A model generated the notes under the pieces. That model saw only the letters and a program-made list of their open reading frames with translations. It searched no databases and was not told the DNA's origin. Made by a program: the position numbers and the translations under genes. From the NCBI GenBank assembly GCA_013538715.1, contig JACAFH010000001.1, positions 62,001 through 126,000 of the forward strand: a DNA stretch of 64,000 nucleotides, written 5' to 3'. Every line of letters starts with the position of its first letter. Within the stretch, counting starts at the first letter, position 1. Source of the stretch: Candidatus Nitrosothermus koennekei (GTDB lineage Archaea; Thermoproteota; Nitrososphaeria; Nitrososphaerales; Nitrosocaldaceae). Positions 1-64,000 of this stretch are shown here, one piece after another.

Positions 1-1
1 T

Positions 2-472
2 AAAGGATTGTCATTGATATACTCAAAGGTTGGAGAAGCAAATGTACTTAGAGTTATGTTAGAGAATGATATAAAGGTTGGAGGTGAAGGTAGTAGTGGA
101 GGAGTTATATACGCTCCATTTAATATGTGTAGAGATGGATTGTTAGCAAGTATGATTATCTCTAGCATGATTAATAGTAAAGAGTATGAAGAGTGTTTAA
201 ATACAAAATATACTACAATAAGGACAAAATTTAATATTCAAAGTGAGATACATGACAAGGTTATAGGTGCTATAGAGACTAAACTTGAGCATGATTCATA
301 TGAGATCTCTAGACTTGATGGAATTAAAGGTTTCATAGATGATAATACATGGATATTAGTTAGAAGATCAAATACCGAGGATATAATAAGACTCTCCATA
401 GAATCTGATAATAAAACAAATGCTAATAAATTATTAAAAGATTATGAGAATTTAATCGAGTCTACACATTAG
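2..472 (+). CDS. Phosphohexomutase (phosphoglucomutase/phosphomannomutase), C-terminal part
   Basis: C-terminal part of an alpha-D-phosphohexomutase, which interconverts hexose or hexosamine 1- and 6-phosphates for nucleotide-sugar synthesis. The reading frame is open to the window edge, so the N-terminal catalytic domains lie outside. Visible are the sugar-binding loop of domain 3 (GGEGSSGGVI, then CRDGLLA, matching the family GEqSGH...RDG pattern) and the phosphate-binding loop of domain 4 (ILVRRSNTEDIIRLSIES, matching RPSgTEPkiR). In the latter loop Pro-Ser-Gly is replaced by Arg-Ser-Asn. Substrate specificity cannot be decided from this part. It is followed by tRNA-Asp on the same strand. 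Confidence 0.85.
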   Translation, partial: KGLSLIYSKVGEANVLRVMLENDIKVGGEGSSGGVIYAPFNMCRDGLLASMIISSMINSKEYEECLNTKYTTIRTKFNIQSEIHDKVIGAIETKLEHDSYEISRLDGIKGFIDDNTWILVRRSNTEDIIRLSIESDNKTNANKLLKDYENLIESTH

Positions 473-596
473 TATTACAATCTAGCATATGATGTTTTGC
501 GATAAGAGATATATATTACTAACAGTAAGATTATTATTGTTTAATCTCTTAATGATAAGTAAAAATTTTAAGAGGGATTATAGGAGTCTATTATAA

Positions 597-671
597 GCCC
601 TGGTAGTATAGCCTGGCCTAGTATGCGGGCCTGTCACGCCTGCGGCCCGGGTTCAAATCCCGGCCAGGGCG
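597..671 (+). tRNA. tRNA-Asp (GTC)
   Basis: A complete cloverleaf can be drawn. The acceptor stem GCCCTGG pairs with CCAGGGC (664-670). The anticodon stem CGGGC/GCCTG, with one G-T pair, encloses loop CTGTCAC with anticodon GTC. The T arm is CCGGG-TTCAAAT-CCCGG. The discriminator base is G, as expected for Asp, and CCA is not encoded. No intron is present. A transposase remnant starts 50 bases downstream; no duplicated tRNA 3' end was seen there, so an integration-site role is not supported. Confidence 0.95.
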
Positions 672-720
672 CTATTATATATTGATATGAGCATGTATAA
701 TTACAGCCATATAACATAGT

Positions 721-1064
721 ATGGTCAAGGCGTATAATGAATATGACTATGCTCTAGCCTCTAGGTTCGTTAATGCATTAAGGCTAGCATGTATAGGAGA
801 GGCTAAGGTTAAGGACTATGCACAGTTCACCTATATGATAATGTGGATTATGCATGGAGGAGTATTACCCCTCCTCTATCACTCACCAGAAGGCAGGGGC
901 AAATACAAAGAAGGTAAGTACATAAAACAGTAGCAGAACTAACAAGAGATGATGTAGATAGGATAGCAGAATCGGTATTTTCATTAATCAAACAAATCTT
1001 TGGAGAGTGTGTTAAGGCTGTGAAATGGAAGAGAATGGTTAAGGAACTGATGCTGAAGGCATAA
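721..1064 (+). pseudogene. Decayed transposase (IS5-like 3' end)
   Basis: Two pieces in different frames. The first (721-933) starts with ATG and gives 70 residues ending in a stop; I do not recognise it. The second (918-1064, another frame) reads RIAESVFSLIKQIFGE followed by VKWKRMVKELMLKA. This is the typical C-terminal segment of archaeal IS5/IS4-type DDE transposases, where the Glu of the ES-F-S motif is the last catalytic residue. The rest of the transposase is missing and the frame is broken, so this is a dead remnant. Assigning the first piece to the same gene is uncertain. Confidence 0.6.
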
Positions 1065-1388
1065 TATACAACATATCAATGAATAAGGGGATATATGGAT
1101 AATTTGTATAGTATGGTAATTATTCGACATAGTAGATATTATAACTGCTTCACATGAGAAATTATAACATCGATTCTATATGATAAAGAGTGATAGATTA
1201 ATGCTAGATATCTATTTTTAACCGATCTTCCTCTTTTGCTATATAAGTCAATATTATTACGTAAGTCTAACGATTTGTCATCATCAACCTATCAAACGAT
1301 GATATAATACAACTGGTTATAACTGTAATATGTATAGATAAGATATTACATACTAATAAATATATACATATTACTATATAATAGAGAT
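1065..1388. other. Intergenic region, no gene seen
   Basis: About 320 bases of AT-rich sequence between the transposase remnant and the beta-helix protein gene. No open frame, RNA fold or repeat of note was found. The last 60 bases are strongly AT-rich (several TATA-like stretches) and presumably hold the promoter of the following gene. Confidence 0.5.
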
Positions 1389-2429
1389 ATGTTACTAAAT
1401 ATATCTAATAAAAAGAAGATAACTTATAGTATAACCCTAATAATAATTCTTACTCTACCACAATCACTAAGTATATCTCAGGATGTAACATATTATGTCT
1501 CGCCTAATGGTAATGATAATAACGATGGGTTAAGTATGTTTACGCCTTTCAAAACAATCATGAAAGCATTGAAGCTTGCTAATCCAGGAACTAAAATAAT
1601 ACTTTTGGATGGTATATACAGAGAAGATATAGATAGTGTTAGAAGTGGGACAGTTGACAAACCTATAATAATAGAAGGTAGTAGAAATGCTATACTTAAA
1701 GGCAAAAGCGATAATAAAATTATAGAGTTAAGGCATGATTATATAATATTAGATGGATTTACTATAGATGGTCACTCTAAGAAAAATGGAGTTGATTATT
1801 ATAAGAGTAAACTCATATGGATTGAAGCAAATAATATAAAGATCGTGAATATGATGCTTAAAAACGCAAACGATGAATGTATAAGACTAAAGTTTGCAAG
1901 CTATAATGAATTATCATACAACACAATTACTAATTGTGGTGTTAATGATTTTAAGCTAAATGGTGGAGGAAAGAACGGTGAACACATATACATAGGAACA
2001 GCAAGAGAACAGCTAAAGACTGATGCATTAGATACTTCTAGTAATAATTGGGTACATCATAATGTCTTTGTAAGTGGAGGTGAGTGTGTAGATATTAAAG
2101 AAGGTTCAACGAATAATATAGTAGAGTATAATACATGTTCTAAAATGCTTGATGCTGATACAGGCGCTATTAATATTAGGGGTAATAACAACATCATTAG
2201 ATATAATGAGATAAATGATAATAAAGGAGCAGGAATAAGAGTAGGAGGAGATACTACTAATGATGGATTATATAATGAGATTTATGAAAATAAGATATAT
2301 AATAATAAAGTAGGAATAAAACTTATGAACCATCCACAAAGTATGGTATGCGGTAATATCATAAGAAATGTAGAGAAAGTTGTTAGTGGAACTTATAAAG
2401 ATAATTATGATCCAATAATGCCATGTTAA
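1389..2429 (+). CDS. Secreted right-handed parallel beta-helix protein
   Basis: 346 residues with a typical Sec signal: a Lys-rich N-terminus (NKKK) and a hydrophobic core, ending near residue 30. The mature start YYVSPNGNDNNDG...PFKTIMKAL...PGTKIILLDGIY matches the opening turns of secreted pectate-lyase-like and DUF1565 beta-helix proteins. Later come many short NN-I/V turns (ANNIKIVNM, SNNWVHHNVF, NNIVEYNT, NNIIRYNEI, YNEIYENKIYNN), as expected for the coils of a parallel beta-helix, roughly residues 110-330. It could be a polysaccharide lyase, a NosD-like periplasmic protein or a surface adhesin. No membrane anchor is visible. The gene sits in an accessory-looking stretch next to transposase debris, so acquisition by transfer is plausible but not shown. 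Confidence 0.75.
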   Translation: MLLNISNKKKITYSITLIIILTLPQSLSISQDVTYYVSPNGNDNNDGLSMFTPFKTIMKALKLANPGTKIILLDGIYREDIDSVRSGTVDKPIIIEGSRNAILKGKSDNKIIELRHDYIILDGFTIDGHSKKNGVDYYKSKLIWIEANNIKIVNMMLKNANDECIRLKFASYNELSYNTITNCGVNDFKLNGGGKNGEHIYIGTAREQLKTDALDTSSNNWVHHNVFVSGGECVDIKEGSTNNIVEYNTCSKMLDADTGAINIRGNNNIIRYNEINDNKGAGIRVGGDTTNDGLYNEIYENKIYNNKVGIKLMNHPQSMVCGNIIRNVEKVVSGTYKDNYDPIMPC

Positions 2430-2512
2430 AAGGTTATCAATCTACATAAACAATTCGGTATTATATCTATTAACGAACGTTTTAACATTATTCACATATG
2501 AAAGTAAATATA

Positions 2513-3535
2513 TTAAAGCCAATGAGGTATATTAAATACTTTATCTATCTCCAATTCTTTTCCATCAAGAAGATCTAGTAATGCATATGCTTGAGGTATA
2601 GATAATACCGGTTTTTTAAATGGATTATCAATAGATATTCTGGGGCATGCTATCTGTATGAATGCATCCATATCAAATAATTGTAATCTATCTTCTGTAA
2701 TGTTTGTTAATGCTATCAATCTTACAATTTTTTCATGTTCCTCTAGTCTCTTCTTTATTGTTGCTACTCTATTAAGCATCAGCTGTCCTTCTTTCAATCC
2801 TACAACTATACCAAATCTTTTAGCATCAACCGCTTTATAGATGGATAGTATACTTCTCTTCTTTAAAGTGTTAGCAAATGTATTTACCTCTTTTACTTCA
2901 TTAAAATATGGATCAAGCATAAATGTTGGTTTATTAGTAACCATTGCTACTCCTGCTGCATGAAACATACTTTGACCTAGAAATATATAAGCATCAACAT
3001 CAGAATTGTATACAGGGTAGAATTCACATCCAAATACTTGTGCGTCATTTAACTGCCCTTTACCTTTACCTATAATTACATTAAATCTCTTACTTAATAT
3101 ACTTCTTACATTATTTATCTCCATTAAGTGCTGGCTATCAGTAACTAATCCTATATTCTTATAATTACTAAGTATGTCAAAACATTTAACAACTACACTA
3201 TCAAACTTTATATCATCAAATGCATTTATCATAACTACTTTGCCATTAAACATCTCCTTCATAGATATTGTATGCGCTACGTGGAATAGTATATCAGCAT
3301 TAACCATTTCGGCAGCATGTAGATTTATATCACATGAGCCATAGCAAGTATCACCGATAATATAAACTTCTATTCCGAATTTGTCCATTATCTTATCAGC
3401 AACCTTCTCTATCTCTCTAAATAATCCTTCTGGACCATTTATTGCTACTCTTCTTGGTTTCCTCTCTTTTATAATATTAAAGATTGTATCTTCATCTATT
3501 TTGATCATACAATTATAACACCCCAGAGATCTCAT
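2513..3535 (-). CDS. dph2: 2-(3-amino-3-carboxypropyl)histidine synthase (Dph2)
   Basis: A radical enzyme that transfers a 3-amino-3-carboxypropyl group from S-adenosylmethionine to a histidine of elongation factor 2, the first step of diphthamide synthesis. 340 residues, the usual archaeal length. Three separated cysteine positions suit the non-classical [4Fe-4S] cluster: Cys64 or Cys68 (DTCYGSCD), Cys170 (VFGCEFYP) and Cys297 (IACPRISID). The N-terminal segment VAINGPEGLF is also typical. Translation may start at Met1 or at Met10 (MIKIDED); the first nine residues hold two extra cysteines and are doubtful. It is a single gene facing leftward. Confidence 0.9.
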   Translation of the reverse strand: MRSLGCYNCMIKIDEDTIFNIIKERKPRRVAINGPEGLFREIEKVADKIMDKFGIEVYIIGDTCYGSCDINLHAAEMVNADILFHVAHTISMKEMFNGKVVMINAFDDIKFDSVVVKCFDILSNYKNIGLVTDSQHLMEINNVRSILSKRFNVIIGKGKGQLNDAQVFGCEFYPVYNSDVDAYIFLGQSMFHAAGVAMVTNKPTFMLDPYFNEVKEVNTFANTLKKRSILSIYKAVDAKRFGIVVGLKEGQLMLNRVATIKKRLEEHEKIVRLIALTNITEDRLQLFDMDAFIQIACPRISIDNPFKKPVLSIPQAYALLDLLDGKELEIDKVFNIPHWL

Positions 3536-3652
3536 ATAATTCTATACAAATTGTTTGAGATTAATGTAATGGTTCATCATAAACTAACATACTGATTAGA
3601 TCAAAATATGATAATATATTTGATCTTGATATAATAAAAATAATATAGAGAA

Positions 3653-4258
3653 ATGAAGTTAGAAGATTATATGAGAGTGTTAGTATTTTCTGATCTACAT
3701 GGAGACGAATCGCTTATAAAAAAGGTTAAGGAGTTAAGTAATAGTGCTGATATATCTATATGTTGTGGAGATATAACTCCTATCCGTGGTAATACAAGAG
3801 AAATAGCAAAAAAGATAGGAAGATTAGGCATAGAATTATTTATAGTACCAGGTAACTTTGAACTACCTAAAGAATTAGATTCCATATGCGAGGAATATGA
3901 ATGGCATAATATACATGGTAAAAGTGTCAAGATAGATAGATTAACAATAGGAGGTTGTGGAGGAGCTATCAAAGGTCCTTATAATACTCCATATGAAATG
4001 AACGAGCAAGAGATGAACAGCATACTTGAACATCTTACTAAGTTAGATATATTAGTAACTCATTCACCTCCTAAAGGTGCAACAGATAATGTTAGTAATC
4101 TCAACATAGGTTCATATTCAATAAGAAGATTTATTCAAGAAATGAATCCAACAATAAATTTATGTGGGCATGTTCATGAGAATGGAGGAAACGAAACGCT
4201 TATCTATAATACAAGGGTTATAAATATAGCAAGGCAGGTTAAGATTATAGATTTATAG
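3653..4258 (+). CDS. Calcineurin-like metallophosphoesterase
   Basis: About 200 residues with the full metallophosphoesterase set in order: SDLHGD near residue 13, CGDI near 38, PGNFE near 67 (the GN-H/E loop with Glu in place of His), THSPPKG near 136 and CGHVHENGG near 172. The family hydrolyses phosphomono- or phosphodiesters with two metal ions; the substrate here cannot be told. The internal ATG at 3671 (MRVLVFSDLH) matches where many family members start, so the first six residues may not be translated. Not in an obvious operon. Confidence 0.85.
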   Translation: MKLEDYMRVLVFSDLHGDESLIKKVKELSNSADISICCGDITPIRGNTREIAKKIGRLGIELFIVPGNFELPKELDSICEEYEWHNIHGKSVKIDRLTIGGCGGAIKGPYNTPYEMNEQEMNSILEHLTKLDILVTHSPPKGATDNVSNLNIGSYSIRRFIQEMNPTINLCGHVHENGGNETLIYNTRVINIARQVKIIDL

Positions 4259-4497
4259 TAAGTCTATAGACTTGAATCAATTAATAAGACTATTATTATT
4301 TCTAATAACTAAAAGAAGTAGATTATTTTACAAACTGGTAGTAATAATGAATATTAATAATGTATTCATAAATATCAATACGATTAATCATAAGATACTA
4401 ATGATAGTTAGCTATGATAAATGTGTATAATATAAACAATAATAGCTAAAATAATTATTTATTGTAGATAACTCTATATGTAAGATAAAGTGAAATC

Positions 4498-5345
4498 ATG
4501 AAATTAAGTGTTATAGCATTTGCATTAATTATTATAATTCTTACAAGCAGTGTGTCTAGCCAAGAAGACTAAAGGTTACTGGAGAAATATCAAAAATGCC
4601 AATAAAAGTTGCATCATATATAGCTCTAACAACATATTCTAATATCCATAACACTGCTATACAACTTCAATCACTAATGTTACTAATTCCATATTAGCTA
4701 TTGATGGAATCAATTATAATAATACATCAATAAAACTTGGTTATACTCTATTGAACCTAGATATGATTATAATATGGCTATTAAATTAGATTTTTTCAAT
4801 ATACTCATCAATACAAATCAATGTAGTATAAATGAATCTCTTTGTAGTAAAGAATTCAACAGATGCTGGTTTTAAGATTTAGTACTATAGAAGAAGCATA
4901 AAGTATGGATACTTATAACACGGCTATAAATATTGTAATAAATACAATGCAAGATATATGTGAGAATAACAAGTTATCAGAAAGAATTGCTTAAAGCAAT
5001 GGCATTTCTATTGATAACCTTTAACCATATGTAAGCATAAATCTATCATATTATGAACTCATATAGCATGTTCTATATTTACTAGATATGCACAATTAGT
5101 AATAACCGATGCAAACTTATCTAGTAGATACTATAATTCATGCACTTATTCTAGATGTAGAGAGTTTAACACCTGCAATATCTGATGAGGAGATAGATAA
5201 TGCAAGAAGAGAATTATATAAACAGACCATATATAATGCAAGAAGCAGAGGAGATAGCATCATAAGAATCTTGAATTAGAGATAAAGAGCATAGTCATAT
5301 TCTATAAAACGATAAATGATATCATACAAAATGAGTTTTATTTAA
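4498..5345 (+). pseudogene. Decayed secreted protein, possibly SIMPL/DUF541 domain
   Basis: The first 24 codons give a clean signal peptide (MKLSVIAFALIIIILTSSVS) and then a stop at 4570. A frame change continues with VTGEISKMPIKVASYIALTT, which resembles the start of SIMPL (DUF541) domains (VtGeg-v-P-a-v-l). Further pieces in other frames include IDGINYNNTSIKLGYTL and, near 5185-5260, ISDEEIDNARRELYKQTIYN followed by ARSRGDSI. The last is like the SDE...r-eL...Ai-nAr-kA helix of that family. Many stops interrupt every frame, so the gene is dead unless the assembly is wrong. The order of the pieces supports one ancestral gene; the family assignment is tentative. Confidence 0.45.
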
Positions 5346-5409
5346 TCAACTATATTATGGTTTAACTATAAATGTATCATAGATGTAGAATTTATAGCAG
5401 AATAATAAA

Positions 5410-5808
5410 TTAAAGGTTATGAGGCTCACAAAGCTCCATCAATACACCATGTAACGATTTTGGATGTATGAACGTTATTTTTCTTCCATAGCTACCTTCT
5501 CTGACTCCACCAATTATTTTTATGTTATTATTAATAGCGTCCTTAAGATCCTGTTCAAATTGATTAGTATTTATTGCTATATGATGTATTCCTTCACCTT
5601 TCTCTTTAAGAAACTTACTTATTGGACTATCATCACTTAATGGCTCTAACAACTCTATTCTACTATTCTCTAACTCAAGCATAGCAACTTTAACCTTTTC
5701 ATTAGTTACATTCATAATCTCCTTATTCTTAACTTTCAAAACCTTCTCGAACGTCTTTAAAGATTCATCAACGTTATTTACTGCTATAGCGATGTGATCT
5801 ATTTGCAT
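5410..5808 (-). CDS. mce: Methylmalonyl-CoA epimerase
   Basis: 132 residues, the standard epimerase length, of the vicinal oxygen chelate fold. It interconverts (S)- and (R)-methylmalonyl-CoA between propionyl-CoA carboxylation and the mutase. Metal ligands are visible: His4 (QIDHIAIAV), the Glu-containing strand RIELLEP, His in GIHHIAI and Glu in GVLMELCEP. In Nitrososphaerota this step belongs to the 3-hydroxypropionate/4-hydroxybutyrate cycle of carbon fixation. The mutase subunits are not adjacent here. The next gene, tfb, is on the same strand about 30 bases upstream but probably has its own promoter. Confidence 0.92.
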   Translation of the reverse strand: MQIDHIAIAVNNVDESLKTFEKVLKVKNKEIMNVTNEKVKVAMLELENSRIELLEPLSDDSPISKFLKEKGEGIHHIAINTNQFEQDLKDAINNNIKIIGGVREGSYGRKITFIHPKSLHGVLMELCEPHNL

Positions 5809-5838
5809 ATAAAAAGATATACGAGTGTATTATAAAAA

Positions 5839-6771
5839 TTAATCTCCGAATATATCTTTGTAGAGATTCTTAAGCTCTTTTGCTCTATTCCTAATTGTTA
5901 CTTCAGTAACACCAGCAGCATCTGCTAAGCGCTTCTGAACTACATATTCCTTATTTTTTGTAGAGATAAGATATAAAACTGCACCAGCCAAACCCATAGG
6001 ATCCTTACCAGCAGAACCTCCTCTCTTCTTTATATCTGCTAATATACTCATTGCCTCTCTTTTAGTTTTCTCGCTAAGATTTAATGTAGATGCTATCTTT
6101 GTTACTAGGAGAGAAGGATCTTGTATTGGAATCTTTAAATCAAGCTCAGTAAGAAGTAACCTATAGGCTCTAGATAATGCCTTTAATGTTATATTTGCTG
6201 CAAATGCTATATCTTTCATATTTCTTTGTATAGAAAACTCTCTGCAAGCTACATAGATAGAGGCTGCGACTAGAGATATCGTAGTTCTTCCTCTAGCAAG
6301 CTTCATCGATTGAGCCTTTCTATACACATAGGCTGCTTTCTCTGCAACCGTATCTGGGATATTAAGCTTATGTTTAAGATTATCTAGATAGTTTAATGCT
6401 ATTACTAGATTTCTACTTCTGGGTGTTGCAGATTGAGTTCTTACATCCCACATCCTTAATCTCTCCATCATCTCACTAATTACTGGAGCTGTAGATACTC
6501 CTGCTGCGTCCTTATCAATCTTTGCTATAGTAGTTGATAAACCCATATCATGTCTTAGTAACGTACTTGGAGCACCAGCTTGTGTCCTATCTTCAAACTC
6601 TTCTTTGTTAAACGCCCTTGTCTTTTGCGATATCTCTACCTTTTCTGCAATTATTGCTCCACAATTGCTACAGATAATCTCACCAGTTGCAAAATCTGTA
6701 ACTAATTTGGTGCTTGAACATACTTTACACTTTATATCAGATGTTTCATTTGATAACATACTCTCACCCAT
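5839..6771 (-). CDS. tfb: Transcription initiation factor IIB (TFB)
   Basis: General transcription factor that binds the BRE and TBP and recruits RNA polymerase. The N-terminal zinc ribbon has KCKVCSS and ICSNCG (two C-X2-C pairs), then the B-finger/linker (FNKEEFEDRTQAGAPST) and two cyclin-fold repeats: the first about residues 110-200 with CREF, the second about 210-310, ending in the recognition helix VTEVTIRNRAKEL. The open frame extends 20 codons further upstream, but a TATA-like box near 6786-6800 implies transcription starts close to the ATG at 6771. The ATG at 6759, preceded by GGGTGAGAGT, is the other candidate. Confidence 0.95.
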   Translation of the reverse strand: MGESMLSNETSDIKCKVCSSTKLVTDFATGEIICSNCGAIIAEKVEISQKTRAFNKEEFEDRTQAGAPSTLLRHDMGLSTTIAKIDKDAAGVSTAPVISEMMERLRMWDVRTQSATPRSRNLVIALNYLDNLKHKLNIPDTVAEKAAYVYRKAQSMKLARGRTTISLVAASIYVACREFSIQRNMKDIAFAANITLKALSRAYRLLLTELDLKIPIQDPSLLVTKIASTLNLSEKTKREAMSILADIKKRGGSAGKDPMGLAGAVLYLISTKNKEYVVQKRLADAAGVTEVTIRNRAKELKNLYKDIFGD

Positions 6772-6776
6772 ATATT

Positions 6777-6799
6777 TATATTTGGGTAAATCAAATATA
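6777..6799 (-). promoter_or_regulatory. tfb promoter with palindrome
   Basis: Just upstream of tfb lies a perfect inverted repeat, TATATTTG (6777-6784) and CAAATATA (6792-6799), separated by seven bases. It overlaps the presumed TATA element and the start of transcription, a place where a dimeric regulator would block TBP. The arms are AT-rich and a palindrome of this length can arise by chance in such sequence, so the operator role is a guess. Confidence 0.35.
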
Positions 6800-6919
6800 T
6801 AAATATTTCTTGTATATAAAATAATTAGCAAATATATACTCCATCTACATTACAAATTTATATTTTTATAGATATTAAATGATATATATCAATAACCAAT
6901 TCTATAAATTTAAAATTAG

Positions 6920-6982
6920 TTATAAATAAAATAATTGTGGTATTAGCGTGAATATGCCCAACCACTCCAAGCTAACACCAAT
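6920..6982 (-). ncRNA. Candidate small hairpin RNA between tfb and thiC
   Basis: In an otherwise very AT-rich intergenic region there is a roughly 45-base island near 47% GC. Read on the minus strand it forms a 10-bp stem, TGGTGTTAGC (6980-6971) with GCTAATACCA (6947-6938), closing a 23-base loop. One pair is G-U on the minus strand but an A-C mismatch on the plus strand, which favours a minus-strand transcript. A TATA box TTTTATATATAG (7011-7000 reading minus) lies about 26 bases before 6980, and the stem is followed by T-rich sequence (ATTATTTTATTTAT). The island can also be read as a 14-codon ORF (6987-6943), but its ATG lies upstream of the predicted transcription start. It matches no RNA family I know; a TPP riboswitch was considered and rejected. 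Confidence 0.4.
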
Positions 6983-7190
6983 GCCATATACAATTATACT
7001 ATATATAAAATTTATGTAATGTTTATATATTCAACAGATATTTATATACTTATAATATATAAGTATAATATAAATAAAGAATTTACACATTTTCCTCTTA
7101 TAATTTAATATATATTCTCATATTAGTGTACTAATATTTAGTATAACCATATCTGTTATCTAATATAAATAATTTACTTTCATAAAACAA

Positions 7191-7204
7191 GCCTTTATAT
7201 CTTA
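7191..7204 (+). promoter_or_regulatory. thiC TATA box
   Basis: CCTTTATATCTTATT lies about 30 bases before the thiC ATG at 7226, which predicts a leaderless or nearly leaderless transcript. A long riboswitch leader for thiC is therefore unlikely. Confidence 0.5.
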
Positions 7205-7225
7205 TTAAGCATAAGTAATATAAGA

Positions 7226-8521
7226 ATGGGTACACAAGTTACTTCTGCAAAAAGAGGAGTAATAACAGATGAAATGAGAAAGGTTGCAAAAGACGAGGGA
7301 TTAGAAGCGGAGTTCATAATGAAAGGTGTAGCAAAAGGTAGTATAATAATACCTAAGAATGTAGCAAGAAAACAAGATATAAAGATTGTAGGTATTGGAA
7401 AGGATTTAAGAACCAAGGTTAATGTGAATATTGGTACTTCAACTCTTAAAATCAATCTTGATGAGGAGATAGAGAAAGCTAGAATAGCAGTAAAATATGG
7501 TGCAGATACAATCATGGATCTGAGTGATGGAGGAGATCTACAACTAATTAGAAGAAGATTAATGGAAGAGGCATTAATACAATTTGGTTACGTTCCAGTG
7601 TATCAAGCATATAATAACGCTGTAACTAAGCATAAGAATCCTCTAGAAATGAGCGAGGATGATTTCCTTAATGCATTTGAGAGTGCTGTTAAAGATGGAG
7701 TAGACTATACTACTATTCATAGTGGAGTAACTAAGGAGCTAGGAGAAAGAATATTAAAAGTAGAAAGATATGGAGGTATAGTTAGTAAAGGAGGAACTAT
7801 AACTGTAGCATGGATGCTTAAGCATGGAAAAGAGAATCCATATTATAAGCACTTTGATTACTTATGTGAGATTGCTAAAGAATATGATGTAACATTTAGT
7901 CTTGGAGATGCTCTTAGACCTGGTTCCATATTAGATTCACATGATGAATTACAGATAGCAGAGATGGTTAACGTAGCAAGGTTAGTAAAGATAGCAAGAG
8001 AGTATGATGTACAAGTAATGATAGAAGGGCCTGGACATGTACCTTTAAACGAGGTTAGTGCTAATGTTAGATTAGCTAAATCCATGTTTGGAGATATACC
8101 TTACTATGTTCTAGGTCCATTGGTTACAGACGTTGCTGCTGGCTATGATCATATAGCAAGTGCTATAGGTGCTTCTATTGCAGCTAGTGAGGGTGTAGAT
8201 CTATTATGCTATTTAACTCCATCTGAACATTTAGCATTACCAACTGTTGAAGATGTTAAAGAAGGTTTGATTGCATATAGAATAGCAGCTCATGCTGGTG
8301 ATTTAGTAAAGATTAGAGAACGGGCAATAAAATGGGATATTTCTATAACTGAAGCAAGGAGACGATTAGATTGGAAGAAGCAGATCTCTCTAACAATAGA
8401 TCCAGAAAAGGCTGAAGCTATACATGCAAGAGAAGGTCAGATAAATAGTAATAACGTTCCATGTACAATGTGTGGTTCTGCATGTGTATACATAATGCTT
8501 CCTGAGCAAAGAAAATATTAA
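7226..8521 (+). CDS. thiC: Phosphomethylpyrimidine synthase (ThiC)
   Basis: Radical SAM-like enzyme that turns aminoimidazole ribotide into hydroxymethylpyrimidine phosphate for thiamine synthesis. 431 residues, the short archaeal/thermophile form lacking the long N-terminal extension of plant and many bacterial enzymes. Conserved segments include ADTIMDLSDGG, TIHSGV, SLGDALRPGS, VMIEGPGHVPLNEV, LGPLVTDVAAGYDHI and CYLTPSEHL. The C-terminal cluster motif is CTMCGSAC (Cys413, 416, 420), a CX2CX3C spacing rather than the bacterial CX2CX4C. A second thiamine gene, thiL, is at 27659. Regulation is not obvious from the leader. Confidence 0.96.
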   Translation: MGTQVTSAKRGVITDEMRKVAKDEGLEAEFIMKGVAKGSIIIPKNVARKQDIKIVGIGKDLRTKVNVNIGTSTLKINLDEEIEKARIAVKYGADTIMDLSDGGDLQLIRRRLMEEALIQFGYVPVYQAYNNAVTKHKNPLEMSEDDFLNAFESAVKDGVDYTTIHSGVTKELGERILKVERYGGIVSKGGTITVAWMLKHGKENPYYKHFDYLCEIAKEYDVTFSLGDALRPGSILDSHDELQIAEMVNVARLVKIAREYDVQVMIEGPGHVPLNEVSANVRLAKSMFGDIPYYVLGPLVTDVAAGYDHIASAIGASIAASEGVDLLCYLTPSEHLALPTVEDVKEGLIAYRIAAHAGDLVKIRERAIKWDISITEARRRLDWKKQISLTIDPEKAEAIHAREGQINSNNVPCTMCGSACVYIMLPEQRKY

Positions 8522-8528
8522 TACCCTC

Positions 8529-8546
8529 ATCTAGATGTGCCTAGAT
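8529..8546 (+). terminator. Possible hairpin after thiC
   Basis: ATCTAG and CTAGAT form a perfect 6-bp stem around a 6-base loop just after the thiC stop, followed by TATTAAG. Archaeal termination usually needs only a T-run, which is weak here, so this is a low-confidence call. Confidence 0.25.
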
Positions 8547-8609
8547 TATTAAGAACGAAAGGAGTTATAAACAGAAACTTTTTAATTTTACTTAAAGATA
8601 GGTTAGTAT

Positions 8610-10454
8610 ATGAAGGTATTACAACTACATTCCAATTTTATAGAGTATGAAGCAGTAGAGAAAGAGATAGAATATGCCGAAGAGATTACTAATAAAAAGA
8701 TGAGATTAGAAGAAGTAATAGTTACATTAGTAGCAGTCGAGAAGAATGACAACGAGAAGATAGCAGATAATGTAATTAATGAGATTAAAAGATCTATTGA
8801 TACAATAAAATGTAATAGGATATTGTTATATCCATATGCTCATTTAAGTCAGGATTTAGCATCCCCACAACAAGCATTAAGTATACTAAAATATATGGAG
8901 AATATATTAAAGAATGGATTAGAAGTATATAGAGCCCCATTTGGATGGACTAAAGCATTCTCCATAAGTGTTAAAGGGCATCCATTAGCAGAGCATTCAA
9001 TTAATATCAGTAAGACCAAAGAATATGTTTCAAAAGCATTGGAAGAAGAAGAGAAGCTAAGATCTTATTGGTTTATACTCGAGACAGATGGAAGACTTGT
9101 ACCATTAGAAGAGTATAAATTTAAGAATAAAAGATTAGAGATATTAGCAAAATATGAAGTAGTAAAGAAGAGAGAAGTAGATCAAGAACCTCCTCATATA
9201 AAACTTATGAAGAAATTAGCAATAGCAGATTATGAGCCAGCATCAGATGTTGGAAATATGAGATTGTATCCAAATGGAAGGCTTATTAAATCATTGATAG
9301 AACAATATGTTACAAGAAAGGTCTTAGAATATGGTGCTATAGAAGTAGAAACTCCAATCATGTATAATACAAAACATCCTAGTTTAGAGAGTTACTTCAA
9401 TAGATTCCCTGCGAGACAATATACGATAAGTAGTGAAGGTAGAGAGCTCTTTTTAAGATTTGCAGCATGTTTTGGGCAATTTCTCATGGCAAAAGACTTT
9501 ACACTATCGTATAAACAACTTCCACTAAAATTGTATGAATTAACAAGATATTCATTTAGAAAGGAGAAGAGTGGTGAGTTAGTTGGATTGAGAAGACTAA
9601 GAGCGTTTACTATGCCAGATTGTCATGCTCTATGCAGAGATATGGAGCAAGCAAAAGAAGAAGCTATAAAGAGGTTAAGATTATCAATAGATACAATCAA
9701 TGCACTAGGAGTGTCTTTAGATAGTGTAGAAGTAGCTATTAGGTTTACAAGAGGTTTCTATGAAGAGAATAAAGAATTTATTAATAGACTAATAAATATC
9801 ATAGGAAAACCTGCATTAGTAGAGGTATGGGATAAACAATTCTTTTACTTCGTACTCAAATGGGAGTTCAATTTTGTAGATAACTTAGATAAGGCTAGTG
9901 CATTATCAACGGATCAGATAGATGTAGAGAATGGTGCAAGATATAATATAACATTCGTTGATGAAGATGGTAGTAAGAAGAATCCCATAATATTACACAA
10001 TTCTCCTTCTGGAGCCGTTGAGAGGGTAATCTATGCATTATTAGAAAAGGCAGCATCTGATGAGAAGAGAGGAATAGCACCCATGCTCCCGTTATGGTTA
10101 TCTCCTACACAAGTTAGAATAATTCCAATCTCAGAAAATTATATAGATAAATGTATGAATATAATGAATAATATTAAGAGTAATAATATTAGGGTTGATC
10201 TAGATGACAGAGATGAGACATTAAATAAGAAGATTAGAGATGCAGAAAAAGAATGGATTCCATATATAATAGTTATAGGAGAGCAAGAGATCAATAAAGG
10301 AACACTTAATGTAAGGAAGAGGAGAGAGAAGAACAGAAGAGAAGTTAAGATTGAAGAACTAATAAGAGAGATTAAGGATGAGATACATAATATGCCATAT
10401 ATGCCATTAAATATGCCAGAATTATTAAGTAAAAGGCCTCAAATCATGGTTTAA
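8610..10454 (+). CDS. thrS: Threonyl-tRNA synthetase, archaeal type
   Basis: Charges tRNA-Thr. 614 residues with the archaeal N-terminal editing domain (about residues 1-140, related to D-aminoacyl-tRNA deacylase; MKVLQLHSNF start and APFGWTKAF...HPLAEHS). The class II catalytic core follows: motif 2 around ELTRYSFRKEKSG and LRRLRAFTMPDCHALC with zinc/threonine-binding Cys and His, and motif 3 near APMLPLWLSPTQVRIIPI. The anticodon-binding domain is at the C-terminus (RVDLDDRDETLNKKIRDAE). The editing domain removes mischarged serine. It is preceded by a TATA-like stretch (TTTTTAATTTTAC) about 30 bases before the ATG. Confidence 0.96.
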   Translation: MKVLQLHSNFIEYEAVEKEIEYAEEITNKKMRLEEVIVTLVAVEKNDNEKIADNVINEIKRSIDTIKCNRILLYPYAHLSQDLASPQQALSILKYMENILKNGLEVYRAPFGWTKAFSISVKGHPLAEHSINISKTKEYVSKALEEEEKLRSYWFILETDGRLVPLEEYKFKNKRLEILAKYEVVKKREVDQEPPHIKLMKKLAIADYEPASDVGNMRLYPNGRLIKSLIEQYVTRKVLEYGAIEVETPIMYNTKHPSLESYFNRFPARQYTISSEGRELFLRFAACFGQFLMAKDFTLSYKQLPLKLYELTRYSFRKEKSGELVGLRRLRAFTMPDCHALCRDMEQAKEEAIKRLRLSIDTINALGVSLDSVEVAIRFTRGFYEENKEFINRLINIIGKPALVEVWDKQFFYFVLKWEFNFVDNLDKASALSTDQIDVENGARYNITFVDEDGSKKNPIILHNSPSGAVERVIYALLEKAASDEKRGIAPMLPLWLSPTQVRIIPISENYIDKCMNIMNNIKSNNIRVDLDDRDETLNKKIRDAEKEWIPYIIVIGEQEINKGTLNVRKRREKNRREVKIEELIREIKDEIHNMPYMPLNMPELLSKRPQIMV

Positions 10455-10564
10455 TTATTTATCTTCCTTATATAAAAATAGTAACAATTATTTGTAAATA
10501 CTCATACTATTAATCATAAACGAAATGATTATTTATATTATTATCTATAAAAATAGGTGAGAAG

Positions 10565-10792
10565 ATGGATATACTCGAGTTATACTATCTAATATTAATA
10601 GAAGTAAGGGATAAGGGGCTAAATATAAAGAATAAGCCAGTAATACCAAATATAAGAAAGGATATAAGGTCATACATTGAAGAGATGTTATATAAAGGAT
10701 TGATTACAAACAAAAGTGATAAGATAACGTTAACCAAAAAAGGATACGAGTTCATATACAGCTACGAAAGATTCTTGGCATTAAAGTCGTGA
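10565..10792 (+). CDS. Small winged-helix-like protein
   Basis: 75 residues, unrecognised by name. The C-terminal half (IEEMLYKGLITNKSDKITLTKKGYEFI) has the pattern of a winged-helix wing as in small archaeal DNA-binding proteins. It is preceded by AGGTGAGAAG, a good ribosome-binding site. Its last 12 bases overlap the 3' end of the oppositely oriented agmatinase gene. Function unknown. Confidence 0.6.
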   Translation: MDILELYYLILIEVRDKGLNIKNKPVIPNIRKDIRSYIEEMLYKGLITNKSDKITLTKKGYEFIYSYERFLALKS

Positions 10793-11623
10793 AGCAATCA
10801 TCTCAAGTATTATCTTTGCTGCTAATACTGAAGTGCTTCCATTATCATATGGAGGAGATAATTCTACTATATCAAATGCCTTGATTTTTCTCTCTTGCAA
10901 GATAGCAAGTATATCAAAGAATTGCTTAATAGTTAAACCTAAAGGTTCTGGAGTACCTACACCTGGAGCAAATGCAGGATCTATTGCATCTAGATCTATG
11001 CTTAGATATATCTCATTAAATGTTGTAAGATAATCCTTTATTACCTCTGGATTCTCATGTACTCTTTTACTATTAATAGATACTATCTTACTGCTCTTTA
11101 AAAATTCTAATTCGTCATCTCCAAATCCTCTTGCACCTATATGTAATATATTATCAGAACCTCTCTCTTCCACTATTCTTCTTAAGAACGTAGCATGGCT
11201 ATACTTTGTATCATTGTACTCATCCCTTAGATCATAATGAGCATCAAGTATTACTAAAGATGAGTTCTTGCAAGCCATGTATGTTCCTAATGTTATAAGA
11301 TGTTCACCACCAAGTATACCAGTAAAACCTTTGTTTATAACTTCATTGCTCACTTTTCTAGCCATATCAAGCATATATTGAGGATTAACAGTAAATTTGA
11401 GATTCCCTAGATCCTTTATAGTTGCATTTGATATATTAATTCCATTATTTAATGAATTATACTCTATATTCTTAAATGCTTGTCTTATCGCACTTGGACC
11501 AAATCTTGTACCAGGTTTATATGAAGTTGTTGAATCAAATGGTATGCCAAATATATAGATTATAGGTTCTTTATTTCCTTGTGAGATCAACTCACTCTGC
11601 ATGTATAGGTCTATGTAACTCAT
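10781..11623 (-). CDS. speB: Agmatinase (arginase/ureohydrolase family)
   Basis: Hydrolyses agmatine to putrescine and urea in polyamine synthesis. 280 residues with the binuclear manganese ligands of ureohydrolases in order: GGEHL, DAHYDLRDE, SIDLDAIDPAFAPGVGTPEP. The N-terminal segment GIPFDSTTSYKPGTRFGPSAIR is typical of archaeal agmatinases. It is divergent from the apt-MTAP operon 75 bases away. That makes sense because polyamine aminopropyl transfer produces the methylthioadenosine that MTAP consumes. Arginase or another ureohydrolase cannot be fully excluded. Confidence 0.88.
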   Translation of the reverse strand: MSYIDLYMQSELISQGNKEPIIYIFGIPFDSTTSYKPGTRFGPSAIRQAFKNIEYNSLNNGINISNATIKDLGNLKFTVNPQYMLDMARKVSNEVINKGFTGILGGEHLITLGTYMACKNSSLVILDAHYDLRDEYNDTKYSHATFLRRIVEERGSDNILHIGARGFGDDELEFLKSSKIVSINSKRVHENPEVIKDYLTTFNEIYLSIDLDAIDPAFAPGVGTPEPLGLTIKQFFDILAILQERKIKAFDIVELSPPYDNGSTSVLAAKIILEMIASRL

Positions 11624-11697
11624 AAAATCTTGCAGAATAACTCTAACATATAAAAGTATTCAAAAGACATTTTTATGGGTAGATAGATTGATAATGC

Positions 11698-12210
11698 ATG
11701 AACCTTAAAAGTATAATAAAAGAATATGCAGACTTTCCTAAGAAAGGCATACTCTTTAGAGATATAAGCCCCCTCTTGAGAGATATAAACACATTCAGAT
11801 ATGTTATAGACAGGTTTTATGAAGAGTATAAAGATAAGAGTATAGACATTGTAGTGGGTATAGAGTCTAGAGGATTTATATTTGCAGCAGCGTTAGCATT
11901 AAAGTTAAATAAAGGAATGGTAATGGTTAGAAAACAAGGAAAACTTCCTGGTGATACAAGTTCTAAGAGTTACGATATAGAGTATGGTAATGCAACTATG
12001 GAGATACAAAGAGCCTCTATAAAGAAGAATGATAAAGTATTGATAGTTGATGATCTAATAGCAACAGGAGGAACTGCAAAAGCAGCAGCAGAACTGATAG
12101 AAGCGTTAGGAGGAGAAGTAGCAGGATTTGCTTTTGTAGTAGAGTTAAGTGAATTAAGAGGCATAGATATGCTTAAAAGATATAAGGTATTTTCATTGGT
12201 GAGATATTGA
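11698..12210 (+). CDS. apt: Adenine phosphoribosyltransferase
   Basis: Makes AMP from adenine and PRPP. 170 residues, standard length. It contains the N-terminal adenine-binding region (DFPKKGILFRDISPLL), GIESRGFIFAAALA, and the PRPP loop VLIVDDLIATGGTA at residues 114-127. The stop overlaps the TTG start of the MTAP gene, so the two are translationally coupled; adenine released by that enzyme would be captured here. Confidence 0.94.
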   Translation: MNLKSIIKEYADFPKKGILFRDISPLLRDINTFRYVIDRFYEEYKDKSIDIVVGIESRGFIFAAALALKLNKGMVMVRKQGKLPGDTSSKSYDIEYGNATMEIQRASIKKNDKVLIVDDLIATGGTAKAAAELIEALGGEVAGFAFVVELSELRGIDMLKRYKVFSLVRY

Positions 12211-12995
12211 GTGCAGAGATTGCAATTATAGGTGGAACAGGAGTTTATGATCAAGATATGCTAGAAGATACCAAAGAAGTTAAAGTGTATACTCCATATG
12301 GAGATACATCAGATATGATAACAATAGGCTATTATAAAGATAGAAGAATAGCATTTCTACCTAGACATGGTAAAGAGCATAGAATACCACCTCATAAGAT
12401 ACCAGCAAGGGCTAATATATGGGCCCTTAAAGAGTTAGGAGTAAAGAGAATATTAGCACCAGCAGCAGTTGGTAGTATGAGAGATGAATTGGAACCAGGG
12501 GATATAGTTATTGTAGATCAATTCATAGATTTTACAAAGAAGAGAGAATATACATTTTATGATGGAGGAGAAGTGTGTCATATATCAGTTGCAGATCCAT
12601 TCTGTGAAGAGATTAGGCCTATAACAATAGACGCTGCAAAGAGACTAGGACTACAAGTTCATGAGAAAGGGACGTATGTATGTATAGAAGGTCCAAGATA
12701 TTCAACAAGAGCAGAGTCAAGGTTCTTTAGAGATTATCTCAAGGCTGATGTAATAGGCATGACATTAGTTCCAGAGAGTATATTAGCAAGAGAGATGGAG
12801 ATATGTTACGTATCTATAGCAACTGTAACTGATTATGATGTATGGGCAGAGAAGCCAGTAAGCACTAAAGACGTTATAGAAACGTTAAGGAAGAATGTAA
12901 AGAACACTAAGATGCTATTAAGAGAAGTTATACCAAATATACCATCAGATAGAAAGTGTTCATGCAAAGATGCGTTAAGAGACTCTAAATTATAA
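12207..12995 (+). CDS. mtnP: S-methyl-5'-thioadenosine phosphorylase
   Basis: Cleaves methylthioadenosine to adenine and methylthioribose 1-phosphate. 262 residues of the purine nucleoside phosphorylase family II: IGGTGVYD at the N-terminus, FLPRHGKEHRIPPHKIPARA, EGPRYSTRAESRFFR and IGMTLVPESILARE. Of the residues near the ribose 5' position, the family pattern favours methylthioadenosine or inosine-type substrates. Pairing with apt favours methylthioadenosine. The start is TTG, overlapping the apt stop (TTGA). The last 20 residues contain a CSC pair, known in thermophilic members as a disulfide motif. Confidence 0.92.
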   Translation: MSAEIAIIGGTGVYDQDMLEDTKEVKVYTPYGDTSDMITIGYYKDRRIAFLPRHGKEHRIPPHKIPARANIWALKELGVKRILAPAAVGSMRDELEPGDIVIVDQFIDFTKKREYTFYDGGEVCHISVADPFCEEIRPITIDAAKRLGLQVHEKGTYVCIEGPRYSTRAESRFFRDYLKADVIGMTLVPESILAREMEICYVSIATVTDYDVWAEKPVSTKDVIETLRKNVKNTKMLLREVIPNIPSDRKCSCKDALRDSKL

Positions 12996-13049
12996 TTAGT
13001 AATATATTAATAGAAATGAATTTATAAACATATATCTAAATAAAATAGG

Positions 13050-13652
13050 ATGATAGTAGAGCAGTTCCTAGTTGGAGAGATGGCTAACTTTACATATCTT
13101 CTTGCAGATAAAGGTGAATCTATGGTTATAGATCCATCATGGGATCTTGAGAAGATATTAAATACATTAAAGAAGAATAATCTTACTCTTAAATATATAG
13201 TAAATACACATTCTCATTTTGATCATGTTTTTGGTAATGATCAGTTAAAAGCGATAACAAATGCAAAGGTAGCTATGCATCGTAATTCTCCTCTAGATAA
13301 AGATATAGAGCTTGATGAAGGCAATACATTAGAGGTTGGTGAGCTAGTTATTAAGATATTATACACACCTGGACATTCAAAAGATAGTATATCATTATTA
13401 GTTAATAAGATGTTATTTACAGGAGATCTATTATTCGTTGGGGCATGTGGCAGAACTGATCTTCCTGGTGGAAATGCTTCCGAACTTTACGATAGTCTTC
13501 AAAGAATATCTTCCTTAGATGGTGACATAATAATCTATCCAGGTCATAATTATGGTTCAAAGCCATACTCTACAATTGATTATGAGAAGAAGCATAGCAT
13601 GGTATATAAAATGAAGAGTAAAGAAGAGTTTGTTGCATTTATGAATATATAA
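13050..13652 (+). CDS. MBL-fold hydrolase, glyoxalase II-like
   Basis: 200 residues with the metallo-beta-lactamase signature: NTHSHFDHVFG (HxHxDH), PGHSKDSISL, FTGDLLFVG and IYPGHNYG. This is the YcbL/glyoxalase II-like or persulfide dioxygenase-like branch; it hydrolyses a thioester or oxidises a persulfide. The substrate is undetermined. The next gene (cobT) starts two bases after the stop, so they are likely co-transcribed, without an evident shared pathway. Confidence 0.85.
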   Translation: MIVEQFLVGEMANFTYLLADKGESMVIDPSWDLEKILNTLKKNNLTLKYIVNTHSHFDHVFGNDQLKAITNAKVAMHRNSPLDKDIELDEGNTLEVGELVIKILYTPGHSKDSISLLVNKMLFTGDLLFVGACGRTDLPGGNASELYDSLQRISSLDGDIIIYPGHNYGSKPYSTIDYEKKHSMVYKMKSKEEFVAFMNI

Positions 13653-13654
13653 GA

Positions 13655-14737
13655 ATGATAAAATTATCATACAATCCAGAAAAGGGTAATAGTTTCATTA
13701 AAGAGTTCAAGGATCCTCTCTTTCTATTAGTTCTCTCTTATACAGAGACCGCAGAGAATGATGGTATAACAGTTGCTGGGGCAGATAAATCTCTTCTCAA
13801 ATATACACCTCCTGCAGATGCAGAGTTTATAGAGTATGGGTATTGCAAATCTATAGATGCTATACCAGCAACCCCAGATGGTAAGCCTACTCCAGCACTA
13901 CTTACAAGAGTAGCATTGAGGATAGCAGATATACCCATGCTTGTTATAGATGGAGGAAGTAAGATTAAGCCATCGATGCCATATCTTGATATCTCATCAA
14001 CTTATGCAAAAAATATAGTTAAAGAAGATGCATTGAAGATCGATGATGTAAAAAGGATATATGAGAATAGTATATTATTAGGTAGAAAGTTAGGTAAGAT
14101 ATCTAAATATATAGTCATTGGTGAGAGTATACCGGCTGGTACAACTACAGCACTAGCATTATTGATGGCTATGGGTATAGACGCTAGGTTTAAGGTTAGC
14201 AGTAGTATGCCAAATAATCCACATAATCTAAAGCTTGATATTGTAGAGAAGGCTATGAAGAGAAGCGGCATAGAACTAGGCTCGTTAAGAGATAAACCAT
14301 TAGATGCGGTATCTCATATTGGAGATGCTATGATGATAACAGTTGCTGGTTTATCTATAGGCGCATCTAATAGTAAGATACTATTAGCTGGAGGTACACA
14401 GATGTGTGCTATCCTCGCATTGATAAAGGTTCTAAATCATAATACATTAGATAATATAGTTATAGGCACTACAAAATATATAGTGGATGATAAGGATTCT
14501 AATATTATATCACTAGTAAAGGAGATAGCAGATGTACCTATAATATCTATAGATCTAGGATTGGAGAGATCTCAACACGATGGATTAAGAGCATATACTA
14601 GAGGTTTTGTTAAAGAGGGTGCTGGTGCAGGAGGTGCATGTATAGCATCTTTACTAAAGAGTAATTACTCTAACAATAAATTATTAAATAATATTGATGA
14701 GGAATACTTACTTACAATTAAACGACAACGTTCCTAA
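13655..14737 (+). CDS. cobT: Archaeal CobT-type nicotinate-nucleotide-dimethylbenzimidazole phosphoribosyltransferase
   Basis: 360 residues of the archaeal CobT family (UPF0284/TIGR00303), which activates the lower ligand base for cobalamin assembly. Typical segments: TAENDGITVAGAD, YTPPADAEFIEYG, PDGKPTPALLTR, GESIPAGTTTALALL, SHIGDAMM and LAGGTQMCA. Nitrososphaerota are cobalamin producers, and methylmalonyl-CoA mutase (see mce) would use the product. The C-terminus codes for the first arm of a bulged hairpin (14723-14732 with 14787-14797) that could act as a bidirectional end signal towards rps4. Confidence 0.88.
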   Translation: MIKLSYNPEKGNSFIKEFKDPLFLLVLSYTETAENDGITVAGADKSLLKYTPPADAEFIEYGYCKSIDAIPATPDGKPTPALLTRVALRIADIPMLVIDGGSKIKPSMPYLDISSTYAKNIVKEDALKIDDVKRIYENSILLGRKLGKISKYIVIGESIPAGTTTALALLMAMGIDARFKVSSSMPNNPHNLKLDIVEKAMKRSGIELGSLRDKPLDAVSHIGDAMMITVAGLSIGASNSKILLAGGTQMCAILALIKVLNHNTLDNIVIGTTKYIVDDKDSNIISLVKEIADVPIISIDLGLERSQHDGLRAYTRGFVKEGAGAGGACIASLLKSNYSNNKLLNNIDEEYLLTIKRQRS

Positions 14738-14818
14738 TTATAACTCAATTATCATAAGCGTGAGGAGATGTAGCATAATGAGTACTAACGTTGATCGTTG
14801 TTATATCATAAATAGTCT

Positions 14819-15289
14819 TTATTTACCTATAATTTTGATAAATCCTTCTTCGTCTTTCCTAACTAGATAGCCAGGTATATTAACAATTCTATCATTTATC
14901 ATTATATGCCTATGTACTATCATCTGCCTCGCCTGGTTAGGTTTTAGTTCATATTTCTTCATGACAAGAGTTTGTAACCTTCTCTCTAATACATCTTCAA
15001 TCTTAAGACTAAGTATATCATCGAGTGTAGAATTATCATCTGCTAATCCTATTCTACTCAAATATGCTAGTAAGATCTTTGCTTTATCTATTCTAATATC
15101 TTCTGGTAATGCTAATAACGTTCTAGCAATATGTCTTATTCTAGATAATTCTGTTTCTGCTTTCCATAATTCTCTCTTATTTCTTAAACCGTATGTACCT
15201 AACAATTCTAATTCGTTCATTAACTGTTCTGGATTCCATGGTCTCTTTGGCTTTCGATATAATTTCCTTGATTGTTTTGGATCGCCCAT
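14819..15289 (-). CDS. rps4: 30S ribosomal protein S4
   Basis: Binds 16S rRNA early in small-subunit assembly. 156 residues from the ATG at 15289 (MGDPKQSRKLYRKPKRPW), which matches the family start; an in-frame GTG at 15298 is less likely. The S4 RNA-binding domain is at about residues 100-150 (RQMIVHRHIMINDRIVNIPGYLV). It follows rps13 directly. In most archaea S11 and RpoD come next; here the opposite-strand cobT gene follows instead. Confidence 0.97.
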   Translation of the reverse strand: MGDPKQSRKLYRKPKRPWNPEQLMNELELLGTYGLRNKRELWKAETELSRIRHIARTLLALPEDIRIDKAKILLAYLSRIGLADDNSTLDDILSLKIEDVLERRLQTLVMKKYELKPNQARQMIVHRHIMINDRIVNIPGYLVRKDEEGFIKIIGK

Positions 15290-15294
15290 AAATA

Positions 15295-15783
15295 TCACTC
15301 TTGTTTCTGAGTTTGTGTAGCAGGTGCTGCTACTCTACCCCCTTTCCTTACTCCTACAGTTCCTCCTTTCCTTCCAGTAGTCCTTGTTCTTTGACCTCTA
15401 ACTTTTAATCCATACATATGCCTAAATCCTCTCCAGCTCATAACACTCTTCTCTCTCTCTATATCATTCCTTATACTCATATCAAGATCTGAGGTTATGA
15501 GATGTATATCGTTACCGCTCTCTATATCTTTCCTTCTATTAAGATACCATGAAGGTATGTTTATCTTTCTTAGATCTTTTAAAGCCTCTTCTATAGCGCT
15601 TATCTGTTCATCTTTAATATAACCAGTTCTCATTCCATCATCTATACCTAATCTTGATAATAATAACTTTGATAGATTATAACCTATACCTTTAATTTCG
15701 CTTAATGAGATAAGAATATTCCTACTACCTTCTAGATCCTTTCCTGCTATTCTAACTATATGTCTATACTCTTGCTCTCTCAA
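15295..15783 (-). CDS. rps13: 30S ribosomal protein S13
   Basis: Head protein of the small subunit, contacts tRNA and the large subunit. 162 residues; archaeal form with RHIVRIAGKDLEG, the helix-hairpin-helix SEIKGIGYNLSKLLL, and the C-terminal RGFRHMYGLKVRGQRTRTTGR signature. The only usable start is TTG at 15783, since the frame is closed by a TGA three codons upstream. Co-transcribed with rps4. Confidence 0.97.
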   Translation of the reverse strand: MREQEYRHIVRIAGKDLEGSRNILISLSEIKGIGYNLSKLLLSRLGIDDGMRTGYIKDEQISAIEEALKDLRKINIPSWYLNRRKDIESGNDIHLITSDLDMSIRNDIEREKSVMSWRGFRHMYGLKVRGQRTRTTGRKGGTVGVRKGGRVAAPATQTQKQE

Positions 15784-16439
15784 TTCACTTCATATTTTAT
15801 TATACTCTAATAAAAACCATATGCTCTGTATATTATATGAACATAATCGTTTCACAATCTGGAGAGCCAGAATACTTCTATATCTCTCTATAGAATCATT
15901 GATAGCATTCTTCAATTATATGTCTACTCTCTTATCTCAATACTATTTCTTTCCAAGTTTGATATTCATATATCTCTAATACTTGCTTATATTAGTCTAT
16001 TATCTACAATTATTAATGATTTGTGCAGTATTTTACTTATGTATAACTAAGATTATATACTAGAGTATCAGTAGTAAATTGATTATTTAACACTCGTCTA
16101 AAGATGACGTCTCTTACGCAATACAGTATTCTACATTATAAGCACCTTATTGTTAATATTTTTTAACATCTCTAACAGATATAAACAGCTAATTATCAAT
16201 CTTTATTTCGTCTATATATTTTAGCTTTACTATCTAAATATTGTTATTCTAACTGCTTGATATGAGAAATGTGTCTATAAATGATAAATTGACACTTATA
16301 CCTATTGGTTTTTTGTTACACTTAAGATCTTTTATTATATAAGTGTAAAAATTGATGAAATAAGAATAAAAGTATTAGTTGAATCGTCTGTATATTTATG
16401 ATAAACCTTATTAGTAAATATAAATAAGATGATAAAGTA
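15784..16439. promoter_or_regulatory. Intergenic region with ACACTTA boxes before ligase
   Basis: About 650 bases with no credible gene. Near the ligase gene, TTACACTTA (16316-16324) and TAAGTGTAA (16340-16348) form a perfect 9-bp inverted repeat with a 15-base spacer. A further related half, GACACTTAT, lies at about 16291. They sit 95-150 bases before the ligase start and could be an operator or a hairpin. An 18-codon stretch near 15838 and a short hairpin TCTGG/CCAGA at 15858-15871 were seen but are not supported as genes. Confidence 0.35.
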
Positions 16440-18194
16440 TTGAAGTTTGAGATAATTGTAGATGTGTTTGAAGAGATGGAAAAGACGAGTAAGAGGTTAG
16501 AGCTAACAGATCATCTAGTTAGATTGTTTAAACTTACTTCTAAAGAGATTATCGATAAAATTATCTACCTCATACAAGGGAAGATAAGACCTGATTATGA
16601 GGGCATAGAGCTGGGTATAGCAGAGAAGATGATATTGAAAGCAATATCTATATCATCAGGATTGGAACTATCATTGATAGAGAGATTCTATAGAGAGAGT
16701 GGGGATATAGGCGTTGCTGGTGAGAAGGCTTTAGAGAATAGAAAACAAAGTGTATTATTTAGAGAAGATATGGAGCTAGAAAAGGTTTATTCTATACTAG
16801 AGAAGATAGCATCTCTAAGTGGGGAAGGCTCACAAGATCTTAAATTTAAATACATAGCAAACCTCCTTAACAATAGCACACCAAAAGAGAGTAAATATAT
16901 CTTGAGGATAGTCTCTGGCAAACTTAGATTAGGCATAGCAGATTATAGTATATTAGATGCATTAGCATTAGCATTTACAGATAGTAAAGAGAATAGAGTA
17001 ATACTAGAACATGCATATAATATATCAAGTGATCTAGGATTTGTAGCAAAGAAGTTAGCATTAGAAGGCTTAAGTGCTGTAAAGGAACTAAAAGCTAGTC
17101 TATTTAAACCAATAAGGCCTATGCTTGCAGAGAGGATACAAAATGCTCAAGAAGCGTTAGAAAGGACTAATGGAATATGTGCTGCTGAGTATAAACTTGA
17201 TGGTGAAAGAGTTCAGATACACAAGTCTAAAGATAAGATAATGCTATTCTCAAGAAGATTAGAGAATGTAACATTGCACTATCCAGATGTTATAGAAGCG
17301 ATAAAAGGTTTAGGTATTGATAATATCATACTAGAGGCAGAGATAGTTGCAATAGACCAGAACACGGGAGAATATCTTCCATTTCAAGATCTAATGCATA
17401 GAAGAAGGAAATATAATATAGAAGAGGCGATGAGAGAGTATCCAATATCACTAAATATCTTTGATATCTTATATTACAATAAAGAGTGTTTAGATATGAG
17501 TTATAAAGATAGGCGGGCATTACTAGAGAGTTTAATAAGAGAAAGTAATAATATAATTAGATTAGTACCCATGATTATTACTAGCGATGCTGAGAAGATA
17601 GAGGAGTATATGGAACAGTCCATAGCTGATGGTTGTGAAGGTTTGATGATAAAAAATCTAGAGAGTAGTTATAGAGCAGGAGCAAGAGAATATGCTTGGA
17701 TGAAGTTAAAGAGAGAGTATAGAAGCGAGCTAGCAGATTCTCTAGATCTGGTAATAATAGGTGCGTATCATGGGAAAGGTAGAAGAACTGGAAAGTATGG
17801 TGCATTTCTCTTAGCAGTATACGATAAAGATAATGATATGTTTCGAAGTATATCAAAGATAGGAACTGGTTTCACTGATGAACATCTAGATACATTCTAT
17901 AGTATTCTCGAGTCATATAAATTAAAGAAGAAAGATGCAAGAGTAGACTCTAAGCTAGACGCTGATGTATGGTTTGAGCCTAAAATAGTTATAGAGGTTA
18001 TAGCATCTGAGATAACATTAAGTCCATTACATACGGCATCGATGGATATAATAAGAAGAGGTAGTGGTTTAGCATTACGTTTCCCAAAATTCACTGGAAA
18101 GATTAGATATGATAAGAATGCTGAAGATGCAACTACGACAGATGAAATTATCAAATTATATCACAAACAGATAAAATCAAAGAGAGAAGCATAA
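16440..18194 (+). CDS. lig: ATP-dependent DNA ligase
   Basis: Seals nicks in replication and repair. 584 residues with the archaeal three-domain layout: an N-terminal DNA-binding domain (about 1-215), a nucleotidyltransferase core with the adenylated Lys252 in AEYKLDGERVQIH, and an OB-fold end. Other ligase motifs: FSRRLENVT, ILEAEIVAID, EGLMIKNLESSYRAG, AWMKLKREY. The TTG start gives MKFEIIVDVFEEMEKTSKRLE, which aligns with the usual family start (EKTTKRLEKTD). It is followed by DUF47 and endA genes with short spacing. Confidence 0.96.
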   Translation: MKFEIIVDVFEEMEKTSKRLELTDHLVRLFKLTSKEIIDKIIYLIQGKIRPDYEGIELGIAEKMILKAISISSGLELSLIERFYRESGDIGVAGEKALENRKQSVLFREDMELEKVYSILEKIASLSGEGSQDLKFKYIANLLNNSTPKESKYILRIVSGKLRLGIADYSILDALALAFTDSKENRVILEHAYNISSDLGFVAKKLALEGLSAVKELKASLFKPIRPMLAERIQNAQEALERTNGICAAEYKLDGERVQIHKSKDKIMLFSRRLENVTLHYPDVIEAIKGLGIDNIILEAEIVAIDQNTGEYLPFQDLMHRRRKYNIEEAMREYPISLNIFDILYYNKECLDMSYKDRRALLESLIRESNNIIRLVPMIITSDAEKIEEYMEQSIADGCEGLMIKNLESSYRAGAREYAWMKLKREYRSELADSLDLVIIGAYHGKGRRTGKYGAFLLAVYDKDNDMFRSISKIGTGFTDEHLDTFYSILESYKLKKKDARVDSKLDADVWFEPKIVIEVIASEITLSPLHTASMDIIRRGSGLALRFPKFTGKIRYDKNAEDATTTDEIIKLYHKQIKSKREA

Positions 18195-18230
18195 GCAAGA
18201 ATTATTAGAAGGTTAGTATTAGTAGATGGT

Positions 18231-18860
18231 ATGTATAGTGGAGAATTAGAGAGTCAAATTAAGAGGAAGATGCTTGCTGTATTACAGGATGAGACTAGTA
18301 AATTACTTAATGCTGGAAGAGATTTATCGCTTGCTTATGAATCTATAAATAATAGCAAAGTTTTATTAGACAAGTTTAGAGCACATTGTGAGAGAATAGA
18401 TGAGATAAATAGAAAGGTTACAAGAGAGATATCAGAGATGGGAAATATGCTCTTAAATAGAGAAGAGCTGCTTAGAGCATTATATCTTCTTAGTAACATA
18501 GTAGGAGGTCTTGATGGGATAGCATTTAGAGTAGCGACTTTACGTTTAACTAATGACAGTAAGAATGGTAAGATATACGAGTTTATAGATATGATTGTAG
18601 AGTCTTTATCTAAACTAAATGAGATTACAAGAGCAATGAGCATAAATACACAGTCTGTTATAGAATTGGTATCAGAGGTTCAGAATATAGAGAAGGAAGC
18701 AGATAGCAAATATAGGGAATTACTACTTTATGTTATGAATAATACAACAGATTTTAAAGAACTGCTTCTCTTAAAAGATGCCTTAGATGGTATAGAGAGT
18801 GTAGCAGATAGATGTCTAGATGCTGCTAGATCGTTTGAAGTAATAACTCTAAACATCTAG
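18231..18860 (+). CDS. PhoU-like DUF47 family protein
   Basis: 209 residues, all helical by appearance. The C-terminal IEKEADSKYRELLLY...LLLKDALDGIESVADRCLDAA is the characteristic PhoU/DUF47 pattern (E-eaD ... iE-vaD-ced). Relatives are cytosolic partners of phosphate transporters (Pit) or metal-binding regulators. No transporter gene is adjacent. Its place between ligase and tRNA endonuclease suggests co-transcription with housekeeping genes. An ESCRT-III/CdvB identity was considered and dropped for lack of the Snf7 pattern. Confidence 0.7.
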   Translation: MYSGELESQIKRKMLAVLQDETSKLLNAGRDLSLAYESINNSKVLLDKFRAHCERIDEINRKVTREISEMGNMLLNREELLRALYLLSNIVGGLDGIAFRVATLRLTNDSKNGKIYEFIDMIVESLSKLNEITRAMSINTQSVIELVSEVQNIEKEADSKYRELLLYVMNNTTDFKELLLLKDALDGIESVADRCLDAARSFEVITLNI

Positions 18861-18862
18861 AG

Positions 18863-19408
18863 ATGAAGATAAAAGGGGATCTAGTAGAAAATAGGATAAT
18901 AATATGGAATATTGAAGATGCTAGAACCATATTTAAGGACGGATTCTATGGTAAACCATTAGGTATACCTAAACCTAAAGATGCAGATTTTAATACCCCA
19001 TTAATACTAGACCTTATAGAGGGTTATTATCTTGTTAAGAAAGGAATTATTGATGTTTATAAAGATGGTTTACGCTTAAATATAAAGACTCTTAATACAA
19101 AATGTAAGAAGGAATATACCGATTTCGATGCAAAGTATCTTGTATTCAAAGAATTAAGGGATAACGGATATGTTGTTACACCTGGAATAAAATTTGGTTG
19201 TGATTTTGCAGTTTATGAACATGGTCCTGGTATAGATCATGCACCATATCTTATACAAGTTATGAAGACAAAGGAAAGCATAACTGCTACCGCTGTTGTA
19301 TTATCTGGAAGGTTAGCGACTACTGTAAGGAAACAATTTATAATAACTATACCGAGATTTAAAGAGAAGAAGGTAGAGTTTATATCATTTGACTGGTGGA
19401 GAGCATAA
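18863..19408 (+). CDS. endA: tRNA-splicing endonuclease
   Basis: Cuts introns from pre-tRNA at bulge-helix-bulge sites. 181 residues, the homotetrameric (alpha4) size. The catalytic triad is visible: Tyr118 (FAVYEHGPG), His126 (GIDHAPYL) and Lys157 (TTVRKQFI). The fold-typical VVLSGRLATT precedes the Lys. The start lies two bases after the DUF47 stop. Confidence 0.95.
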   Translation: MKIKGDLVENRIIIWNIEDARTIFKDGFYGKPLGIPKPKDADFNTPLILDLIEGYYLVKKGIIDVYKDGLRLNIKTLNTKCKKEYTDFDAKYLVFKELRDNGYVVTPGIKFGCDFAVYEHGPGIDHAPYLIQVMKTKESITATAVVLSGRLATTVRKQFIITIPRFKEKKVEFISFDWWRA

Positions 19409-19537
19409 TAATAAGATATCAATTATTTGTTATATATTTATAAATAAAAATCTATTATATAATATAAGAATAGCATAAGTAATATAATAATTGTAACAAT
19501 ATAATTTATTTTATATTATAGATCAGTATGTATATAC

Positions 19538-20158
19538 TTAAAATATTGCCAAAGCTCTTACAGGAGATCCGCTTGCTCCTCTGATCTTTAATGGTGCTAC
19601 TACAAGTTTAAACCTTTTATTTACACTTCTCAAGTTACAAAGATTTTCTACAATAAGTATACCCTTTTTTGATAAGATATGATGTGCTTCAAAATTCTTG
19701 TTTGAAGGATGATCTATATTTGCTGTATCTATTCCAACTAATCTAATATTCTTTGATGCTAGATACTCTGCAGCATCAGTAGAAAGACCTGGATTACTAT
19801 TTAGATAATCAGTATCCTCAAGATGTTCTTCCCAGTGAGTATGTATAACTATAGCATCTGCATAATCAAATTTAGATTCAATATCTTCTCTTGTTATATA
19901 CTCTTTTGCATCTCTTCTTATATTAAGCAGTAATGCATCTAGCAAGAGTATATCTGGAGGGATCTCATCGACTTTCATACCATGAGGGTTAAAATGGTAT
20001 GGTGCATCTATATGTGTACCTGTATGAGTACTCATAAAAATTAACTCTAATTCATATCCATGAATATCCATTCTAGACCATGGTATTATCACTGGTTTAA
20101 TTCTCTTCTCAAATACATGCATATTCTCATGTATAGTTTGTGTTAAATCTACTATCAT
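19538..20158 (-). CDS. Cyclase family metal-dependent hydrolase (kynurenine formamidase-like)
   Basis: 206 residues with the signature HTGTHIDAPYHF and the downstream His/Glu pair (DHPSNKNFEAHHIL), typical of the metal-dependent 'cyclase' family (PF04199). Members include KynB-type arylformamidase and isatin hydrolase. MIVDLTQTIHENM is a usual family N-terminus. No tryptophan-degradation genes are nearby, so the substrate is open. Single gene. Confidence 0.82.
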   Translation of the reverse strand: MIVDLTQTIHENMHVFEKRIKPVIIPWSRMDIHGYELELIFMSTHTGTHIDAPYHFNPHGMKVDEIPPDILLLDALLLNIRRDAKEYITREDIESKFDYADAIVIHTHWEEHLEDTDYLNSNPGLSTDAAEYLASKNIRLVGIDTANIDHPSNKNFEAHHILSKKGILIVENLCNLRSVNKRFKLVVAPLKIRGASGSPVRALAIF

Positions 20159-20300
20159 AAAAATATCTGTAACAGAACTTATTTTTAAATAATTGGTTAA
20201 AATTATAAAAACAAATTACTTGTAATACTATATAGATATTTTAGTTAATTAATGCATTTACAATAATGATGCATTACTTCATTATAGTGTTAATATTAAA

Positions 20301-20383
20301 TAACATATAGGAAGCTTCACAAATATAATGCATAGTATTCTATATGTTAAATATTCTATATGTTATGTTACAAATACTTAAAA
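20301..20383 (+). promoter_or_regulatory. Promoter region with three CTATATGTTA boxes
   Basis: Three identical 10-base boxes precede the nucleotide cyclase-fold gene: inverted (TAACATATAG) at 20301-20310 and direct at 20340-20349 and 20356-20365. The two direct copies are 16 bases apart within a repeated TATTCTATATGTTA. They lie immediately upstream of a TATA-like ACTTAAAAG (about 20377-20385), itself about 27 bases before the ATG. The layout suggests binding sites for an activator or repressor of this gene. Confidence 0.5.
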
Positions 20384-20407
20384 GCGACATGATTATAAAA
20401 TAAAATA

Positions 20408-21142
20408 ATGTCTAAAGGTAACAGATCCTTAGATATAATAGACGAATCTTTTAAAGATAAGATTGTGGATATTGATAGATATATAGTAGAAGTTCAAACT
20501 AGAGTATTAACAGCACTTAAACATGGTATAAAATTCAGTTCTACACTAGAGCGTTCTAGAGAATATCTATCTAAAAGAATTAACACAAAAGTATCGCTTG
20601 CGATGTTATATGCAGACCTAGTAAACTCAACAGTTATGAGCAATACGCTTCCAGTTAACAAACTAGCGACTATAATTCAAACATTCGCACAAGAGATGAC
20701 ACTAATAGTATATGCATATGAAGGATATGTACTTAAATATGTAGGCGATGCTGTAATAGCATACTTCCCTACTGGAAAGAACTATTATCTTGCATGTGAC
20801 ACAGCAGTAGAATGCTCTTTAGCTATGAGGAATATACTAAGAGAAGGTATAAATCCTATATTATCAGATCGCGACTATCCAGAATTACAGATAAAGATTG
20901 GATTAGATGCCGGTGAACATGCAATAATACAATATGATAAAGAGATAGATATAATTGGCTATCCTTTAAGTATGGCTTCAAAGATAAGTGAGATAGCAAA
21001 ACCCAATCAGATATTGATCAGCAATAATATATATCAACCACTGCACCCAAGACTTAAAGAGATCTTTAAGAGAGTAGAGAATACTAGGCTTTTATACTAT
21101 ACGGATAATAGAGGAGAAGGGTATAAATTATATGGAACGTAA
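20408..21142 (+). CDS. Class III adenylate/guanylate cyclase-fold protein
   Basis: 244 residues, soluble. The first 60 residues form a charged helical region; the cyclase homology domain runs from about 61 to 215. The metal-binding aspartates are Asp70 (YADLVNST) and Asp114 (KYVGDAVIAYF), with Lys110 at the purine-selecting place and Asp181 in DIIGYPLSMASKI. In that motif the transition-state Asn and Arg (family VNxAxR) appear as Ser188 and Lys192. The enzyme may therefore be weak, altered or a non-catalytic nucleotide sensor. No membrane or receiver domain is present. It has its own promoter with repeated boxes. Confidence 0.8.
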   Translation: MSKGNRSLDIIDESFKDKIVDIDRYIVEVQTRVLTALKHGIKFSSTLERSREYLSKRINTKVSLAMLYADLVNSTVMSNTLPVNKLATIIQTFAQEMTLIVYAYEGYVLKYVGDAVIAYFPTGKNYYLACDTAVECSLAMRNILREGINPILSDRDYPELQIKIGLDAGEHAIIQYDKEIDIIGYPLSMASKISEIAKPNQILISNNIYQPLHPRLKEIFKRVENTRLLYYTDNRGEGYKLYGT

Positions 21143-21180
21143 TCGATAGATTTATTCTATGTCAATATTACTAATCTCTT

Positions 21181-22152
21181 ATGCATAAAATAACTCAAGT
21201 TAAGAGTGGAATAGTCCTAGAACTTGATAATATGCGTATAGCATTGGATCCTAATAGTAGTATAGATGCAGAACTAACGTTCATCTCTCATGCACATTCA
21301 GATCATATGCACATGCCAAATAAGAAAAGTAGTATAATAGCATCAAGAGAGACCGTAACAATAGCAAGAAGACGTGGATATGATATAACAGATTATTATG
21401 AGGTTTTTAATGGATTACAACTTATAAATTCTGGGCATGTATTAGGTTCTAAAGCATTATTTGTAGACGGAATATTATATACAAGTGATATATGTATAAG
21501 AGATAGAGCTTTCTTACAAGGTGCTAGATTACCCAAATGTGATATACTTATAATTGAGAGCACTTATGGGAAAGAAGGATTTGTATTTCCTAGCATTGAA
21601 AAAGTTTGTGAACAAGCAAATAATATAATCTCAAAATTATACTCTAATGGTGTGCCAGTAATATTATTAGGATACTCTTTAGGAAAGGCACAGATCTTAA
21701 CAAGCTTATTCAAACATTGGAAGCCATTATATGTTTATGATAGTATACATGCAATTAACCAAGTATATAAGGAGTTAGGTGTAGATCTAGTAGACGCTTT
21801 ACCATATTCATTTGCTGAAGAGGAAGGTTTACTTAAAAAGAGGCCATGGTTAATGATCGCACCTATTCATGGGTATAAATTTATAGCAGAGATGAAAAGT
21901 AGATACTCTGCAGTTACAATAGCATTCACTGGTTGGTCCTTATCAAATAGATACTCATATTATGATTATACTTTACCACTAAGTGATCATTGTGACTTTA
22001 ATGAGCTATTAAAGATTGTGAGAGAATGCAATCCAAGGAAGATATATACATTTCACGGTTATTCAAGCGAACTTTCATCACATCTAAATAGATTAGGCTA
22101 TACTTCAGAACCATTGGTAAAAAGAAGTAAGAATTTACTAGAGTTCATATAA
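21181..22152 (+). CDS. MBL-fold hydrolase related to mRNA 3'-end processing exonucleases
   Basis: 323 residues. The signature HAHSDHMH is at about residue 39, followed by SGHVLGSKALFVDG, YTSDI and IIESTYG. This is the order found in the archaeal exonuclease/CPSF-like group of metallo-beta-lactamase proteins. A short region resembling a beta-CASP domain follows (VILLGYSLGKAQIL ... AFTGWSLSNRY), with LSDHCDFNELL near the C-terminus. It probably acts on nucleic acid, but it is shorter than aCPSF1 and lacks KH domains. Start codon ATG. Confidence 0.78.
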   Translation: MHKITQVKSGIVLELDNMRIALDPNSSIDAELTFISHAHSDHMHMPNKKSSIIASRETVTIARRRGYDITDYYEVFNGLQLINSGHVLGSKALFVDGILYTSDICIRDRAFLQGARLPKCDILIIESTYGKEGFVFPSIEKVCEQANNIISKLYSNGVPVILLGYSLGKAQILTSLFKHWKPLYVYDSIHAINQVYKELGVDLVDALPYSFAEEEGLLKKRPWLMIAPIHGYKFIAEMKSRYSAVTIAFTGWSLSNRYSYYDYTLPLSDHCDFNELLKIVRECNPRKIYTFHGYSSELSSHLNRLGYTSEPLVKRSKNLLEFI

Positions 22153-22193
22153 CTATGAGAAGGTATAAATTATATTATTAATATTCAATCTTT

Positions 22194-22373
22194 ATGAATA
22201 GCATGTTAGAGTTACCTATATGTGCTTCGTGTAAGAGAGTAATAATGCCTAATGACGAATCTGTAAAGTTTAACTGTCCTAATTGTGGCAGAACCCTTTT
22301 ATGGAGATGCCAAAGCTGTAGAGAGTTTGCAAGAAGTTATACATGTAAGAGTTGTAATTTTAGTGGACCCTAA
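22194..22373 (+). CDS. Zinc-ribbon protein (HVO_2753-like)
   Basis: 59 residues with four C-X2-C pairs: CASC, CPNC, CQSC and CKSC, forming two zinc ribbons. Members of this small family are found directly upstream of elongation factor 1-beta across archaea, and the haloarchaeal HVO_2753 binds two zinc ions. It ends right at the GTG start of the aEF-1 beta frame (TAAGTG), so the genes are one operon. Likely a ribosome- or RNA-associated role; not proven. Confidence 0.88.
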   Translation: MNSMLELPICASCKRVIMPNDESVKFNCPNCGRTLLWRCQSCREFARSYTCKSCNFSGP

Positions 22374-22661
22374 GTGATGATTATGTCTAGACTAATTGTA
22401 AGAATAAAAGTATTACCAGAGGACGTAACTACTGATCTTGATAAATTATCTGCTGAGATTAATAAATCGTTACCAGATGGTATAACAATAAAGGCAGTAA
22501 GGAAAGATCCTATAGCATTTGGATTAAATGCATTATTGATAGATTTTGCAATGGAAGATAAAGAAGGACAGATGGATAAGTTAGAAGATGGTCTAAAGAA
22601 TAAGGAAGGGGTAAGTGAGATACAAATAGTGAATCTAAGTAGAGAATCAGCAAAACTTTAA
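22374..22661 (+). CDS. ef1b: Translation elongation factor aEF-1 beta
   Basis: Nucleotide exchange factor of aEF-1 alpha. About 92-95 residues depending on start: GTG at 22374, ATG at 22377 or ATG at 22383 (MSRLIVRIKVLPEDV); the last fits the family. The body ISxKAVRKDPIAFGLNAL ... EDGLKNKEGVSEIQIVNLSR is the complete EF1B guanine-exchange domain. Operon with the zinc-ribbon gene before and the Cdc48 gene one base after the stop. Confidence 0.94.
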   Translation: MMIMSRLIVRIKVLPEDVTTDLDKLSAEINKSLPDGITIKAVRKDPIAFGLNALLIDFAMEDKEGQMDKLEDGLKNKEGVSEIQIVNLSRESAKL

Positions 22662-22662
22662 G

Positions 22663-24825
22663 ATGAAGAGTAGAATAGAATCCTTACAATTAAGGGTAGC
22701 AGAAGCAAAACAAAGAGATGTTGGTAAGAAGAGAGCTAGGATAAGCGAGAAGAAGATGCGGATACTTAATCTTAAGACAGGAGATGTAATAGAGATAAAT
22801 GGTAAGAAGAAGAGTGCAGTTATAGTATGGCCAATAGACGATGATGAAGACGATGAAGATATTATAAGAATAGATGGACAAACTAGAAAGAATGTTGGAT
22901 GTAGCATAAACGATCTAGTTACTATTAAACCTGCAGAATTTAAGATTGCCAAGAGTGCTACATTGGTCTTTTTAAATAAAAATTCTATGGAGAAAGATTT
23001 CATAGAATTTATTAAGAATAGGATTAGAAATATACCTATTATAGAAGGAGATGAACTCTCTGTTATAATATTTGGTAGTTATCTAGATTTCAAGCTTTAT
23101 AAATCTAATCCAAAAGGTATAGTAATGATAGACGAGAATACTAAACTAAATATATTAACAGATATAAGTAATGAGAGAAAAGTAAGAGTATCATATGAAG
23201 AGATTGGTGGATTAAAGGAACAATTAATAAAGATGAGAGAGACTGTAGAGTTACCATTAAGATATCCAGAATTATTTCAAAAATTGGGTATAGAACCTCA
23301 TACTGGTATATTGCTTTATGGGCCACCAGGATGTGGTAAGACGTTAATAGCAAAAGCTATTGCTAATGAGACAGAAGCAAGATTTTACTCTATAAATGGT
23401 CCAGAGATTATGAACAAATATTATGGTGAAACAGAAGCACGTCTTAGAGAAATATTTAAAGAAGCAAAAGAAAACGCTCCTAGTATAATATTCATAGATG
23501 AGATCGATGCTATTGCTCCAAAAAGGGAAGAGACTTTTGGTGATGTTGAGAAGAGAGTAGTTGCTCAATTATTAGCATTAATGGATGGATTATCGGATAG
23601 AGGAAATGTCATAATTATTGGAGCAACTAACAGACCAGAGAGTGTAGATCCTGCATTAAGAAGACCAGGAAGATTTGATAGAGAGATAGAGGTAAATATT
23701 CCTAATAGAGAAGGAAGAATAGAGATATTACAGATACATACTAGAGGTATGCCATTAGCAGATGACGTAAATCTTCAAAAGATAGCAGATGAATTACATG
23801 GATATACAGGTGCTGATATAAAGGCATTATGTAGAGAAGCTGCTATGAAATCATTAAGAAGACACATGCCGGATATATTATTGAATAACTATAGTATATC
23901 TCCAGATCTTATAAAGAATATAGTTATAACAAATGCAGATTTTTATGAAGCTATGAAAGAGATAGTACCAACAGCCATGAGAGAGTTCTACATAGAGATT
24001 CCTAAGATAACATTTAATGATATTGGAGGAATGAAAGAGATAAAGGATATGTTAAAGAATAATGTAATAGCTATGCTTAAAGAGCCAGAGAAATTTGAGA
24101 AGATGAAGATAACTCCTATTAGAGGTATATTCTTGTATGGACCTGCTGGCTGTGGTAAAACAATGCTTGCTCTTGCGATAGCCAGAGAAAGTAATGTGAA
24201 TACTATAATAGTAAAGGGACCTGAGATACTCTCTAAATGGGTTGGAGAAAGTGAAAAAGCAATTAGAGATATATTTAGGAAAGCAAAAACGTCATCGCCA
24301 TGCATAATAATATTAGATGAGATCGATTCTATAACAAGAGTCAGAAGTATAGAGAATGATAATGTATCTGAAAGGATCCTAAGTCAATTACTTACAGAGC
24401 TAGATAGTATAGGTTCAGCAAGAATTATAGTTATTGGTACAACAAATAGACCGGAGCTTGTAGAGACATCGATATTAAGGCCAGGAAGACTTGATATTAT
24501 GCTTTATATACCGCCACCAAACGATGATGATAGATTAGAGATAATTAAGATACTTACAAAAGATATTCCAACTAAAGATATAGATCTTCATAAGTTAGTA
24601 TCTCTCACTAAAGGCTATAGCGGAGCTGATCTCTCTAGTCTTATTAGGGAAGCACTCATAAACGCTATGAAGAGGGATAGTATAGTAAGAATGGAAGATT
24701 TTATGTATGCTATAACAAAGATAAAACCATCTATAACTGAAAATATCAATACATGGTATAATCACATAAACAAGAATATGACATACGCTGCTCCAAAACC
24801 TATAGATAAGGCATTTTATGGATAG
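22663..24825 (+). CDS. cdc48: Cdc48/VAT-type AAA ATPase
   Basis: Double-ring AAA unfoldase of protein quality control. 720 residues: a Cdc48 N-domain (about 1-180; double-psi barrel with an acidic stretch [10 protein letters not shown]), D1 with Walker A GPPGCGKT, Walker B IIFIDEID and arginine fingers in [12 protein letters not shown], and D2 with [16 protein letters not shown] and [16 protein letters not shown]. The N-domain starts with a basic 30-residue extension ([21 protein letters not shown]), and the C-terminal tail is short, without an obvious HbYX motif. Probably co-translated with aEF-1 beta. Related proteins extract or unfold substrates for the proteasome. Confidence 0.94.
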
Positions 24826-24830
24826 AATGT

Positions 24831-25043
24831 ATGAAATACTCATTAAGGAATATCATATTGGAGAAGATAAAAGAGCATAATAATATAAGTGATGCAGAAT
24901 TGATGAATATTCTTGCAAAGGATAGGATAGAAGTAACTGAATCAAAGTTTAATAAGATACTATTAGATTTAGAGATATTTGGTCTTATTAGGGTAGGATG
25001 GATCACTAAAGATAAGAGAAGAATAGAGCTTGTTAAGGAGTAA
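24831..25043 (+). CDS. Small winged-helix protein
   Basis: 70 residues of the pattern helix-helix-wing (SDAELMNILAKDRIEVTESKFNKILLDLEIFGLIRVGWIT), like short archaeal winged-helix DNA-binding proteins. It starts five bases after the Cdc48 stop, so it is probably the last gene of that operon. Its final 11 bases overlap the end of ctaB on the other strand. Target unknown. Confidence 0.7.
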   Translation: MKYSLRNIILEKIKEHNNISDAELMNILAKDRIEVTESKFNKILLDLEIFGLIRVGWITKDKRRIELVKE

Positions 25044-25935
25044 ATCTAATCATATATAATCCGTCAAACATTAAACCTAAGAATAGTAGCATCAGATATT
25101 GGTTAGACGCCATATATGCTCTCCATGCCAGTGATTTTGAAGGATTCTTTAATAATCTTAGATCATAATGTATGAGAAACAAACCAGTAATTATAGAGAT
25201 TATTAGATAGATTAAACCTAATCCTAAGAATGTTATTGCTATGGAGTATGGAACAAGGATAGCAGTATTAAGAAGAATATATTTTGCTGCCCTTGCCTCA
25301 CCAATTAGAACAGGAAGCATAGGAACTTTTGCGTTAGCATACTCTTCTTTTATTTTAATTGCTAATGTCCAGAAGTGAGTTGGGGTCCATATGAATACTA
25401 TCAGACCTACTAGAAAGCCTAGAAGATCAATCGAACCAGTTGCAGTAGCCCATCCGGCATATGATGCACAACTACCAGCAAATCCTCCTATTACTATATT
25501 TGACGCATTCTTTCTCTTTAAGAGTAAGGTATAGATAACATCATAAACTATTATACCTAATGCAATAAAAGCAGTTGCTAATAGGTTTAACGTTAAATAT
25601 GATATTATTACAGATATTACACTCAGCAGTATACCGTAAATGAGAGCATTCTTTGGTTTGATCCTACCAGCTGGTATAGGTCTTGTACTTGTTCTACTCA
25701 TTAAAGAGTCTATATCCCTATCATAGTAGTGGTTTATTGCCGCAGAACCCATAGATGCTAATGAACCTGCTATTAATAGATAGATTATATCAAAAGGATT
25801 GATCTGCCATTTACTTGCTGCTAATAATGTTGTAACGGCTACTAGATCTAATATCATTACTATTCTTAGTTTTGATATCTCTATATACTCTTTAAGGCTC
25901 ATTCCTAGTGCACTATTAATGATATTAACTAACAT
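25033..25935 (-). CDS. ctaB: Protoheme IX farnesyltransferase (heme O synthase)
   Basis: Attaches a farnesyl group to heme B, making heme O for terminal oxidases. 300 residues with about eight to nine membrane helices. The UbiA-family motif NHYYDRDIDSLMSRTSTRP carries the Asp residues that bind Mg-diphosphate. The second Asp-type motif lies in YDVIYTLLLKRKN, and PTHFWTLAI is specific for CtaB. It implies a heme O/A-type oxidase and thus oxygen respiration. No oxidase subunits or CtaA are next to it. Confidence 0.94.
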   Translation of the reverse strand: MLVNIINSALGMSLKEYIEISKLRIVMILDLVAVTTLLAASKWQINPFDIIYLLIAGSLASMGSAAINHYYDRDIDSLMSRTSTRPIPAGRIKPKNALIYGILLSVISVIISYLTLNLLATAFIALGIIVYDVIYTLLLKRKNASNIVIGGFAGSCASYAGWATATGSIDLLGFLVGLIVFIWTPTHFWTLAIKIKEEYANAKVPMLPVLIGEARAAKYILLNTAILVPYSIAITFLGLGLIYLIISIITGLFLIHYDLRLLKNPSKSLAWRAYMASNQYLMLLFLGLMFDGLYMIRFTP

Positions 25936-26034
25936 TTAATTGTTAACAATTTTTTTATCTTTGTATAATATATAATAAAATAGAATTTAATTGATTATTC
26001 TTTAGCTTTGATTACTGATATGCAACAATATAAG

Positions 26035-26346
26035 TTAATTCTTTAATACCTCTTTAAATATATCTTCAATTATATCATATGCCCCATCCCTAATACGCTC
26101 AAATTGTTCGTTTAAGTATTTTTCACATGCATTAATATCATACACTATATTCTTTTTTGCTAATGCTAGTGCTAAAACATATATAGCAGAATTTGCTCTC
26201 TTTGGAAAATTTGTATTTCTTAATTTATGTCTCTCTATAAATCTACCTAATACAGTAAATACTAATGAATACGCTTCATTCTTGACCTCTTGAGGATAGT
26301 TCTCTTCTAATAATCTAAAAGCCTCAACCTCAGGATCTAGACTCAT
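26035..26346 (-). CDS. Conserved-looking hypothetical protein
   Basis: 103 residues from the ATG at 26346 (MSLDPEVEAFRLLEENYP); the open frame runs 15 codons further to a TTG, which looks spurious. Entirely helical by pattern, charged, without membrane segments or metal motifs. I do not recognise it. It stands between ctaB and a secreted-protein gene on the same strand, with gaps of about 100 and 70 bases. Confidence 0.55.
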   Translation of the reverse strand: MSLDPEVEAFRLLEENYPQEVKNEAYSLVFTVLGRFIERHKLRNTNFPKRANSAIYVLALALAKKNIVYDINACEKYLNEQFERIRDGAYDIIEDIFKEVLKN

Positions 26347-26415
26347 GTATGGAAATGAAATATCATGATTATTAAATTTTACGCATATCAATTAAGATAC
26401 ACACAATTAAAAAAA

Positions 26416-27441
26416 TTAAATTTTATGTATACTTTTGTTTCTAACCATAAATATTGTCACACCAGTTATTAATGCTAATATAGGCAATATAGATACTGGA
26501 AACTCTGGAACTACATGAGTACCTATTATTTTTACATCCTTTATACTATGTGTGTAAATTATCCTTATGCCTTCATTACCATTCTCATCAGTAATAGTTA
26601 GATAATATGCTGCTTCACCGTTTATAGTAACAGTGTATGGACCCTGAAGAACATTACCTAGGTATATATCTGTTATGCCAATAGAGTTATTCTCTCCTTC
26701 TGCTTTAAATGCGATAGCCTTATTTTCAGCATCAAATTCAAAATCTGTAATCTTGGAATTGCTAGATATTTTAATATCTATATTGTTACCTTCTACATTT
26801 ACACTCTCTACAATTTCACTACTCTTAAAACTAAGTGGTTTTGCGTTTGATACCTTCAATGTATTTAATGTGTTATCAAACTCATTGAGATGATCATTAT
26901 ATACATCTTTATTTGCCATATACATTAAGCTTATACTGTTTATTCTATCATCAATCTCTTGGTATACACTGAACATCTTCATTATATATGTAACAGATTG
27001 TTCTTCTATATTACACTCGATCTCTGTTAACATACCTTCTACATTATTTACTTTCTTAGTTTCAAATGATAGTATATTACACTTTGGCTCTAACTCAACA
27101 TTTGGTTCATTGGTTTGTGTAGTATCTGTTTGTGTAGTTTTAATCTTCTCACCACTATATGCAACTAGCGTTATTATAATAGGCATGTTAGTATCAGAGA
27201 TATCAGCCATACTTCCAGGTGTTACACTTACCATAGTAAGAATACTATTGTTAAGTAATGGCATTGAAGGAATCTCCATGCCACTCCATCCATCTGGAAA
27301 AGTTACTTCTACACCTAAAGCCTCATTAACGTATCTCCCACTAACTTCTTTAAATTCTGGTATTTCTGGTATTTGCGCATCTGCATACAGTATAGGAGTT
27401 ATAAGAAGTATACTTATTATAAAACCGTTGTAGATCTTCAT
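26416..27441 (-). CDS. Secreted, C-terminally anchored surface protein (PEF-type tail)
   Basis: 341 residues. An N-terminal signal peptide (YNGFIISILLITPILYADA) and a C-terminal VPEFPVSILPILALIT hydrophobic helix followed by VRNKSIHKI make a surface protein. The PEF motif plus helix plus basic tail is the pattern recognised by archaeosortase-type anchoring (PEF-CTERM). After the signal, YVNEALGVEVTFPDGWSGMEI resembles PsbP-like domains (lGv-f-yP-gW), covering about residues 35-190. A beta-rich segment with two ISxNS/GENNSIGI-like strands follows. Function unknown; probably an envelope lipid- or ligand-binding protein. Confidence 0.7.
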   Translation of the reverse strand: MKIYNGFIISILLITPILYADAQIPEIPEFKEVSGRYVNEALGVEVTFPDGWSGMEIPSMPLLNNSILTMVSVTPGSMADISDTNMPIIITLVAYSGEKIKTTQTDTTQTNEPNVELEPKCNILSFETKKVNNVEGMLTEIECNIEEQSVTYIMKMFSVYQEIDDRINSISLMYMANKDVYNDHLNEFDNTLNTLKVSNAKPLSFKSSEIVESVNVEGNNIDIKISSNSKITDFEFDAENKAIAFKAEGENNSIGITDIYLGNVLQGPYTVTINGEAAYYLTITDENGNEGIRIIYTHSIKDVKIIGTHVVPEFPVSILPILALITGVTIFMVRNKSIHKI

Positions 27442-27477
27442 TAGATATTTTTTAATAAACTATTATTAAAATCTTTT

Positions 27478-27651
27478 CTAATATACAGCTTCAGAACTCG
27501 GTCTCAAACCTCTCTTCCAACTTTCCTTTTTACATACAGTGCACCTATAAAGTCTTTTACGCTTATATGTAAGTAATTCTGGTTGAATTACTATCTCATG
27601 TTTTGTTCTAACCATACAATTTTCACAAAATCTTATCTCTATATCATTCAT
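27478..27651 (-). CDS. Small zinc-ribbon protein
   Basis: 57 residues with two C-X2-C pairs (FCENCMV and RCTVCKK) about 28 residues apart, forming one zinc ribbon, and a basic C-terminus (KESWKRGLRP). Found by reading the minus strand; too short for most ORF cut-offs. It starts seven bases after the thiL stop, so it is co-transcribed. Role unknown. Confidence 0.75.
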   Translation of the reverse strand: MNDIEIRFCENCMVRTKHEIVIQPELLTYKRKRLYRCTVCKKESWKRGLRPSSEAVY

Positions 27652-27658
27652 ACTATTA

Positions 27659-28576
27659 CTACTCTAATAAATGAATAAAACCTTTCCTTCTTAATCTTCT
27701 AATCTTTTTATTCATTATATAAACACCTTTCCCTTCTTCTACTCTCCCAATTACTTTAACATTCATACTACTCATAACATAATCTAAATTCTCTTTAGGA
27801 AGAGTTGCTATTATCTCATATTCTTCTCCACTATCAAATATTAACTCCTCAGCATTGTATCCATTCACTATTGCAAATCTTTTTACATCGTCAGACGAAG
27901 GGATTTTATCTATTATGAAACATTTCTTACTAGAATCACTCAATTCATTAAGCGTTGCTGCTAATCCATCACTAGAATCCATCGATGAATTAACATATCC
28001 TACAATGTTAAGGAATTCTGTTCGAGGTTTTGGAAGAAGAATACTGTTTATTGCTACTCTCCTAAATCTAGGTTCTGCATCCGCATTGTTCATCAAAATT
28101 CTTAATCCTGCTCCTGTATAACCAAACAAACCAGTTGAGATTATAAGATCTCCAATTTGTGCATTATCCCTTCTTACAATCTTATCACTAATACCAGCCA
28201 TAACTACATCTATAATGAGATCTTCTCCTTCATTTGTATCTCCTCCAATTATTTTGATATCGAACTCCTTTTCTGCAACTTTAAAACCTTTAGCTAATTC
28301 ATTTATCTCTCTTCTAGTAAATTCTCTAGGGATTGCTAATGATATCAAAGTTGCAATAGGTTTTACGCCTTTACAAACCATGTCACTCATACTTGCTACT
28401 ATACTCTTTCTTGCTATCTGCCACAATCTCATATTTTTAGGCGCATCGGTCTTTCTTACAAGCATATCACATTTAAGAACTAAAAATTTATTACCCAATT
28501 TGATAAATGATACATCATCATGCTCTAGTGATAATACTTTTGTTAATATATCTATAATCTTCTTCTCATCTATCAT
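27659..28576 (-). CDS. thiL: Thiamine-monophosphate kinase
   Basis: Makes thiamine diphosphate from the monophosphate. 305 residues of the AIR synthase/PurM superfamily. Motifs: MLVRKTDAPKNMRLWQIARK with the substrate-contacting Asp, SDMVCKGVKPIATLIS, IIGGDTNEG, STGLFGYTGAGL, NSSMDSSDGLA and FDSGEEYEI. It complements thiC in the same window. Downstream it shares an operon with a zinc-ribbon gene. Confidence 0.92.
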   Translation of the reverse strand: MIDEKKIIDILTKVLSLEHDDVSFIKLGNKFLVLKCDMLVRKTDAPKNMRLWQIARKSIVASMSDMVCKGVKPIATLISLAIPREFTRREINELAKGFKVAEKEFDIKIIGGDTNEGEDLIIDVVMAGISDKIVRRDNAQIGDLIISTGLFGYTGAGLRILMNNADAEPRFRRVAINSILLPKPRTEFLNIVGYVNSSMDSSDGLAATLNELSDSSKKCFIIDKIPSSDDVKRFAIVNGYNAEELIFDSGEEYEIIATLPKENLDYVMSSMNVKVIGRVEEGKGVYIMNKKIRRLRRKGFIHLLE

Positions 28577-28650
28577 AATTTACTATAGTTAATAGATTAA
28601 TATAATGTTACAGATTAATATTTTAATAACGTATACTATTAATTATTATT

Positions 28651-29832
28651 ATGAATATTAAGAATATTGGTTTAAGGAATATAGAAGTAGCAGATACAAG
28701 AATATGCTTCATAGATGGAGAGAATGGATTATTAACATATAGAGGATTTAATATAAATGATTTAGTAAATAATTCAACATTTGAAGAGGTATCGTATCTA
28801 TTATTATACGATGAACTCCCATCTGCTCCTCAGCTAACAGAGTTTGATAAAAGACTAAAAGAAGCAAGGTCTCTCCCCAAGTCTATTATTAATTCTATGA
28901 TGGATAGAAAAAAGAACGCTTCTGTTATGGATGTATTACTTACATCAGAGATAATGCTAGCAGAATATGATGATATTAATGATACCAGTAAAGAGAGTGA
29001 GCTTAAAAGGGCAATAAATCTTATAGCAAAATTTCCAACTATAATAACTACATGGAATGCTATAAAGAATGGTAGAGAGATAATAGAGGCCGATCCTAGA
29101 CTTTCGCATGCAGCAAATTTCTTATATATGCTTCATGGAAGTAAACCATCTAAAGAATATGAAAGAATCATGGATATATTGCTACTTTTACATGCTGAGC
29201 ATAGTTTTAATGCATCTACATTTGCTGCTAGAGAAGTAGCATCTACTAAAGCACATATATATGCAAGTGTTGCAGCTGCAATAGCAGCATTATCTGGAGA
29301 ATTACATGGTGGAGCAAATATGAAAGTTATGGAGGCTTTGCTAGAGATTGGTAGTGTAGATAAGACTAATGAATGGGTCAAGGAGAAGGTTAGAAAAGGA
29401 GAAAGAATAATGGGTATGGGTCATGCAGTATATAAAACTGATGATCCGAGGGCTCTTATACTAAAAGAATTAAGTAAAAAATTATCAAAGGAGCTTAATA
29501 CACCATGGTATGAGATAACTAGAGTTATAGAAGAGACTTCAAAGAGAGAGATTAGAACATCAAAGGGAATAGATATCTATGCAAACGTAGATCTTTATAG
29601 TGCTTCAGTATTATATATGTTAGGTATACCTATAGAATTATTTACACCTGTTTTCGCTATAGGAAGAATTACTGGATGGTGTGCACATATCATAGAGGAG
29701 AAGTTTGCAGAAGCACAACCGAAACCTGTACTTTATAGACCATCAGCTGCATATATCGGTAGATATTGTGGAACGCATGGTTGTAAATATGTACCGTTAA
29801 AAGATAGAGGTATGAAAGAGATAAAAATATAA
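28651..29832 (+). CDS. gltA: Citrate synthase
   Basis: Condenses acetyl-CoA and oxaloacetate. 393 residues; short type of archaea and Gram-positive bacteria. Catalytic His and Asp motifs: LSGELHGGANMKVM, GMGHAVYKTDDPRA (active-site His) and the later NVDLYSASVLYMLGIP (active-site Asp). VARSAGWCAH is replaced by IGRITGWCAH. A 2-methylcitrate synthase function is possible but the context gives no support. An alcohol dehydrogenase gene follows after 25 bases. Confidence 0.93.
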   Translation: MNIKNIGLRNIEVADTRICFIDGENGLLTYRGFNINDLVNNSTFEEVSYLLLYDELPSAPQLTEFDKRLKEARSLPKSIINSMMDRKKNASVMDVLLTSEIMLAEYDDINDTSKESELKRAINLIAKFPTIITTWNAIKNGREIIEADPRLSHAANFLYMLHGSKPSKEYERIMDILLLLHAEHSFNASTFAAREVASTKAHIYASVAAAIAALSGELHGGANMKVMEALLEIGSVDKTNEWVKEKVRKGERIMGMGHAVYKTDDPRALILKELSKKLSKELNTPWYEITRVIEETSKREIRTSKGIDIYANVDLYSASVLYMLGIPIELFTPVFAIGRITGWCAHIIEEKFAEAQPKPVLYRPSAAYIGRYCGTHGCKYVPLKDRGMKEIKI

Positions 29833-29857
29833 TAATAAGTGAAGAGATTAGGAATAC

Positions 29858-30949
29858 GTGAAAGCAGCAGTATTAAGAGAAATAGGGAAGTTAACTATAG
29901 AAGATATAAAAGAACCGAAACCGTTGGATGATGAAGTATTAATTAGAGTTAATTCTATAGGGGTATGTCATACAGATCTTCATGTATTAAAAGGACATAT
30001 ACCATTTCCTTTACCAGCGGTTTTAGGTCATGAGGTTTCTGGTATAGTAGAAAAGGTAGGGAAGAACGTTAATAATGTACAAGTTGGTGATAAGGTAATA
30101 GGACCATTTATACTACCATGTGGTAAATGTAGATTATGTATAACTGGACAAGAAGATCTATGTGAAAGCTTTTACAACTATAATAGGTTAAAAGGTCTTT
30201 ATTACGATGGTAAGACGAGATTATATGATAAGAAAGGTAGCGATATTTATATGTATTCAATGGCTGCTCATGCTGAATATTCTGTAATACCATCGACGTC
30301 AGTCTTTAAGATACCAGATAGTTTGGATATTAGTATGGCTTCAATCTTAGGATGTGCTATAATGACTGCATATGGAGCATGCAGAAATACAGCACTAAGA
30401 CCAGCTGAGAAAGTTGCTGTATTTGGTGTTGGCGGAGTAGGAATAAACGTTGTACAAATAGCAAGTAGAGTATATAATAGCGATGTTATAGCAATAGATC
30501 TTAACGAGGAGAAGTTAAAACAAGCAAAAAGTATTGGTGCTATTAGTACAATAAATCCAAAAAATGAAGATGTAGTAAAGAGTTTATTAGAACTTACCGA
30601 TGGTAAAGGAGTAGATGCTGCAATTGAAGTTATAGGTATAAAGAGTACTATAGAAGCTGCTATAAGATCTGTAAGATCTGCAGGAAGAGTAACATTAGTA
30701 GGGTTATCATCAAAAGGTTCTGAGGCAAGTTTTGAGATAAACTCTCTAGTTAGAAGAGGTGTAAAGATAACAGGATCTTATGGTGGTAAACCAAGAATAG
30801 ACATGCCAGAAATAATCTCATTGGCAGATAAAGGTATTATAAACATTAAAGATTCTATATCTGCAAGATATAGATTAGAAGATATTAATGAGGCTTTTGA
30901 GAAGTTAGAGAAAGGAGAGATCTTAGGCAGAGCTATAATAAATATATAA
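29858..30949 (+). CDS. Zinc-dependent alcohol dehydrogenase family protein
   Basis: 363 residues of the medium-chain dehydrogenase family. Catalytic zinc ligands are in GVCHTDLHVLKG and LGHEVSGIVEKVG; structural zinc cysteines are in CGKCRLCITGQEDLCE (four Cys). The Rossmann nucleotide-binding segment is FGVGGVGINVVQIAS. GTG start 25 bases after the citrate synthase stop. The substrate is undetermined; alcohols, aldehydes or hydroxyacids are possible. In 3HP/4HB organisms such enzymes also serve as semialdehyde or enoyl reductases, but nothing here shows that. Confidence 0.88.
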   Translation: MKAAVLREIGKLTIEDIKEPKPLDDEVLIRVNSIGVCHTDLHVLKGHIPFPLPAVLGHEVSGIVEKVGKNVNNVQVGDKVIGPFILPCGKCRLCITGQEDLCESFYNYNRLKGLYYDGKTRLYDKKGSDIYMYSMAAHAEYSVIPSTSVFKIPDSLDISMASILGCAIMTAYGACRNTALRPAEKVAVFGVGGVGINVVQIASRVYNSDVIAIDLNEEKLKQAKSIGAISTINPKNEDVVKSLLELTDGKGVDAAIEVIGIKSTIEAAIRSVRSAGRVTLVGLSSKGSEASFEINSLVRRGVKITGSYGGKPRIDMPEIISLADKGIINIKDSISARYRLEDINEAFEKLEKGEILGRAIINI

Positions 30950-30986
30950 TAATTTTTATTATTTGATTATGCATACATGATGATCA

Positions 30987-32324
30987 ATGTTAGAGAGGAA
31001 TGCATTATTCATAAGTCTTTGTATGATAATTAGCGTAGCAGTAGGAGAGATAAGTATAGGAATTATCATCAATAGTATTGCTGTTATAAGTGATGGAACT
31101 CATGCTTTATTTGATGCAATTATAATAGCTTTGTTATTATTCATGTTAAGGTTTAGCGTAAAGCCTAGAGATTTAGAGCATACATATGGTCATGGAAGAT
31201 TAGAGACTATAGCAGTATTGATAGGAGGCATAATACTCTTCATAATCTCTGTAATAATAATAATGGAAGCAATAGGTCGTTTATTTGAGCATGTAACAAT
31301 CTCTAATCAGATAGGGATCTATGTTGTAATATATGCACTAATAATAGCATTGTTTAGAATTATAGTATTCAAAACTACAAATACTCATAGTAGAAGTATA
31401 AGTATAGGATTATATGACTCTATTGCAGATTTAGGATCATCTCTAAGTGCATTAATCGCATTATTACTTGTTAATTATGGTATCAATATTGCTGACAGTA
31501 TAGCATCTCTCTTCCTTGCTACTATGTTATTATATTTAACCACTCGTCTAACATATTCGTCGATAATGGAATTAACAGATGCTATAGATCCTATCCTTGT
31601 TAAAAAGACTAGAGATATCATAATGAGTATAGAAGGAGTAAGGGAATGTAAAGATCTTAGAATGAGAAGAGTCGGAAGAGAGATACTTGTAGATACGATC
31701 TTAACACTAGATAGTAATATATCATTTGTCAAAGCACATACTATAAGTAGTAAGATAGAGGAGAAAATAAAGAGCGGTATAAATGCTAGTATTGTAATGG
31801 TGCATTTTGAGCCAGAGAAGTATACTGAGATGGAGAATGTTATAAGAGATATAGCAATGGATATTGCAGGAGTTAAGAATATTCATAACATAATGATCTC
31901 TGATACAAAAGATGGAAAGATAATCTCTATGCATATTCAAGTAGATCGTAAACTTAGTCTTATAAAGGCTCATGCAATATCTGATGAGGTTGAGAGGGAA
32001 GTTAAGAATAGAATTAGAGCAAGCAGTGTAACAATCCATATAGAACCTTCTATAAGAGAGATGAAAGAGGTGAGAAGAATTGAGGAGCCAAATATAAGAG
32101 ATGTTATAAGAGATATAGCAAAAGAAGAGAAAATTAAGATTAATAGATTGGATATGTATGAAGTTAATAGGATAATAAGGATAGATATCAATTGTAGTAT
32201 GAATGATGATGCTAGCATAGAAGAGGTTCATGAGATTGTAACAAAATTTGAAAGAAGGATTAGAGATAGGTTTAATGCTATAGTAAACATACATACAGAA
32301 CCTAGTAATGTTAATCAGTTATAG
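30987..32324 (+). CDS. Cation diffusion facilitator with three cytosolic repeat domains
   Basis: 445 residues. Residues 1-190 hold six membrane helices with CDF metal-site motifs: ISDGTHALFDA (Asp36, His39, Asp43), EHTYGHGRLET after the second helix and LYDSIADLGS in the fifth. The rest is three consecutive copies of the CDF cytosolic dimerisation (ferredoxin-like) domain, about 195-280, 281-355 and 370-440. They end in VHFEPE, IHIEPS and IHTEPS respectively; most family members have one. Exports a divalent metal such as Zn, Mn, Fe or Co from the cytoplasm. No metal regulator is adjacent. Confidence 0.88.
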   Translation: MLERNALFISLCMIISVAVGEISIGIIINSIAVISDGTHALFDAIIIALLLFMLRFSVKPRDLEHTYGHGRLETIAVLIGGIILFIISVIIIMEAIGRLFEHVTISNQIGIYVVIYALIIALFRIIVFKTTNTHSRSISIGLYDSIADLGSSLSALIALLLVNYGINIADSIASLFLATMLLYLTTRLTYSSIMELTDAIDPILVKKTRDIIMSIEGVRECKDLRMRRVGREILVDTILTLDSNISFVKAHTISSKIEEKIKSGINASIVMVHFEPEKYTEMENVIRDIAMDIAGVKNIHNIMISDTKDGKIISMHIQVDRKLSLIKAHAISDEVEREVKNRIRASSVTIHIEPSIREMKEVRRIEEPNIRDVIRDIAKEEKIKINRLDMYEVNRIIRIDINCSMNDDASIEEVHEIVTKFERRIRDRFNAIVNIHTEPSNVNQL

Positions 32325-32381
32325 TATTGATAATTAAATTATCTATATAGATTTATATAGTAGTCTATAAGATTATTAATA

Positions 32382-33407
32382 ATGAGTAATATATGTTACA
32401 TAACACCACCTCACATACTTAGAGAAGTTATAAAACGTGGTAACGATAGACAAAGAGAATGGGCATTAAACACACTTATGTTATCAGAGAGATTTCGTGG
32501 TTCTAGACAGAGTATAAGTATAACAATGGTTTCAGAAGTAATAGAAGAGAAGAAGAGGTATGTCTATGATGCAAAGGGTGGTTACATACTTCCAGGAGTG
32601 CTAGTGCGTGAAGAAGGTGGTAAAGATTCTAATGATAAAACAGTAAATGAGGCTTATGATGGCGCTGGTGCTACATATGATCTCTTCAAGAATGTTTATG
32701 AGAGAAATTCTATAGACGATAGAGGTATGAGTATAATCTCTACTGTGCATTATGGTAAGGAGTATAATAATGCGTTCTGGGATGGGAGACAGATGGTATA
32801 TGGAGATGGAGATGGAGAGATCTTTAATAGATTCACAAAATCTATAGATGTAATAGCCCATGAACTAACTCATGGAATCACTCAATATGAAGCAGCATTA
32901 GTTTATTGGGATCAACCAGGAGCATTAAACGAACATATGTCAGATGTATTCGGTTCAATAGTTAAACAGTATGTGATGAATCAAAAGGTTGATGAAGCAG
33001 ATTGGCTTATTGGAGAGGGACTATTTACCTCAAAAGTTAATGGTATAGCATTACGTTCTATGAAGAAACCAGGTAGTGCATATGACGATCCAATACTTGG
33101 TAAAGATCCTCAACCATCACATATGAAAGATTATGTAGATACAAATGATGATAATGGAGGAGTTCATATAAACTCTGGAATACCAAATCATGCTTTTTAT
33201 CTTACTGCTATGGAATTAGGAGGATATTCATGGGAGAAGGCTGGTTTGATATGGTATATAGCATTAAGAGATCTACTCAGGCGTAGATCTAACTTTAAGC
33301 GTGCCGCACAAGTAACGTGTAAAGTAGCAGAGAGGATATTTGGAAAGAATAGTAAAGAGTATAATGCTGTGTACAATGGTTGGAAAGAAGTAGGTATAGA
33401 GATCTAA
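32382..33407 (+). CDS. M4 metallopeptidase, protealysin-like
   Basis: 341 residues of the thermolysin family: HELTHGITQYE (His160, Glu161, His164) and the third zinc ligand Glu184 in GALNEHMSDVFG, plus GGVHINSGIPNHAFY with the catalytic His. The short N-terminal propeptide (ICYITPPHILREVI...QREWALNTL) is the protealysin type. There is no signal peptide, so the protein is cytoplasmic or exported by another route. This subfamily is mostly bacterial, so transfer is likely. The usual small inhibitor gene (emfourin) next to bacterial protealysins is absent. Confidence 0.88.
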   Translation: MSNICYITPPHILREVIKRGNDRQREWALNTLMLSERFRGSRQSISITMVSEVIEEKKRYVYDAKGGYILPGVLVREEGGKDSNDKTVNEAYDGAGATYDLFKNVYERNSIDDRGMSIISTVHYGKEYNNAFWDGRQMVYGDGDGEIFNRFTKSIDVIAHELTHGITQYEAALVYWDQPGALNEHMSDVFGSIVKQYVMNQKVDEADWLIGEGLFTSKVNGIALRSMKKPGSAYDDPILGKDPQPSHMKDYVDTNDDNGGVHINSGIPNHAFYLTAMELGGYSWEKAGLIWYIALRDLLRRRSNFKRAAQVTCKVAERIFGKNSKEYNAVYNGWKEVGIEI

Positions 33408-33523
33408 AATATATCTTCTTATTATTTATAAAAAGTAATGCTTTGTTACATAATATGCATAATAGATGTGTTTATTATGAATCTTAACAGTAGATTAATG
33501 TATATAGATTAGAATCGATATGA

Positions 33524-34051
33524 TTACCATTCTTGAGGCATACTCTCAGAACGAGCTATTATCTTTAGCCTATTAACACCATCTATTCTTTCAATAAAGT
33601 TAGCGACAGCATTAGGAACTAATACTTTCCAATTTTGATCATTGATCATCATCTCCCTTATCTTACTAGCATTGAACTTATCCCGAGAGAAAGGTTTAAC
33701 ATCTTTAACTTTTGTATGATCCTTTAATAACATCTTAACATACTCGTTTCCGGAGTATACTATATCAAACTTTGGAAGATATGATGAGAGATGCAGAAAC
33801 CATCTTGTGTTATTCTCATCATTTATTATAGGTATTATATAGCATCTTGATATATCTACTAATGCTTCTTTCAATGCTTCATGGATCATCTCTATCCTCT
33901 CGCCAGCAGTAAATGGATCCTTAACAAGATAGTTAAATTGTGCACTTGCAACTGCTACTATAAGCTCATCACATTCATCTAATATACTCTTAGCTAGCAT
34001 CAAATGTCCATTGTGAAATGGTTGAAATCTTCCAATCAGTAATCCCCTCAT
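33524..34051 (-). CDS. nadM: Nicotinamide-nucleotide adenylyltransferase, archaeal
   Basis: Makes NAD from NMN and ATP. About 175 residues, archaeal size. The nucleotidyltransferase motif GRFQPFHNGHLMLAK (HxGH) is near the N-terminus, and the C-terminal SRDKFNASKIREMM matches ISSTxIR. The ATG at 34051 (MRGLLIGRFQPFH) fits the family better than the upstream TTG at 34057. Single gene. Confidence 0.92.
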   Translation of the reverse strand: MRGLLIGRFQPFHNGHLMLAKSILDECDELIVAVASAQFNYLVKDPFTAGERIEMIHEALKEALVDISRCYIIPIINDENNTRWFLHLSSYLPKFDIVYSGNEYVKMLLKDHTKVKDVKPFSRDKFNASKIREMMINDQNWKVLVPNAVANFIERIDGVNRLKIIARSESMPQEW

Positions 34052-34203
34052 ATACAATTTATTATACTAGGATCCTCTTAATATGTATAATTAAAAACGT
34101 AGAATCTACTCATTAATTGTGTATAGATATGATGCTTAAGAGATGGAATTATTAGAAGTTCTTACACTCCTAATTTACATATGTTAATCTTTGTATAGCT
34201 AAA

Positions 34204-36648
34204 TTATTTTTTAATACTATGAGTATTTCCAGATCTCTTATTTGAAGGATTCCATCTCTTGAGTAACAATGAACTGGATGTTACAGATATGGAACTTGCT
34301 GCCATTGCCAGACCAGCTAATGCGGGATAAAGGAGTCCCAAACCAGCGATTGGTATCAGTGCAGTATTGTATATGAACGCGTAAAACAGGTTCTGCCTGA
34401 TCTTACTCACAGTCTTTTTGCTTATCTCTATTGCAGCGACAACGTCTTTTAGGTCATCCCTCACGAGAACAACCTTTCCTGCTTCTAGCGCAACGTCAGT
34501 GCCACTACCAATTGCAATCCCTATATCAGCCTGTGTAAGAGCAGGGGCATCGTTTATCCCATCTCCAACCATCGCAACCTTCTTCCCTTCATCCTGCAGC
34601 TTCTTTATCACTTCTACTTTGTCAGAGGGCATCACATTTGCAATGACTCTATCTATACCGAGTTCATTCGCAATGGTTGCTGCAGTTCTTTCATTATCGC
34701 CTGTTAGCATGACGACTTCTATTCCCATGTTCCTTAATTCCTGTAAAGCTTCCTTTGCGTTTGGTTTTGGAGTATCAAGCAGAGCCATTACAGCGATAAC
34801 CTCTTTATCCAAAGAAACTAATACTGCAGTTTTACCCTGTTCTTGCAACTTTAGGATTGATTCTCTAGCTACTTGAATATCAATTCCCTCATTCTCCATC
34901 AATGCGGGGCTTCCAACTATCACAGTATTTCCATTGTATATTGCTTTCACACCTTTGCCTGGAATCGCAATGAATTCTGAAGGTTCACCAATTGTCAAGC
35001 CCATTTCTCTTGCCTTTTGTACTATAGACTTTGCCAATGGGTGTTCCGAGTTCCTTTCAGCTGTAGCAGCATACTCGAGAATCTTGTTATTTTGATCATC
35101 GAAACTTCTTCCTGTAGTGGTAACTATCTGCTTTAGAGGTATTATATCTGTTACTTCTGGTTTACCTCGAGTTAAGGTACCAGTCTTATCAAAAACAGCC
35201 ACTCTAATCTTTCCCATCAATTCAAGTGTATCACCACCTTTGAATATGATCCCATTTTGTGCACCTTTACTCATTCCAACCATAACAGCAGTTGGTGTAG
35301 CTAAACCTAATGCACAGGGACATGCCACGACAAGTATTGCTACTGCTGGAATTAGAGCATTAGCAAAGTGTTCTCCTGATACTAAGAAATACCAAGTCAA
35401 GAATGTGCCTAATGCAATTCCAATTACAATGAAAGCAAAATAACCTGCAACTTTATCCACAAGCCTCTGCATCGGAGGCTTTCTGCCCATTGCATCTTCA
35501 ACAAGTTTTACTACTTGTGCAAGAAAAGTATCGCTTCCTACTTTTGCAGCCTTGATTACTAGAGCACCTTCCTTGTTAACAGTACCTCCTATCACTTCAT
35601 CTCCAAACTTTTTACTAACAGGTACAGATTCTCCAGTTACCATAGATTCATCAACTGCAGAATATCCATCAACAACTACGCTATCAACAGGAATCCTTTC
35701 TCCAGGCTTTACAACTATCAAATCCCCAACCTGTATGAGTTCTACGGGAACTTCAACCTCCTCGCCATTCTTCTTAACTCTTGCAATCTTTGGCTGTAAT
35801 TCTAACATCTTTCTAATGGTTGACGATGCTTTACCTTTAGTTTTGTTTTCAAGATACTTCCCAAGGATTATGAAAGTTATCACGACAGTAGCAGCATCGT
35901 AATAGATGTTGTGCCAAAGTGGTGTTGGGAATGTATTAAACACACTGAACAGATATGCTGCAGTCGTTCCAGTAACAACTAGAGTATCCATATTTGCAGA
36001 TTTCATCTTCGCTATTCTATACGCTCCAATGTAGAATCTACTACCAGTTACGAACTGAACTATTGTTGCGCATGTAAATATTATATAAGCAGCCATAATT
36101 GAGCCCGCAACAGGTATGAAAGAAAAGTATTCGGGATAACCTAATAATACAACAGGAATGGTGAAGATGACTCCTATGATAAATAACTTCTTTAGCCTTC
36201 TAGCCTCAACTTCTTCTACTGAAGCAGAAAGATCCTCGCTAAGAACTTGGTAACCACTATTGTTAAGAATTTGCCGTATATCAGAAAGCGAAAGCAAAGC
36301 GGGATTATATTCAAGTAAAATCTGTCCGTTGCCATAATTAACTGAAGCGAATCTTACACCTTCAAGTCTTCTAAGCCGTTTTTCCAGCCTGTCTGCATCG
36401 CTTGAATCAGTTATACCACCTACCTTTATCGTGAGCTTCTCATATACAACTATGTAGCCAACTTCCTCTATTGACCTCTCTATCTTTGATAAATCTATTA
36501 TAGAGGGGTCATATTCTAATATAGCCTTACCTGAACCTAGATTAACTTCACATCTATTAACACCATCTAGATCAGACAAATAATCTTGAATAGCGACTAC
36601 ACATCCTGCACAATGCATACCGCCAATCTTTAATGCTACCCTTCTCAT
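34204..36648 (-). CDS. copA: Copper-translocating P1B-type ATPase
   Basis: Exports Cu(I). 814 residues: heavy-metal domain 1 with GMHCAGC (Cys13, Cys16), and domain 2 (about 70-135) where the metal motif is degenerate (GGITDSSDAD, no Cys). Eight membrane helices follow, with CPC at 443-445, the phosphorylated Asp487 in DKTGT, the SEHPLA nucleotide-binding motif and VGDGINDAPAL. The gene is visibly less AT-rich than its neighbours: sample lines give 43-50% GC against about 32% in nadM and below 20% upstream. It uses more C- and G-ending codons, a sign of recent acquisition or codon selection. TATA-like TATTTAAATA at 36672-36681 precedes the ATG. Confidence 0.95.
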   Translation of the reverse strand: MRRVALKIGGMHCAGCVVAIQDYLSDLDGVNRCEVNLGSGKAILEYDPSIIDLSKIERSIEEVGYIVVYEKLTIKVGGITDSSDADRLEKRLRRLEGVRFASVNYGNGQILLEYNPALLSLSDIRQILNNSGYQVLSEDLSASVEEVEARRLKKLFIIGVIFTIPVVLLGYPEYFSFIPVAGSIMAAYIIFTCATIVQFVTGSRFYIGAYRIAKMKSANMDTLVVTGTTAAYLFSVFNTFPTPLWHNIYYDAATVVITFIILGKYLENKTKGKASSTIRKMLELQPKIARVKKNGEEVEVPVELIQVGDLIVVKPGERIPVDSVVVDGYSAVDESMVTGESVPVSKKFGDEVIGGTVNKEGALVIKAAKVGSDTFLAQVVKLVEDAMGRKPPMQRLVDKVAGYFAFIVIGIALGTFLTWYFLVSGEHFANALIPAVAILVVACPCALGLATPTAVMVGMSKGAQNGIIFKGGDTLELMGKIRVAVFDKTGTLTRGKPEVTDIIPLKQIVTTTGRSFDDQNNKILEYAATAERNSEHPLAKSIVQKAREMGLTIGEPSEFIAIPGKGVKAIYNGNTVIVGSPALMENEGIDIQVARESILKLQEQGKTAVLVSLDKEVIAVMALLDTPKPNAKEALQELRNMGIEVVMLTGDNERTAATIANELGIDRVIANVMPSDKVEVIKKLQDEGKKVAMVGDGINDAPALTQADIGIAIGSGTDVALEAGKVVLVRDDLKDVVAAIEISKKTVSKIRQNLFYAFIYNTALIPIAGLGLLYPALAGLAMAASSISVTSSSLLLKRWNPSNKRSGNTHSIKK

Positions 36649-37096
36649 ATTATATTAATTAGTTATTTAACTATTTAAATACTAATGATATTTTTGATAT
36701 AAGGTGATATAGTTTATTATTTAAAAATTAAGATTATAAATCTCATTAATTCAATATTATTTATATATTATTTGTGTATAATAGAAATTGTGTATTTATG
36801 TTGGTTAGTCTTTATAATTCATACTTATTAGATAATATATATTCAAGATTATTAATAATTATATCATAAGCATATAATTTATGTTAGTTATTTAATCATT
36901 TAACTTCTATAATATAAAAAATAGCTATTACATAATATATTGTATAATTCAGATATATATTACGATTAAAGCTAGAATAGAGATATTAATAAAATCAAAA
37001 GATTACTCAATCCTATATATGTATAAATAGTTTAATCACATATCTATTATTGTGCTAATAGATATAAATCATGTATTTTATTATTAATCACCAGTA
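36649..37096. promoter_or_regulatory. AT-rich divergent intergenic region with a direct repeat
   Basis: Around 450 bases with very low GC between copA (minus) and the HExxH gene (plus). No gene. The sequence TTAGTTATTTAA occurs at 36659-36670, at the copA start, and again at 36884-36895, each followed by a similar YATTTAA stretch. The first copy overlaps the copA promoter. On the right, TAGATATAAATC at about 37060-37071 is a TATA box 27 bases before the TTG at 37097. Confidence 0.4.
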
Positions 37097-37789
37097 TTGG
37101 ATCCACTAATATTATTAACTAAAGCGTATGAGGAAGGAAAGATAGAGAATAGACTATATAAGAATATACTTGAAAGGTTTAGATACGTTAAAGATGGAAT
37201 AACAAGGATAGAGAAAGCGTCTAAGATATTGTATCCTGAGTATTACATAGAACCAGCTCTTGTTACGAGTAGATCAAATAATGAACAAGGTATATTATTT
37301 GCAAGAACTATACCTTTGGTAATTGATAATAGAGTAAGAATTGTTATTGAGATAACCGCTCCATTAATAATATTTGGATTGAAAGGCACAATTCACGCAA
37401 TACTTGCTCATGAATTTTTGCATTATCTAGAATTCATCTCAAGGATTATAAGAATGGATATAATATCAGACGAGATATCTTACACGCTTTTTGAGAGTAA
37501 ATATTTAGATACCGAAAGATTATTGGATGCCAGGACGGTGTTTAATGATCGAGCGTTAATAAGATTATTAGAAAGAAAGATGAATGGCGAATTAAATGAT
37601 GAAAGACTCAAGAGGAAGAGTATAGAGCTATGGTTAGGAAAAGGATATCCTATTAAGATAATTCAGATAGAAGATAACATAACAAGGTTACCAATTGATG
37701 CTATAGTTAATACACCAATAGATGAAGGGTTAGAGAGTAAGATAAAAGATATACTAACAAGAATGAAGACTCGAAGAAAGAAAGGCTAG
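37097..37789 (+). CDS. HExxH-containing hypothetical protein
   Basis: 230 residues, not recognised by name. In the middle, ITAPLIIFGLKGTIHAILAH runs into the zinc-protease-like motif HEFLHYLE (about residues 112-119), after a hydrophobic stretch that could lie at a membrane. The C-terminal third is charged (LTRMKTRRKKG). A Glu or Asp as third ligand could come from DEISYTLFESKYLDTE. The TTG start is supported by the TATA spacing. It is followed after 32 bases by the nucleotidyltransferase-kinase gene on the same strand. Peptidase activity is an inference from one motif. Confidence 0.6.
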   Translation: MDPLILLTKAYEEGKIENRLYKNILERFRYVKDGITRIEKASKILYPEYYIEPALVTSRSNNEQGILFARTIPLVIDNRVRIVIEITAPLIIFGLKGTIHAILAHEFLHYLEFISRIIRMDIISDEISYTLFESKYLDTERLLDARTVFNDRALIRLLERKMNGELNDERLKRKSIELWLGKGYPIKIIQIEDNITRLPIDAIVNTPIDEGLESKIKDILTRMKTRRKKG

Positions 37790-37821
37790 AATATTTATAC
37801 CTATTGTTATAATCTAATCAT

Positions 37822-39423
37822 ATGCAAAGTATAATAAATGATAATGATAAGCAGCAACTTTTGGATCTAGCAAAGATAACTGCTAATAACTATAAGATAG
37901 AAGCATGCTGTATCTATGGTTCAAAAGTTGCAGGATACGCAAGACCAGATAGTGATTATGACATCTTATTAGTTCTTAAAGATTATAACGAACTAATAAA
38001 ATACATATATGTTCATGATAAAGATACATTAGATGCATCTCTTCTTATAGTTGATAGCAAAGCCCTCTTAAACGATGCTATAAAAGCATCTTTAGGAGAA
38101 TTTGTAGCAGGAAGATTATTACACCCTTATGAACCTTTAATAAATAATGAGTATCTAATCAATGTAGAGACTTTCTATAAGAAGAGAGTTATAATAGAAT
38201 GTATAATGGATCTAACAAAAACTGCTTTCTATAGAGATATAATAATACCAATAAGATACTTCTTACTAGCAAAGATAAAGAAGAGAGCAAAGATTTATCC
38301 TCACGCTTTATATAGTTATATAAAGACTTATACTTCAGAACAAGGTACGAAAAATCTAGAGATTAGTCTTAATGGTTTTACCAGAGCATTAAGAACTATC
38401 GAAGGAGAATATATAAGATTTTATGATAAGGATAATGTAATAGTAAATAAAGAGTTAAGAACCAAATTACTAAGCACTACATTCTCTGATGGACTGTTCG
38501 CTTATTTAGTCCATTTTTATGCAGGAAGAAAAACTTTGAATTTCTTTAAACAAGAAGCAAAATCCAAGATGATGAGGAGGAAAGAGATAAACTCTATTAA
38601 TTACGAATTTGTAAACCCAGAGAGTATACTATGGTTAGACGATACAATCTTACTTCATAAAGATGATTGGTTTAATGAATTATTAGAGAAGATGAATATT
38701 CATGAGTATAGTTTAAAGATTGATAAGATAGGAGATATACATGCTACAACTAAACTTTATACTATAAATAATAAACTAAAATTAGTAGGAAAATATTATG
38801 CTAGTAGAAAATCACTTAAATGGATAGGCCTGAATGTATGGATGATTAATATAAAAAAGTTTGATACAAATTCTACTGTAAGACAGAATAATGAATATAA
38901 AGCTATAAAGATTCTAAGACAGCTCTCCCTTAACGTTCCAGAGATAGTAGGTTTGTCATATAAGCATAAAATAACAATTACAAAGTATATAGAAGGAGTT
39001 ATATTAAATGATATAATACTTTCTATACTCCTTAATAAGAGCGAGGATACTAGTAAGATATATGAATTCGGTTCTCTACTTAATAAGATACATAAGCATG
39101 GTTATACAATTAGAGACACAAAAGCAAGTAATATTATAATAAATAATGATAAACTCTATTTAACAGATCTTGAACAGTTTGTCAAAAGTAATGATTTTAC
39201 ATGGGATTTGGTTTGTTTTCTATACTATTCATTAAAGTTTACAGATAATATAAGAGCAGCAAGAATGATAGTTAGAGCATTCCTTGATGGTTATTCTCAA
39301 GATATTGATAAAAAAGTCATAAAAGACGCTGCTCGTAAGAGATATATACCACAATTTTATCCAGCTATGACTTTAGATATTATAAAGGTTATTAGAGATG
39401 AGATATTAAACATCATTTCTTAG
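37822..39423 (+). CDS. Nucleotidyltransferase-kinase-like fusion protein
   Basis: 533 residues. Residues 25-110 form a minimal-type nucleotidyltransferase domain: YGSKVAGYARPDSDYDILL gives the GS motif (33-34) and the DxD pair Asp45/Asp47. A helical middle (120-290) is unassigned. Residues 305-480 look like a small protein kinase of the Bud32/RIO/APH type: NEYKAIKILRQLSLNVPEIV, ITKYIEGVILND, IHKHGYTIRDTKASNIII with Asp432 and Asn437, then LTDLEQF with Asp449 at the DFG place. The chain could modify its own kinase or a shared target. Activity unknown. The last 11 bases overlap the rps27ae stop. Confidence 0.75.
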   Translation: MQSIINDNDKQQLLDLAKITANNYKIEACCIYGSKVAGYARPDSDYDILLVLKDYNELIKYIYVHDKDTLDASLLIVDSKALLNDAIKASLGEFVAGRLLHPYEPLINNEYLINVETFYKKRVIIECIMDLTKTAFYRDIIIPIRYFLLAKIKKRAKIYPHALYSYIKTYTSEQGTKNLEISLNGFTRALRTIEGEYIRFYDKDNVIVNKELRTKLLSTTFSDGLFAYLVHFYAGRKTLNFFKQEAKSKMMRRKEINSINYEFVNPESILWLDDTILLHKDDWFNELLEKMNIHEYSLKIDKIGDIHATTKLYTINNKLKLVGKYYASRKSLKWIGLNVWMINIKKFDTNSTVRQNNEYKAIKILRQLSLNVPEIVGLSYKHKITITKYIEGVILNDIILSILLNKSEDTSKIYEFGSLLNKIHKHGYTIRDTKASNIIINNDKLYLTDLEQFVKSNDFTWDLVCFLYYSLKFTDNIRAARMIVRAFLDGYSQDIDKKVIKDAARKRYIPQFYPAMTLDIIKVIRDEILNIIS

Positions 39424-39586
39424 ATTTGAACTTTGTGTATCTACAAGCACCACAAGTGTATCTATCCTCATGTTCAGCCATAAAGTAACCTCTACCACAT
39501 CTAGGGCATTCTATCTTTAATCTTTTTACAGTATCCCCTTCAACCTTATAAAACTTGTAAACGCTTACAACCTTATGCTTGCTCAT
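39413..39586 (-). CDS. rps27ae: 30S ribosomal protein S27ae
   Basis: 57 residues with the zinc motif ECPRCGRGYFMAEHEDRYTC and CGACRYTKF, basic ends (MSKHKVVSVYKFYKVEG; TKFKSKK). This is the archaeal S27ae without the ubiquitin part. Found by reading the minus strand since it is below usual length cut-offs. It starts 14 bases inside the end of rps24e, the usual archaeal gene order. Confidence 0.93.
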   Translation of the reverse strand: MSKHKVVSVYKFYKVEGDTVKRLKIECPRCGRGYFMAEHEDRYTCGACRYTKFKSKK

Positions 39587-39878
39587 TCTTACTCTCCTTC
39601 TTCTCTTCTATTATTCCTGCTCTTTTTAATATATATTCTGGTAGATATTTCTTTGATACCTCTTTATCATCGTATATATATATAATAGCCTTTACATCTC
39701 TCTTACCATACTCACTAAGCATCTTGATAGGTATAACTACCTTATCTATACCAAGTTCGTTTTTTATAATATTTATAGCATCTTCCCTTGTTATCTTACC
39801 TGCCTTATCCTTAAAGATACATTCTATCTCTCTTCTCTTTAATAATAAGTTATTTCTATCGCTTATAATGTTTATCAT
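39573..39878 (-). CDS. rps24e: 30S ribosomal protein S24e
   Basis: About 101 residues from the ATG at 39878 (an in-frame TTG lies two codons upstream). Typical S24e: NNLLLKRREIECIFKDKAGK, TREDAINIIKNELGIDKVVI, IYIYDDKEVSKKYLPEYILKR and a Lys/Glu-rich tail. Operon with rps27ae, which it overlaps by 14 bases. Confidence 0.95.
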   Translation of the reverse strand: MINIISDRNNLLLKRREIECIFKDKAGKITREDAINIIKNELGIDKVVIPIKMLSEYGKRDVKAIIYIYDDKEVSKKYLPEYILKRAGIIEEKKESKNEQA

Positions 39879-39918
39879 ACTCAATACACTTGTATGAAAC
39901 TCTTATAAACGTATAGTT

Positions 39919-40482
39919 ATGAGCTATATTATGCAACGCTATATCATACACCTTGATAACAAAGGATTTAAGATAAATGATGCTAAGAATCTTCTTAACA
40001 AAGCAAGAAGTTTGTCTTTGAAAGGCTCTATAATAAGAGATGCTAGAGTTGCTCATACTCATATAGAGTTTGATGTTAGTATAGAGAGAGAAAAGATAAA
40101 AGAACTACTAAAGCATTTAGAAGAGATATCACCCCTAAAGAGATGTATTGAGATTAATGAGAAGAATTTAGAGAAGGACGAAGCAATAAGGTATGCTAGA
40201 GAATTATTTAACGAGGAACGTTATTGGGAGTGTCATGAGGTATTGGAATGCGTATGGAAGAATAGCAAGAATGATGAGAAGTATACAATACAAGGTATAA
40301 TATTGATAGCAGCTGCTTTTGTTCATATACAAAAAGAAGAGATAGAGATAGCATATAATATATTTAAAAGGGCCATACCTAAATTAAGGTTAGATAGATA
40401 TAGAGGAATTGAAGTGGTAAAGCTAAGAGAGATTATAGATGAGATTATTACAAATAAGAAGATTATATACTTTAAGATCTAA
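39919..40482 (+). CDS. DUF309 domain protein
   Basis: 187 residues. The second half carries the DUF309 signature: ARELFNEERYWECHEVLECVWKN, then IQGIILIAAAFVHIQKEE, an all-helical domain with conserved His and Glu and no known reaction. The first 90 residues form a small alpha-beta domain (IIHLDNKGFKINDAKNLLNKA) that I do not recognise. It is divergent from rps24e and its last 11 bases overlap the apgM stop. Confidence 0.8.
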   Translation: MSYIMQRYIIHLDNKGFKINDAKNLLNKARSLSLKGSIIRDARVAHTHIEFDVSIEREKIKELLKHLEEISPLKRCIEINEKNLEKDEAIRYARELFNEERYWECHEVLECVWKNSKNDEKYTIQGIILIAAAFVHIQKEEIEIAYNIFKRAIPKLRLDRYRGIEVVKLREIIDEIITNKKIIYFKI

Positions 40483-41710
40483 GTAAGGTTAGGGCTTTAT
40501 CAATAACTTGATAGCCCATAAGAGTATTTAAAGAACCCCTTTTTGCATAGTGTTCGGTAAACCTTTGTGAGTCATCCCTCTCTATCTTATCACTTGAGAT
40601 TAGCAATGGTATAGGATCTGCGCTATGTCCTTTCTTTATACATGGTGTTGAGTGATCACCTGAAATAATTACTGTTGCATCTGTATTGAGATTACCAAAG
40701 AACCTCTTGTCTATATCTTCTATACTCTTCTTTTTGCCCCATGCATCTCCATCATGTCCAAACTCATCTGGACCTTTTAGATGAACATAAACTACATCAT
40801 AATTATCAAGTATCTTACTAACTCTTGACGCCTTTGCTTCATAATCTAGCATTCTTTCTCCTTCAATAAAAGGCATCTTAAGGACTTTTGCTATACCTTT
40901 CTCAACTGGCATGTCAACTATACATGAAAATCTTAGAGAGTATTTATCATCTATGCTCTCCAATTCTGGAACCTTATTACCTGCATCTCTTAACAATATA
41001 CAATTTGCCTCTAACATCCCATTCTTTCTTCTCTCTAGATTAACCTCATGCTCTCTCATAACCTTGATTGCTTGTTCTGTAAACTGATTTACTAGAAATG
41101 CTGCCCTCTTCGATGCATTGTTGTTATCCAAACCTTTACATCTTTGTATCTTCATACTACTCTTGGATTTTGCTATACCCATCCCTTTTACTCTTTCATA
41201 AGCTGGATCTGTATTTGATATCTCAGCAGATAACGCTTTATCACTCCTAATCCTTAAGACTACCCTATGTCCTGTTGTATGGACCAATTCAAATTCTGCA
41301 GAATCTAATTTTACTTCTTTCTTTATTGTGTCTACAAGTCTTACCGCTTCTTCTTTTGTTAGACTTCTTCCAACTCTTCTATCTACTATCCTATTATTGT
41401 TATCTATAGTAGCAAAATTTCCTCTTAAAGCCAAGTCGCCATCTTTGATATCAATATTACAACCAATAGATTCTATGACACCTCTACCAACATACTCTTC
41501 ATGTTTAAATTTATACCCAAGCATATTAAAAACTGCAATGTCTGACTCTGGTGGAATCTTCTTTCCTACACTATATACCATCCCCATTACCCCTTCTCTA
41601 GCCAATCTATCCATATTTGGAGTATAAGCCGCTTCTAATGGGGTAAGATAATTAAGTGAAGGGTGAGGTAGATCTCCAATACCATCAAGCAATACGTATA
41701 CGAGTTTCAT
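40472..41710 (-). CDS. apgM: 2,3-bisphosphoglycerate-independent phosphoglycerate mutase, archaeal
   Basis: Interconverts 3- and 2-phosphoglycerate. 412 residues of the alkaline phosphatase superfamily. The N-terminal YVLLDGIGDLPHPSLNYLTPLEAA holds the metal-binding Asp; ESDIAVFNMLGY has the catalytic Ser; VHLKGPDEFGHDG and IISGDHSTPCIKKGHSADP supply the further metal ligands. Length and motifs fit aPGAM and not the longer bacterial iPGM. Confidence 0.94.
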   Translation of the reverse strand: MKLVYVLLDGIGDLPHPSLNYLTPLEAAYTPNMDRLAREGVMGMVYSVGKKIPPESDIAVFNMLGYKFKHEEYVGRGVIESIGCNIDIKDGDLALRGNFATIDNNNRIVDRRVGRSLTKEEAVRLVDTIKKEVKLDSAEFELVHTTGHRVVLRIRSDKALSAEISNTDPAYERVKGMGIAKSKSSMKIQRCKGLDNNNASKRAAFLVNQFTEQAIKVMREHEVNLERRKNGMLEANCILLRDAGNKVPELESIDDKYSLRFSCIVDMPVEKGIAKVLKMPFIEGERMLDYEAKASRVSKILDNYDVVYVHLKGPDEFGHDGDAWGKKKSIEDIDKRFFGNLNTDATVIISGDHSTPCIKKGHSADPIPLLISSDKIERDDSQRFTEHYAKRGSLNTLMGYQVIDKALTLLRS

Positions 41711-41880
41711 GTATATAGGTTATACATTTATTGATTTATAAGTGTAAAGGAGAATAAGCATATATTATCTCTAATGTAAAAATGGTTTGACAAATATAAT
41801 TATTAATACCAAAGACGAAACGATCCTATGCTAATTATTTATATAAAGTGTTATATTCACGTAACGGAGAGGTGTATATC

Positions 41881-42867
41881 TTGAGTGAGATGAGATATGA
41901 TGATATATTAGGTAAACTTGTAATAATACCATCTAAATCAAGCGAGATTAATGGTAAATGTCCATATTGTTTAGGTAACGAGAATCTAGATAAACCTGTA
42001 ATAGTAGCTTTAGTATCAGATGGTAATATACTTAAGAAGGTTTATGAGCATACAGAAAGCAGAGATTGGAAAGTTAGGGTATTTGAGAGCGAGAAACCTA
42101 TAGTTGCAATATCTAATGGTAAGGTCTCTAATGAGAATGATATTGCATATGGATATCATTATGTACTTGCTCTTACACCAGATCATCAATCTCCATGTAA
42201 ATTACCTATAGATCAATGGATTAATATATTACTAATCTTGCAAGATACAATAAAATTGCTATATACTAAAAAAGGAGTATCTTATGTTGCTGTTTATATG
42301 AATAACATGAAGAATTCTCACCCTCACATTGATATAATAACATTCTCAAAAATACCACCAGCTATAGAGAAAGAAGCAGAATCAATAAATAGAAGTACTA
42401 TTGATAATGGAACATGTCCAATCTGTAAACTAACTAATGATTCGAGTGAGAGAAGTATATTTGAGTATAAGAACTTTATTGCCATATGCCCGTGGTCATC
42501 TAAACATGAATACGAATTTATGATCATACCAAAGAGGCATCTATCCCATTTTGTTTCCCTAACGCAGAAAGATATAAATGAATTAGCATTAGTTATGAGA
42601 GTAACACTTGGCGGATTATATAATACTCTACAACATTCCAATACATCAAATCATGACGAATTTAATCTAATCTTTCATTTACCACCAGAAAAGAAACAAA
42701 ATAAACAATTTCATTGGTATATAGATGTCTATCCAATAAATAAAATACAGAATGTCCTTGCAAGTGAGTTCGATATACACATTAATGAGTTGAAACCGGA
42801 AGAGGCTACTGTAGAGTTATCGAAAGCAGCAAGGAGAGAGTTTGCTGATCTAATGGGTATAAGATAG
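41881..42867 (+). CDS. GalT-like HIT-superfamily nucleotidyltransferase
   Basis: 328 residues from the TTG at 41881, chosen because GGAGAGGTG (41865-41873) is a well-placed ribosome-binding site and the TATA box (ATTTATATAAAG, about 41837) puts the transcript start near 41866; the GTG at 41848 would lie before it. The architecture is galactose-1-phosphate uridylyltransferase: zinc CPYC early, NSHPHIDIITFSK in the middle, a second CPIC about residue 195, and FHWYIDVYP. The catalytic HPH is kept but the following Gly-Gln of GalT (HPHGQ) is Ile-Asp. It may act on another NDP-sugar or be an ADP-glucose phosphorylase-like enzyme. Confidence 0.75.
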   Translation: MSEMRYDDILGKLVIIPSKSSEINGKCPYCLGNENLDKPVIVALVSDGNILKKVYEHTESRDWKVRVFESEKPIVAISNGKVSNENDIAYGYHYVLALTPDHQSPCKLPIDQWINILLILQDTIKLLYTKKGVSYVAVYMNNMKNSHPHIDIITFSKIPPAIEKEAESINRSTIDNGTCPICKLTNDSSERSIFEYKNFIAICPWSSKHEYEFMIIPKRHLSHFVSLTQKDINELALVMRVTLGGLYNTLQHSNTSNHDEFNLIFHLPPEKKQNKQFHWYIDVYPINKIQNVLASEFDIHINELKPEEATVELSKAARREFADLMGIR

Positions 42868-42903
42868 TTTATTTTATTAATGAGTTAAGCAAAAGAATTT
42901 AGT

Positions 42904-43347
42904 ATGAAACCAGAAATAGGGCTTGCATTCGCATCATTAGCATTAGCATTAATGTTTGCATTCTATATTATATCATTATTTATCGTATTTACAAAAGAGA
43001 TTGGAATAGGAACGGCAGAGATATTATTATTATCACAACAAAAGATATTTATTGGAACTACAGTCCTTGGTTTACCGAGTATAGGATTATCGATAACTAC
43101 ATTCATCTTAGGTAAACGTAATGCATTAAAGTTAGTAAGTATAGTTCTTATGATACAAGGTATAGTAATGATTGGAGGCATGTTAACTGCGCTTTCTATA
43201 AGTAATGGATTTATAGAGGAGTATAAAAAATTACAGATAGAATATGTTCCACAATTATTTATATTGGGTTCTATAGTACCACTTGGGCTCGGTATAAGGT
43301 TATTTATGTTAAAACCAGAAAAAAGGAGCAGATTCTTTACTACCTAA
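42904..43347 (+). CDS. Four-helix membrane protein, unknown
   Basis: 147 residues with four hydrophobic helices (about 5-28, 48-68, 78-98, 116-136) and a basic tail (KPEKRSRF). I see no catalytic or metal motif and do not recognise a family. It may be co-transcribed with the GalT-like gene 36 bases upstream. Its stop overlaps the end of the reductase gene by four bases. Confidence 0.65.
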   Translation: MKPEIGLAFASLALALMFAFYIISLFIVFTKEIGIGTAEILLLSQQKIFIGTTVLGLPSIGLSITTFILGKRNALKLVSIVLMIQGIVMIGGMLTALSISNGFIEEYKKLQIEYVPQLFILGSIVPLGLGIRLFMLKPEKRSRFFTT

Positions 43348-44183
43348 CCGTATGATTCGTATCTTATATCATATGTACCATCTGCTCTTTTCTTCTTTTC
43401 CTCAACGAAGCCTAAAGGTTCAAGTTGTTGTAAAACTGCATCTACAGTACCTTGCCATCCACAAATATAGAACATAGTATTCTCTGGTGTTATCTTCTCA
43501 CCTACAAGTTTTTCTAAATTAGATCTGTCAGTTAATGGGTCTTTCTTTAGGAATGATTCTACCCTTCCTTTTTGGCCACTCCACGATCTATTAAGCCATT
43601 CGTCTGGTCTACTAATACTCGCTCTATATCTAAAATTAAACTCACCTTTATCAATACTCTCTTCTTCTAGATCTTGTAACATCTCTCTATAGCTTAATTC
43701 GTCCACATAACTAGCCCCATGTAACACTACTACTTCCCTCTTATCTCTACTAGCTTTTAGATGTAGCGCCATACTTATGAATGGAGCTAAACCAGTACCT
43801 CCACCCATCATAACTATCCTTCTATCTTCTTTCTTTCCATTAGGCCATTTATCTATTAAACCAAAAGGTCCAGTTGGTTTAAGCCAATATATCTCATCGC
43901 CTTCTTTTCTATCAAACAACTCTGTAGTAAATCTCCCTGGCACAGGTTTCTTAACCCATCTTATAATTAGTTCAAAGTGTTTCTTTATTTCTGGCGGTGA
44001 TGCTATTGAATACGCTCTTCTAACTATCTTACCATTTTCACTCTTTACTGGTAAGCCTAAAGTAACAAACTGCCCTGCTCTAAAATCTGGTACTTGACCC
44101 TCTAGTGGCTTTATTCTAAATAAGGCCAAATCTTCTTTTAACACTCTTATGAATGATATTATACCCTTATTATCTACTACCAA
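43344..44183 (-). CDS. Ferredoxin-NADP reductase-like flavoprotein
   Basis: 279 residues. The FAD domain has RRAYSIASPPE (RxYS) and GRFTTELFDRKEGDEIYWLKP. The NAD(P) domain has MMGGGTGLAPFISM, VVLHGASYVDELSYREML and the C-terminal FYICGWQGTVDAVLQQL, as in bacterial-type FNR (FpR-like, CGWxxMI). It transfers electrons between NAD(P)H and ferredoxin or flavodoxin; the 7Fe ferredoxin at 62057 is a possible partner. Start is TTG; no in-frame ATG is near. Confidence 0.88.
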   Translation of the reverse strand: MVVDNKGIISFIRVLKEDLALFRIKPLEGQVPDFRAGQFVTLGLPVKSENGKIVRRAYSIASPPEIKKHFELIIRWVKKPVPGRFTTELFDRKEGDEIYWLKPTGPFGLIDKWPNGKKEDRRIVMMGGGTGLAPFISMALHLKASRDKREVVVLHGASYVDELSYREMLQDLEEESIDKGEFNFRYRASISRPDEWLNRSWSGQKGRVESFLKKDPLTDRSNLEKLVGEKITPENTMFYICGWQGTVDAVLQQLEPLGFVEEKKKRADGTYDIRYESYG

Positions 44184-44288
44184 TTTTTATCTAATACATT
44201 ACAATTGCTAGATCTATAAATATATTTTGCAATAGCTGATATTATGATTTAGGTTTTGTTTATATTAATTATTAAATATGTTAATAGT

Positions 44289-45112
44289 GGGATTGTCAAG
44301 ATAATACTGATGACATAATTACTAATCTAATTAGAATGGCAATATAGGGAAGTAGATAATAATGCTATGCTAATAAATGGGATGCTAACATAACATCTTG
44401 TAGTAGATAGGTTAAGCAGTTAAAGATCAATAGTATATACTATCAACAACTTCTATACGCCTATCACATCAATCAATATTCTCTTAATATCATCAAGTTA
44501 TATAATCCTATGAATACTGTTAGGAACTCTGTTATAGCGTATAGATGATCTTAATTGAAAGTTATTATAGAATGCTTTAGCATCTCTAATATTACAAAAC
44601 CAGAATTCTATACTATTCTTCTTCCCTCTAGTTATCTGCTCGTACTCTAAGCCTAGATTCTTTAATGCATCTACATTGTCCATTATCTACTAGTATCAAT
44701 GGCTTATTCTCACAATAAAGTATCTTCTTTAGGAATAGTTCTACATCCAACGAGTTTGTATATGATACTTAAGCAAGTATCTCTTTTTTGTATCTATATC
44801 TAGCATAATACATAAACATGATCACCATTTAGTCTTGCTTATCTATTGCAATAATTCTTCTATACTTCCTTTCAGGCTCCTTAATTAAGAACGTTCTTAG
44901 GAGCATTATACCACTGCCTAACAGCTTCATATGATAATCCCTTCAATTTGGATATACTTCGCAATGATAAGCCAGAGGTATGCATCAAGCTGCTAGTATC
45001 TTACCCTCCAAAGGTACCTTATTCCTCTTTATACTAGATTCTCTTTGTAATTTAATGCATTTATGAGGTTAATTAGAACAAACTATAGCATAAATGTTAT
45101 CTTGACAATCCC
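44289..45112 (-). mobile_element. Dead IS6-like insertion sequence
   Basis: Perfect 16-bp terminal inverted repeats, GGGATTGTCAAGATAA (44289-44304) and its complement (45097-45112), bound an 824-bp element, the IS6 size. On the minus strand the transposase is recognisable in pieces: SLRSISKLKGLSYEAVRQWY (N-terminal helix-turn-helix), RRIIAIDK (first Asp), VELFLKKILYCENKPLILVD (second Asp), then after a frameshift near 44683 ALKNLGLEYEQITRGKKNSI, EFWF (Glu) and AFYNNFQLRSSI. Two in-frame stops and the frameshift make it inactive. No target-site duplication was found. Confidence 0.85.
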
Positions 45113-45119
45113 GCTAAAG

Positions 45120-45191
45120 GAGACTAAGGTTTATCTGATTGGTGTAAATGTGGCATATCTTTGGTTGTTCATAGCTGTTGCTTTGTCTTAA
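45120..45191 (+). mobile_element. Fragment of a second IS6-like transposase
   Basis: Directly beyond the right end of the dead element, the plus strand reads ETKVYLIGVNVAYLWLFIAV before a stop. This matches the DETKV-G--vYLWvAID block around the first catalytic Asp of IS6-like transposases and lies in opposite orientation to the neighbouring element. It is a short relic of another copy, perhaps the one into which the element jumped. Confidence 0.55.
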
Positions 45192-45467
45192 CATTATGTT
45201 ATGAGTGAGGTAAAAATGAGGAATAAAGAAGAAGAAAGGATAGGAATAGGGGCAGAGAAGGAGAGGGGCAAGAAACGCTTTGTTGTGTGATTCCGAATAC
45301 TCTTTCTTAATTCTTTTTGGACGAAATGATGATAGGTACAGATCATAATAACTTTATTACATATATACCCCAATAATCTGCTTATTTCTCAAGGCATGCA
45401 AGAGCATGTATATGTTTATAATCTAGCGTTCTTCGATATATATATGAGTTATAGTAAATTATATACT
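45192..45467. other. Intergenic region before the metzincin gene
   Basis: Holds a purine-rich stretch with a 29-codon frame (45201-45290, start MSEVKMRNKEEERIGIGAEK) that I cannot assign, and AT-rich sequence around 45350-45370 that may be the promoter of the protease gene. Composition is less AT-rich than the chromosome around it, in keeping with imported DNA. Confidence 0.4.
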
Positions 45468-46118
45468 ATGTCAATAATAGATAACATAAGAGGATTAGCG
45501 ATCATAACAGTAGCATCAATAACAATTATACTCTTACCTATAACATCTGTATATGCTACAGATTATTACTCAGGACGTCGATGGGGTGGCACTACTGTTG
45601 ATCTATGTTATGATGCTTACGGTCTAAGTTCTCTTAGAATAGATGGTCAGATCAATCAATATACAAAGGTCCAGCAACAGATAGACATAGCAAGGAATGA
45701 TTGGAATAATCTGCCATCAAGATTCACATTGAATAAGGTAAGAAGTGATCAGTGGTGCATAAACTGGGTCTATGGTGCAAATAGAGGTTATAACGGACCA
45801 GCAGCTGAAACAATGTTATGTATAAATTCTGTATCAACATGCTATTACAGTTTTGATAATATGCCTAGCGATAATATAGTAAAGGCTGCTGTAACATTCA
45901 ATACCTATGATTCATGGAGCACCACACGAGAATGTACCTCATGGGCAGATGAGGATGGACCATGGACATTGAATTATGTTGCAAGACATGAGTTTGGTCA
46001 TTGGGTAGCATTTAAGCATACTGCTACGGTATCTGTCATGTACTACCTCTATAACTGTAATTATAGAGATTCTATAAAACAACACGATAGTGATTCTCTA
46101 ACCTCTATATATGGGTGA
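45468..46118 (+). CDS. Secreted metzincin-like zinc protease
   Basis: 216 residues from the ATG at 45468 (MSIIDNIRG followed by a hydrophobic core up to SVYA, a clear signal peptide); the open frame extends 24 codons further to 45396 without a better signal. The catalytic site is HEFGHWVAFKH (His174, Glu175, His178, His184), the metzincin zinc motif with Ala in place of the usual Gly. A Met-turn (SVMYYLY, Met191) follows. VDLCYDAYG and ARNDWNNLPSRF precede it, like the matrixin core. Six to seven Cys suggest disulfides. It overlaps the next gene by four bases and lies in an island of transposon debris. Confidence 0.75.
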   Translation: MSIIDNIRGLAIITVASITIILLPITSVYATDYYSGRRWGGTTVDLCYDAYGLSSLRIDGQINQYTKVQQQIDIARNDWNNLPSRFTLNKVRSDQWCINWVYGANRGYNGPAAETMLCINSVSTCYYSFDNMPSDNIVKAAVTFNTYDSWSTTRECTSWADEDGPWTLNYVARHEFGHWVAFKHTATVSVMYYLYNCNYRDSIKQHDSDSLTSIYG

Positions 46119-46123
46119 TAGAG

Positions 46124-47053
46124 ATGAAGAGAATACTTCTAATATGGATATCAGTAATTACAATAGGAGTAATAGTTACAGGGATAACAGTTACCTATAT
46201 CACATCATACATGCTACAAGATGTTCATACAGAGGCTGAAAATATAGAGTCATATACACCCGGATATATGGGGGATGGTTACTTTACTCTAGACAATATG
46301 TCTAGATTTGCAAGATATATAGTAATAGGTACCGTAGTAGATGAAACTACTAATCCTTATAATGTAAGAGATAAGATTGAGGAGTATCATTCTGGTATCA
46401 CAGTTAATATAGATACAGATCTTACTGGCATGTACAACGATAAAATGATACATTTCGTTGGCCCGTCAACAAACTGGGTTAAAGCAGGGGATAAGATCCT
46501 TGTATTTCTAGCAGATAAGGAACCAAATAGTGTATGGGGTGATAACTATTACATAATAGGAGGATTATATGGACTCTTCAAGGTGATTGATAGTAAAGTG
46601 TATGGGGAGATCCTGCCAGACGGATTAGTGTTAGAAGATGCTATCAAGGTAATAGAGGAGGCTAGAGCTAACAGAATAAAGAATGTCTCGCTAAATGCAA
46701 AATATATAGTGATAGGGAAGATAAGCAATGTAGTAAGAGAGAACCCGTATTCAGATCTTTATATTACAGCTAATATTGAGAAGGAATTAACAGGTAATTA
46801 TAACGAGAAGAGTATGACACTTCTTATTGATGAGAATATATTAAAACACTGGGGTGAAGGTAGGATAGGAGAGAGGTATCTATTCTTCGTTAGAGATGAT
46901 AGCAGTGAGAGTATTAATACTAGCTATCACATTAGTAAAAGCGGTATATACTACATTAATGAAGATAATATAGCGATAGGGCGTGAGTTTCCAGAAGGTA
47001 TACCAATAGAGGAGTTGGAGGCAAAGATAATCAAGTTCAGGAGAGGATTCTGA
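46124..47053 (+). CDS. Membrane-anchored protein with two related repeats
   Basis: 309 residues from the ATG at 46124 (an in-frame GTG at 46115 overlaps the protease stop). An N-terminal membrane helix (ILLIWISVITIGVIVTGITV) is uncleaved or a signal; the rest is extracellular. Two copies of a domain of about 110 residues follow: ARYIVIGTVVDE...DLTGMYNDK...ILVFLAD...YGLFKVID, and AKYIVIGKISNV...ELTGNYNEK...YLFFVRD...SGIYYINED, each ending with a PDGL or PEGI turn. I do not recognise the domain. Coupled to the protease gene, it is a candidate inhibitor, substrate or anchor for it. Confidence 0.65.
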   Translation: MKRILLIWISVITIGVIVTGITVTYITSYMLQDVHTEAENIESYTPGYMGDGYFTLDNMSRFARYIVIGTVVDETTNPYNVRDKIEEYHSGITVNIDTDLTGMYNDKMIHFVGPSTNWVKAGDKILVFLADKEPNSVWGDNYYIIGGLYGLFKVIDSKVYGEILPDGLVLEDAIKVIEEARANRIKNVSLNAKYIVIGKISNVVRENPYSDLYITANIEKELTGNYNEKSMTLLIDENILKHWGEGRIGERYLFFVRDDSSESINTSYHISKSGIYYINEDNIAIGREFPEGIPIEELEAKIIKFRRGF

Positions 47054-47588
47054 GATACATAGTCTTTTCTAGACATGTAGCGCTTAGGAATCATCAGCCT
47101 AGAGCACCTCATTAGTTCATTGGAGCTCTCATCAGCCCTATCCTCCTGTCAGAGTGAACCTGTCTCATCCATTCAACCCATCTGAGGTGGAGAAAGTTCA
47201 TCAATATGAAGGCTATACAGTGCTCTTTCGGACGTTAATCTTATTTTACCATTCTACAGTTAAGCACCTTCCTTGATTTCTTTGTATTCTATTAATTATT
47301 GCTTTGTTGTATGACTAGCGAGAGATGTTTTGATATATACTCTTAAGACGATTGACACAAGTATAATTAATAGGTTAAGAGATCCTCTTCTCTTCATTTA
47401 GTGTTAGATAATTGGAAGGATTAGTTAATGAGGATAAATAAGGGTAAGGAATGCTATATGTCCATCATCCTAACTCTTTATGAAGTATGCTTAAACTTAG
47501 CCTACAGCAGAATGAAGGAATTATAAGAGCATTCACTCTCACTAGCAGACTACATATATAAAGATAAACAAATTATAGATGATATGCA
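47054..47588. other. Non-coding block of different composition
   Basis: The first 200 bases are close to half GC, unlike the flanks, and carry no open frame. A hairpin AGAGC-A-CC (from 47100) with GG-A-GCTCT and a repeated GGCTGATGA on the minus strand are visible. The latter recalls C/D-box RNA boxes, but the set is incomplete. The remainder has scattered short frames (for example 33 codons from about 47428) without recognisable content. Probably decayed imported DNA. Confidence 0.4.
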
Positions 47589-47720
47589 ATGATGTATTCA
47601 TTGTTATATAGATATGATATAAAGGTAAGAAGGAACTCAAATACTGATGATGTAAAGAAAGATGTTGGTTGCAAGAACCTATTAAATGGAAGAAGAGAGT
47701 TAGCTAGAGCAAATGGATGA
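47589..47720 (+). pseudogene. Transposase relic, IS5-like
   Basis: A 43-codon frame reads YRYDIKVRRNSNTDDV and KKDVGCKNLLNGRRELA before a stop. IKVRRNS followed by a charged segment and Gly-Cys is typical of the region between the second Asp and the final Glu of archaeal IS5-type transposases. The ES-F-S block expected next is missing. It marks the right edge of the accessory island. Confidence 0.4.
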
Positions 47721-47870
47721 TGAAGTTGGGCATGTTATGGCAAAGAAGTACGTTAACAATAAGGCGGGTGTATGTCAATGTATTATGCAATAAAGCACAT
47801 AATGATATAAACTCAAACCCGTAATTTTATATAAATAAGTTTTAAATCTATCTATATATAAAATATATTC

Positions 47871-48425
47871 ATGAGTTTACCAAATGAGATATTATCAGAA
47901 GTAGAGCATAAGATGGATTACAATATATTCAATATAATGATAAATAGAAGATCACAAAGAGCATTTCTGGATAAGGAAGTTGAGTGGTGGAAGATAGAGA
48001 TGATAATTGCTGCAGCAGATACCGCTCCAACAGCTGGAGGATTTCAGGGTTTTGAAATCTATAAGATAAATCAGAAGAGCATGAAACAAGAATTAGTAAA
48101 AGCAGCAAATAATCAACCATGGGTAGATGCACCACTAGTGCTTGTATTTTGTATGAATCCATCAAGAGTGAAGATGAACTTTCCTGATAATATACTTAAG
48201 AAATTTTCATTACAAGATTCTACATTAGCAGCAGCATATGCTCAATTAGCAGCACATGCTTTAGGTTTAAGCAGTATATGGATCGGTATGTTTGATGAAA
48301 AGAAAGTTATGGATATAATTAACACAGATCTAATTCCATCATCTATCCTTTGTATAGGATATCCAAAGAAGTTATTACATCCAAAACCTAAAAGGAACAT
48401 CAAAGAGCTTTTGCATGAAATATAA
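47871..48425 (+). CDS. Nitroreductase family protein
   Basis: 184 residues of the FMN-dependent nitroreductase fold: INRRSQRAFLDKEVEWWKIE (RRSxRxF start), AADTAPTAGGFQGFEIY (FMN contact), and AAHALGLSSIWIGMFDEKKV with IGYPKK near the end. Family members reduce nitro groups, quinones or flavins with NAD(P)H. It has its own promoter (TTTTATATAAATAAG upstream) and lies just before the his genes, on the same strand, without a known link. Confidence 0.87.
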   Translation: MSLPNEILSEVEHKMDYNIFNIMINRRSQRAFLDKEVEWWKIEMIIAAADTAPTAGGFQGFEIYKINQKSMKQELVKAANNQPWVDAPLVLVFCMNPSRVKMNFPDNILKKFSLQDSTLAAAYAQLAAHALGLSSIWIGMFDEKKVMDIINTDLIPSSILCIGYPKKLLHPKPKRNIKELLHEI

Positions 48426-48472
48426 TATTTAATATAAATACTTTTTAATAGGAAATGAGATAATCACTATGC

Positions 48473-49048
48473 TTGAGAATAATTAATATAAATAGAGAAA
48501 CGAAAGAGACAGAGATTAAATTAGAGCTTAATATGGATGGTAAAGGTATTTGTAACATAGATACAACTATATCATTCTTAGATCATATAATTACTAGTAT
48601 GGTAAAGCATGCTAAATTGGATCTTACATTATATGCTAAATCAAAAGATGGAATTAAGCATCATCTGATTGAAGACGTTGCTATAGTATTAGGATTAGCG
48701 ATAGATCAAGCGTTAGGAGATAGAAAAGGGATAGCAAGATTCGGATACTCTCTACTTCCTATGGATGGTTCATTAGCAAAGGCTGCTGTAGATCTAGTAA
48801 GGCGAAGCTATTATATCCTTACGATTAATATTGAGAGAGAAGAGATTGAAGGTATTGCTAGAGAGGATATATTACACTTCTTTGAGTCATTATTAAAGAA
48901 TTTAAATGCATGTGTGCATCTAATTATAGAATATGGAGAGAATGATCATCACAAAATAGAAGCGTTAATAAAAGCATTTGCTTTAGCACTAAGACAAGCA
49001 ATTAAGATAGAGAATGATGAGATACCAAGTACAAAAGGTGTTATGTAA
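48473..49048 (+). CDS. hisB: Imidazoleglycerol-phosphate dehydratase
   Basis: Sixth step of histidine synthesis. 191 residues, monofunctional. The two Mn-binding motifs are FLDHIITSMVKHA and HHLIEDVAIVLG, with the repeat HFFESLLKN and ENDHHKIEALIKAFA. Start is TTG. First gene of hisB-hisH-hisA-hisF; its stop overlaps the hisH ATG by one base (TAATG). Confidence 0.95.
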   Translation: MRIININRETKETEIKLELNMDGKGICNIDTTISFLDHIITSMVKHAKLDLTLYAKSKDGIKHHLIEDVAIVLGLAIDQALGDRKGIARFGYSLLPMDGSLAKAAVDLVRRSYYILTINIEREEIEGIAREDILHFFESLLKNLNACVHLIIEYGENDHHKIEALIKAFALALRQAIKIENDEIPSTKGVM

Positions 49049-49644
49049 TGATACTTATCTTTGATTATGGAGCAGGTAATATATTTAGTCTAAAAAGTGC
49101 TATAGAGAGATTAAATGCTAATGTTAAGGTAGTTAATTCTCTTGACGAGAGTTTTGACGGTTTAATACTACCAGGAGTAGGAAATTTCGATCCAGCAATG
49201 AGAAGTATAAGAAAGTATAAAAAGATTATAGAAGAAGCAGTAAGATCTGAAGTGCCAATTTTAGGTATATGTTTAGGTATGGAGATGTTATTTAATAAGA
49301 GCGAAGAAGGGAGATTAAAGGGTTTAAGTATTTTAGATGGAGAAGTTACTATATTACCAGAGAAGAGAGTGAAGATACCTCATATGGGATGGAATAACCT
49401 CTTGATAAGTAAAGATAGTAAATTGTTAAAAGGTTTAAAAAATAACTCTTGGTTATATTTTGTGCATTCATATAGAGTAAAGCCGAAGAATAAGAGTATT
49501 GTAGTTGGAGAAGCAGAATATGGAATAAGATTTCCAGTAGTTGTAGAATATAAAAATCTATTTGGAACACAATTCCATCCAGAGAAATCTGAAAAGAATG
49601 GGGAGATAATACTTAGGAACTTTATAGAGATGTGTAGAAAATGA
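49048..49644 (+). CDS. hisH: Imidazole glycerol phosphate synthase, glutaminase subunit
   Basis: Supplies ammonia from glutamine to HisF. 198 residues, class I amidotransferase: LPGVGNFDPAM, nucleophile Cys in ILGICLGMEML, and the His-Glu pair in GTQFHPEKSEKNG. It overlaps hisA by four bases (ATGA), so translation is coupled. Confidence 0.95.
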   Translation: MILIFDYGAGNIFSLKSAIERLNANVKVVNSLDESFDGLILPGVGNFDPAMRSIRKYKKIIEEAVRSEVPILGICLGMEMLFNKSEEGRLKGLSILDGEVTILPEKRVKIPHMGWNNLLISKDSKLLKGLKNNSWLYFVHSYRVKPKNKSIVVGEAEYGIRFPVVVEYKNLFGTQFHPEKSEKNGEIILRNFIEMCRK

Positions 49645-50333
49645 AGATAATACCAGCAATAGATCTTATGCAGGGTAAAGTAGTAAGGTTGATTAAAGGA
49701 AACCCTAAAAATATGATAGTTTATAGTAACAATCCTTTAGAAGTAGCAAAGAGATTTGAACAATATGCTGACGCACTCCATATAATTGATCTAGATGCTA
49801 CTTTATCATTAGGTAATAATAAGAATATAATTAAGACTATAGCAGATAATGTTAATATAGAGATAGAAGTTGGAGGGGGTATAAGAAGCATAGAGTATGC
49901 TCTTGAGGTACTGAATTATGCAGACTCGATAATCATTGGTACGTTAGCGTATAGAGATAGAAGCACTCTAATTGAATTGATGAGATATGCGAAGGATAGA
50001 ATAATAATTGCTCTAGATCATAGAAATGGTAAAGTAATGACTGATGGGTGGGTTAAAGATACTAACGAGGATCTAATAACATCAATAAATTATTTCAAGA
50101 ATATAGGCATAGAGAAGTTTCTAGTTACTAACATAGAAAGGGATGGAACGTTAGAAGGTGTTGATCTAACTACATATGAGAGGATAAGCAAGATAGGAAA
50201 GATAATAGCGTCTGGTGGTATTAGTAGTATTAATGATATTATCAATCTAAAGAGGATTGGAATTTATGGCGCTATACTAGGAAAATCACTCTATGATGGT
50301 AGAATTAAGATAGAGAATGTGAAGGATCTATGA
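49641..50333 (+). CDS. hisA: ProFAR isomerase
   Basis: Isomerises ProFAR to PRFAR. 230 residues, TIM barrel with two half-barrels: [14 protein letters not shown] (general base Asp8) and the matching [13 protein letters not shown] (Asp near 169), plus phosphate loops VGGGIRS and ASGGISS. A four-base overlap joins it to hisF. Confidence 0.95.
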
Positions 50334-51130
50334 TTACAAAGAGAGTAATTCCATGTTTAGATGTTGATAACGCTAGAGTAGTTAAAGGTGTATCATTTGT
50401 TAATATTCAAGATGCTGGAGATCCAGTAGAACTCGCAAAGATGTATAGTGATGAAGGAGCAGATGAGTTGGTATTTCTAGACATAACAGCATCAGAACAG
50501 GGAAGAGAAACCATGAGGAATTTGGTTAGAGAAGTTGCAAAAGTCATTAACATACCATTTACAGTTGGTGGGGGAATAAAGGATCTTAATGATGCAAGAG
50601 CATTATTGCTTAACGGTGCAGATAAAGTGTCAATAAACACAGCTGCAGTTAATAATCCATCATTAATTAAGGATCTCATGAGGATCTATGGTAAGCAATG
50701 CGTTGTAGTTGCTATAGATGCAAAGAGAAATTATGATTTGAAGCATAGAAAGAATGTTATAAAGACAGATAAAGGTAGATGCTGGTTTGAGGTTTATATC
50801 TATGGAGGAAAGAAAGCAACTGGTATAGATGCTATAGAATGGGCTAAGAAAGTAGAGAGGTTAGGAGCAGGAGAGATATTATTAACTAGTATAGATAATG
50901 ATGGAAAAAAGGATGGATATGATCTAATATTAACTAAAGCTATAAGCCATGCTGTTAACATACCAATCATAGCATCAGGTGGTTGTGGTAAACCTAAGCA
51001 TATGTTAGATGTATTCAGAGAAGCTGGTGCAGATGCAGCATTAGCAGCATCGATCTTTCATTATAGAGAGTATACCATTCAAGAGGTTAAGAGGTATTTA
51101 AAGAGAAATAATGTAATAGTTAGGTTATAA
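50330..51130 (+). CDS. hisF: Imidazole glycerol phosphate synthase, cyclase subunit
   Basis: Closes the imidazole ring, giving IGP and AICAR. 266 residues: [14 protein letters not shown] (Asp11), [22 protein letters not shown] (Asp near 140-200) and [13 protein letters not shown] stretch of about ten residues, [16 protein letters not shown], is the usual loop of HisF. Last gene of the his cluster, abutting the end of cofE on the other strand with no gap. Confidence 0.96.
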
Positions 51131-51856
51131 TTATCTAAAGAGATCTCTGTCTTTATCTCTAATAAGCATGTTTATTGAACAATCGGATATTTCATAATCA
51201 TAACCTCTAATTACTGCTATAGGTGTTCTATCTAATTTATTCATAACTAGTTCAGCTGCTGACGCTAATTCATCTACAATCGCAATATTAGTAACTTTTA
51301 ATTCGTTGTCATAAGGATCTCTCATTCCCCTATAATCTTTTAATGGTTTTATACCACATATGCCAATAGCAACATTTACTTGTCCTTCTCTAAACGCTCT
51401 TCCAAATGTATCTGAGATTATTACAGCAACATCTTTATCTGTTAGTTCTTTTATCCTCTTCCTTATTAAAAAGGCAGATCTATCTGGATCTTCTGGTAAT
51501 AAGACTAATCCATCTCTAACGTTAGACCTATCAACAGCAGAGTTTGCACATATAAAGCCATGTTTAGTCTCTGTTATTATTACACCCTTACTAGCCCTTA
51601 TTATATTCATTGCTTCGTTTAATATAACCTCTACAACTCGTGCGTCTTTATTATGCTCTTTTGCTAACTCTATAGCTCTAGATGATGGCTTTATATCATC
51701 AAATTTCACAACTCTTCCTTCAACTTTTGATACTATCTTATGTGCAATAACTATTATATCCTTCTCTTCTAAATTAAAAGAATTTATTATAATCTCTGCT
51801 ATATCCATACCTTTTACAAACTCAGTATCGAGTTTTATAGGTATTATTTTAATCAT
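51131..51856 (-). CDS. cofE: Coenzyme F420-0:L-glutamate ligase
   Basis: Adds glutamates to coenzyme F420. 241 residues, archaeal CofE: DIIVIAHKIVSKVEGRVV, RDGLVLLPEDPDRSAFLIRK, VIISDTFGRAFREGQVNVAIG and MRDPYDNELKVTNIAIVDELASAAELVM. It follows the HAD phosphatase gene by one base, so both are co-transcribed. Nitrososphaerota are known to make F420. Confidence 0.93.
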   Translation of the reverse strand: MIKIIPIKLDTEFVKGMDIAEIIINSFNLEEKDIIVIAHKIVSKVEGRVVKFDDIKPSSRAIELAKEHNKDARVVEVILNEAMNIIRASKGVIITETKHGFICANSAVDRSNVRDGLVLLPEDPDRSAFLIRKRIKELTDKDVAVIISDTFGRAFREGQVNVAIGICGIKPLKDYRGMRDPYDNELKVTNIAIVDELASAAELVMNKLDRTPIAVIRGYDYEISDCSINMLIRDKDRDLFR

Positions 51857-51857
51857 C

Positions 51858-52502
51858 TTATCTATTCCTTACTTGAATAGTCCCATAATGACTTTCTATA
51901 GCTGTAAGTAATAACCTCAGATCCTTCTCGTCTATTATAACATCTGCTTTATTATTAACTATCTCTTGACCATTAAATGCCACTTTAAAACCTGCTATCT
52001 CAAAGAGTGTAAGATCATTAGCACCATCTACTACAGATACTATATCCTCTTTCTTCTCACCAAACTCTCTAACTACTTTTGCTATAGCATTTGCTTTATT
52101 TGAGTTAACCATTATATCTACTCCGCTTAATACATTGTTATTAAAGATCAATTCGTTAGATGCTATGTAATCCAAACCTAATTCATGTTTTAGTCTCTCT
52201 GTCATTATAGTAAATCCTCCAGATACTGCTATTATTCTCCACCCTGCTCTCTTTAATTTATAACACACTTCTTTTGCTCCATTCATTAAAGGCATCTCTC
52301 TAGCAATCTTTAATGCGTCTTCATATCTTATACCTCTCAAAGCGTCTATTCTCCTAAGAAGACCTTCTTCCCATGGTATCTCTCCTCTTAAACCTTTAAG
52401 AGTAATATCCATTATCTCTTTTTCCTTATTAACAAGCTTTGCAAGTTTTGGTAGATACTCTGCATCGTATAGCACGCCTTCTACATCGAATATTACAAGC
52501 AT
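51858..52502 (-). CDS. HAD-family phosphatase, SerB-like
   Basis: 214 residues of the HAD-IB group. The nucleophile motif is FDVEGVLYD (Asp6; the acid Asp is Glu8, as in the DxE variants MtnX and ThrH). Motif II AVSGGF (the Ser), the Lys in NSNKANAIAK and motif IV VVDGANDLTLFE complete the site. Phosphoserine phosphatase is the likeliest role, but the DxE change leaves another phosphomonoester possible. Operon with cofE. Confidence 0.8.
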   Translation of the reverse strand: MLVIFDVEGVLYDAEYLPKLAKLVNKEKEIMDITLKGLRGEIPWEEGLLRRIDALRGIRYEDALKIAREMPLMNGAKEVCYKLKRAGWRIIAVSGGFTIMTERLKHELGLDYIASNELIFNNNVLSGVDIMVNSNKANAIAKVVREFGEKKEDIVSVVDGANDLTLFEIAGFKVAFNGQEIVNNKADVIIDEKDLRLLLTAIESHYGTIQVRNR

Positions 52503-52597
52503 TTAGTGATATACTCATCTATATCTTATATTAAGGTTTTTTGTTTCTAGCTTCATATATAATAATAATTATTAATCGCATCTAGAATATTACTAAT

Positions 52598-52876
52598 ATG
52601 AGTGAAGCGAGATATCAAGTTGAAGTTAAGGAGAGTGATAAATCACTTAGATTAAATGAAGAGGTAAAGAAGGAATTACAATCTTCTGGTATGCTTGATG
52701 AGAAGGGAAGATTAAAGATTAGTGGAGTAAGTGCAAAAATGCTTAAACGTATGAAGCAAGAATATGTAGATTGCCCAGTATTAAATAAACAGATACCGTT
52801 CTTACAATGCTATATATGTAAGAATTTTATAAGTAGAATTAAAGGACAAGTTTATTGTAAAGGTGAACCATTATAG
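52598..52876 (+). CDS. Small Cys-containing hypothetical protein
   Basis: 92 residues. The charged N-terminal two thirds are helical; the C-terminus has DCPVLNKQIPFLQCYICKNF and GQVYCKG. The four Cys could form a small metal site (C..C-X2-C..C). I do not recognise a family. It ends four bases before the proS ATG, so it is likely co-expressed with proS; a translation-related role is only a guess. Confidence 0.65.
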   Translation: MSEARYQVEVKESDKSLRLNEEVKKELQSSGMLDEKGRLKISGVSAKMLKRMKQEYVDCPVLNKQIPFLQCYICKNFISRIKGQVYCKGEPL

Positions 52877-52880
52877 GGAT

Positions 52881-54320
52881 ATGAGCAAAGAGATTGGTAT
52901 AACAATAAGTAAAGAAGAAGATTTTAGTGAGTGGTATACACAAGTAGTATTAAAAGCTGAATTAATAGATTATGCACCAGTAAAGGGATTTATAGTATTG
53001 AGACCTGATGGTTATGCATTATGGGAGAATATAAAGAATATAGCAGATAAGAAGTTTAAAGAGACTGGACATAAAAATGGATTCTTACCAGTTCTAATAC
53101 CAGAAAGTTTATTGTCTAAAGAGGCTCATCATTTTCAAGGATTTAAACCTGAAGTATTCTGGGTTACTCATACTGGCGATAACAAACTTATAGAGAGATT
53201 GGCTGTAAGACCCACATCAGAGACTTTAGCTTATGAAATATTTGCAAAATGGATTAGAAGTTATAGAGATCTCCCATTGAAACTTAACTTCTGGAATAGT
53301 GCATTAAGAGCAGAGATAAAATCGACTAAACCGTTGATAAGGAACTCTGAATTTCTATGGCAAGAAGGACATACAATTCATGAAAGTAGAGATGAAGCAG
53401 AGAAAGAGGCTTTAATGATGCTTAATATATATAGAGAGATAATAGAAGATTATCTAGCTATACCAGTTATAGTAGGCTATAAGAGTGATAGAGAAAAGTT
53501 TGTAGGTGCAGAGTATACATTAACACTTGAAGCATTAATGCCAGACGGCAAGGCATTGCAAATGGGTACATCTCATAATTTAGCACAAAACTTCTCTAAA
53601 GTATTTAATATAAAATTCTTGAATAAGGATAACGAAGAGGTATATGCATGGCAAACATCATGGGGTATCTCATGGAGATTAATAGGAGCTATAGTTATGA
53701 CTCATGGAGACAAGCATGGTTTAATACTTCCACCAAAAATAGCACCTTTACAAGTAATCATAGTGCCTATTTATTATAAGAGTAAGGATAAAGATATCAT
53801 AATGGAAAAGGCAAGAAAGGTTAAAGATCTCCTTAATACTAATTCAATCAGAGTAGAGATTGATGAGAGAGAGGAGTATACTCCAGGTTATAAATTTAAT
53901 CATTGGGAGATGAAGGGTATTCCATTAAGGATTGAGATAGGACCAAGAGATGTTAATAATAAGCGAGTTGTAATCTCAAGAAGAGATACCAATGAAAAGT
54001 ATGAGATTAATGATGAAGTAATATTAATGAAGGTTAACGAATTGTTAGAGAGTATACAAAACAATCTATATAATAAGGCTAAGATGTTATTAGAGAGTAA
54101 TATTCATGAGGTATATAATTATGAAGATATGAAGAGTTTAATTGAGAAAGGAGGTTTCATTAAGGCATCATGGTGTGGTAATGAAGAATGTGAGGTTAGA
54201 ATAAAAGAAGAGATTGGAGCTGATATAAGAGTGATACCATTTAATTCACATTCAAATAACAATTGTATATATTGTAATGGAAAAGGAAGGCATATAGCAT
54301 ACTTTGCAAGAGCATATTAG
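52881..54320 (+). CDS. proS: Prolyl-tRNA synthetase, archaeal/eukaryotic type
   Basis: Charges tRNA-Pro. 479 residues from the ATG at 52881 (MSKEIGITISKEEDFSEWY); an upstream in-frame GTG lies inside the previous gene. Class II motifs: the RPTSETLAYEIFAKWI region (motif 2 with LRNSEFLWQEGHT nearby) and motif 3 in TSWGISWRLIGAIVMTHGD. The anticodon domain and the C-terminal zinc-binding extension characteristic of this type follow: SWCGNEECEVRIKEE and NCIYCNGKGRHIAYFARAY (four Cys). Confidence 0.96.
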   Translation: MSKEIGITISKEEDFSEWYTQVVLKAELIDYAPVKGFIVLRPDGYALWENIKNIADKKFKETGHKNGFLPVLIPESLLSKEAHHFQGFKPEVFWVTHTGDNKLIERLAVRPTSETLAYEIFAKWIRSYRDLPLKLNFWNSALRAEIKSTKPLIRNSEFLWQEGHTIHESRDEAEKEALMMLNIYREIIEDYLAIPVIVGYKSDREKFVGAEYTLTLEALMPDGKALQMGTSHNLAQNFSKVFNIKFLNKDNEEVYAWQTSWGISWRLIGAIVMTHGDKHGLILPPKIAPLQVIIVPIYYKSKDKDIIMEKARKVKDLLNTNSIRVEIDEREEYTPGYKFNHWEMKGIPLRIEIGPRDVNNKRVVISRRDTNEKYEINDEVILMKVNELLESIQNNLYNKAKMLLESNIHEVYNYEDMKSLIEKGGFIKASWCGNEECEVRIKEEIGADIRVIPFNSHSNNNCIYCNGKGRHIAYFARAY

Positions 54321-54964
54321 TGATATTAATGTTTGATCTACTTGGGTTCGATCCAACAGTTGGCTATATAGGATTATTTACTATAAGCTTTATTGCTAGT
54401 GTTATACCGTTCATACCGGTCCCATTTTTTATCTTCTTATTAATCATGGGCGCTGATCCTTCATTCGATCCTAATATATTAGCATTAAGTTCCACTATTG
54501 GTTCTACTATTGGTAAAGTAATTATATTTTATGCAAGCTATTATGGTAGAAATGCATTAAGTAATGATAGTAAAATTAAGATGAAACCTTTGCAGAATGT
54601 TGTTAGAAGATATGGTTGGATTGCTGCATTTATTGCAGCTGCAACGCCAGTTCCTGATGATTTAGTATATATACCTTTAGGTTTATCAAAATATAATCCA
54701 CTATATTTCATCATCTCTACATTTGGAGGGAAAGCAACACTTTCAGAGATCATAGTATGGAGTGGTAAGTTTGGATTAGAGGATTTTATAAAACCATTAC
54801 TTAACGATACACAATCTATACTTATACTTTATATAACAGCTATCATCCTAGCAATAATTCTAGCAATAATAATATATTTTATGACTAGATTAGAATGGAG
54901 TAAGTATATAGGAAAGATATTTCCATGGGCTTTAGATGACGAAAAGGATGATAAATCATCTTGA
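54320..54964 (+). CDS. DedA/VTT-domain membrane protein
   Basis: About 211-214 residues, start GTG at 54320 or ATG at 54329. Five to six membrane helices with the DedA/SNARE-associated signature: FIPVPFFIFLLIMGA, the loop RYGWIAAFIAAATPVPDDLVYIPLG (family FxxR-x-P) and FGGKATLSEIIVW. Relatives are flippases or ion-coupled transporters for lipid carriers. Overlaps the proS stop and, convergently, the end of the aag gene by nine bases. Confidence 0.78.
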   Translation: MILMFDLLGFDPTVGYIGLFTISFIASVIPFIPVPFFIFLLIMGADPSFDPNILALSSTIGSTIGKVIIFYASYYGRNALSNDSKIKMKPLQNVVRRYGWIAAFIAAATPVPDDLVYIPLGLSKYNPLYFIISTFGGKATLSEIIVWSGKFGLEDFIKPLLNDTQSILILYITAIILAIILAIIIYFMTRLEWSKYIGKIFPWALDDEKDDKSS

Positions 54965-55534
54965 TACAAACGGATTATCTTTTATGTAGAATCTCCATTG
55001 TTTATCTAAGGCATCTCTTATACCTATTCTCGATGCACTCTCTATCTTATCGATTGGAATATCATATCCATTAATAACATACAGCTCACATTCTCTTGTT
55101 AGATCTATCTCATTAAGACTTTTATCTATGGATAGTGCTTGTGTGAGTCTTCCCGGTCCACTAGTTAATTTATATATATCATCTACACCTCTCTTCTTCT
55201 TCATAATCTCTATCCCTGACAAAGGCTCTACAGCCCTTATTAATACTGCACCAGCAGAGCTCTTCTCATCCTTTGCAACTATATTAAAACAATAATGATT
55301 GCCATATGTAAAGTATACATATGAATACCCTACCTCTCCAAACATGGGCTTATTCCTTTTAGTTAAGCCTTTGTAAGAATGACTTGCTGGGTCATCGAAT
55401 GACTTATACGCTTCAGTCTCTACTATCATAGCAGTAAGTATATTGTCGCTAATTACTCTAACTAAGATCTTACCTAAAAGTTCTTGAGCAACTTTAACTG
55501 TATCTCTAGCATAGAAAGGTCTCTCTATTATCAA
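54956..55534 (-). CDS. 3-methyladenine DNA glycosylase, AAG/MPG type
   Basis: Removes alkylated and deaminated purines. 192 residues of the eukaryote-like AAG family: RPFYARDTVKVAQELLGKILVR, VETEAYKSFDDPASHSYKGLT with the catalytic Glu, GEVGYSYVYFTYGNHYCFNIV, GAVLIRAVEPLSG and TSGPGRLTQAL. It overlaps the udg gene by four bases, so two base-excision enzymes are made together. Confidence 0.93.
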   Translation of the reverse strand: MIIERPFYARDTVKVAQELLGKILVRVISDNILTAMIVETEAYKSFDDPASHSYKGLTKRNKPMFGEVGYSYVYFTYGNHYCFNIVAKDEKSSAGAVLIRAVEPLSGIEIMKKKRGVDDIYKLTSGPGRLTQALSIDKSLNEIDLTRECELYVINGYDIPIDKIESASRIGIRDALDKQWRFYIKDNPFVSR

Positions 55535-56106
55535 ATATATCCCTCTAACCCTCGTTTCTTTAAATCTTTAGTAATTCTTACTAAACTCTTTATATCATCC
55601 ATTAATACTGAACGTAGAGAAGGATTGTAGATCGCCGCTGCTGGATGTATGGTTAGAAAGTAATATCTCCCTTTATAATCTATCAATTTACCTCTATTCA
55701 TAGTAATAGAACTGCCTTTAAGTAATGTATGATAAGCTGTATTTCCTAATATACATATTATTAATGGATCTATAATCTTTATCTGCTTCTCTAAATATGA
55801 TATACAGCTATCTATTTCATCCCGTAATGGCGCTCTATTATTAGGCGGTCTACACTTTACTATATTAGTTATATAAACATCTTCTCTCTTAATACCGGCA
55901 CCTTCTAGCGCTTCTTCCAATATCTTACCAGCTGCTCCTACAAATGGTCTTCCTTGTTTATCTTCACTCTTACCAGGTGCTTCGCCTATAAACATTATAT
56001 CTGCATCAAACCTTCCTTCACCAGGAACAGCATTCAATCTATTAATTGCTAATCTACATAATCTACATCTCTTAATATATTCCTCTAATCTTTCTAAATT
56101 ACTCAT
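55531..56106 (-). CDS. udg: Uracil-DNA glycosylase, family 4
   Basis: Excises uracil from DNA. 191 residues; iron-sulfur type with CRLCRLA near the N-terminus and two further Cys (VKCRPP, IICILG region). Motif [21 protein letters not shown], and HPAAAIYNP near the end. Hot or hyperthermophilic archaea use this form against cytosine deamination. It is joined to tldD upstream (four-base overlap) and aag downstream. Confidence 0.94.
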
Positions 56107-57500
56107 TGTACACTCTTAATTATAGCTTCTCCTCTGATATACGGTCCACCATTACCCATTCTCATTATCTGCATAGGATCTCCTTTGCCGCAGTTTAATA
56201 TAGGTCTGATCTCAAACTCTTTTGAACATGCATCTATAGAATTGAAAAAGTCTAGAGCATTATTCATAATAATTACATCTCTATGAAGATCTTTGAGCTC
56301 TCCTTGTTCAATCTTATATGCGTATTGTGCCGATATACTCCAATTATATCTAAACATATCTATTGATGGCACTTTCATATCGCATACAAGATATCCATCT
56401 TTAACCTCCTTGATCATTTCTTGATAAGAATAGTCTCGTGGTTTTATATATGTACATGCCATTCTTATTAACGGCATGAATTTAGCATCAGATGCTCTCA
56501 TACTAGCATTAGGTTCTTTATCAAACTTTAGAGCAGTCTCTCTACTATACATGTGATCAACTAATATCCCATCTTTGATCAAAATCTTCTCTCTAGCAAT
56601 GACACCCTCATCATCGTATTTGTAATTGCCTAGTGTTGATGGTATTGTAGGATCATCAATAACTGATAATAGACTAGAACCTATTCTTGAACCTAGTTTT
56701 CCAGCCCACCATGCACCACCAGCCCATGCTAACTCATATCCTAATACTCTATCAGCCTCTGATGGATGTCCAAGTATCTCATGTGTTAATAATGCAACAA
56801 AATCTGGATTAAGTATTACCTTACTCTTACTCTCTTTAACGGGTTTTGCTTTTACAAGTTTTGATGCCATTGATGATATATACTCTGCTTTTGTTCTAAC
56901 ATTCTCAAGCATCTCAATACCACCTCTACCTCCTTCAGTTGTACTAGTACTCTCGTTCAACCCTTGTTCTGAGGCAACTGAAGTTAATACTGCTGTAGTA
57001 TCAGTGTACTCTTGCACTATATTTGCAGACTCACTATTCATAAACAATTTACTTACGCGCTGATAACCTATAGATATTGATGATTTCTGTGTATTAACCC
57101 TCATTATGGCATAGCACTCTTTTGCTATCTTTAATAGCTCATCTATATTATCTTCTGGTTTTATTCTTGTATCAAAATATACTTTATCATTATGCGCTTT
57201 AGTATAAGCTAGTTTTACCTTCTCTTTAGCATCTTCACTATATGCTTTTGCTAATCTACATGCTCTCTCTCCAGCCAACTTGTAGTCTTCTTTCTTTGGA
57301 TTTTCTATAGCATAGAATCCCCATACGCCATTAAGTAATACTCTTATACCTAACATATCTATCATTGAAGCATTGCTTGTGATTATTCCGTCTTCTAATG
57401 ATATTTCCTTTATTTCCTTTCTTTCAATTCTTAAATCAGCATATGATGCACCTAACCTAATACAGTATTCTATAGCATCTCTTGCATAATCTTCATCCAT
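56103..57500 (-). CDS. tldD: TldD-family metalloprotease
   Basis: 465 residues from the ATG at 57500 ([13 protein letters not shown]); the frame upstream to 57554 encodes a hydrophobic segment and is probably not used. The zinc motif [13 protein letters not shown] (HExxxH) is in the middle. [13 protein letters not shown] and the C-terminal [18 protein letters not shown] are typical for TldD. In bacteria TldD works with TldE as a heterodimer that processes peptides; no tldE gene lies in this window. Heads the tldD-udg-aag gene run. Confidence 0.88.
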
Positions 57501-57729
57501 ATAATGAATTATAACTAGATAAATAAAAGTTATATGGATATATACATTCTCCAAATTATTACTAAAGATAAATTTTTATATGCTATTAGAAGCATTAATT
57601 TATAATCTATTCAACTATAGTAATTATAATTTAATATTTAAACGACTTACATATAATTATTGTCTATATAAAATATATACTAAAAATTAGATTATAAGGA
57701 TTTATACTTATGATATATAAGATAGTTTA

Positions 57730-58311
57730 ATGATAATAATGATAACTATGAACAGATTTTTAAAACTATTAGAGAGAATAAATATAGATAGTATTGAAGA
57801 TGATATAAGAGATATCCTAGTAGATAATGGTATAATAAAAGGAGGAGTATTACAAGACGATGCAAGATTACAAATTGCATTACTTGCACTAAAGAATGGT
57901 AATAGTATTGACGAAGTTGCAAAAGCGTTATCATGGAAGGATTTTGAGAGATTTGCAAGTATTATCTTGCAAGAGTATGGATATCAAGTATATAACTCAA
58001 TAAGGATAAAAAGGAGAGAGATAGATATACTAGCAATAGATAATGACCTAGCATTAGTAATAGATTGCAAACATTGGAAATATAACAATAAGAGTAGATT
58101 GAGATATGCTATAAATAAACAAATAGAAAGGGTAAGATTACTATTTACATCAGATAGATTCGAGTTCAAATATGCTATACCAGTTATATTAACACTTTAT
58201 GAAGATGTAAAGTTTATAGATAACGTTCCTATAGTATCGATAGAAAAGTTCTCTTCTTTTATAAACGAGTATAAAGGTTACACTGATATGCTCCTAGTTA
58301 TTAAATGTTAA
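57730..58311 (+). CDS. PD-(D/E)xK-type nuclease-like protein
   Basis: 193 residues. The second half has EYGYQVYNSIRIKRREIDIL followed by LALVIDCKHWKYNN, the restriction-endonuclease fold: Asp in EIDIL, Asp-Cys-Lys for the (D/E)xK motif. Such Mrr- or Hjc-like domains cut DNA in repair or defence. The first 70 residues are helical (IEDDIRDILVDNGIIKGGVL). No methylase or helicase is adjacent, so a repair role is likelier. It ends with a four-base convergent overlap with the DUF2070 gene. Confidence 0.7.
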   Translation: MIIMITMNRFLKLLERINIDSIEDDIRDILVDNGIIKGGVLQDDARLQIALLALKNGNSIDEVAKALSWKDFERFASIILQEYGYQVYNSIRIKRREIDILAIDNDLALVIDCKHWKYNNKSRLRYAINKQIERVRLLFTSDRFEFKYAIPVILTLYEDVKFIDNVPIVSIEKFSSFINEYKGYTDMLLVIKC

Positions 58312-59987
58312 AGAATTAACATAGCGATATATACTGCTATAGTTAGCGCTAATGTTATTTTTGTTAGTGTAAGAGATCTATCTAATGCATGTAAATAGTC
58401 ATCAAACTGCTTAGAACCCATAACTTTGATATTAGAGTATGACTCTGCTATCACTATATTTGTTTGTTTGAGTCTAGACGCTGCTAATTTTGATAATGAT
58501 AATAATGCATTGCTTAAATAATCCCAATTACTAATGCTACCCAATGTATAATAACCTTCTCTATTTCTTGCTCTACCAGACGTAGCATGAGTATCCGATG
58601 TGCAAATCTCTAACATATTGATAATATTTATCTTATTTATTATATACTCTCTTAAACCTTTTATCATGTTGTTTGCATCTATCCATCCTATGCCATAAGT
58701 CTTTTTATTAATATTTATAGCAATTACAGCTAGAGCAGCATCTCCTATATCCTTCTCAATCTTAAATTCTATCTCTTTTGATGACGCTGACGCTACCATA
58801 AATTTAAACTGTTCTGCACGTACTAACTTATCCAACACGAATTTTGCAGCATTAATCATATCACTATTATCATGCTCATTTAGTTTATTACCTAAAGCAT
58901 TATGTGAATCTATTAACAATAAATTCATACCTAAACTCTTAGCATGACTCTCTATAGCATTCTTCACATCTACATCTACATCTTCCATTCCATATGGTGA
59001 GAGAGATAATATGAGTATGGCATTTCTACCAAAGGCTATCCCAGTAACTCTTGCCTTACCGAGAGTATAAACTACAGGCTCTGTACATCTATCATTTTCT
59101 TCTATTATTCTCATTTCATTTAAACTATCTATATATCTATTAACCTCTTCTATTGAAGGTATATTTAGCGCATGATCTGATACGCTATGCATTACTATAG
59201 AATTTATGCCGTGTTTTTGATAATAATTATGAATTAATGATGGTATATTGCTTCCCCCAACTGGATTAAACGGTCCTGGATGCACTTCTGGTAATATAAT
59301 TGCAGATGTATCGAATAATAAAGAGGTTGTTTTAATATTAGCATACTCTGATCTGCTACTCATAATATCTTCCATTCTTTTTGGATTATTCTCTGTAGAT
59401 GCTAAGAGATATGCACGCAATATCCTAAACGTACTCTCTACCCATGGTCTACCAGCTCTATCAGCCATTATACTCCAAAATAACGCTATTATAAGAGTTA
59501 ACGAACCAAAGATCAATCCTTTAATATCTAATAATTGATCTGTAATCACTAATGATAATAATAAAGGCATTATAGGTGCTATTAGAAATACTCTATAACC
59601 TGCTCCAAATACAGATCTAAATATACATATTCTAAATCCTATAACTAACATCATACCCATGATCATATAGCCTTGTAATGAATCTAGTAATCCTAATGAG
59701 AGTGTTAAAAGCCAGAAGAGCATAGAAAATGCTGCTACATGATGTATTTTTGCAATATTAGTTAATTCAGTACCCTTCAGTAACCTATAATCTATCTGAA
59801 TTGAGAGATATGCTAATAATAATGCTAGAGGTAGTCTATATGACAATTCTATAAACTCATAATTATTTATGATTGTTATAAGAGTAGTTGATATAATCAT
59901 TATAGAGAGTGATACTTTATATGACGAAGGATTTATCAGTGTTAGATAAAATCTCTTGTGTATATTTCCTACAGAATTGCTCATCAC
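58308..59987 (-). CDS. DUF2070 family membrane protein
   Basis: 559 residues: six to seven helices in the first 200 residues, a large soluble domain with ILPEVHPGPFNPVGGSNIPS, HSVSDHALNIPS, LLIDSHNALGNK and GDAALAVIAININ, then a C-terminal helix. The His/Asp-rich motifs suggest a metal-dependent hydrolase facing the cytoplasm. This family is archaeal and widely found in Nitrososphaerota. Its ATG overlaps the Sec61 beta stop (ATGA), so the two are translated together. Confidence 0.88.
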   Translation of the reverse strand: MMSNSVGNIHKRFYLTLINPSSYKVSLSIMIISTTLITIINNYEFIELSYRLPLALLLAYLSIQIDYRLLKGTELTNIAKIHHVAAFSMLFWLLTLSLGLLDSLQGYMIMGMMLVIGFRICIFRSVFGAGYRVFLIAPIMPLLLSLVITDQLLDIKGLIFGSLTLIIALFWSIMADRAGRPWVESTFRILRAYLLASTENNPKRMEDIMSSRSEYANIKTTSLLFDTSAIILPEVHPGPFNPVGGSNIPSLIHNYYQKHGINSIVMHSVSDHALNIPSIEEVNRYIDSLNEMRIIEENDRCTEPVVYTLGKARVTGIAFGRNAILILSLSPYGMEDVDVDVKNAIESHAKSLGMNLLLIDSHNALGNKLNEHDNSDMINAAKFVLDKLVRAEQFKFMVASASSKEIEFKIEKDIGDAALAVIAININKKTYGIGWIDANNMIKGLREYIINKINIINMLEICTSDTHATSGRARNREGYYTLGSISNWDYLSNALLSLSKLAASRLKQTNIVIAESYSNIKVMGSKQFDDYLHALDRSLTLTKITLALTIAVYIAMLIL

Positions 59988-60154
59988 AGAGGGAATAGTA
60001 ACTTGATCAATATAGAGATACCTATGAAACCTGTAGCTATTGCAAATACATACTCTGGCTTTATCTTATACCCTTTCGTCTCATCCTCAAAGAATCTTAA
60101 TAACCCTGCACTTGATGCTGGCAATGGAGCAGATTTCTTCTTACTACTACTCAT
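59984..60154 (-). CDS. secG: Preprotein translocase Sec61 beta subunit
   Basis: 56 residues read from the minus strand, below usual length cut-offs. The N-terminus MSSSKKKSAPLPASSAGLLR and the FFEDETKGYKIKPEYVFAIA segment, followed by a single helix (TGFIGISILIKLLFPL), are the exact archaeal Sec61 beta pattern. It binds the SecY/E channel in the membrane. Between the JAMM gene and DUF2070. Confidence 0.92.
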   Translation of the reverse strand: MSSSKKKSAPLPASSAGLLRFFEDETKGYKIKPEYVFAIATGFIGISILIKLLFPL

Positions 60155-60220
60155 ATCATGAATCTCTTACATTACAAATAAATCTCTTTCTATCATAGGT
60201 TATGATTTATGAAGAGATAA

Positions 60221-60634
60221 TTAACAAGTATCTAATATAACTATCTCTACCATTTCTAATTTATCATAATACGCATATGCGTAGAATTTATAGTCTATGT
60301 TGGACATTATAATCCATGGAATTTGATTAAGTATCATGTATTTAAGATCCATGCTAGATGGTTCTGGTTTAGAAGGATGAGAGTGAAATATGGCTATAAT
60401 ATCTCTCTTATCTTTTCTAACCTTCATATATAGTTCATAAAACTCTTTCTCATCAAACATAAACATAGCATAAGAGTTTGCTATATTCTTAAGCTCAATT
60501 ATATATTCGACTTTAGCAATATCATATCTTATATTACCTACAAGCAATGCACATGATTCTAACGGTAATGCATTCTTTGTAATTCTTTGTAATTCATCTA
60601 TATGTTTACAATATAACTCTAGTTTCTTTATCAT
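60221..60634 (-). CDS. JAMM/MPN+ metalloprotease
   Basis: 137 residues with the complete zinc site: Glu26 (LPLESCALLVG), His84 and His86 (FHSHPSKPEPSSMD) and Asp96. Related archaeal enzymes (JAMM1, RPN11-like) cleave ubiquitin-like modifiers or release C-terminal peptides; in other prokaryotes they process sulfur carriers. Its neighbours are membrane proteins and Sec61 beta, so action on proteins at the membrane is conceivable. No ubiquitin-like gene is in the window. Confidence 0.9.
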   Translation of the reverse strand: MIKKLELYCKHIDELQRITKNALPLESCALLVGNIRYDIAKVEYIIELKNIANSYAMFMFDEKEFYELYMKVRKDKRDIIAIFHSHPSKPEPSSMDLKYMILNQIPWIIMSNIDYKFYAYAYYDKLEMVEIVILDTC

Positions 60635-61194
60635 TATCCTTTATTTATCATCTGCTGAGGTAATTTTATTATACCGTTTGTATATAGTGACTTTGGAATG
60701 TATATCTCTTTCTCTTGACTTGTTCCTCCAGCAATCGTTTCTTCACCTGCTAAAGCATTAAAGAGTAGGAACGCTATCATACCAGTAACAGAAGCGCTTA
60801 TGAACAATATAGTTATAGCTTTTATATGTTTACTCTCTTTACTCATTGCATATGCAATAACTATAGAGGGTATTATTATCATTAATAGTATACTTGCAAA
60901 GAGAGGAAGTGTTGGTACAGTAGATATAGCAGCAGCAAATGTACCAAATGCAAGCATTAAGCCTAGAATTATAGCACTAGCTGCCTTTGATGATGGAGTA
61001 GTAGGTAAACCACCTTTTAATAATCCAGCAGCAATGAATATCATACCTATAAACATAACTAAAGCGCTTATTGCATGCATACCTTCTAAGAAGGTCTTTG
61101 CTATACCAGCGAGAGACAATCCTACACCTGCCATTCCTATTACTGTTAATCCTATACCAGGTATGAGTAACTCCCAATCACTCAATATTATCAA
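60634..61194 (-). CDS. Six-helix membrane protein, unknown
   Basis: 186 residues with about five to six hydrophobic helices and a soluble C-terminal tail of about 35 residues (GGTSQEKEIYIPKSLYTNGI) that probably lies outside. Start is TTG at 61194 or 61185 (MSDWELLIPG). The stop shares one base with the JAMM start, so both are coupled. I know no family; small Gly/Ala-rich helices (GIGLTVIGMAGVGLSLAGIA) suggest tight packing. Confidence 0.65.
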   Translation of the reverse strand: MIILSDWELLIPGIGLTVIGMAGVGLSLAGIAKTFLEGMHAISALVMFIGMIFIAAGLLKGGLPTTPSSKAASAIILGLMLAFGTFAAAISTVPTLPLFASILLMIIIPSIVIAYAMSKESKHIKAITILFISASVTGMIAFLLFNALAGEETIAGGTSQEKEIYIPKSLYTNGIIKLPQQMINKG

Positions 61195-61268
61195 GTATAG
61201 GTTAAGTTATATCTTAAATAATCTTTTCTATCTAGAGGTATTTATATGAGAAACTTCATATAATATAT

Positions 61269-61529
61269 ATGCCATTAAAGGTAAAGTCGATAGCATCATT
61301 CGTCTCATTAGAGCAGATAGTAGATAAACTTAATGAATTAGGATTTGTATTAGAGAGCAGTGCTATAATGGTCAGCGAAGGTAAATTCTGGAATAGGATG
61401 CTCTATATTAAAGGAGAAGAGATGGTATTCGTCTCCGATGAGATTGGTGATACATATCCTAAGGATCCTGTAGTAACTATATATGGTTTAGACGATACGA
61501 TAGAAAAGATTACAGGTGTGCTTTATTGA
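61269..61529 (+). CDS. Hypothetical protein
   Basis: 86 residues of alpha-beta pattern (SLEQIVDKLNELGFVLESSA, then strands RMLYIKGEEMVFVSDEI and VVTIYGLDDTIEKITGVLY). No motif recognised. Its stop overlaps the TTG start of the next gene by four bases, so the two form a pair of unknown function. Confidence 0.6.
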   Translation: MPLKVKSIASFVSLEQIVDKLNELGFVLESSAIMVSEGKFWNRMLYIKGEEMVFVSDEIGDTYPKDPVVTIYGLDDTIEKITGVLY

Positions 61530-62053
61530 ATGTATATGAATGTAATGAGAATCAATTCGTAGAGAATATTAGAAGGTTAGTAGATTCCAACAATAAGATA
61601 ATAGTAAATAGAAGAATTACACTATATGATGATCAAAAATATGGTCTATCAACTCTGCCTGATAAAGAGTTTGAAAGTTATTCAATGATAGCATATAGAA
61701 ATGGGTATAAACGTACCGTTTATGCCAAAGTGCCATTTATAGATGAATATCATAATCATCTATATAAAGAGAACGAAGTTTTACATTCCTCATCTAATCT
61801 ACTTTTTCCTAGATTGTTTATACCATACTATAAAGTAGAATATTCATTTAATATATGGGGTAATATGTATTTACATTCCTTCGATCTATTATTTAAAAGT
61901 GAGATTAAGCTTGAAAAGAGGAAGATACGAGGTAATAATTTACTTGTTCATGTACTAAGATTTATTGTTCCTGATGAGCGGATAATGATGTTAAAATTAC
62001 CAGAACAGGTTATAATATTAGATGTTAAAAAATTAACAAGGATATTCGAATAG
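61526..62053 (+). CDS. Hypothetical protein
   Basis: 175 residues, start TTG overlapping the previous gene. Beta-rich, with several aromatic strands (MIAYRNGYKRTVYAKVPF, YYKVEYSFNIWGNMYLHSF). No signal peptide or membrane helix. Not recognised. It ends three bases before the convergent ferredoxin gene. Confidence 0.6.
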   Translation: MNVYECNENQFVENIRRLVDSNNKIIVNRRITLYDDQKYGLSTLPDKEFESYSMIAYRNGYKRTVYAKVPFIDEYHNHLYKENEVLHSSSNLLFPRLFIPYYKVEYSFNIWGNMYLHSFDLLFKSEIKLEKRKIRGNNLLVHVLRFIVPDERIMMLKLPEQVIILDVKKLTRIFE

Positions 62054-62056
62054 TAA

Positions 62057-62590
62057 TTAGTGGTGATGAGGTGGTGGCTGCGAACTCTTTGCTAATGCTT
62101 CATTATAAGTACCAGCTGCCTTTTCATGATATTCAAGATTAGACTGATCTACTTTGATAGCTTGTGGTGGACATACAGAGACACATGCCATGCACCATAT
62201 ACAATCATGCTCTCTTATGGGATCTGCTTTATCAGTGAAATCTTTTCTATGTTCTTTTACAGATTCACCATTCCCTCCAGGATGTTTCCACGCTTCATTA
62301 TTTGGAACATCGTTTGAAGTTCTGTACCATTCATATACTTGTACTGGACATGCTTCTATACATGCACCATCTGCTACACATACATCCCAATCTACTGCAA
62401 CCATAGTTCCATGAACTCCAACTGGTTCTATATTTTCTCCTCTAGTAGCATAATCCTTCTTACATTCTTCATTCTGTGCAGCATCAGCTAATCTTCCTGG
62501 TCCCCATACAAAATGGAAATGTTCACCATCTTTGTTATAGTGCTTACCTATTACTTCATATCCTTTTGGAAAGTCTGGATTTATTGGCAT
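62057..62590 (-). CDS. Zinc-containing 7Fe ferredoxin
   Basis: 177 residues. A Sulfolobus-like dicluster ferredoxin: cluster I CVADGACIEACP (Cys71, Asp74, Cys77, Cys81), where Asp in place of the second Cys favours a [3Fe-4S] cluster, and cluster II CIWCMACVSVCP (Cys130, 133, 136, 140) for [4Fe-4S]. The N-terminal extension of about 60 residues contains His residues (HYNKDGEHFHF) that in the archaeal zfx family bind zinc with Asp. The tail ends in PPPHHH. Electron carrier for 2-oxoacid oxidoreductases or the FNR-like reductase. Confidence 0.92.
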   Translation of the reverse strand: MPINPDFPKGYEVIGKHYNKDGEHFHFVWGPGRLADAAQNEECKKDYATRGENIEPVGVHGTMVAVDWDVCVADGACIEACPVQVYEWYRTSNDVPNNEAWKHPGGNGESVKEHRKDFTDKADPIREHDCIWCMACVSVCPPQAIKVDQSNLEYHEKAAGTYNEALAKSSQPPPHHH

Positions 62591-62752
62591 TCCTCTTCAT
62601 ATAGAGAGAAGTTATCGTGTTATTTAAATTATATGCTAATAATTCAAGCCTTGATATCATATTAAATTATCAAAAATAGAGTAATAGAAACTAATTAGTA
62701 TATATCAAAAATGTTTATTAACTATTAGTATATTATTTATCATGGTGAAAAG

Positions 62753-63010
62753 ATGACCAAAACCCTAAATGTTGAGATCGATGCAACCGTAAATAACACC
62801 AATGCAGCAAAGCAATTTATAGAAGAGTTAGAGCACCAATATGCAGATCTAACAGTATCAAATGTCAACGTAAGTTCTAATAAAGTATCTTTTAGTGTAG
62901 CATCTCCTGGAATGGATGATCTTACAGCAGCAGATGTAAAATTTAGAATAGACGAATTTGTATCAATGAATGTGCCGCCATTTACTATAAAGAAGATAAA
63001 TGTAAGTTAA
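62753..63010 (+). CDS. Small hypothetical protein
   Basis: 85 residues, acidic, preceded by a good ribosome-binding site (GGTGAAAAG directly before ATG). Alternating strands and one helix (AKQFIEELEHQYADL, VSFSVASPGMDDLTAADVKF, FTIKKINVS) suggest a compact alpha-beta fold. No motif recognised; it has its own promoter. Confidence 0.65.
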   Translation: MTKTLNVEIDATVNNTNAAKQFIEELEHQYADLTVSNVNVSSNKVSFSVASPGMDDLTAADVKFRIDEFVSMNVPPFTIKKINVS

Positions 63011-63024
63011 AAACCTAATTTATT

Positions 63025-63507
63025 TTATCTCTTGTAACCTATTCTTCTTAAAAATACTTTTCTTTCTTCTTTATCATTTTCATCTTCCACACTTTTACTA
63101 CTAATACCATCAATAACTCCTATCACACCTCTTCCTTGCTCACTCACAGCAATTATAACTTCGAGAGGATTTGATGTAGCACAGTAGATATTTACCACTT
63201 CATCTACCATCTTTATCTTATTTAATACATTAATAGGATACGCATCTCTTAAAACTATCAAGAATACATGCCCCGCAGATATCTTCTTGATCTCATTTAT
63301 AGCTTCTTCTTCTAACTCTTTATCATTACCATCATGTCTTATTAGAGCCTTTCCACTAGCCTCACAGAATGCTATACCAAATTTTATGCATGTGCTACTA
63401 CTAATTAAGGCTTCATAGAGATCTTCAACGCTCTTTATGAAATGTGCTTGACCAAGTATTATATTTCTACCTTCCTTTATATCCAACTTTACACTCTCTA
63501 TCTTCAT
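63025..63507 (-). CDS. Adenosine-specific kinase family protein (DUF355)
   Basis: 160 residues; the PAE2307-type family whose founding structure was described as adenosine-specific kinase. Clear family segments: [76 protein letters not shown] and [10 protein letters not shown]. Biochemical function in this lineage is not established. The upstream gene (63531 on) is on the same strand and may share the transcript. Confidence 0.87.
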
Positions 63508-63530
63508 ATTACTTTTATAGAATGATGATA

Positions 63531-64000
63531 TTAATAACTCTTCATCAATTCTTTACACATTTTAAATAGAATACTAGCTAGTCTTTCTGTGTTTTGTACA
63601 TCGTTGGTAAGATCTAGTAATATAGCAAGACTAGGGAGTATATCATGATAACCATCTTTTGCTAGTTTTATTGCTAAATATGTAATGTATAAACTACAAT
63701 CGACATATTTATGAATCTCATAAAGATATAATGCTTTCCTACTTATTAATCTAGAATTAATTAACTTGTATAACATATCTAACGCTCTAATTAGAGATGA
63801 ACTATTAGCACGTTCTAGTCCTAAAGGTTCGTAAAACATTGTTAGATCAACTTTTAATTCTCTTAATTGGGTTAAGATATGCAATGGAGAAGGTATAACT
63901 TTATTTAATAAGAGTAGAGAGTTTAGATAATTATAAGCTGCCCTCTTTAATAAGAAAGATGCCTCAAAACCATTACTCGTCATAGCCTTGCTTGCATCTA
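63531..64000 (-). CDS. Hypothetical helical protein, 5' end outside the window
   Basis: At least 156 residues; the frame stays open past the internal ATG at 63983 to the window edge, so the start is not seen. Wholly helical with Leu/Ile-rich amphipathic segments ([36 protein letters not shown]). No membrane-helix stretch of full length and no catalytic motif. HEPN-like or helical-repeat proteins look similar, but nothing specific supports that. Confidence 0.55.

Follow-up and report, generated by a model that had tools for sequence, protein, structure and literature searches.

An archaeal gene pair encoding a predicted secreted matrixin and a membrane-anchored protein with two NTR/TIMP-like domains, its candidate inhibitor

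In Pseudomonas aeruginosa, the adjacent co-transcribed genes of the pairs AprA/AprI and Mep72/BamI encode metzincin-binding proteins, and co-expression of bamI abolishes the toxicity of Mep72 (PMC4334185). The matrixins of animals (PF00413) are paired with TIMPs (PF00965, MEROPS I35), which are regarded as an animal invention, are not expected in archaea and are reported to have originated with the eumetazoan radiation (PMC10755359). Clusters of subtilisin-like proteases and serpins have been described in sponge-associated ammonia-oxidising archaea (PMC6790972), and a 2025 study of MMP gene transfer covers a few archaeal MMPs, the words TIMP and NTR being absent from it (PMC12587646). Our search of the open-access literature, outside which most subscription journals lie, found no text on TIMP-like proteins in archaea and no paper on the gene pair described here.

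The pair, hereafter genes A and B, lies on the forward strand of the window, i.e. the whole analysed stretch of 64,000 nucleotides from Candidatus Nitrosothermus koennekei, to which all positions refer. In keeping with this source, its gene content and the relatives detected suggest a host among ammonia-oxidising archaea and their kin (Nitrososphaeria), probably close to Nitrosocaldaceae. An earlier reading of the sequence alone (the sequence-only reading) had called both open reading frames, which are indeed present, open and complete. Gene A (45468–46118) encodes a predicted secreted matrixin (M10) metalloprotease of 216 aa, and the features first described in it were all recovered. The signal peptide covers residues 1–30 (45468–45557; TSVYA/TDYY), with cleavage after SVYA and a hydrophobic start that is kept across the aligned homologues. 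The zinc-binding motif HEFGHWVAFKH (H174–H184; 45987–46019) contains the three His and the Glu of the consensus HExxHxxGxxH, with Ala in the metzincin Gly position, and is followed by the Met of the Met-turn SVMY (46038–46040). The Pfam Matrixin profile (PF00413) matches A with an E-value of 5.2e-7 (30.1 bits, above the curated cut-off of 24), the M10 match reaches the C-terminus, and among proteins of solved structure human collagenases come closest, with weak matches. These results indicate that A is an archaeal secreted relative of the human matrix metalloproteases and a predicted protease. The first metzincin strand begins almost directly past the signal peptide, and A therefore has no propeptide. 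Across paralogues and homologues of A, one of Ala, Ser, Met and Glu fills the Gly position, and in certain copies Asp replaces His as the third ligand. Matrixins with single-domain B partners (L044, L045, L202 and L203) often carry Asp for the third zinc His (HEFGHYVEFKD, HEFGHWVMFDD, HEIGHALGLGD and HELGHVLGLYD), whereas those of the two-domain pairs retain His.

Gene B encodes a protein with a single hydrophobic helix at its N-terminus (46133–46204; helix 2–35 in the whole-protein model) and two copies of a domain that sequence libraries do not recognise, as the sequence-only reading had it. One profile finds both repeats, at residues 59–181 (5e-41) and 188–306 (2e-32), each of about 130 residues; they correspond to domain 1 (46280–46678) and domain 2 (46679–47050). 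The N-terminus is positively charged, from which we infer that the domains should face outside, and a low-confidence linker (residues 28–51 of the whole-protein model) separates the helix from the first domain. B does not contain any cysteine. The two genes had been thought to overlap at a GTG start codon, and the GTG at 46115, from which B would be 312 aa long, does share four bases with the stop codon of A. However, B probably starts at the ATG at 46124, giving 309 aa (46124–47053), since seven loci of the window's family have GGG TGA as the last two codons of A, with an ATG 4–8 bases after the core GGTGA, and since the GTG frame of the closest relative (L039) hits a stop after two codons. 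The sequence GGTGAT (46114–46119), made up from the last Gly codon and the stop of A, resembles a Shine-Dalgarno core, and its conservation as GGGTGA suggests that the stop codon of A forms part of the ribosome-binding site of B, which would be an economical way of coupling. The coupling of A and B is tight whichever start B uses; in more distant pairs, there is either an overlap of 1–10 bases or a gap of 3–6 bases.

Searches of Pfam, NCBIfam, PADLOC and PDB sequences returned nothing usable for the B repeat. A weak Phr match to B was rejected as it covers only the hydrophobic N-terminus, and the searches likewise led us to reject a known defence system. The TIMP profile (PF00965) matched none of 41 domains even at an E-value of 10, nor anything in 7 genomes, and no sequence-level link of the B domain to TIMP or NTR families was found. 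The strand pattern of the repeat had hinted at an NTR/TIMP-like OB-fold before any structure was available, which was taken as a lead only. The AlphaFold2 model of domain 1, built with 41 homologous domains from the fetched loci (pLDDT 91.3, pTM 0.86), is a strand barrel with a helix at each end and none between strands 3 and 4. Agrin NtA domains take the first four places among its PDB matches (E-values of 1e-4 to 3e-4, TM 0.54–0.58), and two of these entries carry the title 'structurally related to N-TIMP-1'. The PCOLCE1 NTR domain and TIMP-2, also from the MMP-13/TIMP-2 complex, come next, among ribosomal S12 and other OB-folds. The TM values for the NtA, PCOLCE1 NTR and TIMP-2 matches (0.45–0.58) are moderate, and a TM of about 0.55 denotes the same fold class rather than close kinship, OB-folds being common. 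The whole-protein model, which includes domain 2, matched NtA, complement C3 CTC, the meteorin NTR domain and TIMP-2. From these models, we conclude that the B repeat is predicted to adopt an NTR/TIMP-like OB-fold; the profile searches and structure prediction, which the sequence-only reading had proposed for this repeat, yielded no known unrelated function.

B-like genes were sought with B alone and then with a profile, without the use of A. A matrixin, whole or decayed, lies directly upstream of 21 of the 42 B-like open reading frames found, on the same strand and ending near the start of B; the profile that identified these neighbours was partly trained on them, and Pfam independently confirms several. 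Around the 42 frames, the opposite strand and the remainder of the 1.5 kb examined contained no matrixin. Genomes of the order encode about 1–11 matrixins, so that well under one matrixin adjacent to B is expected by chance, and with 21 such neighbours we reject chance proximity. The pairs span several archaeal families, contrary to the separate occurrence of the homologues that would have refuted the sequence-only reading. A phylum-wide search added four further pairs, three in other families (L202, L203 and L205, with a four-base gene overlap in L202 and L205) and one of another kind elsewhere in the window's own genome (L057). Several paralogous copies of the pair occur per genome, and in the majority of the order's genomes with matrixins no B-like gene could be detected. 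Distances between A proteins correlate with those between B domains (r = 0.82 over 16 pairs, reached by none of 5000 permutations); the correlation is 0.91 within the family, again not reached in 5000 permutations, and weak (0.25) for the seven most distant pairs alone. One functional unit composed of A and B is the best explanation of these results.

We propose that this unit consists of a surface protease and a membrane-tethered controller, most likely an inhibitor, and consider this explanation to have a somewhat better than even chance of being correct. A would be exported and, having no propeptide, would be potentially active once its signal peptide is removed. B would be translated from the message of A by coupled translation and held in the membrane by its N-terminal helix, exposing its two NTR/TIMP-like domains on the outside; these would bind A and keep it inactive or locally restrained, thus protecting the cell's own surface proteins. 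In the fused relatives described below, the same domain takes the pro-domain position before the catalytic domain. The sequence-only reading had left open whether B is inhibitor, substrate or anchor; the predicted fold makes an inhibitor the best fit of the three.

Such an arrangement resembles AprA/AprI and Mep72/BamI in that a secreted metzincin is accompanied by an adjacent, co-conserved partner gene on the same strand. Unlike those systems, the partner here is archaeal, has two domains, a predicted NTR/TIMP-like fold and a membrane anchor, and is a candidate inhibitor; Pfam assigns B to no inhibitor family, that of AprI included. The resemblance to the animal MMP–TIMP system lies in the combination of a matrixin domain with a partner of predicted NTR/TIMP-like OB-fold. 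However, B falls outside the TIMP family: it shows no sequence similarity to TIMPs, has neither Cys1 nor disulfides, and is membrane-tethered. The TIMP mechanism, in which a free N-terminal Cys1 chelates zinc, is impossible for B, as it contains no cysteine and its domains are tethered N-terminally. Given the reported eumetazoan origin of TIMPs, we do not claim common descent. Agrin NtA, a TIMP-related NTR-like domain, is the best structural match of the B domain; it is part of an animal protein, and identity is about 16–17%. The clusters of sponge-associated archaea share the arrangement of secreted protease genes adjoining inhibitor-family genes in related archaea, but involve another protease class and another inhibitor fold, and were not described as translationally coupled. 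Should B indeed restrain A, archaeal matrixins would be under the control of an NTR/TIMP-like domain, either fused or in trans, which would imply very old ancestry or that one fold was recruited convergently against a single class of protease. The pair would then offer a simple model, made up of two genes, of how archaea cope with dangerous proteases that they secrete to their surface.

That the two genes belong together is corroborated by gene fusions, as in four other families (L136/L167/L168, L169/L170, L212 and L217) a domain of the same kind precedes a matrixin in a single chain, at its N-terminal side, with PF00413 above its cut-off in L136, L212 and L217. The profile of the B domain matches that of the fused domain with a probability of 97% and an E-value of 4e-11. 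The fused domain sits before the catalytic domain, in the position of a pro-domain. A scan of named genome contigs returned no relative when B was the query; with the fusions as queries, it returned four archaeal fusions and one domain standing alone. The latter is a secreted NTR-like domain of an Ignavibacteriaceae genome (L191:2390–2884) that is closest to the fusion type, and shows that the NTR-like domain is not limited to archaea. Fusions of this domain to matrixins are common in bacteria; none was documented in the plasmid search here, in which tblastn with the fusion query was matched by the catalytic half only and the L191 domain query had no match.

The fate of the two genes differs. 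Intact A is accompanied by intact B in all eight cases in the window's family, where no intact A without B was found, while seven B genes are intact although their A is disrupted or absent. One syntenic locus carries an intact A in G004 (L045), a disrupted A in G001 (L048) and no A in G002 (L051), with B preserved in all three (dN/dS 0.11–0.16); at a second, G004 and G006 have both genes intact, and A is truncated in G002. Independence of the loci in this comparison is incomplete, and dS shows partial saturation. For the window's pair, dN/dS against the nearest relatives is 0.14–0.22 for A and B, and 0.15–0.19 for A alone against its two nearest, by which we reject the reading of A and B as pseudogenes. 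That B outlives A would be expected of a protector, which should not be lost first, and less so of an anchor or a substrate. The conservation of B after the loss of A also weighs against our proposal, as it means that B has another use or another target.

These observations bear on a role of B as an anchor or docking platform that keeps the secreted matrixin at the cell surface without inhibiting it, preventing its loss while it acts on surface or captured substrates. Such a role would suit a tethered B and an A that has no anchor of its own, and the closest match in fold, agrin NtA, binds laminin and is no protease inhibitor; in the fusions, the domain could act as an adaptor. However, a pure anchor should disappear with its cargo, whereas B persists under purifying selection after A is gone and the family yielded no intact A lacking B. 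The fused domain before the catalytic domain also resembles a pro-domain, and we consider anchoring unlikely. That same position in the fusions, the lack of a propeptide in A and the translation of B directly after A would equally suit a pro-domain acting in trans, needed for the folding of A during or after export, with inhibition as a mere side effect. As most matrixin-bearing genomes of the order lack a detectable B, matrixins there generally fold alone, and the survival of B without A would be left unexplained, which makes a folding role quite improbable. It is similarly doubtful that B is a substrate whose ectodomain is shed by A as a switch in surface signalling or remodelling, since a dedicated substrate would be expected neither to be fused to its protease nor to persist without it, despite the predicted co-expression of A and B in one compartment and a modelled linker (residues 28–51) that would suit cleavage.

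The proposed restraint of A by B could also serve competition among archaea, in that A would damage the surface of neighbouring cells and B would protect the producer, and orphan B copies kept after the loss of A would confer resistance. This idea of a mobile protease-and-immunity module draws on horizontal transfer, paralogous copies, the retention of B without A and the divergence of the pairs as units, and we regard it as a rather unlikely extension; if true, it would rest on the use of an NTR/TIMP-like fold against matrixins outside animals. Mobility had been proposed from the sequence alone and is supported by the divergence of the pair relative to housekeeping genes. When the window's genome is compared with G004, identity is 64% for DNA ligase and 67% for prolyl-tRNA synthetase, whose synonymous sites are close to saturation (pS 0.71 and 0.76), whereas it is 83% for A (pS 0.35) and 71% for B (pS 0.51). 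The relation is reversed between G004 and G006, with a pS of 0.22–0.25 for housekeeping genes and 0.45 for A. The G004 copy lies in another gene neighbourhood and its GC3 is low (0.29–0.33, against 0.45 for the G004 housekeeping genes), and the pair of G006 (L040) has transposase-like genes as neighbours. The window's pair differs much less from its counterpart in another genus than the housekeeping genes do, and has therefore moved between genera by horizontal transfer. Of the transposon relics thought to flank the pair, the left one is supported, as a transposase fragment on the reverse strand (44498–44683) with multi-copy homologues in several genomes, but nothing transposon-like or repeated was found to the right (47054–47870). 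The GC content of the pair does differ from that nearby, though only mildly (35% against 30–33%).

Beyond the pairs, many relatives of the domain stand alone or within other surface proteins. It forms the N-terminus of larger exported archaeal proteins at L130, L134, L138, L140, L207, L214 and L218, several of which share a recurring 'SPLKQFKSGI..C' module. We conclude that the NTR-like domain is a widespread and hitherto unnamed module of archaeal surface proteins; the B domain may be a general binding module, a point against the proposed role. A widespread unannotated archaeal surface domain is thereby given a name and a testable function. Elsewhere in the window, a second, thermolysin-like metalloprotease (32382–33407) has a protealysin-like start without an obvious signal peptide, and no inhibitor-like gene was seen beside it. 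Two further exported proteins, neither with a known function and one showing propeller-like repeats, are encoded directly before a pair on contig 18 of the window's genome (L041:6518–8166). In two Nitrosopumilaceae-like genomes (L210:1387–3247 and L213:3–1866), a weakly NTR-like protein directly precedes a different, M6-like metalloprotease with the motif HEYGHSLGWDH or HETGHNFNWNH, and the NTR-like domain may partner more than one protease family.
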